Source of the DNA: a virus
Length of the DNA stretch: 43,917 nt
Reading direction: 5' to 3' (one strand)
IMG/VR virus record: IMGVR_UViG_3300046018_000230
Span: 1 to 43,917 of that record
Shown piece by piece: positions 1 to 43,917 of the stretch. Each line of letters opens with the position of its first letter. Position 1 is the first letter of the stretch. Position numbers and translations under genes: made by a program. The notes beneath the pieces are model-generated. The model was not told where the DNA came from, did not search any database, and saw nothing but the letters and a program-made list of their open reading frames with translations.

Positions 1-1845
1 CGTACCGGTGTCTCCTCCGATTCCAATACTCTGTAGTGCGCTCTTAAGACCCGGAATATCATTAACTATCTGGTTGGCCATAACCGTGAATGTACGACCA
101 ATAGTATTCCAGGCCGTTACAAAGGCCCCTTGGATAGTCGTTGCTAAATCGTATAGGTCGTCTCCGATCTCTTTGTTTATTTCCAAAAGTTGAGGCCTTA
201 ACGTGGTCTGCATACCCTCGATGATGCCTTTAACAATTGAGATGCCTATATCAGTCCAGTTGTGACCATCTGCTCCTCCAGCACCTAATATGGCAAGTAT
301 GCCGTTTCCAATCCAGGTTCCTATCTGTTTGCCGAGATCCTCACCACCCGCCGTTCCCCAAGCCATGACGACTGAGTTAACCCATTCACCAATCTTCCAA
401 ACAGTACTAATCAGGGTCTGAATTCCGGTCCCTATCCAGCCACCTATCTTTAAACCCAGTTCTTGAGCACCTCCTGCCCAAGCTAGTACCTTGGCTTCTA
501 TCCATTGTCCAATCATCGTAGCCGTCTGGATTACTATTCGGATACCTTCAGTAATACCGTCGCCTATTATCTTACCTACAGCATTCCAGTCCCTATTTCG
601 GAATGCCTTATCTAAGTCCTGAGCAAACTTGAGGACTTTATCAAGGACCGGCGATAATGCTGGTTCTATGGCATCTCCAAAAGAAAGAACAGCATCTTTA
701 AGAGAATTGAAAATGTTTCCTACTTTAGTCCAGATCTCTTGGGCTTTCTCGCCGAGATCCTTTTGTTTATCAGCGGCTATTTGGGTGTTATCTCCAAGAG
801 TCCTAAGAGCACCATTGTAGTTATTGGTAGAATCTCCGAGAGCCATTAAGGCCTTGACGCCACGGGTACCAAAGAGTTCGGTAGCTGCCTGAAGAGCTTG
901 GGTATCTCCAGCATTGGCTCTAAGGTTTGCTCCTAACTTAATCAGAGTGCCTACATAATCTTTATCCAGATCGGCCTTGATTTGTTCTCCGGTTTCTCCG
1001 AATACGCGACCTATATCACCCAGTTTTTGTTGGGCCGTGATCGCCGCATCTGTAAACGCCGGTCCTATTTTTTTCGTACCGGCCGTCATTTCATTTTGTT
1101 TAGAAGTATAAGAATCTATGTTTTTTATTAATGTATTAGTTCCTGTATAAATTGATTGGATGGCGTCAGTGCCGTCTATGCCCGCTTTCTGGAATGTTGC
1201 TCCTAGGGCCTCGGCCTGGGTGTCTGTAACGCCCACCAGTTGCCCAAGAGGCCCAAATGCAGCAACAAAATTGAGTGTGGTTTGTTCGTCGGCTCCTAGT
1301 GAATCCTTGAGGGCTATGGCGCCATCGTTAAGTTTCATTAGGCCAGGCGCGCCTTCACCCCAAACTTTGCCAATTGTCTTATCCAAGTCTGCCAATTCAG
1401 TATTAGACGCTCCACTAACCTGGGACAGTTCGGCCACGTTCTTAGTAAGACTATTCAAGCCTTCCGGAGTCTTTGCTATTTGCGCTAAAGAGGTTGATAC
1501 GGCATCTAGACTTTCGCGGGATTGGTTAAACTGGGTTGATAGATCTCGATTGGCATCGGTAACTTGTTTGAGTGCATCACCAGTTAGACCGCTGGCTCGT
1601 TCCAGGTTATACATCTCTTCCTGGAAGTCGGCAACTGATTTAATGCCAGCAACAGACAGAGCGGCCAAAGAAGCGGCTGCTACCTCTAATCCAGTTTTAA
1701 CACTAGACCCGATCTTAAGAGCAGTCGCCTCGATAGATCCAGCCGCGCTTTCAAAAGCACCTTTTGCAGATGCAAGAGCAGACTCAAAACTGGAACTGTC
1801 TAGACCGATTTTGGCGTAAGCCGCTCCGATTTCTTCACTTGGCAT
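1..1845 (-). CDS. Tail tape measure protein, N-terminal 615 codons (continues across the window ends)
   Basis: The gene starts with ATG at 1843-1845 and is open to position 1. The last codon here ends exactly at base 1, and the frame continues without a stop from 43917 to 41359, which gives about 1467 aa if the molecule is circular. The N-terminal 120 residues are helical with Ala/Ser/Gly-rich segments. They are followed by a TP901-type tape measure core (KQVTDANRDLSTQFNQSRES region, then ELSQVSGASNTELADLD). Several repeats of the type GxWIGxGI, separated by Trp- and Gly-rich hydrophobic stretches, occur in the second half and resemble the membrane-active part of tape measures. It lies directly downstream of the tail chaperone pair, the standard siphovirus order. 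At roughly 1.5 angstrom per residue the length would set a tail of about 200 nm; this is an estimate from the family rule. Confidence 0.9.
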   Translation of the reverse strand, partial: MPSEEIGAAYAKIGLDSSSFESALASAKGAFESAAGSIEATALKIGSSVKTGLEVAAASLAALSVAGIKSVADFQEEMYNLERASGLTGDALKQVTDANRDLSTQFNQSRESLDAVSTSLAQIAKTPEGLNSLTKNVAELSQVSGASNTELADLDKTIGKVWGEGAPGLMKLNDGAIALKDSLGADEQTTLNFVAAFGPLGQLVGVTDTQAEALGATFQKAGIDGTDAIQSIYTGTNTLIKNIDSYTSKQNEMTAGTKKIGPAFTDAAITAQQKLGDIGRVFGETGEQIKADLDKDYVGTLIKLGANLRANAGDTQALQAATELFGTRGVKALMALGDSTNNYNGALRTLGDNTQIAADKQKDLGEKAQEIWTKVGNIFNSLKDAVLSFGDAIEPALSPVLDKVLKFAQDLDKAFRNRDWNAVGKIIGDGITEGIRIVIQTATMIGQWIEAKVLAWAGGAQELGLKIGGWIGTGIQTLISTVWKIGEWVNSVVMAWGTAGGEDLGKQIGTWIGNGILAILGAGGADGHNWTDIGISIVKGIIEGMQTTLRPQLLEINKEIGDDLYDLATTIQGAFVTAWNTIGRTFTVMANQIVNDIPGLKSALQSIGIGGDTGT

Positions 1846-1871
1846 TTAAAACCTCTAAGTATTATTAAAAT

Positions 1872-2129
1872 CTAAGGAACAAACATACCAACTTGGTTAG
1901 CCTGTCGCCTCATTTCTTTATCGTGGTCTATCTGTTGCAATTGTTGTTTCTTTGTTTGCGTTGGCTTGAATTGGGGAAACTTCTTAGGATTGTTTATGGC
2001 CGTACCAACCAATGCCGCCAAAGTATGAATCTCTAGATATCTTTCTTCGAGATTGGTTTGATGACCTTCGATTTTGGCGTTAATCTCCAAGGGGGTTAGA
2101 TCCCAAAAGTCTGATGGAGATAACCCCAA
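1872..2129 (-). CDS. Tail assembly chaperone, downstream (T) part, probably made by -1 frameshift
   Basis: This is an 85-aa frame between the chaperone gene and the tape measure gene. It begins MGLSPSDFWDLTPLEINAK, which resembles the short second product of siphovirus tail chaperone genes. Its only plausible independent start is a TTG at 2129 with no good ribosome-binding site. The frame stays open upstream inside the preceding gene for at least 30 codons and sits in the -1 register relative to it, as expected for a lambda G/GT-type fusion. No perfect X-XXY-YYZ slippery heptamer is visible, but the region around 2170-2200 is very A/G-rich (GAAAAGAAG). Read it as the C-terminal extension of the upstream chaperone, or alternatively as a weakly started separate gene. 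Confidence 0.65.
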   Translation of the reverse strand: MGLSPSDFWDLTPLEINAKIEGHQTNLEERYLEIHTLAALVGTAINNPKKFPQFKPTQTKKQQLQQIDHDKEMRRQANQVGMFVP

Positions 2130-2134
2130 CGTAC

Positions 2135-2674
2135 CTATACAGAATCTTTCGGGTTCTGAGAAGTCATAGCATAGGTCTTCTTTTCTTCTTTCCTTTCTTC
2201 TCTCGCCCGAATCTTCGCTTTCTCTATCTTGACCAACTGGTCCATCTCGGCTTTCTCCGCTGCTTCCTTGTTCTTCGCTTGCAACTTTTTTAGGTCAATA
2301 CCTCTGGCCAGATTTAAAGCTTCGATTGCAGCAGATTTGAAATCTATGAGTTTCGTACCATCGTCGGGTTCTCCGGAGTTCATATAAGATTCATATAACT
2401 CGTCGATATCTGAAGATTTGGCTCCCGACCCATCATGTTCAAGTCCTTTAGACCAGATCCAGAGCATGAAATCAAAATCTAGGTCTAAGAAACCAATGAG
2501 AAGGTCTAGAGGGATCTTATCTTTCGGAGTGAAATTCAGACCCGATCTAGAATTTATGAGTCTTAATCCAACTTCTCCTATTTTCTTTCCAGCCAGTTCT
2601 TCTATAGACCGAATCGATTTAGCACCATACCGCAGGCGAATTTCTCGGTCTCCAATCAATACAATTTTGTCCAT
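2135..2674 (-). CDS. Tail assembly chaperone, upstream (G) part
   Basis: A 179-aa soluble protein starting MDKIVLIGDREIRLRYG, which resembles the fold opening of phage tail assembly chaperones (a short beta element, then SIRSIEELAGKKIGE). The C-terminal 45 residues are an extremely charged Lys/Glu helix (IEKAKIRAREERKEEKK). It is placed between the tail tube gene and the tape measure gene. Its family normally coats the tape measure before tube polymerisation. A GGGAGAG ribosome-binding site precedes the ATG. The end of the frame is where the -1 shift to the 1872-2129 frame would occur. Confidence 0.7.
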   Translation of the reverse strand: MDKIVLIGDREIRLRYGAKSIRSIEELAGKKIGEVGLRLINSRSGLNFTPKDKIPLDLLIGFLDLDFDFMLWIWSKGLEHDGSGAKSSDIDELYESYMNSGEPDDGTKLIDFKSAAIEALNLARGIDLKKLQAKNKEAAEKAEMDQLVKIEKAKIRAREERKEEKKTYAMTSQNPKDSV

Positions 2675-2805
2675 ATTGTTCTCTCCCTTGAATTTATGTA
2701 CCTACCTGGAAAGAAAGTGCCAGGAAGGGGCTTAAGTAAATTATAATAATAAAATCGTCTCAGGGAGAGGTTCTCGGCTCTAAGAGCTTCATTGAACCCC
2801 TCTGT

Positions 2806-4104
2806 TCATACGGTGTGGTACTTCAGACGTCCTATTCCCTGTAATGTTAAATCGGATTCCATGATAGAATCCAGTTTAGCATCCAAAGGTACGCCCACTA
2901 ATTGACATACTCCTGAGATCATCTCCAGGGACCCGGTCGTAGTATCCAAATATCCCCGGAATAAGATCTTGTTTCCAATGTTATCGAAGTCGGTTTGTAG
3001 GTCGCGACCGCCTGAGAAATGGGTATGAGACTTGGCGTTTACCAACCCGGACCCGGCATTAACACCACCTGCAAACAGAGCGGTCGTCTTAGCATTTACG
3101 ACGCCCGACCCGTCATTTGCGGTTGCGTTCTCGACAGTTACAATATCCCGTATCGCCTGGGTGGCTTCTGCCGCTCTCATGACTTGTAATGCTGTGGAAG
3201 TGGCGACACTAGACCCGTTCGTAGCCACATGGACCGAAATCGTTGGGCTTGAATAGGTGACAGTCAAAGGCGTGTTGACTCCAGCTACTAGATATTCGAT
3301 GTATTTGGAGTTGCCTGCGGTTCCTGGAACTTTCCAGGTCCATTTGATATCTGAGTTAGCGGCAGTGCAATCCACTACCTTAAAGGCGTTCACTGAAGCA
3401 TCTTTGTATTCTAAATCTACTAAAGCAGCAAGAACGGGATCGGCATCTACATGAGCCTTGATAGCTGCTGCGGTGCTCGTTGGTGTGGTGCCAGTGGTAC
3501 CTACTGTTACGGTAAACTCTTTAGTTCCCGCGTCGTAGGCTACTTGGAGGGTCGCATTGTTTCCAACAGTATAGTTTATAGCTCGTAGGTTACCATTCGC
3601 ACCCCATTCTTTCAAAATCCAGTACATGTCGGAATAGTCGGCAGTGCAATCTACTAGAATCCAAGCCTTCCCATAGAAGAAATGTCTCTGAGCCGTTCCC
3701 TGCCAATCCATTAAGGTCTTGACATAAGATTTCCAGATAGTTGGATTATTTAGTTCTGCTGGGAAACAAGTTATCTCTTTTGTGTCTGCCTTAGGATTCA
3801 GGCTGAACCCATAACAGCCTCCCAGAGCTTCCGGAGTGAACCAATAGACATCTGCTGTCACAGCTCCGGTGGTCCAAGTTGAAAACGTCGCAAACCCAGA
3901 CGCATAATCTATCTCAGAAGGCGCGATGACATTTCCGCCGCAATGGAATACTGGAACGTGTGCCGTGTCCCACCAAGATTTTGTTCTGTCGGTGATATAG
4001 AATTCGGTAGTCGAGCCGACTTCTGTCATGGCTTCGCCTGAAGCAGCAGTACTCGATCCCGAATTTATGAATAGGGCGGCATACTGGCCGCTTTTAGCTG
4101 CCAT
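2806..4104 (-). CDS. Major tail tube-like protein carrying two copies of an accessory beta-domain
   Basis: This 432-aa structural protein follows the smaller tube gene 4113-4574. Residues 1-145 and about 365-432 look like the tube body: a motif of the form IWKSYVKTLxDWQGT matches LWKQYITTLRDAKGT in the neighbour, which suggests the two are paralogues. Between these parts lie two tandem domains of about 95 residues, each opening Cys-Thr-Ala...Asp-Ile/Met-Tyr/Lys-Trp and containing a GN-xx-I-x-Y strand, T-x-x-AIKAH and a final GSG-V-type turn. The same domain occurs in the fibre at 33360-34340. These look like the Ig-like decorations that phages insert into surface-exposed loops. Nothing indicates a contractile sheath. 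Tube identity rests on context and the shared motif. Confidence 0.65.
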   Translation of the reverse strand: MAAKSGQYAALFINSGSSTAASGEAMTEVGSTTEFYITDRTKSWWDTAHVPVFHCGGNVIAPSEIDYASGFATFSTWTTGAVTADVYWFTPEALGGCYGFSLNPKADTKEITCFPAELNNPTIWKSYVKTLMDWQGTAQRHFFYGKAWILVDCTADYSDMYWILKEWGANGNLRAINYTVGNNATLQVAYDAGTKEFTVTVGTTGTTPTSTAAAIKAHVDADPVLAALVDLEYKDASVNAFKVVDCTAANSDIKWTWKVPGTAGNSKYIEYLVAGVNTPLTVTYSSPTISVHVATNGSSVATSTALQVMRAAEATQAIRDIVTVENATANDGSGVVNAKTTALFAGGVNAGSGLVNAKSHTHFSGGRDLQTDFDNIGNKILFRGYLDTTTGSLEMISGVCQLVGVPLDAKLDSIMESDLTLQGIGRLKYHTV

Positions 4105-4112
4105 GTCACCCT

Positions 4113-4574
4113 CTAAGTATATCCACCGAGTTGCAGGCCATTCAGGTCCTGGAGTTGAACTCCAACGCTCATACCTTCGCCCTGGACTCCGTCTAACTTA
4201 ACATTTATCGGGAACGAAGTGCAGACACAATCAGCATAGAGGTAATGGGTACCATCCTGATAGAATCTGATCTCGGCAACGGTGTTGCTTGAGTTGAACA
4301 GAGTCCAAAGAGCCGCCTGACCAGCATCAGAGAGGTTCAGGTACTTGAACGTTAAAGTTCCCTTAGCGTCTCGGAGGGTGGTTATATACTGTTTCCAGAG
4401 AGTATCGTTTGTGGTCTTGCTTACAGTGACATCCTTTGAGTCAACTGTGTTAGCAAAACTCCACCCGTCTACTCCATCGATGAACGTTTCGGTTTGCAAC
4501 ACACCGCCCGCGTATGGGGTGATCGTTACTTTCATTGTCTGGCCGGACTTAGGGCCAGCCGTTAGAGCTGTCAT
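4113..4574 (-). CDS. Tail tube protein
   Basis: A 153-aa protein, the usual length of a siphovirus tube subunit, with alternating beta strands (MKVTITPYAGG, GTLTFKYLNLS, AEIRFYQDGTHYLYADCVC) and a C-terminal strand GMSVGVQLQDLNG typical of tube proteins. It is the first gene of the tail cluster. A strong ribosome-binding site (AGGAGATGAT) lies about 7 bases before the ATG, and a TATA-like promoter lies roughly 110 bp upstream. It shares the WK-Y-TL-D-GT motif with the larger protein downstream, so one may be the tube and the other a modified tube or tail-tip variant. Confidence 0.75.
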   Translation of the reverse strand: MTALTAGPKSGQTMKVTITPYAGGVLQTETFIDGVDGWSFANTVDSKDVTVSKTTNDTLWKQYITTLRDAKGTLTFKYLNLSDAGQAALWTLFNSSNTVAEIRFYQDGTHYLYADCVCTSFPINVKLDGVQGEGMSVGVQLQDLNGLQLGGYT

Positions 4575-4687
4575 ATTCTTTAATCATCTCCTTCATTGAT
4601 TATATTTTTAGATCGATCTAATACCTCAGGAGTTAACCTTCATTGGCGATTATTATTAAATTAATAAATTAGTGATAACATAAACCA

Positions 4688-4698
4688 TTTATATAAAG
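4688..4698 (-). promoter_or_regulatory. Archaeal TATA box upstream of the tail genes
   Basis: On the minus strand the sequence reads CTTTATATAAA, close to the archaeal TATA consensus. It lies in a 265-bp AT-rich non-coding stretch (4575-4839), the longest gap inside the late region. It would start transcription of the tail operon (4574 downwards) with a leader of about 90 nt. Confidence 0.5.
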
Positions 4699-4769
4699 TC
4701 TATGCATACCGATTTATACATTTTATTTATCTAAATCTTTATCTAAATCTCCGCAACTTTCGTGTATTT

Positions 4770-4804
4770 ATACAATATTGTATGAATCACAAAACAGTTT
4801 GTGA
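4770..4804. repeat. 14-bp perfect palindrome plus 7-bp inverted repeat (candidate operator or terminator)
   Basis: Positions 4770-4783 form the perfect palindrome ATACAATATTGTAT. Just beside it, TCACAAA at 4787-4793 pairs with TTTGTGA at 4798-4804 around a 4-base loop. Both lie between the gp10-like gene and the tail promoter. A dimeric repressor site or a stem-loop ending the gp10-like transcript are both possible. Confidence 0.4.
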
Positions 4805-4839
4805 ATCATAGATAATAATATATTATTCACAAAAAGATA

Positions 4840-5178
4840 TTATTTTTCTATATGTTTCTGGACATAAAAAGCCAGTTTGGGAGATAGTTCTTTGACATTA
4901 TCTCCAATAAAACCTGCTTTTCCCACAGGATGATGAATAGAACGGTCCAGTTCATTCTTCAGGATGTAACTCGAAGATTCACCTCCACCACCAACGTAAA
5001 TGCATTTATTAGCATCATCGCGTTCCTCTCCAAGAGAGCCACGCATGACACCTGTTTTAACTGGTGAATCCTTGAAAGCAGCAGGATGCCATTCTACTTT
5101 AGCCCACTCCTCAAGTCCGTCTATAGCTTTGGTGATAATGGATTTCTTGAATTTGGAATCATCCCACTGATAAGTCAT
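4840..5178 (-). CDS. HK97 gp10-like tail completion / head-tail joining protein
   Basis: This 112-aa protein starts at an ATG that overlaps the MuF stop codon (ATGA at 5175-5178), which favours this start over the longer reading from 5208. The central motif SPVKTGVMRGSL is the P-V-x-T-G-x-L/M-R-S signature of the HK97 gp10-like family. It is followed by a beta strand region (CIYVGGGG, YILKNELDRSIHHP) and a C-terminal helix. Family members form part of the connector between head and tail, which agrees with its position between the MuF/terminator genes and the tail tube. Confidence 0.75.
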   Translation of the reverse strand: MTYQWDDSKFKKSIITKAIDGLEEWAKVEWHPAAFKDSPVKTGVMRGSLGEERDDANKCIYVGGGGESSSYILKNELDRSIHHPVGKAGFIGDNVKELSPKLAFYVQKHIEK

Positions 5179-6767
5179 TTTTTCACCAAAATAGTTCCGC
5201 AGGTACAATTAGATGTGAGTATACCATTGCAGATGAGGAACGTACTTATACTTTCAATGTCATATACATAACCATGAAAAGGCTTGATCTTGATGTCGAT
5301 TATATCTTGAAACTCTATCAGTCCGGGATGTCCGTTAAAGGCATATCCAAAGAAATCGGACATGATCGGTGTGTGGTTAACCGAGTGTTGAGAGAGCAAG
5401 GGGTTATTGTCCGTGGGATCAAAGAGGCATCCATTCTTGCCATGTCTCAAACGAGCCCGGAAGAAAGGAGAAGACGCTCGGAGGCCGCTCATATTGCCAA
5501 ACGTGGAGTCCCCAATTCCTTTGAGCATAAATGCAAACTCGCTATCACACGAGAGAGACGGCTTACTTCTGCAATGGCCGACGAGGTATTTCTTTGTAAC
5601 TGCCTTATCAATCGCGGTTTGAAATGCGTCCTCCAAAAAGCCATCGGACCTTATAATATTGACGTTGTCATTATCGATCCCCCCATTGCTATTGAGATCT
5701 TCGGAGGGAATTGGCATAGTACCGGTAGACATGCCCAACGATATCGAGAGCGCATTAAATACATTATCGATTGTGGGTACACACTGGTTATCATCTGGAC
5801 CAGTCGAGCTTGTCCTTTGGGGATTGGGGCAATAGATTATTTGGTCGCCCTTTCTAAGAAGATTGGCGGCGGCAAAACCAAGAGGAGTAAGGAAAAGATG
5901 ATCAGGGGTAACGGAGATTTGTGCTCCGCCAGATATAGTAAGCTCAATGGAGTTCCCGGTAAAAAGGTGACGTATCATCGCGATCCCACCACCGGGCGCT
6001 ATACACCGAGTACCTGGGAGTAGACAATGAGGATGTAAGGGAGGCCCATCTAAGTCGCCTTCTGGAGTACTGAATGTATCTCCGATCTCAGCAGTTTCGC
6101 CATTCATATCCTGACATTCATCACACATATTCGGTAGACCAGATACAACCCATTCCTGCTCATATTCTCCTGGATCTATGACACCACGAGAGACAGCGTT
6201 CTCGTTAGAAATCCGTCGGCCATTATTGCAAGCCATCATGCTTTCGGTTCGACCGATCATGTTGGCCCGATAGTTTAGGAGCCTATCAGCATATTTTGCC
6301 CTCATATCAGCGGCTAGACCATCGTCTGTTCCAGCTATCATCAACTGTTCATAATAGTTCTGGACCGCTACAACATGCTGAGGCAACAACCCTATATTCT
6401 CTTTAATCAGGGCCCGCTGTTCTTGGATCGTTAGTCCTTCTTGGAATGCCCTAAGCTTGATTTGTCGAATATTTTGTAATTGGGTGGAATTGAGATACTT
6501 GATTTGGTCGGTCGCGTATTTTTGTATCCAGGCTTCGGCTTCCGGAGAACGCAAGTCAAACTTAACCCCCATACCTACCAGTTTGCCAATTTCTTCTAAT
6601 TGGCCTTCTCCAGCATCATAGAACGCCAATTTAATCTGAGGTTCGGGATCAAAAGGCTTGATCTTGATAGTCCTTGTCTTTTGCTCTTGAGCTGCCCAAT
6701 CTTCATAAGCCTTTGATATCTTCGCGGCCCACTTGAGGCCAAATTTCTCCACGGGATTTGTAGCCAT
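5175..6767 (-). CDS. MuF-type head morphogenesis protein interrupted by an intein
   Basis: The 530-residue precursor has an N-extein of 247 aa that is a classical SPP1 gp7 / Mu F-like minor head protein: a helical core, then IGRTESMMACNNGR, a zinc-like knuckle (MCDECQDMNGE) and the terminal GPPLHPH. The chain is then interrupted by a 273-residue intein and resumes with CTCGTILVKK. Joining the exteins gives LHPHCTCGTILV, the conserved C-terminal Cys-x-Cys of the family, in a 257-aa product. MuF proteins act with the portal inside the procapsid. Here the gene lies about 12 kb downstream of the portal gene, an unusual separation. The ATG at 6767 has only a weak ribosome-binding site. Confidence 0.88.
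   Translation of the reverse strand: MATNPVEKFGLKWAAKISKAYEDWAAQEQKTRTIKIKPFDPEPQIKLAFYDAGEGQLEEIGKLVGMGVKFDLRSPEAEAWIQKYATDQIKYLNSTQLQNIRQIKLRAFQEGLTIQEQRALIKENIGLLPQHVVAVQNYYEQLMIAGTDDGLAADMRAKYADRLLNYRANMIGRTESMMACNNGRRISNENAVSRGVIDPGEYEQEWVVSGLPNMCDECQDMNGETAEIGDTFSTPEGDLDGPPLHPHCLLPGTRCIAPGGGIAMIRHLFTGNSIELTISGGAQISVTPDHLFLTPLGFAAANLLRKGDQIIYCPNPQRTSSTGPDDNQCVPTIDNVFNALSISLGMSTGTMPIPSEDLNSNGGIDNDNVNIIRSDGFLEDAFQTAIDKAVTKKYLVGHCRSKPSLSCDSEFAFMLKGIGDSTFGNMSGLRASSPFFRARLRHGKNGCLFDPTDNNPLLSQHSVNHTPIMSDFFGYAFNGHPGLIEFQDIIDIKIKPFHGYVYDIESISTFLICNGILTSNCTCGTILVKK
5208..6026 (-). mobile_element. Intein in the MuF protein (273 residues, Cys1 to terminal Asn)
   Basis: Block A is CLLPGTRCIAPGG with Cys1 at codon 6026-6024. 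Block B contains ISVTPDHLFLTPLGF with the expected T-x-x-H. Block F is FHGYVYDIES, and block G is LICNGILTSN followed by the +1 Cys of the C-extein. The penultimate His of block G is Ser here, a variant tolerated in some inteins. The insertion falls between His and Cys of the MuF C-terminal motif, a conserved site as inteins prefer. The roughly 180-residue middle of the intein contains no LAGLIDADG motif. Instead the opposite strand of this stretch encodes a complete homing endonuclease (5274-6023). Splicing activity is inferred from the motifs. Confidence 0.92.
5274..6023 (+). CDS. Vsr/EDxHD-like homing endonuclease encoded antisense inside the intein
   Basis: A 249-aa protein. Residues 8-42 are a resolvase-like helix-turn-helix (SGMSVKGISKEIG, then VVNRVLREQG). 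Residues 58-95 are basic (SPEERRRRSEAAHIAKRG) and resemble the DNA-recognition repeats found beside phage nucleases. Residues 100-178 match a Vsr-type PD-(D/E)XK nuclease: Glu104, YNIDVV with Asp130, IAIEIFGGNWH with Glu141 and His148, then a Gly-Tyr-x-Leu-Val-Ile strand. This is the nuclease class linked to fractured inteins and group I introns. The gene lies wholly within the intein (5208-6026) and starts inside block F. It is codon-aligned with the intein frame, so each codon is the reverse complement of an intein codon. CTTATAC at 5245-5251 is about 26 bp upstream of the ATG, which fits a leaderless archaeal transcript; no ribosome-binding site is seen. Confidence 0.85.
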   Translation: MKRLDLDVDYILKLYQSGMSVKGISKEIGHDRCVVNRVLREQGVIVRGIKEASILAMSQTSPEERRRRSEAAHIAKRGVPNSFEHKCKLAITRERRLTSAMADEVFLCNCLINRGLKCVLQKAIGPYNIDVVIIDPPIAIEIFGGNWHSTGRHAQRYRERIKYIIDCGYTLVIIWTSRACPLGIGAIDYLVALSKKIGGGKTKRSKEKMIRGNGDLCSARYSKLNGVPGKKVTYHRDPTTGRYTPSTWE

Positions 6768-6795
6768 AGAAATCTATTTACCCTCACAGGATCGA

Positions 6796-6978
6796 ATGAA
6801 ATACATGCAGGGGAAAAAAATACTTGTTCCAATAAGTGCTTTTGATGGCAATTTTAAATTAGGATCGGATGGAAGAATATGGCTACATTCTATTAGGGAT
6901 CTAACGCAAAAAGAACAAAATGAGTATGATGATTACATGCGAACCTTAGCAGCTTCAAAATTAACCGAGAATCGGTAA
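6796..6978 (+). CDS. Small plus-strand ORF beside the MuF gene, possible homing-endonuclease remnant
   Basis: A 60-aa frame fills the gap between the MuF start and the tail terminator gene (6768-6932 has no minus-strand frame) and overlaps the 3' end of 6933-7358. It contains NFKLGSDGRIW, which loosely resembles the opening motif of NUMOD4/HNH-type homing endonucleases, followed by a charged helix (LTQKEQNEYDDYMRTL). A TATA-like CTATTTA lies about 20-25 bp before the ATG. It is AT-richer than its neighbours. It could be a relic of a second endonuclease or a real small protein; the assignment is weak. Confidence 0.4.
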   Translation: MKYMQGKKILVPISAFDGNFKLGSDGRIWLHSIRDLTQKEQNEYDDYMRTLAASKLTENR

Positions 6979-7358
6979 GCCGGACCGCCATCCATATCCA
7001 AGTCTGCTTGAATCGTGAGATCATCGGGTTGTGATCTTGTGGTCTTACTAATTATATAACCAGTGGGATTATTTTCATCTAACCATTGCCTGATAGCTTC
7101 GCACCGAGCAAAAGCATTGAAGGGATCGGTGTATCTTACCTGAACCTGGAAATTTGGGGTATCGATAGCTTGAGGAGTATTATCCGTACCAGCATACCTG
7201 ATAGGTCCCATGCCCGGATAACCTGTTAGACCCCCACCCGCCGGAAATATGGCGACACAATTGACTACATCAAGAGGGAACAGAATAGGATAGATAGGCA
7301 GATCCTGGCCTGGCATGTCCGCCAAAAGGTTAGCCACATCCTCGATAATAGTTACCAT
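6933..7358 (-). CDS. Tail terminator / minor capsid-type neck protein
   Basis: A 141-aa protein with the layout of tail terminator and Minor_capsid_3-like proteins: a short N-terminal helix (IIEDVANLLADM), a strand region IYPILFPLDVVNCVAIFPAGG, PNFQVQVRYTDPFNAFARCEAIRQWL (strand then helix), and a closing antiparallel pair (YRFSVNFEAAKV). Such proteins cap the tail tube before it joins the head. The neighbours MuF and gp10-like protein fit that role. Confidence 0.65.
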   Translation of the reverse strand: MVTIIEDVANLLADMPGQDLPIYPILFPLDVVNCVAIFPAGGGLTGYPGMGPIRYAGTDNTPQAIDTPNFQVQVRYTDPFNAFARCEAIRQWLDENNPTGYIISKTTRSQPDDLTIQADLDMDGGPAYRFSVNFEAAKVRM

Positions 7359-7368
7359 TCAATAATCC

Positions 7369-8157
7369 TCATAATATTGGTATTCGGCCATTGATTATTG
7401 GCAATGGAATAGCGAAATAAGAATCGTCTTTCTCAAAAGATACTATTGATAAACCGTGTTGCCAATTCGATATTCCATCAATCCAATCGGGTTCTAAGTC
7501 ACAAAGACAGCCGTTCTCAATCCAGGTATATTTTCCAGATCTCTCGCGAGCATAGATCTGGGCCAGTCGATGTGTATGACCCGAAACTCCAGACATGCCT
7601 TCCGCAGCCAATTCGCGCCGCGCTGTCATTCCTGCTTCTTTACTTACAAGGTTTCCGTGCTTGAACAGGAAGTTACGATAAACAAAGAAATCCATGTACT
7701 CAATTTTGTATCTATCTAGCTTGAGTAGAGTAGGGATAGCGAGCGCATCTAGACCCGCAAGAGCTTGCGCATGAGACCACAGATACCTTCTTAAACGGTC
7801 TAGATGGTTGCTCTTAAGCAGGATTATACGTGCATCTGGACAAGTCTCTCGGAGGATACGACAATAATCGGATACGTGATATAGTTCGTGTTGTAGGCCA
7901 TCAATCCGTTCTGGATCTTTATCAAACCTAGATAATGAATAAAAATCGTGCATTTCATGAATAATTAGGATTTGGGGTTGGATTTTCTTAGTGAATTCTA
8001 GAGCGGCATTTATAGCCTCAACGTCATGATATGGAATATGCCAATCTGTTAACGAAATTATATTAAACTTATTTTCGAAACAATCTCTGTTATCTCGGAG
8101 TTTAATGAGTGGATGATCCTTCCCAGACTTAAAGCTGGTAGAATTGGCATGATGAAT
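7369..8157 (-). CDS. Calcineurin-like metallophosphoesterase with apparent ATT start
   Basis: The conserved frame runs upstream of the first ATG (7953) to an in-frame TAA at 8184 and contains no ATG, GTG or TTG before 7953. It does contain family motifs: TDWHIPYHDVEA is the first metal-binding strand. An ATT at 8155-8157 sits 7 bases after GGAGG and is followed by HHANSTSF, the same motif that follows Met-Gly in the ParB-like protein, so ATT is proposed as start (262 aa). Further motifs are HDFYSLSRFDKDP, SNHLDRL, KHGN and SGHTHR, then a C-terminal NWQHG segment. The usual GD is HE (IIHEMHDF) and GNHD/E is SNHLD, so metal binding may be altered. Substrate is unknown. Confidence 0.7.
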   Translation of the reverse strand: MHHANSTSFKSGKDHPLIKLRDNRDCFENKFNIISLTDWHIPYHDVEAINAALEFTKKIQPQILIIHEMHDFYSLSRFDKDPERIDGLQHELYHVSDYCRILRETCPDARIILLKSNHLDRLRRYLWSHAQALAGLDALAIPTLLKLDRYKIEYMDFFVYRNFLFKHGNLVSKEAGMTARRELAAEGMSGVSGHTHRLAQIYARERSGKYTWIENGCLCDLEPDWIDGISNWQHGLSIVSFEKDDSYFAIPLPIINGRIPIL

Positions 8158-8181
8158 TGTGTAGCCTCCGGATACTAGATG

Positions 8182-8514
8182 TTAAGTTGTTAAGTTGGGC
8201 TTGTTCCTTCGGAATTGTCCAATTTCTCCGTAATCATATTTTCCAAGAGTTCCGCGAAAGTTCTGGAATTCCAGTGCTTTCGAAGCCGGTTTATGGACAA
8301 GTTCTTCTTTTTCTACGTTAGTGACTATCGCAGTGTGATATATTTCACCAAACATATAATATATGGCAATGTCTCCACGTTCTATTTTTGATGAATCAAT
8401 GGGATAACTATTTTTATCAAGAAGCGTTTTCATCTCAATATCAGATACAAATCGCAAATCCTGAAACCATCCACATATAAAGGCAACTAACCCGAAACAA
8501 TTATAATTGTCCAT
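8182..8514 (-). CDS. NlpC/P60 or CHAP-like cysteine peptidase
   Basis: A 110-aa protein that opens at once with the nucleophile motif NCFGLVAFICGW (Cys6), has ERGDIAIYYM as the central strand, and YHTAIVTNV with the catalytic His (His60). This is the minimal papain-fold arrangement of NlpC/P60 and CHAP enzymes, which cut peptide bonds in cell-wall peptides. An in-frame TGA only 5 codons upstream fixes the start near 8514, although no ribosome-binding site is visible. The location in the lysis/tail interval suggests cell-envelope cleavage on entry or exit. Methanosarcinales lack murein, so the true bond is unclear. Confidence 0.65.
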   Translation of the reverse strand: MDNYNCFGLVAFICGWFQDLRFVSDIEMKTLLDKNSYPIDSSKIERGDIAIYYMFGEIYHTAIVTNVEKEELVHKPASKALEFQNFRGTLGKYDYGEIGQFRRNKPNLTT

Positions 8515-8529
8515 ATGAATAAAATCGTT

Positions 8530-8805
8530 TCAAATCATTGCCTCTTGGATTATCGTAACCAGATCTTCCCGGTTCGCACGAGTAAGGATATTACAAAGAT
8601 TGATAGCCTGATTGCGCGAGTATCGTTTGTTAGATTTAGGATTGCTGAATATATCGAGCATCACACGCGCGCGTTTATCGAGATCGTTGACAAATATTTC
8701 GTAAGGTTTGGTGATTGTGATAAGACTCTCGAAGTCCGTGCTAGTGCTGCATTCTTCATATTCATCCTCTTCTATATTTTTCCAGGGTCTATCAAATTCC
8801 ATCAT
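8530..8805 (-). CDS. Hypothetical protein, 91 aa
   Basis: The start at 8805 (MMEFDRPWK) is preferred because its ATG overlaps the upstream TGA (ATGA), and the longer frame from 8922 would overlap the neighbour by over 100 bases. The protein is acidic at the N-terminus (NIEEDEYEECST) and helical after (FVNDLDKRARVMLDIF, NQAINLCNILTRANRED). No family recognised. It is translationally coupled to the genes on both sides. Confidence 0.6.
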   Translation of the reverse strand: MMEFDRPWKNIEEDEYEECSTSTDFESLITITKPYEIFVNDLDKRARVMLDIFSNPKSNKRYSRNQAINLCNILTRANREDLVTIIQEAMI

Positions 8806-9077
8806 AAATAACCATCCGGGGGTTTTTCTGCTTGAGGTGTAGTTTTCATACTCAGGAAATCCTGAAGTGAATAAGGATATTCTCGATCTATTACCATATA
8901 GGGTATATCTCTGGCAGTACAAACCTCATTGTGATCTTCATAACAAGTAATCAAGGCTATACCAACCATTTCTTTTGTAAGATCATCTACTAGAACATGA
9001 TAAGCATCGGCTTCGACAAAATCCAGGTCGCCGATCTTAACCGAGAACCTTCTCAGTTCGATATCAATTTTTCTCAT
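8802..9077 (-). CDS. Hypothetical protein, 91 aa
   Basis: A mixed alpha/beta protein beginning MRKIDIELRRFSVKIGDLDF. The ATG overlaps the stop of the upstream 54-aa gene (ATGA). The pattern of strands (IDIELRRFSVKIG, AYHVLVDD, VGIALITCYED) suggests a small compact fold, but no family is recognised. It is part of the run of small coupled genes between the lysis proteins and the peptidase. Confidence 0.6.
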   Translation of the reverse strand: MRKIDIELRRFSVKIGDLDFVEADAYHVLVDDLTKEMVGIALITCYEDHNEVCTARDIPYMVIDREYPYSLQDFLSMKTTPQAEKPPDGYL

Positions 9078-9238
9078 GATTGGGGTTGCTCCATAGATCC
9101 TATAAGGTCCAAATATTTGGAACGTTTAAAACGGCTACCTATCTCTATCACCTGGTCGTTCTTGAGAACCACGAAAGCGTATTTTACGTCTGATCTTCGC
9201 AGATAATCCCCCAATTGATAATAAGCATCGTTGACCAT
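9074..9238 (-). CDS. Small hypothetical protein, 54 aa
   Basis: Starts MVNDAYYQLGDYLRRSDVK behind a GGGGGATAAG ribosome-binding site and ends in an ATGA overlap with the next gene. Composition is Tyr-rich with a beta strand (YAFVVLKNDQVIEIG) and a basic patch (SRFKRSKYL). The tight coupling on the 3' side and good initiation signal support a real gene. Function unknown. Confidence 0.55.
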   Translation of the reverse strand: MVNDAYYQLGDYLRRSDVKYAFVVLKNDQVIEIGSRFKRSKYLDLIGSMEQPQS

Positions 9239-9247
9239 CTTATCCCC

Positions 9248-9343
9248 CTAGAATATTAGATGTATAATCCCGACTAATAAATATAGAATAAATAATATTA
9301 CCAAAATAGATACAACGATTTTCCATCCAGGCAAGTTGACCAT
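9248..9343 (-). CDS. 31-aa single-pass membrane microprotein
   Basis: Reads MVNLPGWKIVVSILVILFI and continues as an unbroken hydrophobic helix to the end. It starts 3 bases after the stop of the coiled-coil/TM gene, with GGGGTTA upstream. Such tiny transmembrane proteins commonly accompany holins. Its position in the lysis interval suggests a role in membrane disruption or its timing, but size alone cannot prove this. Confidence 0.5.
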   Translation of the reverse strand: MVNLPGWKIVVSILVILFILYLLVGIIHLIF

Positions 9344-9346
9344 AGT

Positions 9347-9742
9347 TTAACCCCGTCTTAGATATTCAGACACAAATAATAATATAATGGCGGCATTTAT
9401 TGCCCATAAAACTTTTACTTGCATATGGACACTACTTATTTCACCTTTGATCATTACTCTACAACTATCACCGGTCATAAAGGTGGCCGCTTGTAATCTC
9501 AAATCTTCTCTATATTGGTTTGTCTGCTCGAAATGATTATCAACAGCATGTTTTGCTTCTGCAATCAACCCCTCCGACTTCTTATATTCAGCCCTCAGAG
9601 CTAAGCTCTCTAATCTAATCTTGTCCAGTTCGAGCTTAGTTTTTTCCTCCAGGTTGGCTAATTTGAGTTGAATATAATCGCAAAGCTGGACGTTGATAGT
9701 CTGAGGATATCTCGTTGGCGAATCGTGGGGATAGTCTTCCAT
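9347..9742 (-). CDS. Coiled-coil protein with C-terminal transmembrane anchor, lysis region
   Basis: 131 aa: residues 25-85 are a continuous Lys/Glu/Leu coiled coil (KLANLEEKTKLELDKIRLE, LIAEAKHAVDNHFEQTNQ), followed by a linker and a single membrane helix (VLWAINAAIILLFVSEYL) with a positive end (RRG). The topology of cytoplasmic or external coiled coil plus anchor recalls spanin-like or holin-associated proteins in other phages. It lies between two putative holins. Confidence 0.6.
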   Translation of the reverse strand: MEDYPHDSPTRYPQTINVQLCDYIQLKLANLEEKTKLELDKIRLESLALRAEYKKSEGLIAEAKHAVDNHFEQTNQYREDLRLQAATFMTGDSCRVMIKGEISSVHMQVKVLWAINAAIILLFVSEYLRRG

Positions 9743-9754
9743 AGAAGCAAGCCC

Positions 9755-9976
9755 TTAGCCTTTGATTTCTGGAGGTTCCGCCCAAAGAGCAAGCTGTTTC
9801 AGCAATAACACAAGTAATGCACAAAGCATTAAGATTGTGTTTCCATTAATGTTAAGTCCGAACTGAGCCAAGAATGCAATCACTAGATTGATTGCAGTCG
9901 GGTCGATCATACCGCCAAGAGCCAAGATAAACATGACTATAGCAGCTATGTAGTGTCTATATCCGTCAAGAAACAT
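9755..9976 (-). CDS. Two-pass membrane protein, candidate holin
   Basis: 73 aa with two hydrophobic segments (HYIAAIVMFILALGGMI and TILMLCALLVLLLKQLALW) separated by an amphipathic stretch (INLVIAFLAQFGLNING), and short charged ends. Length and topology match class II holins. It starts 14 bases after the stop of a 26-aa membrane peptide, with GAGGCG upstream. It sits next to the secreted protease gene. Confidence 0.65.
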   Translation of the reverse strand: MFLDGYRHYIAAIVMFILALGGMIDPTAINLVIAFLAQFGLNINGNTILMLCALLVLLLKQLALWAEPPEIKG

Positions 9977-9990
9977 TTAATTCGCCTCAT

Positions 9991-10071
9991 CTAAATATAT
10001 CTAATTGACTCGATTAAGAGTAACAAAAGCATAAATGCGAACGCCCAAGTCAAGAGCGTTGCGAATTTCAT
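9991..10071 (-). CDS. 26-aa membrane microprotein overlapping the protease stop
   Basis: The frame reads MKFATLLTWAFAFMLLLLL then IESIRYI. Its ATG overlaps the TGA of the papain-like protease gene (ATGA), the same coupling used by established genes here. One hydrophobic helix with a positively charged start. It may be a lysis helper or a signal-like peptide. The evidence is coupling and composition only. Confidence 0.45.
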   Translation of the reverse strand: MKFATLLTWAFAFMLLLLLIESIRYI

Positions 10072-11246
10072 GATCTTGTAACTTCTATGTAAGCATCCGT
10101 TCTGTACGGAATCTTAGCAATACCTCGCCAGACTATCCAATATCCTGTACCAGTTTTTAGAACGGAAGCATGTTTTGAATCGGTAGAGAGGAAAGTACCC
10201 GACGGAGTCTTTATAGAGAAGGTGAAAACCTGAGCACTCGGATAGACTCCGAACGGCATGGATGGTTGATAAGCTTTGGTGGTCAGGATGACTTTTTGAT
10301 CTGGTAGCACTTCGCTAAACTGATAAGACCCAGTTGGTCTACTCAGAGTCCTGGCAGAAAAAGTTTTATTGTCAGAAACCGGAGGAGGCGTAGGGCCGGG
10401 TCCCGGTGCCGGAGAAGCGTTCACCATTGCCGTATACCAGGGATAAGATGTACCCATGCCAGCTTCTGCTGCTACAGTATAATCTATTCGGAAGAACCCA
10501 GATTCGCCCCATGACGTGCCCCAAGAGTTCTTGACTATCCAATACTGACCCGGATCATTATAGCCTACAATACAAAGAGCATGACCACCCGCGACATCTC
10601 CAGAATATGTATTGATAATGCCGCCATCATAGTAGAACCAGTTTTGCTCCCAATCAACGCCCGTAACTATTGGCCCGTTCTGAAGAGCTTCTTTTGGAGA
10701 TTTGGTAGTTGACCAGCCAGTGATATAATTCCGGTCTTTGCATGTGCCTGAATCATAACAGTTCTGTGTCTCTATGCCCACGTTTTTAGCTGTGGCATAA
10801 GCTCCTTTATTGCCGGCTCCTTCGAAGTTCCAACCATTAGCACACGATCCACCATGAGAGAAGAACTCCATCTCGGCCAGATCTGGTGTGGGTTTGTTTG
10901 AGTTAGCAGCTATCTCCTCCATAGACTCAATCTGAGCTACAACAGCATGAGCCACACACGAACCGCAACTACCCTGATCCTTGACAGGGGTTACGCGAGT
11001 ACCATTAGCAGTGTTCCGCCAATCAATTGAAGCCGGAAGACCCGACTCATGAAGGTTATACGACAACGAGAGGGGATGATCAGCGCGTTCTAGACCCATC
11101 GAAGGCAGTGGTTGTCCGTCCCAAGCATAAGGATTCATGCTCCAAGTAGCGAAAGTGTCCTCGGTAAGTTGGGCATTACTGCCAGTGGCGCCAACAACCG
11201 CCAATAGCAATAATGCTATAACAAAAAGGTGTTTAGGAATGCTCAT
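10068..11246 (-). CDS. Secreted papain-like (C1A) cysteine protease
   Basis: 392 aa. A Sec signal peptide (HLFVIALLLLAVVGATGSNA) is followed by a short pro-region and a peptidase C1A domain. Gln91 and Cys97 lie in DQGSCGSCVAHA, His222 in GGHALCIVGY and Asn240 in VKNSWGTSWGE, so the catalytic set is complete. Trp after Cys is replaced by Val. After a Pro-rich linker (PAPGPGPTPPP) a C-terminal beta domain of about 95 aa follows, as in archaeal cell-surface proteases. The gene is followed directly by tiny membrane proteins and a candidate holin. In an archaeon with a protein S-layer, this enzyme could fill the role of an endolysin or open the envelope at entry. The role is inferred; the protease family is clear. 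Confidence 0.9.
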   Translation of the reverse strand: MSIPKHLFVIALLLLAVVGATGSNAQLTEDTFATWSMNPYAWDGQPLPSMGLERADHPLSLSYNLHESGLPASIDWRNTANGTRVTPVKDQGSCGSCVAHAVVAQIESMEEIAANSNKPTPDLAEMEFFSHGGSCANGWNFEGAGNKGAYATAKNVGIETQNCYDSGTCKDRNYITGWSTTKSPKEALQNGPIVTGVDWEQNWFYYDGGIINTYSGDVAGGHALCIVGYNDPGQYWIVKNSWGTSWGESGFFRIDYTVAAEAGMGTSYPWYTAMVNASPAPGPGPTPPPVSDNKTFSARTLSRPTGSYQFSEVLPDQKVILTTKAYQPSMPFGVYPSAQVFTFSIKTPSGTFLSTDSKHASVLKTGTGYWIVWRGIAKIPYRTDAYIEVTRS

Positions 11247-11662
11247 AGTTTAGACTCCCAGAGAGCCAGATCGAAATGGATACAATCGGCATAGACCTTC
11301 CAAGCATCGTTTAGGTCTGCCGTCTCATAGGTGAACCGACCGCCGTCACTCCAAGACATGGGCCAATAAACCACTTCGTATTGAGCTATACCTTTACCAT
11401 CTAAGACACGACTGCAATACATCTGGCCTTCAATGTCTGGATCGAAATGCTGGACATTGGGGATCATGAACCTTGAATCTCCGGGTATCGCCATTGGTTC
11501 TGCTTTCACGACCCACATAGACTGTCGGGCAACGGGCACCGGATAAGGTTTTAGGTTGTTGGCATCATTAAAGAATTTTATGAATTCTTCTTTAACGGGC
11601 ACTTTCACATTATAGCCAGTATATTTAGCACAGGCTTTTGGGTATTCGGTTTGTAGTGTCAT
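11243..11662 (-). CDS. Hypothetical protein, 139 aa
   Basis: No signal peptide or membrane segment. Rich in aromatic residues (YPVPVARQSMWVV, VVYWPMSWSDGGRFTY) with a central beta region and a C-terminal helix (LNDAWKVYADCIHFDLALW). It starts behind GAGGTT and overlaps the protease start by 4 bases (ATGA), so it is probably made together with the protease. An inhibitor, chaperone or small virion protein are all possible; I do not recognise the family. Confidence 0.6.
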   Translation of the reverse strand: MTLQTEYPKACAKYTGYNVKVPVKEEFIKFFNDANNLKPYPVPVARQSMWVVKAEPMAIPGDSRFMIPNVQHFDPDIEGQMYCSRVLDGKGIAQYEVVYWPMSWSDGGRFTYETADLNDAWKVYADCIHFDLALWESKL

Positions 11663-11716
11663 TTAATTTAACCTCGTTTATTCAGTTATAATTCAAAATC
11701 AAAAAATAATGGGTTG

Positions 11717-11734
11717 GACCGTAATTAAACGGTC
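11717..11734 (-). terminator. Stem-loop with downstream T-tract
   Basis: GACCGT / ACGGTC pair around a 6-base AT loop. The minus-strand transcript then runs into a T-rich tract (about 11698-11708). The stop codon of the 11725-12015 gene is inside the stem. It would partly end the structural transcript before the protease genes. Confidence 0.45.
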
Positions 11735-12015
11735 GCCCTCTGTTTTCCACATAGCTTGTTCAGGATGACTACAACCTCGTCCGTAGGTTCAATGTAGAGA
11801 TCGTAGACCCTCAACATGATCCTGGCAGCTCGCTTGTTAGCTTCCTTGGCAAAATCTCCGCCTACCGGAATCCTGGAACCATCCTTTACGCTTTCGCGAG
11901 TGTTGTTCACGAAATCCTGGAGCATGTCCACTAGGTCAAGAACGCCCTTAAGATCGTTCAAGACTATCTCTCTTTCATCACTTTTTGCATCGGGTATTTG
12001 TGTATCTTTTACCAT
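11725..12015 (-). CDS. Hypothetical helical protein, 96 aa
   Basis: Charged and helical (DLKGVLDLVDMLQDFVNNTRE, EANKRAARIMLRVYDLY) with a GGDFAKEANK centre. Starts behind GGAGATG. It precedes the hairpin at 11717-11734 and follows the receptor-binding protein and a 46-aa gene. No family recognised. Confidence 0.6.
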   Translation of the reverse strand: MVKDTQIPDAKSDEREIVLNDLKGVLDLVDMLQDFVNNTRESVKDGSRIPVGGDFAKEANKRAARIMLRVYDLYIEPTDEVVVILNKLCGKQRATV

Positions 12016-12047
12016 TTATTTACATCTCCTATATAGGATGATTATTA

Positions 12048-12188
12048 TTATTGTATAGAATCACAAATCAGTTTTCGTCTAATTGGTCGACTATTAAGTT
12101 TCTCCTGACAGATTGACATCAGGTAACGAATGTCGGCCTCTGACCAAGAGTTCATTACCTGTCGCCAATCGACGTCAGTAATTTGCAT
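12048..12188 (-). CDS. Small hypothetical protein, 46 aa
   Basis: Reads MQITDVDWRQVMNSWSEADI, then a helical basic tail (ICQEKLNSRPIRRKL). It fills the gap between the 555-aa receptor protein and the 96-aa gene. The upstream GGGA is a modest ribosome-binding site. A helical bundle-like short protein; existence is likely but unproven. Confidence 0.4.
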   Translation of the reverse strand: MQITDVDWRQVMNSWSEADIRYLMSICQEKLNSRPIRRKLICDSIQ

Positions 12189-12195
12189 ATATTCC

Positions 12196-13863
12196 CTAAA
12201 CAAACGATATACTCACGTCTGCAACCGCAATATTTCGGTCTGCGGTTGTTGGCCCCATAGTTGAGAAGTATATTCTGGGCGTACTACCATCAACGAAACA
12301 AGCCCGATAGATACAAGACGGACTCCAGGTTATTCCAGGTGTCGTCGGTGTGATGATTGGTACAGAGTTAACCTTTTGGTATGACTCGAAATCATCTATC
12401 CAAAATTCGTATAACTGTTCTGCACCCGTTCCGGTTCCTGATAATTGCTGCGCTACCAGCCCAAATATTCGGCCATGATAATTGAATATGGTTGGGTGCC
12501 AGAAGTTCATACCTAGACTTGTTCCAAACCCATAATCAGAATATCCAATAGTTTTAGGTATAGACCAGTTGAGTCCATCTTTACTATAAGCTATCTGCGA
12601 ATCGGCTATAGTGCCCTGATTTCTATAAAGCAAATACCATAAGCCGTCTTTGATAATTATGGCAGGAGACGCCGGCTGAGAAGTACTGATACATATCTCT
12701 TCATCACCTACTACCATTCCGGAAGATATAGACCGTCGGCATAAGTTAGTCTGAGAAGAATTAATATAATGAACATAATACAAATATAAGCTTCCATTCC
12801 AATAAACTAATTCGGTATCTGAATTGTGTTGTGGGGTCCCCGGATCTGGATCTAATGGGTTCGAAATGCCCGCAGGAACTACCCAAGTATAGCCGTCGGT
12901 TGATGCTAGAATACATGGATTCTCTTGGGTATCGTTAGCATAGGGCGTGAACCCCATCCACCAATCATACCCTCCGAACGCTGCACCTCCAGGTCTATAA
13001 AGTACTGAAGGATGTACTGCTCTCCCGGTTCCATCGGGTGTTGTAATCGTGAGGAGTTGGATGTTACCAATGGTAAAATGAAGTTGGCCCATTGTAGGTC
13101 TAACGGTCGCCAATGATTTTGCCGATGCCAACGACCTAGCACTTGATGCTGTTCTCGTGGTTCTTTTTTGTCTTAAATTGTAGACCCCGTTAAATGGGTA
13201 AACATCACCATTAATTATTTGGACTAGCTCGGATGCAGTGAGTACTCTGTTCCAAATGCCAAGATGACTTAATAACATTGAAGGATATGTAGCATACGCT
13301 CCTTTCCCCACTCGGAGAGTATTTGTATCTGGTGCAGCTTGTGGCGTTCCAACCCAATTAGCATTGGTATAAGTAATAGATGTGCCAGTCACACTGGTAT
13401 AATTGCCTCTTTTGCCTGCCAACCCCATTTTTAGAGTTGACCCCATAACAAGCCAAAATATAACAGGAGAATAATTGGCATTTCTATTTCCAGTTAAATC
13501 TCCAGCTATATGATTAGAACCATCTGCCGCCATTTGAAATTTCAGATCAGACCCATGTAAATAAATTTGCCAGCCAATACCACCTGTAGAAAAATTTCCT
13601 AAAAGGATTAAATCGGCGGTTGCCGTCGTTCCTAATAGAGATCCATGAAACATAAGAGACATCGGATAATAATTGTAATAATTGGCAGAAAGCAAATATC
13701 GTGATAGTCCTGTCTTGAAATCGGCTGCTTTCCCATGTTCATCGTACTTGTATGATGTAGAACCTCCGGTCTCTGCTAAAATTGCACCAGAAATTAGATC
13801 AACACGGTTGCCACTAACCTCATCTAATTTCCAGTATGCTTGTAATCCATCCAGTAGTGTCAT
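12196..13863 (-). CDS. Receptor-binding protein: LamG-like domain plus five-bladed glycosidase-like propeller
   Basis: 555 aa. Residues 1-225 form a concanavalin/LamG-type jelly roll (LQAYWKLDEVSGNRVDL, AADFKTGLSRYLLSA, LSHLGIWNRVLTASEL). A linker rich in Ser/Arg/Ala follows (RTASSARSLASAKSLATV). Residues 265-555 resemble the five-bladed beta-propellers of GH43/GH32-like enzymes: HPSVLYRPGG, ENPCILASTDGYTW, ELVYWNGSLYLYYVHY, WYLLYRNQG, IAYSKDGLNWS. Such proteins bind or cut cell-surface glycans. It lies outside the main tail cluster, between neck and lysis genes. Whether hydrolase residues are intact cannot be decided here. Confidence 0.65.
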   Translation of the reverse strand: MTLLDGLQAYWKLDEVSGNRVDLISGAILAETGGSTSYKYDEHGKAADFKTGLSRYLLSANYYNYYPMSLMFHGSLLGTTATADLILLGNFSTGGIGWQIYLHGSDLKFQMAADGSNHIAGDLTGNRNANYSPVIFWLVMGSTLKMGLAGKRGNYTSVTGTSITYTNANWVGTPQAAPDTNTLRVGKGAYATYPSMLLSHLGIWNRVLTASELVQIINGDVYPFNGVYNLRQKRTTRTASSARSLASAKSLATVRPTMGQLHFTIGNIQLLTITTPDGTGRAVHPSVLYRPGGAAFGGYDWWMGFTPYANDTQENPCILASTDGYTWVVPAGISNPLDPDPGTPQHNSDTELVYWNGSLYLYYVHYINSSQTNLCRRSISSGMVVGDEEICISTSQPASPAIIIKDGLWYLLYRNQGTIADSQIAYSKDGLNWSIPKTIGYSDYGFGTSLGMNFWHPTIFNYHGRIFGLVAQQLSGTGTGAEQLYEFWIDDFESYQKVNSVPIITPTTPGITWSPSCIYRACFVDGSTPRIYFSTMGPTTADRNIAVADVSISFV

Positions 13864-13872
13864 TTTGACACC

Positions 13873-14466
13873 TCATAGGTTTAGCGGTTGGACTCTACAT
13901 GTATAGGTAGCGGTATCTTCGTCTTCGGTGGCAACAATTTTTATGTAATCTGGTATGCCTTTGAACACAAATCCTTTGCTTGCATTTGTCTGATAACTCA
14001 TCAAAGTCATAGTTCCGGTGTTAGCCATTTCGTACCAATCTATGAAAGTTCCGCCCGATGATAAACAGCCTTGGATTTTAGTCGTCCAGAGTTTGACTTG
14101 GACTGAAATAGCAACTTCTACCAAAACGGCATTGAATCCTCGGCAGTCTATCTCTGTGCTGGTTGTTGTTGCCGTTATTGCGCTATGAGCAGTTGTAACA
14201 GATCCTTTAGATCTTTTGGCTTCATCAATAGAATCGGATGCAGCGGATAACCCGGTAGCAAGACTTACCCACATAGCGCCATTTGCATCTACTATGAAAG
14301 GAATATAGTCGCCCGCCGTCCCGGCTAGTGGGGTTGCGGTGTCTTGTCGTACACCAAGCATCATGACGCCGGTATCGCCCGAAGTATGGGCAGCATCTTC
14401 TGCTTTTCCTAGATCCGTTGCAGCAACTCCAGGAATTTGTTCAGTTGTTTTAACTTTAAGAGTCAT
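13873..14466 (-). CDS. Virion structural protein, 197 aa
   Basis: Contains HTSGDTGVMMLGVRQDTATP followed by GDYIPFIVDANGAMWV, a segment I associate with many phage virion proteins, and a C-terminal beta-rich half (EIDCRGFNAVLVEVAI, TYTCRVQPLNL). Likely a surface or decoration component attached near the receptor-binding protein encoded downstream. A GAGGGGAGG ribosome-binding site precedes the start. Confidence 0.6.
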   Translation of the reverse strand: MTLKVKTTEQIPGVAATDLGKAEDAAHTSGDTGVMMLGVRQDTATPLAGTAGDYIPFIVDANGAMWVSLATGLSAASDSIDEAKRSKGSVTTAHSAITATTTSTEIDCRGFNAVLVEVAISVQVKLWTTKIQGCLSSGGTFIDWYEMANTGTMTLMSYQTNASKGFVFKGIPDYIKIVATEDEDTATYTCRVQPLNL

Positions 14467-14811
14467 TTAAACCTCCCCTCTCCAGCATACGATATCAGTA
14501 GAAGTGCCAATAACGTAAATGGTGTTTATATCTACGTTCATCAATACCAACTCTCCGATATCCGGAAGAGGAAAACCAGTAGTCGTTAGGACTCCAGTTA
14601 ATCCAACAAAAACAGGACTGCCTATTGGAGTGTTCGGGCTGTTTGCTATTGACAATCGTTTATAAACTTGTGCCCCCGCGTGTAATGCTTTCTGATTAGC
14701 GTCTGATAACGTGGTCTGCCCAGTTGCAATGACACGCGCCGTAGCATCAACGCCCGCCATTGTAGCCAGATATCCTTTTATTTGTGTTAACGTATCAACC
14801 CATTTTCCCAT
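14467..14811 (-). CDS. Hypothetical structural protein, 114 aa
   Basis: Begins with a helix (MGKWVDTLTQIKGYLATM) then Ala-rich and beta segments (YKRLSIANSPNTPIGSPVFV, NTIYVIGTSTDIVCW). It is immediately upstream of the 197-aa virion protein and well initiated (GAGGTT). Probably a small virion or neck-associated protein; no family recognised. Confidence 0.5.
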   Translation of the reverse strand: MGKWVDTLTQIKGYLATMAGVDATARVIATGQTTLSDANQKALHAGAQVYKRLSIANSPNTPIGSPVFVGLTGVLTTTGFPLPDIGELVLMNVDINTIYVIGTSTDIVCWRGEV

Positions 14812-14873
14812 TTAAATCAACCTCATATATTTTATTTAAAATATACACCGGTCGCCTAGGCCGGCATAGGTTT

Positions 14874-15413
14874 TTATCTTACTAGATAAGTATAAAATTC
14901 GCTGATGCCACCCAGATTGGGGTTATCCTCAACTTTTACTATGGTGTGATCAATAGAATTGCACCGGATGATGTCACCTACCGACATTAAAGTCTTGCAG
15001 AATACTTGATCATCTGCCTTAGTCCAGGTTCCCTCAGCATTCCAGAAACCGCTTTGGTAAGCTTCTAGCCTGATCATAATAGGAGTAAGAGTCTCGCCTT
15101 GAATAGGGGCTCCTGCTGCATCCAGGCAAGTTATAGTTATAGTACAATCCAAGTTGGCGGTCGTGATCGTTGGTAATGCAGAAAGAACAGTCGTGGTGGT
15201 CTTGGTTCCCGCTATCACATAAGTCAGCGTTTCTGATCCATTAACTGTGATCGTTCCTGCGCAATCTGTACCAGACGCGGTTATTTTCAATCTAAAAGGA
15301 ATGGAAGGAGCCGTACTAGTAATAACTAATGAAGATGCAGATGTTCCAGAGAATAAGGTATAATTGCCTTTAACAATCTTATAAGCCGATTGGTTCAAAT
15401 AATTTTCGATCAT
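14874..15413 (-). CDS. Head closure-like protein with accessory beta-domain
   Basis: 179 aa. The N-terminal half is a beta domain (FRLKITASGTDCAGTITVNG, TLTYVIAGTKTTTTVLSALP) like those attached to phage structural proteins. The C-terminal third, MSVGDIIRCNSIDHTIVKVE ending YTYLVR, has the strand pattern of head-tail closure proteins. It follows the DnaT-like neck protein, the usual place for head closure. Assignment is by position and shape. Confidence 0.45.
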   Translation of the reverse strand: MIENYLNQSAYKIVKGNYTLFSGTSASSLVITSTAPSIPFRLKITASGTDCAGTITVNGSETLTYVIAGTKTTTTVLSALPTITTANLDCTITITCLDAAGAPIQGETLTPIMIRLEAYQSGFWNAEGTWTKADDQVFCKTLMSVGDIIRCNSIDHTIVKVEDNPNLGGISEFYTYLVR

Positions 15414-15419
15414 ACAGCC

Positions 15420-15959
15420 TCATACAATTAAAGGCGACATCTCAAGATACACTTCTATGTAATCGTATGCCTCTTGACTATGTAACCCAACAGTTTGCGG
15501 TTCTGATTGGGTTGGTCCGAACGTCTCTGAGAGTTTACCGATCGAAAAATGGGTCACTCCCTGGTTCTGTAAGTCCTGCCTCTTCATATTGTCATTCGAC
15601 GAATAATATTGATATAATGCTATAGCTTCCTCACAACAGGCGCTCAAAATATCGTCGGGAACATCAGTTGAAACATATCCATACCCGTACGGGTCAACCA
15701 GGATATTAGTTATGCCCCAAGGATAAATCTCTTCGTTTGATAAGAAATATTTACGCGGAAACTGACGCACCTGAGTACCCAAAAGTTTCATGCCTTGATA
15801 GTTTAATCTATCAATGGTAGCGGTGGCCTTCTGACAATACCATTCTTGTGAAGTGGCAGCCAATGCCTTCAAGGCTATAGCGGCTGCTCTAGGGTCGCCA
15901 CCTATATAAGACTCTAGGATCGTGTCACTCAAAACGTAAGAACTGGTAAAGTCAGTCAT
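15420..15959 (-). CDS. Neck / head-tail adaptor protein (DnaT-like connector family)
   Basis: 179 aa, helical, with the sequence pattern ALKALAATSQEWYCQKATAT then IDRLNYQGMKLLGTQVRQFPR, which is characteristic of the adaptor family found directly downstream of phage capsid genes. It is followed by CCEEAIALYQYY helices. It would form the dodecameric ring under the portal. Starts behind AGAGGATTAA. Confidence 0.7.
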   Translation of the reverse strand: MTDFTSSYVLSDTILESYIGGDPRAAAIALKALAATSQEWYCQKATATIDRLNYQGMKLLGTQVRQFPRKYFLSNEEIYPWGITNILVDPYGYGYVSTDVPDDILSACCEEAIALYQYYSSNDNMKRQDLQNQGVTHFSIGKLSETFGPTQSEPQTVGLHSQEAYDYIEVYLEMSPLIV

Positions 15960-15967
15960 TTAATCCT

Positions 15968-16114
15968 CTATTTACCACCTTTCTTTTTCGGTTCTGATTC
16001 GATCTTTACCGCTTTTCCCCGTGCTAACAATTGTTGTGCTACAGCATCAGGAAAAGACCAAGTTTCGCCGGGAGAGAGTAATATCATTTCTCTCCCGGTA
16101 ATTTTTATGTCCAT
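15968..16114 (-). CDS. Small hypothetical protein, 48 aa
   Basis: The start at 16114 (MDIKITGREMILLSPGETW) follows the stop of the decoration gene by 11 bases and has AAGGA in range. A longer reading from 16162 would overlap that gene. It ends with the basic tail EPKKKGGK. Located between decoration and neck genes, like the small head-associated proteins of many phages. Confidence 0.5.
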   Translation of the reverse strand: MDIKITGREMILLSPGETWSFPDAVAQQLLARGKAVKIESEPKKKGGK

Positions 16115-16125
16115 TAAACCAATCC

Positions 16126-16719
16126 TTAAGTCCAAGTTCCAACTCTGGAAATGACCAGCCATTCAGCAGGAGCCGCAAACAGTCTCAGTACAGAGTATTG
16201 GGAGGCGTTCGTGAGTGTGGTGGCCCCGTTAATAGTCTCTGCTCCTTCACCATCTACTACGACATTGTTACCAGGCGTTGAACCAAGGATTATAGATATC
16301 TGGCGGCCCTGGTTATCTGCCAATGTAGGCAATGTAATAGTTGTAGTCGCCCCACATACGCCGGTAACAACCACATCATTGTCTGTGTCTAGGATAGTCC
16401 AGTTTGCTGTTTTGGCCAATTGGCGGCTAAATCTTGCGCCGTGGGTGAACTTCTTCCCAGCAATGACGGTAGTATCTCCGCTTAGCGTGTTCACGCCAGT
16501 TGTGGTCTTGGTGATACCAGTTCCGGCCGACATATCGAGTACGGAATCTCCCGCCTCACATTTGATGTCATAGCCTGCCGCCACATCAAGATCGTGAGAT
16601 ATGGTAGCAGCGGTGGCGCTCACGCCGGCGGTAAGCGTTCCATTTACGGCTAGATTCCCCTTGATGGTGACATCACCTGGGTTGGTGAATCCAACATTGG
16701 CCCCTAATTTTGGTGTCAT
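16126..16719 (-). CDS. Capsid decoration / head fibre-like protein
   Basis: 197 aa, beta-rich and repetitive: TIKGNLAVNGTLTAG is the beta-helix-like stem seen in head fibres, and the C-terminal domain has ANWTILDTDNDVVV and GRQISIILGSTPGNNVVVD, a pattern I associate with virion decoration proteins. It is encoded right after the major capsid protein. A GAGGTAAC site precedes the ATG. Confidence 0.6.
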   Translation of the reverse strand: MTPKLGANVGFTNPGDVTIKGNLAVNGTLTAGVSATAATISHDLDVAAGYDIKCEAGDSVLDMSAGTGITKTTTGVNTLSGDTTVIAGKKFTHGARFSRQLAKTANWTILDTDNDVVVTGVCGATTTITLPTLADNQGRQISIILGSTPGNNVVVDGEGAETINGATTLTNASQYSVLRLFAAPAEWLVISRVGTWT

Positions 16720-16750
16720 TTTTGTTACCTCAAAAAGTTATGAAGGGGCC

Positions 16751-17719
16751 TTAAGCTATGGTCAAGCCGTAAATGGCCGCGTGGTGACTTTCCTCGCCAT
16801 AATCTAGACCAAACTGAGCATACAACTGATACCTGTCAGCGGCCCCGAGTCTGCCGAGCTGCTCCAAGAATATCGCACCCTTGCCAGGTACTTCTAGACC
16901 GGCCAGCCTAATTTCATCCATCTCAACGCAAACCAACGCTGTGGCAAGCATCTTCGGATCAAACACCACGGGTATTATGCCGAAATCGGTTTCAATTCTC
17001 TCAACCGCCGTGCCACCGAGTCCAGAGCCGGGAGCTGCCACAGGAGACCACCCATACAGACTAGACAGTTTCTGTTTCTGCCAAGAGCCGCAGAATATTA
17101 CCGGATTAGTGAAAGGTGCTCCACTGTTTGCCATGTCGGCGACCATAGTGTCAACCATAGCTGTGGTTAGTGCAGCCGTTCCGCCATTAACTAAGTTAGT
17201 CTGAATAGCACCATTTGTACCAGTTCCAATTAGTCCACGGGTTGCAGCAGACGAAGTACTGTTAGTCCTTGCAGCATAGACGCCTTGGAACAAAGAAAAC
17301 TCAGTATCGACGGCCAACTGCTTAAGAGCCATCTCGGTCTGGAAATCTAGTTCGATCTTCTTGGCGAAATCCTCGTTTGCATAAGCCAGACCAGACATAG
17401 CGTTTTTATCTGACATCTTAGCATAAGATACTGACACGCCACGCCACATGGTCTGGATTACGTTATAGGCCTGTGCCTTGACATAAGTCTCAGGAGTTGG
17501 GTTTCCTGCAATCGCCGTATCTTCTGATACCACAGTTTGAGCCGCTGTCTCCAAGCTAGCATAAACGCTAACAGGGAAATTGAACCCTATAACTGGACGG
17601 TAACCGTTCAGATTACCAAGCATACTCAGCATGGGAGTCTGGTTGGCTCCCAGTACGAAAAACGCACCTAGATAGTTCGGCGCGTTATCAGTTTGCGTAA
17701 CCGCAGCTACATTAGCCAT
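16751..17719 (-). CDS. Major capsid protein, HK97 fold (SU10-like)
   Basis: 322 aa with features of the SU10-like major capsid family: N-terminal APNYLGAFFVLGANQTPML, GYRPVIGFNFPVSVYASLE, the Gln/Ala-rich QAYNVIQTMWRGVSVSYAK, then ELDFQTEMALKQLAVDTEFSL. The second half has IFCGSWQKQKLSSLYGW, IIPVVFDPKM and LAGLEVPGKGAIFLEQLGR. Position after the scaffold gene and before decoration and neck genes agrees. The AGGTGATTTAATTT ribosome-binding site is strong, as expected for an abundant product. Confidence 0.85.
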   Translation of the reverse strand: MANVAAVTQTDNAPNYLGAFFVLGANQTPMLSMLGNLNGYRPVIGFNFPVSVYASLETAAQTVVSEDTAIAGNPTPETYVKAQAYNVIQTMWRGVSVSYAKMSDKNAMSGLAYANEDFAKKIELDFQTEMALKQLAVDTEFSLFQGVYAARTNSTSSAATRGLIGTGTNGAIQTNLVNGGTAALTTAMVDTMVADMANSGAPFTNPVIFCGSWQKQKLSSLYGWSPVAAPGSGLGGTAVERIETDFGIIPVVFDPKMLATALVCVEMDEIRLAGLEVPGKGAIFLEQLGRLGAADRYQLYAQFGLDYGEESHHAAIYGLTIA

Positions 17720-17737
17720 AAATTAAATCACCTTTAT

Positions 17738-18382
17738 TTAAGTTCCTCTTTGCATAAGTTCTCTATTCAATGAGATAAGTTGTTTAGCCAGATCCCGCCT
17801 TTCCTTAGACGAAACCTTTGGATCCTTTAAAGCCAAATTGATAGTAGATATCTGTTCGGCCAGAGTCGGATCTTTGAGGGATTGCCCCCCGGTTTGGGTG
17901 CCCGTACCCAACGATTTCTTGGCGGGAAATCTCTTTTTCCATTTTTCTATTTCCTGAGGTATGGAATCCTCATCACCAGGCATAAGATCAAGAATATCTG
18001 AAAGAACCCAACCTTCAGTCAACCCAAGATTCGCGCCTTCTAGTGCCGATCTCTTCTTGTCCCGAAGATCTCTAGCACTTAAAGCCGCTTCTTTCTCGGA
18101 TAGAACTTTCTCAATCTCCGAAAGTCGTTTAGCTGCCTTTTCCGTGTCTGACAGTTTTTCGGCTTCGAGCTTCTTGAGTTTTTCGGCTGCCGTCTTCAGA
18201 TCTTTGTAATCAGCATACTTCTTTTTCTCTCTGTCCAAGCGATCCTGAACAATTGCATCCAGTTCGGCTTGTGTGAATGTCTTTGATTCCTGCGTTGGTT
18301 CTATTGCAGTATCCTTATTTTCCTCCACCGTCTTCCCTGGAGTTTGGGCTATGGTTTTACCATCCATTTGAATTTCAGTCAT
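17738..18382 (-). CDS. Capsid scaffolding protein
   Basis: 214 aa, very charged: residues 35-125 form a long Lys/Glu coiled coil (FTQAELDAIVQDRLDREKKK, KLKKLEAEKLSDTEKAAKR). They are followed by a shorter helical region (PQEIEKWKKRFPAKK), a Gly/Thr linker and a C-terminal helix pair (ISTINLALKDPK, RDLAKQLISLNRELM). FTQAELDAIVQDRL is the hallmark of phage scaffold proteins encoded just before the capsid gene. It guides procapsid assembly and leaves before packaging. Confidence 0.85.
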   Translation of the reverse strand: MTEIQMDGKTIAQTPGKTVEENKDTAIEPTQESKTFTQAELDAIVQDRLDREKKKYADYKDLKTAAEKLKKLEAEKLSDTEKAAKRLSEIEKVLSEKEAALSARDLRDKKRSALEGANLGLTEGWVLSDILDLMPGDEDSIPQEIEKWKKRFPAKKSLGTGTQTGGQSLKDPTLAEQISTINLALKDPKVSSKERRDLAKQLISLNRELMQRGT

Positions 18383-18446
18383 AAAATCACCGCAACTTAT
18401 AGGCTTGCGTAACCTGTTATTATAATTAAAAAATGATTAAAAATAT

Positions 18447-18917
18447 CTAAATTTTGTGGTTGTCATTAGGTCCGACGAACGGACGGCCTCTTTTATCATT
18501 AACAACGCGATTTTCGTCTCTGTTCACTACTCTTCCATCCTCGAACGGTCCAGCCGGGTAGTTTTCGTTACTGTTCATAAGTTTTTCGTCCATTGCACGA
18601 TCATGGAAATATTGCTTAATAACGTTCTCAAGTGTTACTAAAAATGTCCCTTCATCCAATGCTTCAGAAGTGGCAGCTACATCCACCGCGTCATTCAGGA
18701 GCGACTTTATAGCCGAAACGTCGATTTCGTCCTTATATACATCAGATCTGATTGGATAGTTTTCGCCGTTGACTACAGTTCCGTCCCTGTTTACAGTTCC
18801 GTCTCTGTTTACAGTTCCGTCCCTGTTTACTTTCATGCGACCTTCTTTCTCATCAACAATTCCATCTTTGCCATCAATGGTGGCATCCATTCTATCTACT
18901 TTCTTCATATTAGCCAT
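18447..18917 (-). CDS. Hydrophilic head-region protein with tandem VNRDGT repeats
   Basis: 156 aa, highly charged and low complexity. Residues about 30-48 contain three tandem VNRDGT units (18-bp DNA repeats at 18775-18828), followed by VNGENYP. A related segment recurs near the C-terminus (NENYPAGPFEDGRVVNRDEN). The middle is helical (DVSAIKSLLNDAVDVAATSEA, LVTLENVIKQYFHDRAMDEK). It lies between the small basic protein and the scaffold. I do not recognise a family; an internal head or assembly cofactor is a guess. Confidence 0.55.
   Translation of the reverse strand: MANMKKVDRMDATIDGKDGIVDEKEGRMKVNRDGTVNRDGTVNRDGTVVNGENYPIRSDVYKDEIDVSAIKSLLNDAVDVAATSEALDEGTFLVTLENVIKQYFHDRAMDEKLMNSNENYPAGPFEDGRVVNRDENRVVNDKRGRPFVGPNDNHKI
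18775..18828 (-). repeat. Three tandem 18-bp repeats within a coding region
   Basis: The unit ACAGTTCCGTCCCTGTTT (plus strand) is repeated exactly three times, with one C-to-T change in the middle copy. It encodes VNRDGT. The copy number could vary by slippage without shifting the frame. Confidence 0.85.
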
Positions 18918-18925
18918 CTAATCAC

Positions 18926-19057
18926 CTATTTTTTCTTTGATTTGCCCGCTTTGTTCATAGCGATTGCTACTGCTTGAGCTTTAGGGCGACCAGCCTTAAT
19001 TTCTGTAGCTATATTGGCAGAAATTGCCTTCTTTGAAGATCCTTTTTTAAGGGGCAT
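18926..19057 (-). CDS. Small basic phage protein, 43 aa
   Basis: Starts [20 protein letters not shown] and ends [13 protein letters not shown]. This Lys-rich form with a [14 protein letters not shown] core is a widely seen small protein in phage head regions. The ATG at 19057 overlaps the portal gene end by 11 bases. The longer frame from 19135 would lie deep inside the portal gene and is not preferred. Function unknown; the charge suggests nucleic acid contact. Confidence 0.65.
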
Positions 19058-20657
19058 TTGTGTCTTGGACTCCTTTGGGAGTTGTGCTTTGGTTTGTAGG
19101 CGCAATCGGGTTTCCAATGTTACCGCCAATACCATTTTCGGCGTTCCTTATCTCATTCATTTCTTGTTTGATCTCATCGTCGTCTATCCCGTGATCTCTC
19201 ATTAGACCTTCAGCACTTCGGGCCTTCGCAACCACGAGATTGGCAACATACCTGGACTCTTCTTCAGCAAGTTTTGGCAACCCGTCGTCCCATTTGATGT
19301 ATATGCCATCAGGATCAACACCAATCAATCTTAGAGCAATGGACAAACATTGATCCACCGCCCAATCCAGCTCCTCACGAAGTCTTGTAACTTTTTCAAG
19401 CAAAGGACTCATGCTCAACCGCCAAGCGGTTCCGGATTTGTCGGCCTTTCCGGCTTCCATCGCAGTTGCTGCCATTGGTAACTCAAGTAAATTATGAATA
19501 TCTTCTTTGAACCGTTTGATCTCTTCTTCGGCTTGAACAACACCATCAAATGTTGGACTTAAGTAATGAATATCAGGAGCAGTCATGTGAGGATCATGCT
19601 TATAAGTGAATATGCGACCACCTGCCCGGAACTGTTGCTTACCAGTAATAATATTCTTTTCTGTGAATCCCTGAGGAGCAACCATGTTTAGGTCAGCGTG
19701 TTTGTCCAAGATCCTGGATATCTGAGAATACCTCATGATCATTGATTTCAGGATGCCTTCAAGGTCGCCTTCAATAGACCCACGTCCATAAATGTCATCA
19801 GAGGTACGAATGTTGTGGCATGTTATAACCATGAACTCACCCAAGGGATTATCTTCAACATCCTTAAGACCGGGATAATCGTCCTGAAAATCATCTAAAT
19901 CCTGAAGATCTCCCAAGTTATATGGATTATCAAGCGGCGTACCATCGTACATTACTGCCCGAACACCAGAGTGCTCCAGTTCATAAATACGGTGACCGAT
20001 CTCTGTTTCGCTATGGATCTCAACATACAAGAAATGTTTCTTTTCTTCTTTAATCATTTTTCGGAATATGTGGAACAGGATATGATACTGAATATCGCGA
20101 ATAGCACCAAGTTTAACTATAGGTATCCAACTAGAAGGACTATTGGCCTGAATTTGAACCTCGCCCTCATCGTCTTTGTAAACCTTGAAAATGCCATCAC
20201 CAAGGGCGTCCATATCAAACAGCACTTCTTTTATTACTTGCCTGAAATTAGTTCGTTTGACCAGAACATCTAGCGACTCTTGCCTAGCATCTTGCACTTT
20301 TGGATAACCAAACGGAGACGTAGGATCAAGCGTAACATCTTTCGATGTCTTAACTTTTGGAAACCCAAACTGTGGAGGTTCACCTATCATCAGATCCGCA
20401 GTCTTCTTAAGTGCTAGCCAAGGCAAACCAAGATAAACTTTAAGTGCGCGTTTATTATCTTCTCTTAAGAATCTTAGTTCATCGCCCCATAACTGATTGT
20501 ATTGATTCGCCCTGATCTTTTTGGCTATATCATACCTAGCAAATCGATCTCTTTCACTTGCTGGCGGCCAACTTTTGCCTTTAACAAACAGTGACTCAAG
20601 ATCGGTTGCCGGCCCGATTTCACCCTTGGATAACAATGATTCAGAATCGATAATCAT
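19047..20657 (-). CDS. Portal protein
   Basis: 536 aa with portal-family landmarks: N-terminal [60 protein letters not shown], the stem/crown region NVRTSD-type strand [42 protein letters not shown], and [20 protein letters not shown] with the following long helix. It forms the dodecameric DNA channel at one capsid vertex. The ATG overlaps the stop of a 70-aa zinc protein (ATGA), which itself follows the large terminase. Confidence 0.88.
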
Positions 20658-20866
20658 GAAGCCGTCACATAATGAGTAGCAATATATTCTAAGTTCGTAT
20701 GCATCGATTCATAACATGTAGCACACAAATACATGTTACCTTCTAATGAAGTTTTGATATTATGTTGATCCTCTAATTTCAATTCTATTATAGCTATGCC
20801 TTCGGGTGGGTCGACCTTGATATAAGCACCACAGAATAGGCATATGACCTCATTTTTGTCAATCAT
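20654..20866 (-). CDS. Small zinc-ribbon protein between terminase and portal
   Basis: 70 aa with two knuckles, CLFCGAYIKVDPPEG and LCATCYESMHTNLE, giving a four-Cys zinc site. It starts 4 bases past the terminase stop and overlaps the portal start. The position suggests an accessory of packaging, perhaps bridging terminase and portal, but no named family is recognised. Confidence 0.6.
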   Translation of the reverse strand: MIDKNEVICLFCGAYIKVDPPEGIAIIELKLEDQHNIKTSLEGNMYLCATCYESMHTNLEYIATHYVTAS

Positions 20867-20869
20867 GAT

Positions 20870-22072
20870 TCAGGAATACCTCATTACACGCATGGTTAGG
20901 TATCGTAGTGCGTCGAGTCCGTGGTCCATTGACTTTATTGGCACATCTTCGCCCAAAAGCTGTTTCTTTGGATCCCAAACATAAGCAGAATATTCGTCCA
21001 TTAGGACAGGACATAATGCCCGAAAAATCTTGATCTTTCCTGTAGCCAAGGACGTAGCCAAAGTCCTAATGCCTTCTAATACTGGGTTAACTGCATATCC
21101 GATATCTAAATCTGGATAATCTTGCCTTGTTTGAACAATAAATGAAGTTGCGGAAGGATCGATATCTAGGAAATCGGGTATTATTTCCTTTCCGCCCCAT
21201 TCCATAAAAGTACCTAAATCTTTGCTTAGTTCACTATCTGATTTCTGTCTCATCTCTTTGGTAGAATCCCATCGCCACTCCTTGAGAACATACCATATGT
21301 CATCCGATCGTCCAGCGAGAAGATAATGGCAAGGATTAGTTATACCATAATCTACTGCTATAGCAAACGAGTCAAACGAATTGGGAACTTTCGAAACACA
21401 AAATATGTCTTCTGGGACATCATAAACGCTTCCTTCGGCCATGACGAATTCGCCGAGGATGAAACGCTTATACCAAAGGCCCACATACTGTTTTTTGATA
21501 GCTTCAATAAAACCTGGATCTAAAGCGGTATTGTCCTCCAGAGTGAAATGCCAATACTTAAGACTAACTTCTTGGGCACGATCTATGAAATTCTTCTTGA
21601 TATAATGAGCAGGCGAATCTGGGTTAGTTGTGGCGATTAATATAGAATTTGGATCGCTTAAACGACTCAAAAGCATCTGAAAGAAACTTTCCGGGCATAG
21701 GGTGGCTTCGTCGAGATAAGCAGCATACAAACTCATGCCTCTTATCTTCTGTTCTGCTCTTTCGTCGTTGGCTCCCACGAGATAAACTTTATGACCATAA
21801 ATCTTGCATTCTCCCAGACCGCTGTTTAGTTTAAAGTCCTGGGGATCTACCATTTCCATGATTAAGTCTAGAATGTTCCTGCGTAGTGTACGCTCGGTTT
21901 TGGCTACCATTAGAAGGTTGGCATCCTTGGGAGCCATTGCAACGATATAGAGCCACCTAAGCAGGCTTACAACCGTCTTACCTGACCGAACCGCACCACA
22001 CGCAATATTTATTCTAGCACGTGAATTAAGAAGAAAATCGCGTTGTTTAGGAGATAACTCCTTGGGTTCCAT
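20870..22072 (-). CDS. terL: Terminase large subunit
   Basis: 400 aa. The ATPase domain has Walker A GAVRSGKT (residues 26-33), Walker B YAAYLDEAT (Asp121-Glu122) and coupling motif ATTNPD (147-152). The RNase H-like nuclease domain starts at AIAVDYGITNP (Asp241), with DIDPSATSFI as the second acidic motif and SMDHGLDALRYLTM at the end. It has the compact organisation of PBSX/Terminase_6-like enzymes. It cuts the DNA and pumps it through the portal. A headful mechanism would agree with the circular assembly but cannot be read from the sequence. Confidence 0.92.
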   Translation of the reverse strand: MEPKELSPKQRDFLLNSRARINIACGAVRSGKTVVSLLRWLYIVAMAPKDANLLMVAKTERTLRRNILDLIMEMVDPQDFKLNSGLGECKIYGHKVYLVGANDERAEQKIRGMSLYAAYLDEATLCPESFFQMLLSRLSDPNSILIATTNPDSPAHYIKKNFIDRAQEVSLKYWHFTLEDNTALDPGFIEAIKKQYVGLWYKRFILGEFVMAEGSVYDVPEDIFCVSKVPNSFDSFAIAVDYGITNPCHYLLAGRSDDIWYVLKEWRWDSTKEMRQKSDSELSKDLGTFMEWGGKEIIPDFLDIDPSATSFIVQTRQDYPDLDIGYAVNPVLEGIRTLATSLATGKIKIFRALCPVLMDEYSAYVWDPKKQLLGEDVPIKSMDHGLDALRYLTMRVMRYS

Positions 22073-22083
22073 TTTGTTCTCTC

Positions 22084-22482
22084 TTATCCCTTAGATTTTT
22101 CGAGTTCTATAAACTTGATTATAGCAGATTTGCCTTTTCCTGTATCGTCATTGCCTTTGTTCAGGATCTCAAGAACTTTAACCGCTGGAACCAAGAGGGA
22201 ACCAATACATCTAGGATCTGTCTTCCGGACGTCTTGCGCTGTAGTAAAACAAAGATCATAGATCTCTTGAGCACACTTTTGGATGTTCAAACCGGCTCTT
22301 GTTTTAGATTCGATAGCAGCATCTTCAATTACTTTGCAAATATGTCCATCTGCTTTGTGCCTATGAACAGACGAAGCACCAACCTTGAATTGTTTCGCAA
22401 CGTTCCGAACTGATATTCCAGAAGCTAACTGCTTATCTATTTCTTCGCGAAACGGGCTGATACAGATGGTACATTTTGGCAC
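22084..22482 (-). CDS. terS: Terminase small subunit
   Basis: 132 aa. The N-terminus carries MPKCTICISPFREEIDKQLA, with two Cys, then a helix-turn-helix (SGISVRNVAKQFKVGASSVH). A longer C-terminal helical part (INIQKCAQEIYDLC-like, LLVPAVKVLEILNKG) would form the oligomerisation core. It precedes the large terminase by 11 bases. The family binds packaging sites on viral DNA. Confidence 0.7.
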   Translation of the reverse strand: MPKCTICISPFREEIDKQLASGISVRNVAKQFKVGASSVHRHKADGHICKVIEDAAIESKTRAGLNIQKCAQEIYDLCFTTAQDVRKTDPRCIGSLLVPAVKVLEILNKGNDDTGKGKSAIIKFIELEKSKG

Positions 22483-22527
22483 ACGTTAACACCTAGCTAT
22501 TGATAATTGATAATAGAAGAGAAGAGA

Positions 22528-22557
22528 CAGGCGGATAGGAGTGATAGGAACCGCCTG
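22528..22557. repeat. Inverted repeat upstream of the packaging genes
   Basis: CAGGCGG / CCGCCTG (7-bp arms, 16-base loop containing the direct repeat ATAGGA). It is followed on the plus strand by TTTTTT at 22564-22569. It lies in the 144-bp gap 22483-22626 before the small terminase. It may be a terminator/attenuator or a packaging (pac-like) element. Confidence 0.35.
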
Positions 22558-22626
22558 GCCATCTTTTTTGATGACTATCATTTATTACTAATCATATTTC
22601 GTAAATCTGGTAATCTGGGATGATTA

Positions 22627-23025
22627 TTATCTACTTCTGGAGGTTGTAGAGGACTGGCTTCTATCAGAGCTCTGGTGCTTATCTTCGGTAATTCGTCGTA
22701 CTGATCCGCCATCTTCCAATTCCTCAAACCATAACTTATAATTGGACTTGTGTTCCCGGTCTGGTCTGCTCAGATCCTTATAACTAGGGATTCCGAGTCT
22801 TTCTAGACCACAATGAGAACAAGTCCTGGATTGTCCTATCAAAACATTACAAACAGGACAAATCCATTCAGTAATAACGGGTGATCCAAACCTATATTTT
22901 GTAAAGATAGGAACCCAACCGCCTCGTTCGGGTTGTCCTTTAAAAGTTGACGTCCCGGAAATACCATCATCAGTTGAGACAGTCTGAATTGGCTGTGCAA
23001 CCGACTCAGGCTCGGACACTATCAT
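22627..23025 (-). CDS. Zinc-ribbon protein, 132 aa
   Basis: The centre has WICPVCNVLIGQSRTCSHCG, a four-Cys zinc ribbon. The N-terminus is low complexity (VAQPIQTVSTDDGISGTSTF) and the C-terminus is Ser/Arg-rich (QSSDRSQSSTTSRSR). It is the last gene of the early arm before the packaging genes, so it may help regulate late transcription in a TFIIS/TFB-like way. That role is a guess. Confidence 0.55.
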   Translation of the reverse strand: MIVSEPESVAQPIQTVSTDDGISGTSTFKGQPERGGWVPIFTKYRFGSPVITEWICPVCNVLIGQSRTCSHCGLERLGIPSYKDLSRPDREHKSNYKLWFEELEDGGSVRRITEDKHQSSDRSQSSTTSRSR

Positions 23026-23027
23026 AT

Positions 23028-23294
23028 TTAAGCCTCGGTAACATTTATATTATTCTCACAAGGGCCGAGTAAATGCGTCCTTAACCTCCAGCCAAAATCG
23101 GAATGATGGCAACTGTTTTCCCACATGGTTCGAGGCAGATCAACCTTCTCAACCATACCAAGAACCAGCATGTCCTCAAGAGCATTTCGAACGGTTCTGA
23201 TGTGAATTCGTGTTAATGACTGCAATTTAGATGCCGTCATTAAATCTTCAGACATCTCTTTCTGAATAGCTAGAACGGTAGATATTCGAGTCAT
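23028..23294 (-). CDS. Winged-helix DNA-binding protein
   Basis: 88 aa with a helix-turn-helix core: LMTASKLQSLTRIHIRTVRN followed by ALEDMLVLGMVEKVD, the helix and wing of an archaeal-type winged-helix domain. A His/Cys-containing tail (CHHSDFGWRLRTHLLGPC) may bind metal. It overlaps the next upstream gene by 4 bases. Probably a transcription regulator. Confidence 0.6.
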   Translation of the reverse strand: MTRISTVLAIQKEMSEDLMTASKLQSLTRIHIRTVRNALEDMLVLGMVEKVDLPRTMWENSCHHSDFGWRLRTHLLGPCENNINVTEA

Positions 23295-23527
23295 ACCTTA
23301 ACCTCCGATTGCCTCATATGGGCCATGAAAACCCCATAGTTGCAGCCTTCTTGCCACACATGGTGGTCATGCTTCGCCGTACTTTTAACGCCAATAACAC
23401 CGTTTGTGTGAAGTTGTAAGGCAATACTCTTAGGCAACCTCAGAAATCTTGGCAATCCTTCCAGATCAGACGCTTTCACGCCATGCCCTTTTATTTTAAC
23501 ACTTAGATGTTTCAGTGCTCCGCCCAT
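23291..23527 (-). CDS. Hypothetical protein, 78 aa
   Basis: Contains LPRFLRLPKSIALQLHTNGV and a C-terminal KHDHHVWQEGCNYGVFMAHM with several His. It is coupled to the winged-helix gene by an ATGA overlap. Its start overlaps the 3' end of a 51-aa gene. Family not recognised. Confidence 0.5.
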   Translation of the reverse strand: MGGALKHLSVKIKGHGVKASDLEGLPRFLRLPKSIALQLHTNGVIGVKSTAKHDHHVWQEGCNYGVFMAHMRQSEVKV

Positions 23528-23651
23528 CTAAACCAGCCTCCTTCATGATCTTAGATTTTCGTTGATTGAACTCCTGCAAATCGAGCCATTCTTTGACCTG
23601 TAGGAGCCTCTTGGTCCTCTCTTCGTCACTTAAAACGGTTTGGTGCCTCAT
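23496..23651 (-). CDS. Small hypothetical protein, 51 aa
   Basis: Starts MRHQTVLSDEERTKRLLQVK behind AGGTGAGAC and is helical and charged (EWLDLQEFNQRKSKIMKEAG). It overlaps the genes on both sides (ATGA with the upstream one). The strong ribosome-binding site supports expression. The function is unknown. Confidence 0.5.
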   Translation of the reverse strand: MRHQTVLSDEERTKRLLQVKEWLDLQEFNQRKSKIMKEAGLDGRSTETSKC

Positions 23652-23803
23652 TGTCTCACCTTGATATCAGGAAAGTATTGGTGCTGGAGTTCGTCATAAT
23701 CTTCCGGAGATATCCGGGTGTTCAGTTCTACAAACCTGCCTTTCTCGTCATCAGACCATATGATGATACCAGCTTTCATACCTGAAGAAAGAGAGGAAGC
23801 CAT
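23648..23803 (-). CDS. Small hypothetical protein, 51 aa
   Basis: The start at 23803 (MASSLSSGMKAGIIIWSDDE) is chosen because it overlaps the upstream stop as TAATG. The longer frame from 23854 would run inside the upstream gene. Strand-helix layout (GRFVELNTRISPEDYDELQH). No family recognised; it sits among small replication-arm genes. Confidence 0.55.
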   Translation of the reverse strand: MASSLSSGMKAGIIIWSDDEKGRFVELNTRISPEDYDELQHQYFPDIKVRQ

Positions 23804-24498
23804 TACTGGCCTCCCTGTTCTGCTGCTGCCTCTTTCTTCTGGCCTTCTAGCCAATTGGTACCTTTGTCTTCCTTGACTCCTGGTTTTGCCTTAACTTCTT
23901 TCCGGAATATCTCATACGTCTTGTATTTCCTGCCTGGAGTTTTGCTTTTTTTCATACCAAGATAAACAATTCTCAGCAAATCCCCGGCTCCTACGCTCAT
24001 ATCGTTCAATATTCGATTTGCCATTGCATTCGGCCAAAAAGCAACATCTATCCCTTTGACCGTCTTTATAGTAAGTATCCTACGATCTTCTGGTCCCCTT
24101 TCACTATTAACCTTAATAATTTCATCTTTTACCAAAGCACCTTCAAGAATGGGCCCCGGCCAATATTTTCGACCATCTTCCTCGACTATTTTTCCTGGAT
24201 CTCCTGCAACATCCGGCCCCCATGTGGGTATAAATTCAGTCTCTTTGGGTTCGTACTTTATCCATTGTGCATTGTCCATATCCGTTTGTGCTTCTTTCTT
24301 TTCCATTTCATTCATCTCCGTTCTATCGACGCCAAGATCCACAAGGATGCCTGGCTTGATCGTTTTGGGAGATCGTTTTATTCCCTTTTGTAAATAGTAA
24401 CATGGATCACATTTGATTTCAGTGAGATCTCCCCGGATTGCCACTCCACAAGAACCACACTTATTGCCTTCCAGCTCAATGTCAGGAGATCGGGGCAT
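23803..24498 (-). CDS. Zinc-finger plus OB-like protein, possible single-stranded DNA-binding protein
   Basis: 231 aa. The N-terminus has KCGSCGVAIRG and IKCDPCYYLQKG, a four-Cys zinc site. The C-terminal half (ILTIKTVKGIDVAFWPNAMA, then GAGDLLRIVYLGMKKSKTPG and YKTYEIFRKEV) has the strand pattern of OB folds in viral DNA-binding proteins, with a basic, flexible Glu/Lys/Gly tail. It follows the primase-helicase gene, which suits a replication accessory. The DNA-binding function is inferred. Confidence 0.5.
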   Translation of the reverse strand: MPRSPDIELEGNKCGSCGVAIRGDLTEIKCDPCYYLQKGIKRSPKTIKPGILVDLGVDRTEMNEMEKKEAQTDMDNAQWIKYEPKETEFIPTWGPDVAGDPGKIVEEDGRKYWPGPILEGALVKDEIIKVNSERGPEDRRILTIKTVKGIDVAFWPNAMANRILNDMSVGAGDLLRIVYLGMKKSKTPGRKYKTYEIFRKEVKAKPGVKEDKGTNWLEGQKKEAAAEQGGQ

Positions 24499-24593
24499 TA
24501 AGTCCGCCTCATAGATTTCTTTTTGATTACAACCACCTTTTAAACAACTTTATTCTTCCCATGATTACATGAATTACATTCTGATAACTTCCT

Positions 24594-24612
24594 TCTAAAG
24601 AAGCTCTTTAGA
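24594..24612. repeat. Inverted repeat downstream of the primase gene
   Basis: TCTAAAG / CTTTAGA (7-bp arms, 5-base loop) in the 142-bp gap 24499-24640. No gene is seen in that gap. It may be a weak terminator or a processing site after the primase-helicase transcript. Confidence 0.35.
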
Positions 24613-24640
24613 GAAAATTACCAGACTTGAATTCATTAAT

Positions 24641-27007
24641 TCATAAACCTCTCCCATATCGTCCTCTCGCGGGCGGAGCGCTGATACCATACCACATCCA
24701 CCCGTACATCCCTCGCTTCCTGATTATTTCCTTCTCGCCTAATGCTTGGAGCATCGCTGCTGTGAATTTGTTCAGACCCAAAGGTTTCTTTCCTGTGTCA
24801 TAACAAAACTCCTTGTACGAGTCATAAAGATCTGGTCCAAGCATAGACATTGTATCCTTGAACATACAAACTTCATCAATAAATTGTCGAACTGTATCAT
24901 TATCAAGTCTATATTGCTTAACGGCGATGCACACACTCTTCGGATCGGCTAGATTTCCCAGTCCATTATATTCTTTTAATCCTCCCAGTGCCCAATTCAA
25001 TATGCCCGAAAGTTCTTCTTTTAGCTTTTCCGCTAACATTGGGTCTTGCTTTTCTTTTGCTATACTGATTTTGTGAGGTATAACCCGGATTCTGTCCCAA
25101 GCAGCGTTTGATCGTTCGGTTATAGCAGGCTGGTTGTTTGCCGCAAAGAACAGTTTGCACGTCGGTTCGAATGTGAACATCTTCCCATACAATTCTCGGC
25201 ATGTCACCGGGTCACCGCCAGTTATTCCTTTTATTGTATTCAATTCAAACAATTTACCTTCATCCGGTTCGGACGAAGTTACCAGCCTCATTCCGTAAAA
25301 AGGAGCTAAATCGTCCCGGACACCTTTATCATTTCTGGACTTCAGGAATGTACTAAATGCAGCATGATAGGCGTATTCTCCTAGAAGAGACCTGAGCACT
25401 TCCAAGACTTTTGATTTCCCGTTGTCCCCATCGGGCCCAAACATGAAGAAAAACGCTTTATCGCTATTCGATCCTGTTAAACATCGTCCGACGACTCGCT
25501 GTAGATAATCAATTAATTCTTTATCTTCTGCATAAATCTCGCCTAAAAACTTGAGCCACCGAGGGCAAGCAGCTTTTTCATCGAACTTATAACCCACGCA
25601 TTTCATGAATCGGTCAAGATGACTATGTGGTTTCAGTTCAAATGTTTTAAGATCTAACACGCCATTTAACATGTTTAACTTGAATGCATCCTGATCGAAT
25701 TCGAGTAAAGAAGCTGAAAAGTTTCGATTCTTACTTGCCAACGCCGTAGTAGCTACATAAACTGCATTGTTTCCACAGGAAGACGCAAACCCGGCCGCTT
25801 TCCTTCTTTCCTCATCATCATCTGTTCCCCTTGCGATTTCATACAAGATCTTAACTACATCGGCTAATGCTTTGGTAGCGGCCGTTTCGTCCCTTTCCCA
25901 TTTAATTCCATTCCAATGAACCCAGTCCTTATACTCTCTAATATACTTCAAATCGTGGCCATGAAGTTCCACTAACCACTCTACATTGCCCTGATTATTT
26001 CGGGTCTTGGGGATTAATGATACATTGGTTTCCGATTCGGTTATAACTATAATCGGCTTCCCTAACTTCTCACCGCTTCTAAACTTCTGCTCGGACCCTT
26101 GAACAACTTTTCCATTAAGTTTGATGAAAGGCTTCTCGGGTTCGGGTATTTGTCTGGCTTTCCGTTTCCCTCTTCGCAGTCCGCTCTCTATAGTCGGCAA
26201 AATCTTTTCGGGCTCATCGTCTTCGGCAACACTTTCCAAAGCAGACCTTATTTCTGATTCTGTCAATAGCCCAACCGGTATAAACTCTGCAAGGGCGGCT
26301 GTAGACTTTAGAAGTTGATCATTCCTTTCTCCATTACATGCATTACGAACCTTCTGGACCTCGCCTTTTAATGCCACTTCCGCGTAATTCTTAGCAAATC
26401 GGTCGTCTTGATTGACTTTTTTTTGTCTACTTTCTCCAATCAATGATTCCAATCGTTTCGCGTTTTGTTCTAGCTTACCGTTCTTGGAAAACGTTATTCC
26501 CGCGTCTGTTAGGTCGGCAAGCAGCTTTGCCAGCGATATCTCAACCGGCTCTATTTCATTAATCGGCTTATAATCTACTTTTTCGCCGTTTTCTAGCACC
26601 TTCCAGCTAGGAGGTATTACTTGGTAAGCTCTTTCCAGTTTTACTTCTCCGACCGGCAGCCCATTCTTATAGAGCTTTATTTGAGCCTGATCAGGAGTTT
26701 TTCCATATTTTTCTAGCGTTTCCGGAGTTCGGTCTTTGCATAGAAATAGCATTCCGAATCGTCCGGGCCGAGTTTCCCATGTTAATGTTTTCGGAAATTT
26801 CAACCCAGCGAAGGCGCTGGGATCATCTTGATCTAATCCTATCCTATTATCGCCCGCTAATATACCGACGTTTCCCGGGTGCTTTAGGGCCTCTTGGAAA
26901 CTATGCCCCTTCTTCTCCCATTCCCTCTCTGTGGGCGGAAACTTAATTCCGTTCGGTAACAATACAAATTTTCCGTTTGGTATATTAAAAACAGACGATA
27001 TCATCAT
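24641..27007 (-). CDS. Prim-pol / D5-like SF3 helicase replication protein
   Basis: 788 aa. The N-terminal 165 residues are an archaeo-eukaryotic primase-type prim-pol domain (NVGILAGDNRIGLDQDD with the acidic pair, LTWETRPGRFGMLFLC, IPPSW). A D5-type linker follows (YIREYKDWVHWNGIKW, LNMLNGVLDLKTFELKPHS). The SF3 helicase has Walker A GPDGDNGKS (524-532), then GMRLVTSSEPDEGKLFEL (B region) and CKLFFAANNQP (motif C), with a winged C-terminal region (GLNKFTAAMLQALGEKEI). It primes and unwinds viral DNA. No separate DNA polymerase gene is seen, so host polymerase is presumably used. Confidence 0.9.
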   Translation of the reverse strand: MMISSVFNIPNGKFVLLPNGIKFPPTEREWEKKGHSFQEALKHPGNVGILAGDNRIGLDQDDPSAFAGLKFPKTLTWETRPGRFGMLFLCKDRTPETLEKYGKTPDQAQIKLYKNGLPVGEVKLERAYQVIPPSWKVLENGEKVDYKPINEIEPVEISLAKLLADLTDAGITFSKNGKLEQNAKRLESLIGESRQKKVNQDDRFAKNYAEVALKGEVQKVRNACNGERNDQLLKSTAALAEFIPVGLLTESEIRSALESVAEDDEPEKILPTIESGLRRGKRKARQIPEPEKPFIKLNGKVVQGSEQKFRSGEKLGKPIIVITESETNVSLIPKTRNNQGNVEWLVELHGHDLKYIREYKDWVHWNGIKWERDETAATKALADVVKILYEIARGTDDDEERRKAAGFASSCGNNAVYVATTALASKNRNFSASLLEFDQDAFKLNMLNGVLDLKTFELKPHSHLDRFMKCVGYKFDEKAACPRWLKFLGEIYAEDKELIDYLQRVVGRCLTGSNSDKAFFFMFGPDGDNGKSKVLEVLRSLLGEYAYHAAFSTFLKSRNDKGVRDDLAPFYGMRLVTSSEPDEGKLFELNTIKGITGGDPVTCRELYGKMFTFEPTCKLFFAANNQPAITERSNAAWDRIRVIPHKISIAKEKQDPMLAEKLKEELSGILNWALGGLKEYNGLGNLADPKSVCIAVKQYRLDNDTVRQFIDEVCMFKDTMSMLGPDLYDSYKEFCYDTGKKPLGLNKFTAAMLQALGEKEIIRKRGMYGWMWYGISAPPARGRYGRGL

Positions 27008-27534
27008 GGTTTCTCTCCATGTTCAAATCTGGCTGATAGAGCCGCATTTATGCCCGTATGAACATCAGTATTGTTTGTGAATCTGCAACAAATCATCGAA
27101 AGGGCAAATTCTCCCCTTTTTTCTTCGGGACATACAAAATTTACATCTACGAATTGATGACCCCCATTTCGATGTGTAACATAATGCGAATTCTTCCCGG
27201 GAGGGCCGAACACCAAAATTCCGGAATGGTTAGTTAGCTTCGAAAGTTCTAACAATTTCAAAATCTCTTCGTCGGTAGGTTTTAGGGCTTTAACTTCCAG
27301 CCAATGTCCCGATCCTCGTAGATGATATCCATAGGTTTTATCTTCTGGATAAGGTAACCAGAAATCTGGTAGATAATACCCCAATTCACCGAGATCGAAT
27401 CCTTCCTTTTCATATTCGAACTCGATCCCCATTTTATCAAAAAACACGGCATATCGAGCCTCAAGTCTTGATCTGAACCGATAATTCTTGTATTGCGTCT
27501 CTATCGGTTTAATGGTCGAAGGAATACCACTCAT
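27004..27534 (-). CDS. PD-(D/E)XK phage nuclease
   Basis: 176 aa, of a type often encoded beside phage primases: YRFRSRLEARYAVFFDKMGI, EYEKEGFDLGELGYYLPDFW with the acidic residue after the LP, and HWLEVKALKPTDEE with the E-x-K of a PD-(D/E)XK active site. Probably a single-strand or branched DNA endonuclease used in replication. Its ATG overlaps the upstream stop, and its stop overlaps the start of the primase gene. Confidence 0.75.
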   Translation of the reverse strand: MSGIPSTIKPIETQYKNYRFRSRLEARYAVFFDKMGIEFEYEKEGFDLGELGYYLPDFWLPYPEDKTYGYHLRGSGHWLEVKALKPTDEEILKLLELSKLTNHSGILVFGPPGKNSHYVTHRNGGHQFVDVNFVCPEEKRGEFALSMICCRFTNNTDVHTGINAALSARFEHGEKP

Positions 27535-27827
27535 CCCGATCCCTCCAATATCTCGATACTTTTATTGATATCAACCAATTTCATCCATAATTCCTTTCTA
27601 AGACTTTTCAGATCTTCGAGAACATCATCCGGATTGCTAAAGGAATGGCTGGATTCTTTTTTGGTTAACAGAGGATGTATTACAGCAACCCTTGCGTGCC
27701 TGTCCCAAACACATTCAACACATCCACAGATCCTAGCCTTCTCTGTGCCCTTGTAACAGATTTGGTTCAGGGGAATATCTTTGGCCTGAGTTGGCTTGTA
27801 GCAAGTGAAAGTTCCGTCTGGATTCAT
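27531..27827 (-). CDS. Cys-rich hypothetical protein, 98 aa
   Basis: The N-terminal half has CYKPTQAKDIPLNQICYKG and ICGCVECVWDRHARVAV, a likely zinc site. The C-terminal half is a coiled coil (DVLEDLKSLRKELWMKLVDI, NKSIEILEG). It is coupled by ATGA to the nuclease gene. No family recognised. Confidence 0.55.
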   Translation of the reverse strand: MNPDGTFTCYKPTQAKDIPLNQICYKGTEKARICGCVECVWDRHARVAVIHPLLTKKESSHSFSNPDDVLEDLKSLRKELWMKLVDINKSIEILEGSG

Positions 27828-27887
27828 TCAGGCCAACCCCTGGATTATCAGCCAAAGTAGATATTGAATTAATTCAGCAGGCGTCAT
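27828..27887 (-). CDS. 19-aa hydrophobic peptide, coupled on both sides
   Basis: Reads MTPAELIQYLLWLIIQGLA. Its ATG overlaps the upstream TGA as ATGA, and its TGA is directly followed by the next ATG. It may be a tiny amphipathic/membrane peptide or only a coupling device that carries ribosomes onto the next gene. Confidence 0.3.
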   Translation of the reverse strand: MTPAELIQYLLWLIIQGLA

Positions 27888-28054
27888 ACCAACAGCTCCT
27901 TGGAGCACGGACACATTTCGTGCTTCCAATTGACTAGACAGAATGGGCCGTTTGCTTTGGCTGCTGGGTGGCTACAAATAACAACATTATACAATGCGTC
28001 TCTTTCTGGTTTCTCTGTATCTAATCGCATGTAAGCACAAGAGATAAGTGTCAA
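27884..28054 (-). CDS. Small Cys/His-rich protein, about 56 aa
   Basis: The conserved-looking part is MRLDTEKPERDALYNVVICS then HPAAKANGPFCLVNWKHEMC and PCSKELLV, four Cys and two His that could bind zinc. A TTG start at 28054, 6 bases after GAGGTG, is preferred; ATG at 28030 is the alternative. It fills a gap between two small early genes. Confidence 0.45.
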   Translation of the reverse strand: MTLISCAYMRLDTEKPERDALYNVVICSHPAAKANGPFCLVNWKHEMCPCSKELLV

Positions 28055-28064
28055 TGAAAGCACC

Positions 28065-28334
28065 TCACAAACTGCTCAAGGCCACCCGGAACTTTCCGTC
28101 AACCTTGGCCAATACGATCTTCTGTCCTATCATTTTGTCTAGTTTGTCTGCTAATTCTGAAGGAACCTTGATGACATTGCCCAACATGCAAGGATAAACA
28201 AAATCATGGCCAGCGGCCCGCACTATATCATCTAGGACGCCGATGAGGGTACTTCCCTCTTGTAGACAAACGACATCCTCGTCTTCGGGCATGGGATAGA
28301 ATCGATAAGTACCAACGGTGGATTCAGTGCTCAT
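28065..28334 (-). CDS. Hypothetical protein, 89 aa
   Basis: The start at 28334 (MSTESTVGTYRFYPMPEDED) follows AGGAGGCTAATA and is preferred over 28394. The protein has the pattern of a small beta/alpha protein with GSTLIGVLDDIVRAAG, LGNVIKVPSELADKLDKMIG and KIVLAKVDGKFRVAL, suggestive of an OB- or SH3-like barrel. Function unknown. Confidence 0.55.
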   Translation of the reverse strand: MSTESTVGTYRFYPMPEDEDVVCLQEGSTLIGVLDDIVRAAGHDFVYPCMLGNVIKVPSELADKLDKMIGQKIVLAKVDGKFRVALSSL

Positions 28335-28417
28335 TATTAGCCTCCTATTTTGTTTCAGATATTCATGATTGTTCATACGTATAAGCTTAATCACCGGAAG
28401 AGCACCGCGAAAGTGAA

Positions 28418-28600
28418 CTATGCTCCCTCCAGGAACTCTTTCTTGAGCAATGCATCAATATCTTTGATCTGTGCTATCATCCAATTTCGATCATTTCCCT
28501 TGATTCCAATTTCCCAAGCATAGCCTCCCTTTTGCCCCTTTTCTACTTTGATCGAATAAGGTTCCGGATTCGGGGCTTGTATATGCATAACGTTCTCCAT
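28418..28600 (-). CDS. Small phage protein, 60 aa
   Basis: Starts MENVMHIQAPNPEPYSIKVE, 7 bases after GGAGGA. The strand YSIKVEKGQKGGYAWEIGIKG and a closing helix (QIKDIDALLKKEFLEG) form a compact domain that I have the impression recurs in phage replication regions. Function unknown. Confidence 0.55.
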   Translation of the reverse strand: MENVMHIQAPNPEPYSIKVEKGQKGGYAWEIGIKGNDRNWMIAQIKDIDALLKKEFLEGA

Positions 28601-28601
28601 A

Positions 28602-28700
28602 CTAGAATCCTCCATTTCTATTTCTTAGCGTCTCGGCTTGTTTGCCTAATATCTTCAAGGCCATGATGTGCTTTGCCAACCATTGTCTAGTCATTTCCAT
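28602..28700 (-). CDS. 32-aa basic microprotein
   Basis: Reads MEMTRQWLAKHIMALKILGK then QAETLRNRNGGF, a basic amphipathic helix. It starts behind GGAGATGAAATAACG. The last codons (GGA GGA) double as the ribosome-binding site of the next gene. Existence is supported by initiation signal and packing only. Confidence 0.45.
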   Translation of the reverse strand: MEMTRQWLAKHIMALKILGKQAETLRNRNGGF

Positions 28701-28702
28701 CG

Positions 28703-28825
28703 TTATTTCATCTCCTGCGTATCTATCTCTTCATTGCTGACTTTTGCAATGATATTATCCATTATTGCTAAGTCGTCACGAATTCTTTTCCTCAAAGACT
28801 CTAATCCTTGTAGCAACTCACTCAT
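28703..28825 (-). CDS. 40-aa coiled-coil microprotein
   Basis: Reads MSELLQGLESLRKRIRDDLA then IMDNIIAKVSNEEIDTQEMK, a single heptad-rich helix. A good AAGGAGACGAA ribosome-binding site and an ATGA overlap with the upstream membrane peptide support it. Confidence 0.5.
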   Translation of the reverse strand: MSELLQGLESLRKRIRDDLAIMDNIIAKVSNEEIDTQEMK

Positions 28826-28947
28826 TTCGTCTCCTTCCAGACTTGACGATCTTCTTCAAGCATGGCTCTTAGTCCAGAAATGATCAGGTAGCTAAACCAA
28901 CCTATTAACCCGATTGCAAGCAACCCCAACATTACCATGTAGTCCAT
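28822..28947 (-). CDS. 41-aa membrane microprotein
   Basis: Reads MDYMVMLGLLAIGLIGWFSY, then LIISGLRAMLEEDRQVWKETK: one transmembrane helix and a charged inner tail. It is coupled by ATGA to the coiled-coil microprotein, so the two may act together at the membrane. Function unknown. Confidence 0.5.
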   Translation of the reverse strand: MDYMVMLGLLAIGLIGWFSYLIISGLRAMLEEDRQVWKETK

Positions 28948-29033
28948 ACTTTTTCACATCCTCGTCTTTTCACTCCCTCGTAGCGATTGGCCGCGCGGGA
29001 TTTATGAAAGATTAGTATTTGGTTTGGCTATCC

Positions 29034-29061
29034 AAAAAGGTTTAGACGCGATTAAGCGTCT
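29034..29061 (-). terminator. Hairpin plus T-tract terminator
   Basis: AGACGC / GCGTCT (29044-29049 and 29056-29061) with a 6-base loop. The minus-strand transcript runs next into CCTTTTT (29034-29040). It lies just after the stop of the secreted 298-aa gene and would limit read-through from that well-expressed gene. Confidence 0.6.
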
Positions 29062-29072
29062 TTACCAGAATA

Positions 29073-29969
29073 TTAGATACCTAGAAGGCTTCCTACGCCC
29101 GCATTTGCACGGGATTGGCCGAACCTGTCCACACTCGCAGTAGCATAAGCATTAGAGATGGCTATGGTCTTAGGTACATTATAGTACTGAATCCAAGCAT
29201 CTCGTCCATTGGTCGGAGTGTACGCGTAACCTTCCATGTAAGACTCAGCGTTATTGCTAGCGGGTACTATGAATTGACCAACTTTAGCCGAAGAAGAAAC
29301 CGAACTTGCGATTGCCTGAGAACTCATGCTAAGTCCCTTCATGTTCACAGCTTGCCCCCCATTGTACCAGGTTCCGAAGTACGTTTCTGCTTGCCAGCCC
29401 TTAGCGTTGTTCGAAGCATAGGTATGAGTCCAGAAATCGTATCCGCCGTATGCCGCTCCTATAGTCTCGCTTGCAGTAGCTATATTGGCGCTCACAGACG
29501 CGGTCTGAACCACGTTTGCCAAGCTTAATGGTGTATTGTAGTTGTAATTGTAAGAATACAAATTCGTACTAGCAGATAGCCTGGTTTTGGTATTTGTTGC
29601 GCTTACGGACGCTTGAACGTCATTGTAATTGTCTAATGCGCCTGTGATACTGAACGTCTGCTTACCGGTTAATGTTGCCGTATCCATCGTTGATGGCCTT
29701 GATGGCGTCAAGAGCATTGAGTACTTGATATCATGAGCGAAGGGTACTACAAATAATACTTCTACTCTTTTGGTGCTGTCTGCGATTGCATAATTACAAT
29801 TGACAGATCCATCAACCACATGAAGAGCTCCGCCTGCTGAGGTGATAGCTCCAGTCGCGGTTCCCGTTAAACTATTTCCTCCAGTGATAGTTGTTCCCAC
29901 TGCTCCCACTGCTGGAATAGCTGCCAGTACCAGCATTAGGGCCACAAGCCCGTACAATACTTTACTCAT
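29073..29969 (-). CDS. Secreted S-layer-like / cell-surface protein
   Basis: 298 aa from the ATG at 29969 (GTGATT upstream). A clear Sec signal peptide, MSKVLYGLVALMLVLAAIPA, cleaved near VGA. The mature protein is Ser/Thr/Ala/Asn/Tyr-rich, with no Cys-rich active-site pattern except NCNYAIADS, and beta-like (TATLTGKQTFSITGALDNYN, GGYDFWTHTYASNNAKGW). The style matches secreted proteins of methanogenic archaea. It is expressed from the early operon with its own terminator, so it is not an ordinary late structural gene. Roles such as surface modification or exclusion of other viruses are speculative. Confidence 0.65.
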   Translation of the reverse strand: MSKVLYGLVALMLVLAAIPAVGAVGTTITGGNSLTGTATGAITSAGGALHVVDGSVNCNYAIADSTKRVEVLFVVPFAHDIKYSMLLTPSRPSTMDTATLTGKQTFSITGALDNYNDVQASVSATNTKTRLSASTNLYSYNYNYNTPLSLANVVQTASVSANIATASETIGAAYGGYDFWTHTYASNNAKGWQAETYFGTWYNGGQAVNMKGLSMSSQAIASSVSSSAKVGQFIVPASNNAESYMEGYAYTPTNGRDAWIQYYNVPKTIAISNAYATASVDRFGQSRANAGVGSLLGI

Positions 29970-30001
29970 TTCAATCACTTCTCTTGTTTCCAATATCATA
30001 T

Positions 30002-30139
30002 CTAGGAAACTATAATTTTCATAATCGGTTCGTAGAACTTGCATTCTTCAACATTCCACTTACCGACACCACATAGGCATTCATCGTGGTCTAAGGCGCA
30101 TTGCTGACCTTTGCAATTCTTACAAGTCTTAGCAGCCAT
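30002..30139 (-). CDS. Cys-rich zinc microprotein, 45 aa
   Basis: Starts at 30139 with MAAKTCKNCKGQQCALDHDE followed by CLCGVGKWNVEECKFYEP: seven Cys and one His in 36 residues, enough for one or two zinc sites. It lies 2 bases after the stop of another Cys-rich microprotein. No family recognised. Confidence 0.5.
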   Translation of the reverse strand: MAAKTCKNCKGQQCALDHDECLCGVGKWNVEECKFYEPIMKIIVS

Positions 30140-30141
30140 CT

Positions 30142-30243
30142 TCAAGTCACTCGATCGAAATCGTTGGTGTTCTGTTCTTCTGATGGTACAGAGGGATTGC
30201 AACTTTCGCATCCCTCGGATTCATCGCAGTAATCGCACCTCAT
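30142..30243 (-). CDS. Cys-rich microprotein, 33 aa
   Basis: Reads MRCDYCDESEGCESCNPSVP then SEEQNTNDFDRVT. Two CxxC pairs make a rubredoxin-like knuckle; the rest is acidic. The ATG overlaps the stop of the secreted 80-aa gene (ATGA). Confidence 0.5.
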   Translation of the reverse strand: MRCDYCDESEGCESCNPSVPSEEQNTNDFDRVT

Positions 30244-30482
30244 TTGAGACATTCAAAAGCCCCATTAATTCCAAATGCGATTAATATTATAGTCGAATTG
30301 TTTTGCGTCCCAGCAGTCAGCAGGTCCACATTTTCATTCTGAAACATAATGTTGCCCTTTTCGACTAATGGTCCCGGATAAACTCTGTCCGACAGTCCAT
30401 TTCCATCGACTGTATTCCAGGTCGCTCCAGCGATACCGATTCCTGCTAGCAGCAGGGCCAACACAACTATTATGGTTTTCAT
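30240..30482 (-). CDS. Small secreted protein, 80 aa, first gene of the early operon
   Basis: Starts at 30482 behind GGAGGAAA. The signal peptide is MKTIIVVLALLLAGIGIAGA; the mature part is about 60 aa (NGLSDRVYPGPLVEKGNIMF, NNSTIILIAFGINGAFECLK) with a hydrophobic C-terminal stretch that could be a membrane or pilin-like segment. It is the first gene read from the divergent promoter at 30621-30666, so an early function at the cell surface is likely. Confidence 0.6.
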   Translation of the reverse strand: MKTIIVVLALLLAGIGIAGATWNTVDGNGLSDRVYPGPLVEKGNIMFQNENVDLLTAGTQNNSTIILIAFGINGAFECLK

Positions 30483-30620
30483 TTTCCTCCATTCCTCATT
30501 TTGTAACAGGGATTGGCCGGGAGTCGAAAGGAGCAGGAGGAGGTATAGGGGTGAACGCCCCCCGGCCTCATTGTTTCGGATTATTCCTCCTGTCCTGCTA
30601 ACACCTACATGCACTCCTCA

Positions 30621-30666
30621 CTATAAATACTTTATGCTATTGCAAAGTTAACATAAAGTTTATAAG
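30621..30666. promoter_or_regulatory. Divergent archaeal promoters flanking a possible operator
   Basis: On the minus strand, GTATTTATAG (30621-30630) would serve the early operon. On the plus strand, TTTATAAG (30659-30666) lies 26 bp before the ATG of the RHH gene, the spacing of a leaderless archaeal transcript. Between them AAAGTT is repeated (30644 and 30655) around GTTAAC, a possible binding site for the RHH protein. Confidence 0.55.
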
Positions 30667-30687
30667 TGATAAAAGCAAGTAGCTACT

Positions 30688-30825
30688 ATGCAGAGACTAA
30701 ATATAATGGTATCGGACGAAAGCAAAGCTATACTGAAGAAGTATCAACATGCGAAAGGATTCGCGAAGCTGGATGATGCACTTGATGCACTAATAAAGGA
30801 GCAAAAAGCCATTGGAGCCGATTAA
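30688..30825 (+). CDS. Ribbon-helix-helix DNA-binding protein, 45 aa
   Basis: Reads MQRLNIMVSDESKAILKKYQ then HAKGFAKLDDALDALIKEQK: an N-terminal strand (RLNIMVS) and two helices, the CopG/Arc-type fold. It is the first plus-strand gene, apparently leaderless, followed one base later by the ParB-like gene. Most likely an autorepressor acting at the divergent promoter. Confidence 0.7.
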   Translation: MQRLNIMVSDESKAILKKYQHAKGFAKLDDALDALIKEQKAIGAD

Positions 30826-30826
30826 A

Positions 30827-31924
30827 ATGGGACATCACGCAAACAGTACCAGTTTTGTAAAGGGACATCGGTTGAATGATGAACGAAAACGAAATGAAAA
30901 TGGACAATATATGCCAAAATCAAGTCGGTGGGCCAAACCAATTGATCCGAAGATTCCAATTGTAGATGAGGAATTTAAAGAACTATTAAGGACATTAACA
31001 GAGGACGAATATAAAGGACTGGAAGCAGATATAGTGAATCATGGTATCAAAGATCCTATTGCAGTATGGTCAGAAGAGAATATTGTGATAGATGGTCATC
31101 ACAGACTCGCAATTGCGCAATCACAAAACCCCCCGCTTCCTTATGAAATCAAAACCATGTCTTTTGAAAATCGTACAGAAGCTAAGATTTGGATTCTGGA
31201 AAACCAGAAAGGCAGAAGAAATCTGAATACTCTAGAAATGACCGTAATCATCGGCATGGACTATGATTTGCATAAGATGAGAGACGAAGAGAAAGCTAAG
31301 ATTGCTGTCGCCGCCATGAATGCCGCTAAGCAAGACGATTCTCTTAGGGGTCAAATTGACCCCATAGAAGACACAAGCCACAAAACCGCCAAAGAAGTAG
31401 GCGAGAAATTTGGCGTAACCGAAAAAACAGTTCGGCGAGCATCTGAATATAAAGCCGGAATTGATGCTATTAAAGCAGAAAATCCGGATAGAGCGAATGA
31501 TATTCTAGGCAAAAAGGAGTTTGCCGCTAAAGAGAATATTAGAGCAATAGGAAAAATGGCCGAAGAATCGAAAAAAGAATGTGTTGAAGCAATAGCGAAA
31601 GGGGATTATGTTGATGTAACTGTACGACGTTATCGGGGAACCAAAGAACCAACGCACGAAGAAAAGATAATCGCGAAGCAACATAATATCCCAGTGGAAA
31701 GTGTCCAATTCGCGAAGGAATATGATATACCGGTAGAAAGGATGAGGACACATGAACAGTTAGAAGAGGACGAACGAAATGCAAATCATGCATGTGGTAA
31801 TATATGGGACGGTCTATATAAGTGTACTTGTAGCAAAAAGTTTAGATTTGAAACGTTTTTCTCGGATATCAGACCGACAACATGCCCAAATTGCGGACAA
31901 ATAGGAAACATAACGGAGGCTTAA
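30827..31924 (+). CDS. ParB-like nuclease-domain protein with HTH and C-terminal zinc ribbon
   Basis: 365 aa from the ATG at 30827 (an in-frame TTG at 30812 is less likely). After the N-terminal motif MGHHANSTSFVKGH comes a ParB/Srx-like domain (residues about 45-130): EFKELLRTLTEDEYKGLEAD, then GIKDPIAVWSEENIVIDGHH with the RL-A-A box. A helix-turn-helix follows (KTAKEVGEKFGVTEKTVRRA), then a helical part and a four-Cys zinc ribbon (CTCSKKFRFETFF, CPNCGQ). This domain set is known from phage and archaeal element regulators with partition or nuclease roles. The first ten residues resemble those of the metallophosphoesterase at 7369-8157. Confidence 0.75.
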   Translation: MGHHANSTSFVKGHRLNDERKRNENGQYMPKSSRWAKPIDPKIPIVDEEFKELLRTLTEDEYKGLEADIVNHGIKDPIAVWSEENIVIDGHHRLAIAQSQNPPLPYEIKTMSFENRTEAKIWILENQKGRRNLNTLEMTVIIGMDYDLHKMRDEEKAKIAVAAMNAAKQDDSLRGQIDPIEDTSHKTAKEVGEKFGVTEKTVRRASEYKAGIDAIKAENPDRANDILGKKEFAAKENIRAIGKMAEESKKECVEAIAKGDYVDVTVRRYRGTKEPTHEEKIIAKQHNIPVESVQFAKEYDIPVERMRTHEQLEEDERNANHACGNIWDGLYKCTCSKKFRFETFFSDIRPTTCPNCGQIGNITEA

Positions 31925-31927
31925 AAC

Positions 31928-32437
31928 ATGGTATTTAAAATGGATAAAGCATGTAAAATAAAAAACAGGGCGGCACATGCAGCATTAAATAGACTTGAGA
32001 TATGTCTAGTAGATGATCTCGAAAGCAATGATAAAAAAAGAATCGTGGCTACACAAAACGCAATTAAGAATATGAAAACGTTCATATTGCTGATAGAAAG
32101 TGACCCGATAATAGGAAACTTGGCAATTTCAGTTGCCTTGTGGTGGAACAAACTACCAGGTAAACTGAAAGACTCTAGTATAATTGAATTCAAGAACATC
32201 CTAAAAAATAAAATCGACCCCAGAACACATAAAAAATTAAATAAGTACGGAATTACTAAACCAATGATAAAATGGTTGGTTGGTATATCAGAAAATAAAT
32301 CAAAACATATGGTCCTCTTGAACCAAAAAGAGCTAGAAACCTTAGATACTATGAGAATCGCTGCATTAGCAATTTGTGAAACAGAGCAAGAAAAGGACAA
32401 TATAGTAAAATTAATAAAAAAGATCAGAGGAATTTAA
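31928..32437 (+). CDS. Hypothetical helical protein, 169 aa
   Basis: Lys-rich and all-helical (KIKNRAAHAALNRLEICLVD, IIEFKNILKNKIDPRTHKKL, NKYGITKPMIKWLVGISENK). AT-rich, like its plus-strand neighbours. It starts 3 bases after the ParB-like stop, with GGAGG overlapping that stop. A long open frame on the opposite strand (31921-32400) is a shadow. No family recognised. Confidence 0.55.
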   Translation: MVFKMDKACKIKNRAAHAALNRLEICLVDDLESNDKKRIVATQNAIKNMKTFILLIESDPIIGNLAISVALWWNKLPGKLKDSSIIEFKNILKNKIDPRTHKKLNKYGITKPMIKWLVGISENKSKHMVLLNQKELETLDTMRIAALAICETEQEKDNIVKLIKKIRGI

Positions 32438-32474
32438 AGTTATCACATTTCTAGAAATCGGCAGGAGGTTGGCG

Positions 32475-32621
32475 ATGGACCAAGTGAATGGATGTCAACA
32501 TGTATGGTGTTTTAACTCTATGCAAACGGGAGAATTTCCACATGGTCATTGGTGGTGTACGAAATGCAAAACACAAGAAAAATATGATTGGATTTGCCCC
32601 ACATGTGGAAAAAGAGGATGA
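32475..32621 (+). CDS. Zinc-finger microprotein, 48 aa
   Basis: Reads MDQVNGCQHVWCFNSMQTGE, then HWWCTKCKTQEKYDWICPTCG: Cys/His pairs typical of a zinc ribbon. GGAGGTTGGCG directly precedes the ATG. Its TGA overlaps the ATG of the integrase remnant (ATGA). The upstream stretch 32438-32474 has no gene. Confidence 0.6.
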   Translation: MDQVNGCQHVWCFNSMQTGEFPHGHWWCTKCKTQEKYDWICPTCGKRG

Positions 32622-32980
32622 TACCTGACTCTATCGTCGATTTCTCCCAGGATCTCCAGCTTAGGGGCCTAGCCAAAGTCTCAAGGAACGTTACAGAGTG
32701 GCATGTGAAGAGATTCCTTGTGTGGGCCACTCAGGAAGGCATAGATGCCTCTTTAGGCCAGAGAATAGACCTTCTATTATACCTAAACTATCTTCGATCC
32801 AAGGGCCTCAAGACGGCTTCCTTAAGCAACAACTATCTAAGGCGAGCTGGAATGTCTCGCGAATTTATCCAGGAGCTGAGGGGCGACGTGCGAAGAGACG
32901 CCATAGATATTTATGATCATATAGATAAAAAAGAATTGAAAGAAAGCTATCTTGCTCACATCCCTCAACTGGGAATCTAG
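32618..32980 (+). pseudogene. Internally deleted tyrosine integrase (N-terminal arm domain joined to C-terminal Tyr segment)
   Basis: 120 aa. Residues 10-68 match the SAM-like core-binding domain of an archaeal tyrosine recombinase (LAKVSRNVTEWHVKRFLVWA, then RIDLLLYLNYLRSKGLKTAS). From about residue 71 it is the extreme C-terminus of the catalytic domain (NNYLRRAGMSREFIQELRGD, AIDIYDHIDKKELKESYLAH, IPQLGI) including the catalytic Tyr99. The roughly 150 residues that hold the Arg and His-x-x-Arg boxes are missing, with no frame disruption at the join near 32828. Recombination activity is not expected. It is coupled to a zinc microprotein, so the product may still be made. Confidence 0.75.
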
Positions 32981-32985
32981 TCCAT

Positions 32986-33025
32986 GTCTAAGTTTATTTC
33001 TAAAACGACGTAGATCAACTTAGAC
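32986..33025. terminator. Bidirectional terminator between convergent genes
   Basis: GTCTAAGTT (32986-32994) pairs perfectly with AACTTAGAC (33017-33025) around a T/A-rich loop. The plus-strand integrase remnant and the minus-strand coiled-coil gene converge here, and the minus-strand stop codon lies inside the stem. Confidence 0.6.
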
Positions 33026-33350
33026 CTTGCTTAATTTTCTCGGCGTCTAGCTCCATCCTTCGACAATCGATCTCTCCGCCGATCTCATTAAACCGGTTCT
33101 GGAGATCTTCAATAATTGCGATACAATCCGTGATTTGGTCTTTTTCTGCCAAAAGATACCTCTCGGCGACTAGGTCTAGTCTCTCCGGGCGTGCCCATTC
33201 TGCTAAACCGTTCCGAGCTTTACCATAAGCGTCCTTGACAGCATTCAGATTCTTGGTTGCCGTTCCAATTTCATCTCTTAAGTTCTTCAATTGAGCAAAT
33301 AGTTGTCTATTGCTCATCTCTTCTACTGACATTTGTTTTTCGTTCGACAT
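33015..33350 (-). CDS. Coiled-coil protein at the end of the tail operon
   Basis: 111 aa, mostly helical with heptads: MSVEEMSNRQLFAQLKNLRD, GTATKNLNAVKDAYGKARNG, KDQITDCIAIIEDLQNRFNE. It is initiated by AGAGGTTTGTT overlapping the fibre stop. Last gene of the long late transcript. A fibre assembly chaperone is possible by position; no family recognised. Confidence 0.55.
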   Translation of the reverse strand: MSNEKQMSVEEMSNRQLFAQLKNLRDEIGTATKNLNAVKDAYGKARNGLAEWARPERLDLVAERYLLAEKDQITDCIAIIEDLQNRFNEIGGEIDCRRMELDAEKIKQGLS

Positions 33351-33359
33351 AACAAACCT

Positions 33360-34340
33360 CTAGGTCTTGATCAAGAAATGAACTGCCTTGGATAGTGGAT
33401 AATTGTTATTCGCACCATTTTCTAAGTTACCATCATGAGGATGAGCATTGCCTGTACCACTACCGGCATAATCGCTAAAACTTCCCCATTGGTATCGTCC
33501 TTCTTGGTTCTCAGTATAAGAGTTGCAATACGCCGTTCCTGCAGGGTAGTGATCAGTGAAATTGTGAGTATGGATCGCCGTTTCGGCTTGCGTTAGGACA
33601 TGAGATCCTACTTGTATTGTACCTTCCCAAGTGCTGGCGGCGTGCCCTCCAGAAGTTCTGACGTTATATGATCCGCCTAATGGAAGTTTGTCTCTCATGT
33701 CTGGTGTTCCACCGGCACCATTACAGTATAAGAACCCTTCTGGAAAGGGCACTCCTCCGGTTGCCTGAGTAGACGATACTACGCTTACTTTACCAGATCC
33801 ATTATTTCCCGTTGGATATGTAATGCCCCATAATTGGGATAGACCGGCGTCTGCTTGTAGTTTGGCTTTTATCTGTGCCGCCGTTGTCGAATTATTTATA
33901 AAAAACACAGTAGTCAAATGGTCAGATCTTGTAATAGATAATGAGGTACCGTACACATATCGTATAGATTCGTCATTTCCTGTCTCACCTGCAACTTTCC
34001 AAGTCCAGGTAAGTTCTGAGTTGGAAGTACCTATATGAGTTGTTACCGAGGCAAACGTTATATTTCCGTGCCACATAATTACCGTGCTTGTGGGTACCGA
34101 TGAAGCAAGCAGTTCATCTTTTGTCATACCGTTTAAGGTATCAGCATTTTGGCCGCTTCCATGTCCTCCGCCAGGATAAGCATAGAATGTGCTAGCATAT
34201 TCTGAAATACTATAATAGTCAGCGGAATGATCTACAGCCAACATTTCGGTTTCTAATATATCTACTTGAGACTCCAGATGAGCCAAATTATCAGCAGATA
34301 ACGGTATAGTTTCATTCCAGAAAGTTTTAATATAGCCCAT
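33360..34340 (-). CDS. Tail collar-domain fibre with an inserted accessory beta-domain
   Basis: 326 aa. An N-terminal segment of the kind shared by the two next fibres (LHPL-type stem: ILETEMLAVDHSADYYSISE, then GSGQNADTLNGMTKDELLAS) is followed by the start of a collar domain (TSTVIMWHGNI). That is interrupted by about 85 residues of the GN-x-I-x-Y beta-domain (ELTWTWKVAGETGNDESIRY) before the collar resumes at FPEGFLYCNG, DMRDKLPLGG and AIHTHNFTDH. The collar is the phage tail-collar family, normally at fibre ends. The inserted domain matches those in the tail protein 2806-4104. Confidence 0.7.
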   Translation of the reverse strand: MGYIKTFWNETIPLSADNLAHLESQVDILETEMLAVDHSADYYSISEYASTFYAYPGGGHGSGQNADTLNGMTKDELLASSVPTSTVIMWHGNITFASVTTHIGTSNSELTWTWKVAGETGNDESIRYVYGTSLSITRSDHLTTVFFINNSTTAAQIKAKLQADAGLSQLWGITYPTGNNGSGKVSVVSSTQATGGVPFPEGFLYCNGAGGTPDMRDKLPLGGSYNVRTSGGHAASTWEGTIQVGSHVLTQAETAIHTHNFTDHYPAGTAYCNSYTENQEGRYQWGSFSDYAGSGTGNAHPHDGNLENGANNNYPLSKAVHFLIKT

Positions 34341-34353
34341 CTTTTCACCTCGG

Positions 34354-35052
34354 TTAACTTATTTTCTCGATTATATATAAAGCATAATATTGAGGCAGGT
34401 TTGACGATGGCGCGGTTGCTGACCAATATGAACCATCATGAATATGCCCACCTCCTCCGACCGTTGAAGCGGTAACAGCAATTTGAGAAGGGGTAATATC
34501 ATAGCTCGATTCGGTTCCGCCTCCATAAACGGCTTGGAATTGAGTTCCGGTGGCATGATAATACTCGTTAACCCAATGATGATGAGCTGGGACTTCGTCT
34601 ATTGTTAAAGCATGAGCGGCAACATAAATATCGCCGCCAGGAGTAACCGAATTTGCCCCATAAGTAGTGCCTATAGCATGGGTGGTACTACTGCCCATCG
34701 GAAAATAGTTTCTCATGTCTAATGTGCCACTATTACCATCGGCAAGCCGCCACCCGGCCGGGATGTTACCCAAAATACCATCCCAGCAGGCCATAGTACC
34801 GATTGGTAAGGAAGCGGCCATACCGATCAGACTAGAAGCATGGAACCCTTGGAGCATGTCTGCGTTACAATCTTTTCCATTAACGGTTGACCAATATCCA
34901 GTATCGGCTAATGTTTTACTCAAATAAGTATCGTCGTGCGTATGATCTACTGTATCAACTAAAATAGATTCGGATATGGTCTCAAAAGTGTTCATAGCTC
35001 GTGCTGATATCTCGTCTCCTATTACCAAATTTAGTTTAGTATAAATCATCAA
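34354..35052 (-). CDS. Tail collar-domain fibre
   Basis: 232 aa, the shortest of three consecutive paralogues. N-terminal VDTVDHTHDDTYLSKTLADT with a short repeat-like stem, then the collar domain: LPIGTMACWDGILGNIPAGW, LDMRNYFPMGSSTTHAIGTT, His-rich VPAHHHWVNEYYH, and the usual closing LPQYYALYIIEKIS. It lacks both the inserted beta-domain and the glycosidase of its neighbours. Probably a host-recognition tip. Confidence 0.7.
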   Translation of the reverse strand: MMIYTKLNLVIGDEISARAMNTFETISESILVDTVDHTHDDTYLSKTLADTGYWSTVNGKDCNADMLQGFHASSLIGMAASLPIGTMACWDGILGNIPAGWRLADGNSGTLDMRNYFPMGSSTTHAIGTTYGANSVTPGGDIYVAAHALTIDEVPAHHHWVNEYYHATGTQFQAVYGGGTESSYDITPSQIAVTASTVGGGGHIHDGSYWSATAPSSNLPQYYALYIIEKIS

Positions 35053-35059
35053 AAATGCC

Positions 35060-36652
35060 TCAAGTCTTTTTCATGTACTGCAAAATCACGTAAGGAGGAG
35101 TATGATCGATCTGGTTTATCGTAATGTTGTTATCATGACTGTGCCCGGAACTAGCAGCATAAATTCCGGCTGAATTTTTGGCATTGTCGGTATGAGTAAA
35201 CTCCGATCCATAAGCATAACATAGATGCTGATTACTATCGTTCTTTCTATAAGAAGCTATAATAGAGTTTTGCCATTCATTAAAGGCATGTGTATGCGAA
35301 GGCATCTCGGTATCTGCTAATCCATGAGGCATTATTGTTCCCAATGGGTCTGTTGCAGTCATATACTGGCTTCCCCCACTGTTTTTTACAGCATAAGTTC
35401 CACCCGCTCCAACCAAGAATCTGCCGTCCATGTTGTTGTAAGTATCCCAACCGGTAGGCAAAGTATATCCGGTACCGGCATACATAACAATAAGACCAGT
35501 AGGTATTGAAGTTGAGACTATGGCGTCTGCGGTATAACCATCAAGTTTACCGGCATTCATGCCACTACCGATACCTTGGTGCCCGGACCCGAAGAATCTA
35601 TCATCGGCCAGAGTTTTAGTATAATAACGAGCATCATGCCTATGAATTAAAACCGGTTCAATAGATCGGTCGTATTGGGTCTCTAACGAATTCAAAAAAT
35701 CTAATTTTTGGATCTCGGAAAGAGAATGTTCTAACCAAACATTTGGGGTATATACCAAGTTGTTCCTCATATTTGTGGGCATTGCACCAATAGGAGCAAC
35801 TGGCATGGCGGCCTTGAAAGCATTCAGACTATCGGTGGTGGTTTCAACCCGCCAATCAAGATCCCACCCATCACCTGAATAATGCTCTTCGAACCAGACT
35901 AAACAAGAAATTCCGGGATATTTGGTACCCATGTTTTGGAACGTTGTGGTAATCCAGGTAGGTTTTGATCCGCCTGACTCCTGGCAAGAACATTCGCAAA
36001 CAATTAGTGGTTTGCTTGTCTTTGATATCAAAGCATTATACGAATCCAGGAATATCTGATCAAATGTTTGCCATATATTGCTATCATAAGTGCCCCAATT
36101 GTATCCATCGATACCTATCCAATCAACATATTGGTCTCCCGGATAATATTGAGTCCATGTGTCGAGCATAGCGGTTTCGTTGGTGGTGTTATTAGGACAC
36201 CAGACCCATTTTAGGTTTGTGGCGTTATTCGCAATTGCCTTATCATGAAGATATCGCCAAGCTTGGATGAACTGGCCGGTTGTATTTTCGTTTACCCCCT
36301 CAGACCAGGCCATCCAATTGCCATTCATTTCATAAAGAGGCCGGAATAGGACTGTATAAGGCAACGCCGCTAACGCCTCGAACCAAGCATTGATCTCGGT
36401 ATCCCAGGACCCATCTAAGATAGTAGACAATTTATATTCTGGTTGGGTGGGACCGCTTGTGGTTGGATCGCAAAAGTCCCAAGAGAACATAATTCTTCGG
36501 TCGGTTGTATATGGTAAGAAATCAGATATATAAGTTTCGTAAAGGGATAGATAATTAATGTTCCAATAGTAACTAAATAAGTTAACTTTCCTACCAATAA
36601 TTGTCTCAAAACTATCTATATCTTGAGAATAAGATCCAAGATACAACACCAT
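35060..36652 (-). CDS. GH26-like glycosidase fused to a tail collar domain (depolymerase fibre)
   Basis: 530 aa. Residues 1-290 form a glycoside hydrolase family 26-like barrel: RIMFSWDFCDP, PYTVLFRPLYEMNGNWMAW with acid/base Glu108, LKWVWCPNN, WIGIDGYNWG, and the nucleophile Glu220 in KPLIVCECSCQ. Residues about 340-530 are the fibre stem and collar (IEPVLIHRHDARYYTKTLAD, SIPTGLIVMYAGTGYTLPTG, DGRFLVGAGG, MPSHTHAFNEW). GH26 enzymes cut beta-mannans and related polymers, so the virion likely degrades a mannan-like coat on its host. Catalytic residues appear intact; the usual His before the acid Glu is Tyr. Confidence 0.8.
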   Translation of the reverse strand: MVLYLGSYSQDIDSFETIIGRKVNLFSYYWNINYLSLYETYISDFLPYTTDRRIMFSWDFCDPTTSGPTQPEYKLSTILDGSWDTEINAWFEALAALPYTVLFRPLYEMNGNWMAWSEGVNENTTGQFIQAWRYLHDKAIANNATNLKWVWCPNNTTNETAMLDTWTQYYPGDQYVDWIGIDGYNWGTYDSNIWQTFDQIFLDSYNALISKTSKPLIVCECSCQESGGSKPTWITTTFQNMGTKYPGISCLVWFEEHYSGDGWDLDWRVETTTDSLNAFKAAMPVAPIGAMPTNMRNNLVYTPNVWLEHSLSEIQKLDFLNSLETQYDRSIEPVLIHRHDARYYTKTLADDRFFGSGHQGIGSGMNAGKLDGYTADAIVSTSIPTGLIVMYAGTGYTLPTGWDTYNNMDGRFLVGAGGTYAVKNSGGSQYMTATDPLGTIMPHGLADTEMPSHTHAFNEWQNSIIASYRKNDSNQHLCYAYGSEFTHTDNAKNSAGIYAASSGHSHDNNITINQIDHTPPYVILQYMKKT

Positions 36653-38473
36653 TTAAGTCCACCCCTTTATCTCTGTGAAAGTTATTTGTAAAGTTTCCAA
36701 TCCGGTTTTGTTTCTTACGTATTCCTGTTTATCTAGTTCTATGCCACTTCCTGGAATCGAAGAACATTGTTCACCGCCCCACAAACCGAGATGACTTATA
36801 TTTCCCACGGCTTCACTTGCGGCAATGAAACAAGTTACAAAATCTCGGTCGGTCTCGTTTTCAACAGACAAAACCGATTTTCGGAATATTTCTATTCCAT
36901 CTCTATAAATCGCCACATATAACCATCTATCCACAACCGCGAATCCGGGTATAAGGGGTTCGCCGGGCAAGACCGAATCAACCTCAGAATATGCGAATGG
37001 ATTGGGATAATCCGTCAGATACCAAGTATTCATTAATCCTAAGTAAACAAGAACGTTTGCTTCGTTTATCGTACCAAGTTCTATAATGCCCGTCCTGGCC
37101 GCTAGATCCCTATCTACATAGTAGTTCTCCCAAGCCGTGTCCGCCGGGCCGTCACATGCAGTAACATGATAAGAAAGAACTCCTCCATCAGTAGTTATAC
37201 TTAGATCTGTGATTAGATACTCTTTTGTAGGTTGAGAAGCGTCTGGCAGTATGGTTCCAGCGGCCAGGTATTTCCCGATTTCTTCCACCGTTTCGAATTC
37301 TATTTTTTCAGCATCTCTAGAATACCTAGCCAATTTAGCTTCACAAGCGTCTATAGCTGCCGCCTGAGTCGTTACCATTGTGCCGGTAAGTACAGATTCA
37401 ACGATGCCAGATGTCCCATCCAATAAGGCTCTGATAGTTATTTCTTCAAAATCTGAAGCCGCGTTTATGACATCATAAAGACCATAATATTCTATGTGCC
37501 ATGTATCAGTCAATTCCAAGATGGTTCCAGTATTGTCTTGGGTGATTGTGTCTGAGCCTTCATTCCAATAGAAATCATGACTGCCATCCGGATCGACTTG
37601 ACCAATTCCAACGGTTTTCCCAATCCCATTAACTGCGATAATTGGTTGACTGGCTAGTTGACGACCTACCTTGAAAGTACGGTTGCTTCCGTCTCCTTTT
37701 TGTTCTTCGGTGATTAGGTTAGTAGTACCCTTACCACCGATTAGGAATTGACGATTCCTGTAAGAATTGTTACCTTTTGTTAAGGCGGCTAAGAAAGGAG
37801 TTGCTGTTTTGGTAGGTATAAACTCGGATATATCATAATCACATGTATACGTGGATTGGGGCACGAAATAGAGTTTTTTCTCTTGATCTATGAACCAAAT
37901 GAACCCGGAATATTCTGACAAAGAGTTTAAGGCATCAGTGGCGGTACAATAACCGGCCCGAAACTCTTTGACCAAATCCCCATCATCAACCTGTCCAATG
38001 GTAACACCTTCATCTATCAATATAGTACTAATTATTAATTTTACGATATCTCCTGCCAATTGGTTTGATACTGCTAAATATACTAATCTTTTGTCTAATA
38101 GCCACGTCCAATCAATAGCAGTAATAGTATGAATCCGACAGTCAATTGGGCCTTCCAACCGTTGGACTTTAACACCACCACCAGACGCAATAACGCCCGC
38201 AAAAATTATGTCATAATCTTCATCGCGAATAGTAACTACAGAACCTTCAACAAAATCTAGTATTGATGTAGCATCATAAACTTGGAAATCTACTGTTGAC
38301 CTATGATCAGAAGAATGATTTATACTGAAATTGTTTAACAATATTATAGAATCATGAAAATTACATTCCTCTACCCAGGTCCCCTCTGGATCATCGATCC
38401 ATCTTGAAAATGGATCAACTTCCCAAGTGTCTTGATCAAAACATTCTGTAGAACCAATAGTGACAGTAAACAT
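36653..38473 (-). CDS. Tail hub / tail-associated protein
   Basis: 606 aa, beta-rich. The opening (LNNFSINHSSDHRSTVDFQV, VVTIRDEDYDIIFAGVIASG) and the following RIHTITAIDWTWLLDKRLVY resemble gp27/Tal-type hub proteins at the distal end of siphovirus tails. A central GFIWFIDQEKKLYFVPQST is typical for this family. The C-terminal region (LAARTGIIELGTINEANVL) is probably a fibre-attachment extension. It precedes the fibre genes in transcription order only by way of the Kelch-like and coiled-coil genes. Confidence 0.65.
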   Translation of the reverse strand: MFTVTIGSTECFDQDTWEVDPFSRWIDDPEGTWVEECNFHDSIILLNNFSINHSSDHRSTVDFQVYDATSILDFVEGSVVTIRDEDYDIIFAGVIASGGGVKVQRLEGPIDCRIHTITAIDWTWLLDKRLVYLAVSNQLAGDIVKLIISTILIDEGVTIGQVDDGDLVKEFRAGYCTATDALNSLSEYSGFIWFIDQEKKLYFVPQSTYTCDYDISEFIPTKTATPFLAALTKGNNSYRNRQFLIGGKGTTNLITEEQKGDGSNRTFKVGRQLASQPIIAVNGIGKTVGIGQVDPDGSHDFYWNEGSDTITQDNTGTILELTDTWHIEYYGLYDVINAASDFEEITIRALLDGTSGIVESVLTGTMVTTQAAAIDACEAKLARYSRDAEKIEFETVEEIGKYLAAGTILPDASQPTKEYLITDLSITTDGGVLSYHVTACDGPADTAWENYYVDRDLAARTGIIELGTINEANVLVYLGLMNTWYLTDYPNPFAYSEVDSVLPGEPLIPGFAVVDRWLYVAIYRDGIEIFRKSVLSVENETDRDFVTCFIAASEAVGNISHLGLWGGEQCSSIPGSGIELDKQEYVRNKTGLETLQITFTEIKGWT

Positions 38474-38481
38474 TTAAACCC

Positions 38482-39282
38482 TCAAGAATGTTTAATCAAA
38501 GCATCTACTTGTTTGGTATCTGGCATGCCTTTCCATTGAGCAAACTTCTTACTACATCCCCGGAACTTTTCGGCCATTGATATCAGAAAATCAATCTGTC
38601 GTACGTGAGTCGGTTCTTGGTCAAGAGACAGCATCTCCGATTCAAGATTCAAATAATTAGTAACCTCTACCTGAGCCACCGTCCCATTTATTCCTATTTG
38701 GCTAAAATATATTTGGTTTCCTTCGTCGATAAATCCGCTGTGCGCGCGAGCAGCGTTAAGTCCTTGCTCGAACGCTTTTGTAATATGATAAGCTTCTTCC
38801 TCGGCCTCAAAATCCAGTTCATCAAAATCTTGTAAGTTGTTCTCTTTCATAACAGATTCGTACTGAAGACTATAATTGGTCAATTTGCGTATAGCTCCGC
38901 CCACGTTCTCCATGATACAAGATATTTGCCATTCCAGTTCTTCGATTTCTAGATTTGTTCTTTGCTTTTCAATCGAATCAACAGATTTAATAAGTTTAAT
39001 TCGTTTCTCTTCAACATCTATTTTCTTTTTCTCAATAGAATAATATGCCTCTCCCAGAGCCAATCTGGTATTCTTCATTTCGGCTAGGATCTGCCTTAAG
39101 TTCCGTATAGGAGTGATATGCGATACGGTAAGCATATTATCCATGAATTGAGATTGGGTCTTCTGGAATAATTGGGTTGCTCGTTGGATTTCTGGGAAAC
39201 CCCGATCTATGATATTAAGCATGGGAGTGTATTGGTTTTCAAGCGATATTTTTCGTTCAAAAGGTATCAAGTTGTTCATCAT
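38482..39282 (-). CDS. Coiled-coil tail-associated protein, 266 aa
   Basis: Residues 60-130 form a long coiled coil (LALGEAYYSIEKKKIDVEEK, SIEKQRTNLEIEELEWQISC), and more helices follow (FEAEEEAYHITKAFEQGLNA). A short beta segment (NQIYFSQIGINGTVAQVEVT) and a charged end close it. It overlaps the upstream Kelch-like gene by 4 bases. Possibly a fibre adaptor or chaperone; no family recognised. Confidence 0.5.
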   Translation of the reverse strand: MMNNLIPFERKISLENQYTPMLNIIDRGFPEIQRATQLFQKTQSQFMDNMLTVSHITPIRNLRQILAEMKNTRLALGEAYYSIEKKKIDVEEKRIKLIKSVDSIEKQRTNLEIEELEWQISCIMENVGGAIRKLTNYSLQYESVMKENNLQDFDELDFEAEEEAYHITKAFEQGLNAARAHSGFIDEGNQIYFSQIGINGTVAQVEVTNYLNLESEMLSLDQEPTHVRQIDFLISMAEKFRGCSKKFAQWKGMPDTKQVDALIKHS

Positions 39283-40199
39283 AATCCCCCATGACTATCT
39301 GAACATCCTGCCGAGTTGTATTTTGCGACGGTGAGATTACCAAAGTCAGTAGCATTTCCGAGAGTTGCTATGGTCACATAATCAATTGTGTCGGACGCGG
39401 CTGCGATATATCCTCCGCCGAATACGCCACGAATGGAAGACGAACACGAAGCGTTACCATACCTAGCAACCGACAAATTGCCAAAGTTAGTAGCATTTCC
39501 GAGAGTTGCTATGGTCACATAATCAATTGTGTGAACCGCGGCTGCAACGTATCCTCCACCGAATATACCACGAACGGAAGACGAACACCCGGCCAGGAAA
39601 TATCTTGCTACTGACAAATTTCCAAAGGTAGTAGCAGCTCCAGTGGTCGTGATAGTCACATAATCGATGTAGGCAACATATGTTGTAGTTTTTCCTCCAC
39701 CAAATATGCCACGAACCTTAGACGAGAGGCCAGCCAAATCAGATCTTGCATGTGACAAAGCTCCAAATGTAGTAGCATTTCCGAGAGTTGCTATGGTCAC
39801 ATAATCGATTAGACTTGATGGCCCCGTGGTATATCCTCCACCAAATAAGCCACGAACTGAAGAAGATAAACCAGTAAGTTTCTCTCTTGCGAGCGTAAGG
39901 TTTCCGAAGTCAGTAGCATTTCCGAGAGTTGCGGTAGTCACATAATCGATTACATCAGAGAAAGACGACCCAGCATTTCCGCCCCCAAATATGGAACGAA
40001 CTGAAGATGATAAAGCAGCAAGTGAATATCTAGCTAATGTTAGGTAACCAAACGAATGCGCATTTCCCGTCGTAGAAATGGTTATGTATTCTATAACGCT
40101 TATTAATGTGGAAGAATTAAGTTGTCCTCCTCCAAATAACCCACGTCCAGCTGCTGCCGCCGTGGCCAGGATGTGACCAATACGATTTATATAGTTCAT
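39279..40199 (-). CDS. Kelch-like repeat protein (six ~48-residue repeats)
   Basis: 306 aa made almost entirely of repeats of about 48 residues with the pattern SSSVRGIFGGG, I-DYVTIATLGNAT and FGNLxVARY. Six units can be counted, several nearly identical at DNA level (for example near 39350, 39490, 39775 and 39920). The spacing and Gly-Gly-Gly turns fit a beta-propeller of the Kelch/RCC1 kind. It is between the fibre-like 387-aa protein and the coiled-coil protein, so it is probably a distal tail component that contacts host surface ligands. Confidence 0.7.
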   Translation of the reverse strand: MNYINRIGHILATAAAAGRGLFGGGQLNSSTLISVIEYITISTTGNAHSFGYLTLARYSLAALSSSVRSIFGGGNAGSSFSDVIDYVTTATLGNATDFGNLTLAREKLTGLSSSVRGLFGGGYTTGPSSLIDYVTIATLGNATTFGALSHARSDLAGLSSKVRGIFGGGKTTTYVAYIDYVTITTTGAATTFGNLSVARYFLAGCSSSVRGIFGGGYVAAAVHTIDYVTIATLGNATNFGNLSVARYGNASCSSSIRGVFGGGYIAAASDTIDYVTIATLGNATDFGNLTVAKYNSAGCSDSHGGL

Positions 40200-41359
40200 G
40201 GAATCACGAACACCAAAGACATGGTTAGATCAACAGCATCATCATTTGAACCGGCGGCATCAGTTACTATCTCGATGGCCTCACCATAATTAATATCATA
40301 ATTTGTGGTATTTATTCCTACCACCGTTGGAGTCCAAGTCACTGCAAAAGTAAGACCGGCATTAGTGTTATCCGTTCCTACGACCGACCCAGCAATAGAC
40401 GCCGTACCATGAGACTGATTCGCCCCGGTATCTGCGATTCTTACAGTATGATTGATTTGGACACAGTAAGCCTTAGTCAACCCCCACCTAAATTTAGTGT
40501 GGCCATCGGTTGCTAAGAGAGTAGTATTAGCAGCGTCCGCAAAAGCACCAGGAATGAAGAAATCTACTTGAGTCACCCGCGTTGGGGTAGACCAATAAAG
40601 TGATGTTATACTACCACCTAAGGGAGCTCCTGCCAAAGTCAATAAGTTTGAGGTTATGGCAGTTACAATACCGTAATAGGTTGTTCCCCCAATAATATAT
40701 TTTAGACCATATCCTATAAATATCGTGCCGGTAAGGTCCGCGGTCATCGTTAAAGTGGAAGTAGATGCTGGCGTTGCTGTAAAGTGAGTTTCTTGTGTCC
40801 AAGCAGAACTTCCAGCACTAACGCCGACCTCGGATTCAACTCCTCCGCTTGTCTTTTTATAGAGTTTATCATCTGACTTGAAATATAATTTTGCTCTACC
40901 AGAATTCGGTGATGCTGGTGTAGCCACTTCCAAAAGATCAAAAGCAATCTCTCCACTTATACCGGGTCCTACTTCAGATTCTACACCAGCCGACGTCTTC
41001 TTATATAGTTTGTCATCAGTCTTAGAATAAAACATTAATCTTCCGGCCAAAGGAGTGCCGGGGGTAGCAACTTCGGCCAAATTAAGTGCCGTCTCTCCTG
41101 AGAAGTCGCTCATACCCACCAGAGTTTCAACTCCAGCGGAAGTTAATCTATATAGTCGTTCGTCATTGCTTTTTGCATAAATACGAAGTCTTCCGGCTTC
41201 CGGATTCTCTGGAGTTTCTATCTCCAACAAGTCTAATGATTGCTCGCCCGATAATGCATAATCGTCTAATAGTTGGAAGTTGGAGGCCAAGGTAGCTATG
41301 GTATCTCCCTTTTTATCTCCAATAAGAGGCAGAGTCAACCCGAATTTAGAAGTAGTCAT
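40196..41359 (-). CDS. Tail fibre-like protein with three tandem repeats
   Basis: 387 aa. Residues about 35-180 consist of three units of about 48 aa with the core LAEVATPGTPLAGRLMFYSK then DDKLYKKTSAGVESEVG, a phage fibre stem motif. The C-terminal part is a beta domain (STSTLTMTADLTGTIFIGYG, YWSTPTRVTQVDFFIPGAFA, GEAIEIVTDAAGSNDDAVDL) that would form the fibre tip. It starts overlapping the tape measure stop (TAATG). Confidence 0.65.
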   Translation of the reverse strand: MTTSKFGLTLPLIGDKKGDTIATLASNFQLLDDYALSGEQSLDLLEIETPENPEAGRLRIYAKSNDERLYRLTSAGVETLVGMSDFSGETALNLAEVATPGTPLAGRLMFYSKTDDKLYKKTSAGVESEVGPGISGEIAFDLLEVATPASPNSGRAKLYFKSDDKLYKKTSGGVESEVGVSAGSSAWTQETHFTATPASTSTLTMTADLTGTIFIGYGLKYIIGGTTYYGIVTAITSNLLTLAGAPLGGSITSLYWSTPTRVTQVDFFIPGAFADAANTTLLATDGHTKFRWGLTKAYCVQINHTVRIADTGANQSHGTASIAGSVVGTDNTNAGLTFAVTWTPTVVGINTTNYDINYGEAIEIVTDAAGSNDDAVDLTMSLVFVIP

Positions 41360-43917
41360 TATCTTAGTCCTCCGGTCTTAATTTTAATGTCTTTTACGGC
41401 ATGTGGCATGATAGCCCTTGCCAATATCTTTGAATCTAGCACGATGGTTAGGGTTCGGTCTCCTCCGCCGATTGCGCCACCGCTAGAACTTGAAGAACTT
41501 GGTTGTGACTGATCGGAAAACTCTGGGAGGATGGATGCCAATATTCTCATACCCGCGGCTTTGTCGTCAAGAGGTACGATGGCTTCTCTACCAGCTTCTC
41601 CGATCTTCCTTATGGTAGCTTTTGAAAATATGCCTCCTTCTGCCGAAGCCGGGAAATCACTAGGATCTGCATTAGTCATCCAGACGGGCCACGTAGGAGC
41701 ATTCGGACCATTCAGATATTGGTTAAGTCCGGAAGCACCTCCCTGATACCAAGCATTAGCACCATAATAAGATCGTGAAAGAGAAGAAGCAACCGTATCC
41801 ATAGCAACCGTAGCCTTTGAAACAGAAGATACCATCTGAGCCGAAGCACTCACGACCGATGCACCAAACGTGACGCCTGCTCCGATTATTATCTTTCCGG
41901 TAGAATCTACTCCAGTAGACCATATGCCTCCTCCGGTATTAATTGCCGTTATCCAGGAATCCTTAGAAGTATTAACTCCGCCTCCCCATATGCTTGTTCC
42001 ATTAAGTACCGAATCGTTCCAAATACCTCCCGCCTTTGCCGAAGCATTGGTTGTATTATTTGCTGCGGCATTGCTAGCTCCAACGGTTGTATTCCCGGCT
42101 TGTTGAGATGTACCTAAAGTGATGTTTCCTGTCTGTTGGGCCACTCCTAGAGATCGGGTGGCTATTTGGTTCTGAAGATTGTTTTGAGCATTGATATTGG
42201 CCAGATTGGCTGACATGTCCATCTGATTGACCTGAGTAGCTCCCTGGAGACCAATCTGGGATTGTTGCCTGGCACTCAAAATGCCTGTCTGAGAAGCTTG
42301 AGTGGCCCCTTGAGTAAGGGTTCCGACCGCTTTAGTCATGCCTTGATCTAATTGGTTTGATGCTGCTGTATTAAGGGTAGATTGTGATGGAGTAAACCTT
42401 AGACTCGGATCTGGTTTAACAAATGCTATACAAGTTCCCGAGTCGTCATAAACGGCCTTGAATGCTGCTTCATCTAATACCGAATCGTTTTGTGCTCCAG
42501 GAGTAAACTTTAGACTCGGATCTGGTTTAACGAAGGCTACACAGGTACTAGAGTCATCATAAACCGCTTTGAAAGCTGTTTCATCTAACACTGAATTGTT
42601 TTGTGCCGCTGGTGTGAATTTGAGGCTCTTATCTGGTTGAACATATGCGATACATGTTCCCGCATTATTATAAACAGCAGCAAAATCATTTCCTTTTAAT
42701 GCCGGACTGGTTGACAATCCTCCACTTGCGCTGGTCTCTCCGCCTGTACTGCCTTCAGCATTATAACCTCCATTCAGCCAACCCGAATCATTCGGAGGAT
42801 TATTTGAAGTTAAGGGCACAGAGCCAGAGTTTCCTACGCCTTTTGCTACTGATAACGATCTAGCAAAATCCGATCCAGCCATAGAACTATAAAAATCTGC
42901 AAATGTTCTGGATGCCTGTTGAGCACCAGCGATTAACTCATTGCCAGCAGCGGCACCGTCAGATTTTAACCCACTTCCGGTAGCTGCTCCGTCAGACCTG
43001 AATTGAGATCCTGTCGAAGCACCATCGGATTTGAATTGGTTTCCTGCTGCTGCGAACTGCTGTTGAGCTACAGAACCTATTACTGCTATCTTCTGTCCTG
43101 TTTCAGTAAAACCAGTTCGCAAAGCATTTCCACCGGCTGTAGTGCTTGCTACCCATTGTCCGCCAGCTTGAGCAAATTGCTGCTGAGCCACGCTACCTAT
43201 AACAGCTATCTCTTTGCCGCTTGCCGTAAGTCCTATCCTAACTGCATTTCCGCCATCTCTCGTAAAATTGGCACCAACCTGAGCACCAAGAGATAAGGCG
43301 GTTCCTGCTGCTTCACTATATTTCTGTTGGGTTTGGCCAGCGGTGGTTGCGGCCTGGGTTAGAGCCGTTGCCGGTTTGCTGAAATCTATTGTATTCCATT
43401 TGTCTCTTGATGCATCGATTGCCGTTGACCAATTTCCAGCCGTAGAAGTTACGTCGGTTTTGAATGTGGTTGCCGCCTCTGTGACTTTTTGGGAACTGGT
43501 TTCACCAGCATCTTTTGTCTTTTGGGCAGCCGCAATCGCTGCATCACATTCAGCATCCCAAGCAGTTTTCTGCTTACCCATTCCATCGGATTGTAAATCG
43601 TTCCATTTGAATAAGTCGGAGGTTGTGCCTTTCAAGGATTTTGCGGTTTCAGAAGCAGCATCAGAAGCCGCTATAAAGTTATCTAAAGCTTTGTTGCCTT
43701 CCGGAGTGTTAGGAAGACCTCCTGGATTAGTAGCAGCGGGAGCGTTATTGCTCGTTTGCCAAATTCCTTGATTGTTTTTATAATCCGGCCGATTGACAAC
43801 ATCAGGATTGGTGGGGGTTAACGCATTTTTAATATAATCCACGAATGAATTCAAATCTTGCACACTATAAATTCCCAGAGACTGAGTGGTATAACTTCCG
43901 ACCTGACCACCCGCGGC
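41359..43917 (-). CDS. Tail tape measure protein, C-terminal part (continues from 1..1845)
   Basis: The frame is open to base 43917, 18 codons beyond the first possible start (GTG at 43863). It is in register with codon 615 of the piece at 1-1845. Repetitive tracts dominate: GNALRTGFTETGQKIAVIGS-type units near 43060-43230, KSDGA/RSDGA units near 42960-43030, and three 37-aa units (VYDDSGTCIAFVKPDPSL) between about 42400 and 42690. The last 100 residues end SAEGGIFSKATIRKIGEAGR then EAIVPLDD, the typical C-terminus of tape measure proteins. It is followed by the fibre gene. Confidence 0.88.
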   Translation of the reverse strand, partial: AAGGQVGSYTTQSLGIYSVQDLNSFVDYIKNALTPTNPDVVNRPDYKNNQGIWQTSNNAPAATNPGGLPNTPEGNKALDNFIAASDAASETAKSLKGTTSDLFKWNDLQSDGMGKQKTAWDAECDAAIAAAQKTKDAGETSSQKVTEAATTFKTDVTSTAGNWSTAIDASRDKWNTIDFSKPATALTQAATTAGQTQQKYSEAAGTALSLGAQVGANFTRDGGNAVRIGLTASGKEIAVIGSVAQQQFAQAGGQWVASTTAGGNALRTGFTETGQKIAVIGSVAQQQFAAAGNQFKSDGASTGSQFRSDGAATGSGLKSDGAAAGNELIAGAQQASRTFADFYSSMAGSDFARSLSVAKGVGNSGSVPLTSNNPPNDSGWLNGGYNAEGSTGGETSASGGLSTSPALKGNDFAAVYNNAGTCIAYVQPDKSLKFTPAAQNNSVLDETAFKAVYDDSSTCVAFVKPDPSLKFTPGAQNDSVLDEAAFKAVYDDSGTCIAFVKPDPSLRFTPSQSTLNTAASNQLDQGMTKAVGTLTQGATQASQTGILSARQQSQIGLQGATQVNQMDMSANLANINAQNNLQNQIATRSLGVAQQTGNITLGTSQQAGNTTVGASNAAANNTTNASAKAGGIWNDSVLNGTSIWGGGVNTSKDSWITAINTGGGIWSTGVDSTGKIIIGAGVTFGASVVSASAQMVSSVSKATVAMDTVASSLSRSYYGANAWYQGGASGLNQYLNGPNAPTWPVWMTNADPSDFPASAEGGIFSKATIRKIGEAGREAIVPLDDKAAGMRILASILPEFSDQSQPSSSSSSGGAIGGGDRTLTIVLDSKILARAIMPHAVKDIKIKTGGLR

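Follow-up and report, generated by a model that had tools for sequence, protein, structure and literature searches.

A secreted papain-family protease coupled to small membrane proteins: a candidate lysis cassette in a tailed virus of a probable Methanosarcinales host

Genes and Features of the Locus

The DNA analyzed here, called the window, is the whole of IMG/VR record IMGVR_UViG_3300046018_000230 and comprises 43,917 bases. An earlier note on this sequence described five genes between 9248 and 11246, in which a protease gene is directly followed by a gene for a 26-aa membrane peptide, with an ATGA overlap. All five ORFs and the overlap were found as described, on the minus strand. With the gene immediately upstream, they are:

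11243 to 11662, minus strand: 139-aa protein of unassigned function, ATGA-coupled upstream of the protease, no family match
10068 to 11246, minus strand: secreted C1A papain-family protease, 392 aa (Pfam Peptidase_C1, E 3e-30)
9991 to 10071, minus strand: 26-aa single-pass membrane peptide (hydropathy), its start overlapping the protease stop (ATGA)
9755 to 9976, minus strand: 73-aa two-pass holin-like protein (TM 11-29 and 48-66)
9347 to 9742, minus strand: 131-aa helical protein with a C-terminal membrane anchor (TM 107-125), XhlA-like in layout
9248 to 9343, minus strand: 31-aa single-pass membrane peptide (hydropathy 3.32)

The protease and 26-aa genes overlap at 10068-10071, and the gaps from the 26-aa gene onward are 14, 12, and 3 bp. 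A second ATGA overlap (11243-11246) joins the 139-aa gene to the protease, and the cassette is thus part of a longer operon. This operon is the structural one, and a putative adhesin is encoded nearby (12196-13863). Downstream of the cassette, at 8182-8514 on the minus strand, is a 110-aa protein with a YNCFGLV motif and weak matches to CHAP, Amidase_6, and NlpC-P60. This is possibly a second enzyme of papain-like fold in the virus of a probably murein-free host, and could serve as a second or alternative lysin.

The Papain-Family Protease

The protease belongs to family C1A (papain), with the papain fold and the Gln-Cys-His-Asn set of catalytic residues all present (Q91, C97, H222, N240). The best PDB match is FBSB (2e-25), and papain-fold structures were also matched (1aim, E 4e-14; cruzain, mexicain, and others). 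Hydropathy places an N-terminal hydrophobic signal segment at residues 7-25, within a predicted signal peptide of about residues 1-25. The earlier note had called this gene a secreted papain-like protease with an intact Cys-His-Asn set, and the Pfam match, the residues, and the signal segment all agree. Between the signal peptide and the catalytic domain (70-265) lies a pro-segment of ~45 aa. We found no Pfam match to the classical I29 inhibitory prodomain, but I29 is absent from some C1 members and the assignment to C1A stands. A Pro-rich linker follows the catalytic domain and leads to a C-terminal domain of ~95 aa, for which a low-confidence structure model predicts strands at 307-391. No relatives of this C-terminal domain were found among the ~12,000 ORFs (at least 60 aa) of the fetched loci. 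A single-protein scan of viral contigs with the window protease likewise gave no match.

Small Membrane Proteins

By hydropathy, the 26-, 73-, 131-, and 31-aa proteins contain one, two, one, and one membrane segments, respectively. None of the four has relatives among the ~12,000 ORFs (at least 60 aa) of the fetched loci, and the 73-, 131-, and 139-aa proteins have no Pfam or PHROG match. Holin-endolysin cassettes have a small protein of one to four TM segments adjoining the enzyme, a description that the 73-aa protein fits with its two segments. It matched no holin profile in Pfam or PHROG, although, given how far holins diverge, the lack of a match does not exclude one. XhlA is small, helical, and membrane-anchored. 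The 131-aa protein resembles this type of partner (small, helical, with a C-terminal TM segment, beside the holin) in layout only. A structure model of the 131-aa protein shows three long helices (14-53, 59-89, and 94-130), but its mean pLDDT is only 63 and we take nothing from it beyond the helix content.

The earlier note had read these genes as a holin/spanin-like set. The holin-like part is consistent with the two-pass topology of the 73-aa protein. The spanin part did not hold: a two-component spanin would be expected to have an N-terminally anchored coiled coil, whereas the anchor of the 131-aa protein is C-terminal, and no lipobox was seen in the cassette. Because of the C-terminal anchor, and because the host probably has no outer membrane, a spanin is unlikely and an XhlA-like layout fits better.

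Five genes with hydrophobic segments stand consecutively in the cassette, among 62 genes of which 10 have such segments (permutation P = 0.002). When ORFs shorter than 40 aa are ignored, the run is three among 59 genes (P = 0.09). Both P values are rough, since the genes were picked manually from the ORF table and some soluble proteins, too, are flagged by the hydropathy rule. Nonetheless, five such genes in a row are unlikely to occur by chance. In dinucleotide shuffles, an open and equally hydrophobic frame arose in 0.6% of cases for the 26-aa peptide and 0.005% for the 31-aa peptide. A 31-aa peptide this hydrophobic is thus hardly ever obtained from shuffled DNA (5 in 100,000); for the 26-aa peptide the contrast is less marked.

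Viral Genome and Probable Host

The window encodes the genes of a tailed virus: an SU10-type capsid protein, an SPP1-type portal, a terminase, a D5-type primase, and tape-measure-like and baseplate proteins. The host assignment is based on one of these:

36653 to 38473, minus strand: baseplate/tail protein, matching Methanosarcinales virus vir515

Among 50,697 phage records, vir515 is the one strong relative of this baseplate protein (33% over 92% of its length, 2e-76); the next match, to a Thermoanaerobacterium phage, is at 22%. Three tail collar proteins, the portal, the terminase, and the major tail protein also match vir515. The window thus has its tail/receptor-binding module in common with a virus assigned to the Methanosarcinales, and from this module its host is probably a Methanosarcinales archaeon. 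The archaeal host proposed in the earlier note is supported by the same match. For a ParB-like protein and for the primase, a match was found in a Methanoculleus virus. The genome is mosaic, since among annotated records it is actinophages that have the nearest capsid protein and terminase, although the tail module matches vir515. We found no related provirus in the host class: the baseplate protein matched 0/238 genomes of the class of Methanosarcina, in a search without a positive control. A lytic virus would leave no provirus.

Several other genes of the window are of interest in their own right. The minor head protein (5175-6767, minus strand) contains an intein at about residues 250-518. 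Antisense to it, and almost exactly inside the intein, is a 249-aa ORF (5274-6023, plus strand) with an HTH and an MTES_1575 (VSR-like) nuclease domain (E 5e-8), which looks like a homing endonuclease encoded opposite its own intein. One tail collar protein (35060-36652, minus strand) has at its N-terminus a domain of glycoside hydrolase family 26 (2e-15), which suggests a polysaccharide on the host surface. A 306-aa protein (39279-40199, minus strand) is made up of nearly regular repeats in which FGGG and DYVTIATLGNAT recur, and is perhaps a beta-propeller-like fiber. Outside the structural module, secreted proteins of 296 and ~81 aa (from an internal ATG) are predicted at 29073-30044 and 30240-30614 on the minus strand. 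The 296-aa protein (29073-30044) has no relatives in the genome contigs or the 238 Methanosarcina-class genomes.

Membrane Gene Pairs in Tail-Related Viruses

The position of the cassette can be compared between viruses by means of a nearby gene:

6933 to 7358, minus strand: connector-type protein, homologue of vir515 15638-16009, used as positional anchor

In vir515, two small proteins are encoded directly before the connector homologue, one a membrane protein of 61 aa and the other a C-terminally anchored helix of 70 aa. This pair is at the same genome position as the window cassette, but the protease is absent. At the corresponding place a second tail relative, contig G001, encodes a membrane protein of 148 aa, a helix of 108 aa anchored at its N-terminus (best PHROG match an Rz-like spanin, E 0.0014), and two secreted proteins, but likewise no protease. 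In both viruses the membrane/helix pairs stand between head and tail-connector genes. Across 42 mostly tail-related viral records, many of them short fragments, we found no C1 protease (0/42). The survey of Methanosarcinales viruses for the same gene string, as proposed in the earlier note, gave a mixed answer: the C1 protease is in none of the 42 records, but many of these are incomplete. A search for nearer viruses through the minor head protein yielded only contig G015, whose corresponding region has no clear cassette, and the Methanofastidiosa virus vir519 has no convincing membrane pair. In G001, a 523-aa putative adhesin stands at the place corresponding to window 12196-13863 and is adjoined by a reverse transcriptase (locus L050, 12895-13989; RVT_1, 2e-18), a possible diversity-generating retroelement.

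C1 Proteases beside Membrane Genes in Other Viruses

A scan of viral contigs for C1 proteases identified contig G044. Its secreted C1 protease (484 aa) carries an F5/8C domain, a binding domain also seen in virion proteins. The protease gene overlaps by 16 bp a gene for a 64-aa membrane protein, which in turn overlaps by 4 bp a gene for a 77-aa helix with a C-terminal TM segment. Hydropathy gives one segment each in this 64-aa protein and the 61-aa protein of vir515; a second, weaker one can be seen by eye in both. The capsid protein of G044 matches only the haloarchaeal HVTV/HCTV viruses and Methanofastidiosa vir519, and since these are all archaeal viruses we take G044 to be archaeal as well. 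Beyond the protease, one weak and possibly chance match, and the SU10 capsid family, G044 and the window have no genes in common. A second contig, G041, with no host assigned, encodes a C1 protease with two C-terminal TM segments followed by a 128-aa anchored helix protein. By predicted topology, then, the core of the gene string recurs in one unrelated archaeal virus (G044), with a fused version in G041. The likeness among the small proteins of the different viruses is one of layout, with no sequence homology.

A small TM gene directly follows the protease at 7/44 viral C1 loci, compared with 24/486 control genes (P 0.0096); this count covers the downstream neighbor only, and two loci (L071 and L074) had been noticed before counting. 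At the other 37 of the 44 loci, no such gene adjoins the protease on the downstream side. In Gordonia and Arthrobacter phages (Sixama, Aleemily, GMA2, and Mufasa8) a C1 protease overlaps or adjoins the holin in the lysis cassette. The vir515 pair, the G044 string, and these bacterial C1 proteases beside holins support the lysis-cassette anatomy proposed in the earlier note. Another lysis-cassette context for a C1 enzyme is seen in viral contigs L094 and L095, whose host looks like a diderm bacterium: there the C1 protease gene is directly followed by an apparent Rz/Rz1 spanin pair (an N-anchored protein and a lipoprotein).

Origin of the Proteases

A tree was built from 108 catalytic domains. 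The window protease stands on its own in it, and that of G041 falls among other viral sequences. For the G044 protease, the sister sequence (100/99) is a protease from a Ca. Methanogasteraceae (Methanosarcinales) genome, which reads by eye like the same C1 plus F5/8C design. A single clade of the window, G044, and G041 proteases was rejected (p-AU 0.016; the group was named after the tree had been seen). Since the three proteases lie on separate branches, the simplest reading of the tree is that C1 proteases have been recruited repeatedly to the same kind of membrane-gene context. Four C1 proteases of host genomes that fall near that of the window in the tree (L160, L164, L171, and L173) were considered as proviral cassettes and rejected, as they have no signal peptides and no membrane pair. 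Two or three genes on from the archaeal proteases L160 and L171 is a gene for a protein that, judged by eye, resembles a chagasin-type cysteine-protease inhibitor.

Comparison with Known Systems

The cassette is most similar in anatomy to the holin-endolysin-XhlA cassettes of tailed phages, in which an enzyme stands beside a holin-like protein and a small anchored helical protein. An example of these cassettes is xhlAB-xlyA of PBSX (PMC5589764). It differs from them in having a secreted C1 protease instead of a murein hydrolase, the enzyme gene first, two extra micropeptides, and probably an archaeal host, and there is no sequence homology. No murein or pseudomurein hydrolase scored above the cut-off in the window, where the only such match is the weak one to NlpC/CHAP. 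The window protease may work like an endolysin, yet we do not class it as a holin-endolysin enzyme. The C1 proteases of Gordonia and Arthrobacter phages are alike in overlapping or adjoining a holin gene, but they have no signal peptide, lie on a distant branch, and occur alongside murein-cutting lysins. We know of no test of their role.

Enzymes of archaeal viruses that act against the host envelope include the pseudomurein endopeptidases PeiP and PeiW of psiM1 and psiM100. These cut pseudomurein, and no such domain was found in the window; Methanosarcinales, to our knowledge, have no pseudomurein. The virus-associated pyramids (PVAP) of SIRV2 and STIV also provide egress past an S-layer, but they consist of one self-assembling membrane protein and no protease, and no PVAP homologue was among the Pfam and PHROG matches of the window. 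The baculovirus cathepsin V-CATH is likewise a virus-encoded C1A protease acting at the release stage (PMC9965964). It belongs, however, to a eukaryotic virus and together with a chitinase promotes host liquefaction, not attack on a single-cell envelope (PMC9965964).

Proposed Role and Alternatives

We lean, without strong conviction, toward a role in egress: the cassette would serve a tailed archaeal virus for lysis of its host, in a holin-endolysin-XhlA layout whose wall enzyme is a secreted protease of the papain family. The enzyme family, export signal, membrane topology, gene coupling, and recurrence that this reading draws on are seen in or predicted from the sequences. Late in infection, the protease would be exported by the host Sec system and mature through loss of its short pro-segment. 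Secreted endolysins are a known design in bacterial phages. The 73-aa protein and the anchored 131-aa protein, with one or both micropeptides, would permeabilize or depolarize the membrane. The protease would then cut the proteinaceous envelope (S-layer or sheath) that holds the cell together, and the cell would burst.

Counting against lysis are the absence of sequence homology among the small proteins of the different viruses, the lack of a C1 protease in the 42 mostly tail-related records (many of them fragmentary), the 37 of 44 viral C1 genes with no small TM gene next in line, and the possible alternative lysin at 8182-8514. So does the location of the cassette within a structural operon, adjoining the putative adhesin, and it is because of this location that the main rival is an enzyme of entry or envelope remodeling, a virion-associated or released protease that cuts the S-layer or a receptor (in entry, receptor shedding, or superinfection exclusion), with the small membrane proteins as unrelated late genes. 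The operon is continuous with the structural genes, the protease is ATGA-coupled to the 139-aa protein, and the F5/8C domain of the G044 protease has its counterparts in virion proteins. A signal peptide is, however, out of place on a protein that would need to be packaged in the cytoplasm, and an unrelated virus again has its protease gene coupled directly to membrane genes. On this evidence we regard such a role as unlikely, though worth keeping in view.

Rather less probable is that the host is a murein-walled bacterium. The locus would then be a phage lysis cassette of the usual kind, one that includes an accessory C1 protease as those of Gordonia phages do, and the NlpC/CHAP-like protein at 8182-8514 would be the endolysin. 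The affinity of the capsid protein and terminase to actinophages, whose lysis cassettes contain C1 proteases, and the weak matches of the 8182-8514 protein are in favor of this reading. Against it, no bacterial phage comes near vir515 as a match for the baseplate and collar proteins. The window proteins that were scanned gave no amidase, muramidase, or transglycosylase above the cut-off, and the Gordonia C1 proteins have no signal peptide and branch far away.

The 26- and 31-aa micropeptides resemble small membrane toxins in layout and the extra C-terminal domain of the protease has no relatives among the fetched loci, as might suit a non-lytic toxin, signaling, or defense module in which, for example, the protease activates a membrane-disrupting peptide or competing cells are inhibited. 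We consider this improbable, as the position and layout match the lysis modules of related and unrelated viruses. A chance neighborhood of a captured host protease and unrelated small ORFs would agree with the lack of homologues of the small proteins among the fetched loci and of the protease in related viruses, but is very hard to reconcile with the membrane-gene run (P 0.002), the micro-ORF shuffles, the G044 recurrence, and the enrichment at viral C1 loci.

A broader proposal than the lysis reading of this one cassette is that tailed viruses of S-layer or sheath archaea share a general lysis system, in which a papain-family protease, either secreted or tethered to the membrane, is coupled to a holin-like/XhlA-like membrane pair, the protease having been recruited independently several times (window, G044, and G041), once from a Methanosarcinales host gene. 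We offer it tentatively and consider it somewhat doubtful.

Significance for Archaeal Virus Egress

It is an open question how tailed viruses exit from archaea whose cells are covered by protein instead of murein. In a 2015 review, archaeal viruses were proposed to use holins together with S-layer proteases, with no example named; according to its authors, isolated archaeal viruses had yielded no holin gene and S-layer-degrading enzymes were unknown (Quax and Daum, 2015; PMC4456609). A 2025 survey of 129 archaeal dsDNA viruses could detect lytic proteins in only 10.9%, and reported predicted holins and few enzymes (PMC12596118). A C1 protease cassette of this kind was not described in the literature that we searched, mostly outside subscription journals: the full text of the Gordonia lysis-cassette paper does not mention the cysteine protease, and no such cassette appears in papers on archaeal tailed viruses or on ANME-1 viruses. 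The mechanism was thus previously proposed without an example, and the window cassette is a testable candidate for one. It offers concrete, cloneable candidates that recur in unrelated viruses, so that the hypothesis can be tested directly. If the lysis reading is true, the protease would be a tool for the gentle lysis of methanogens. The cassette also suggests a rule by which to search for other such systems, namely a secreted C1 protease coupled to a holin-like gene and an anchored-helix gene.
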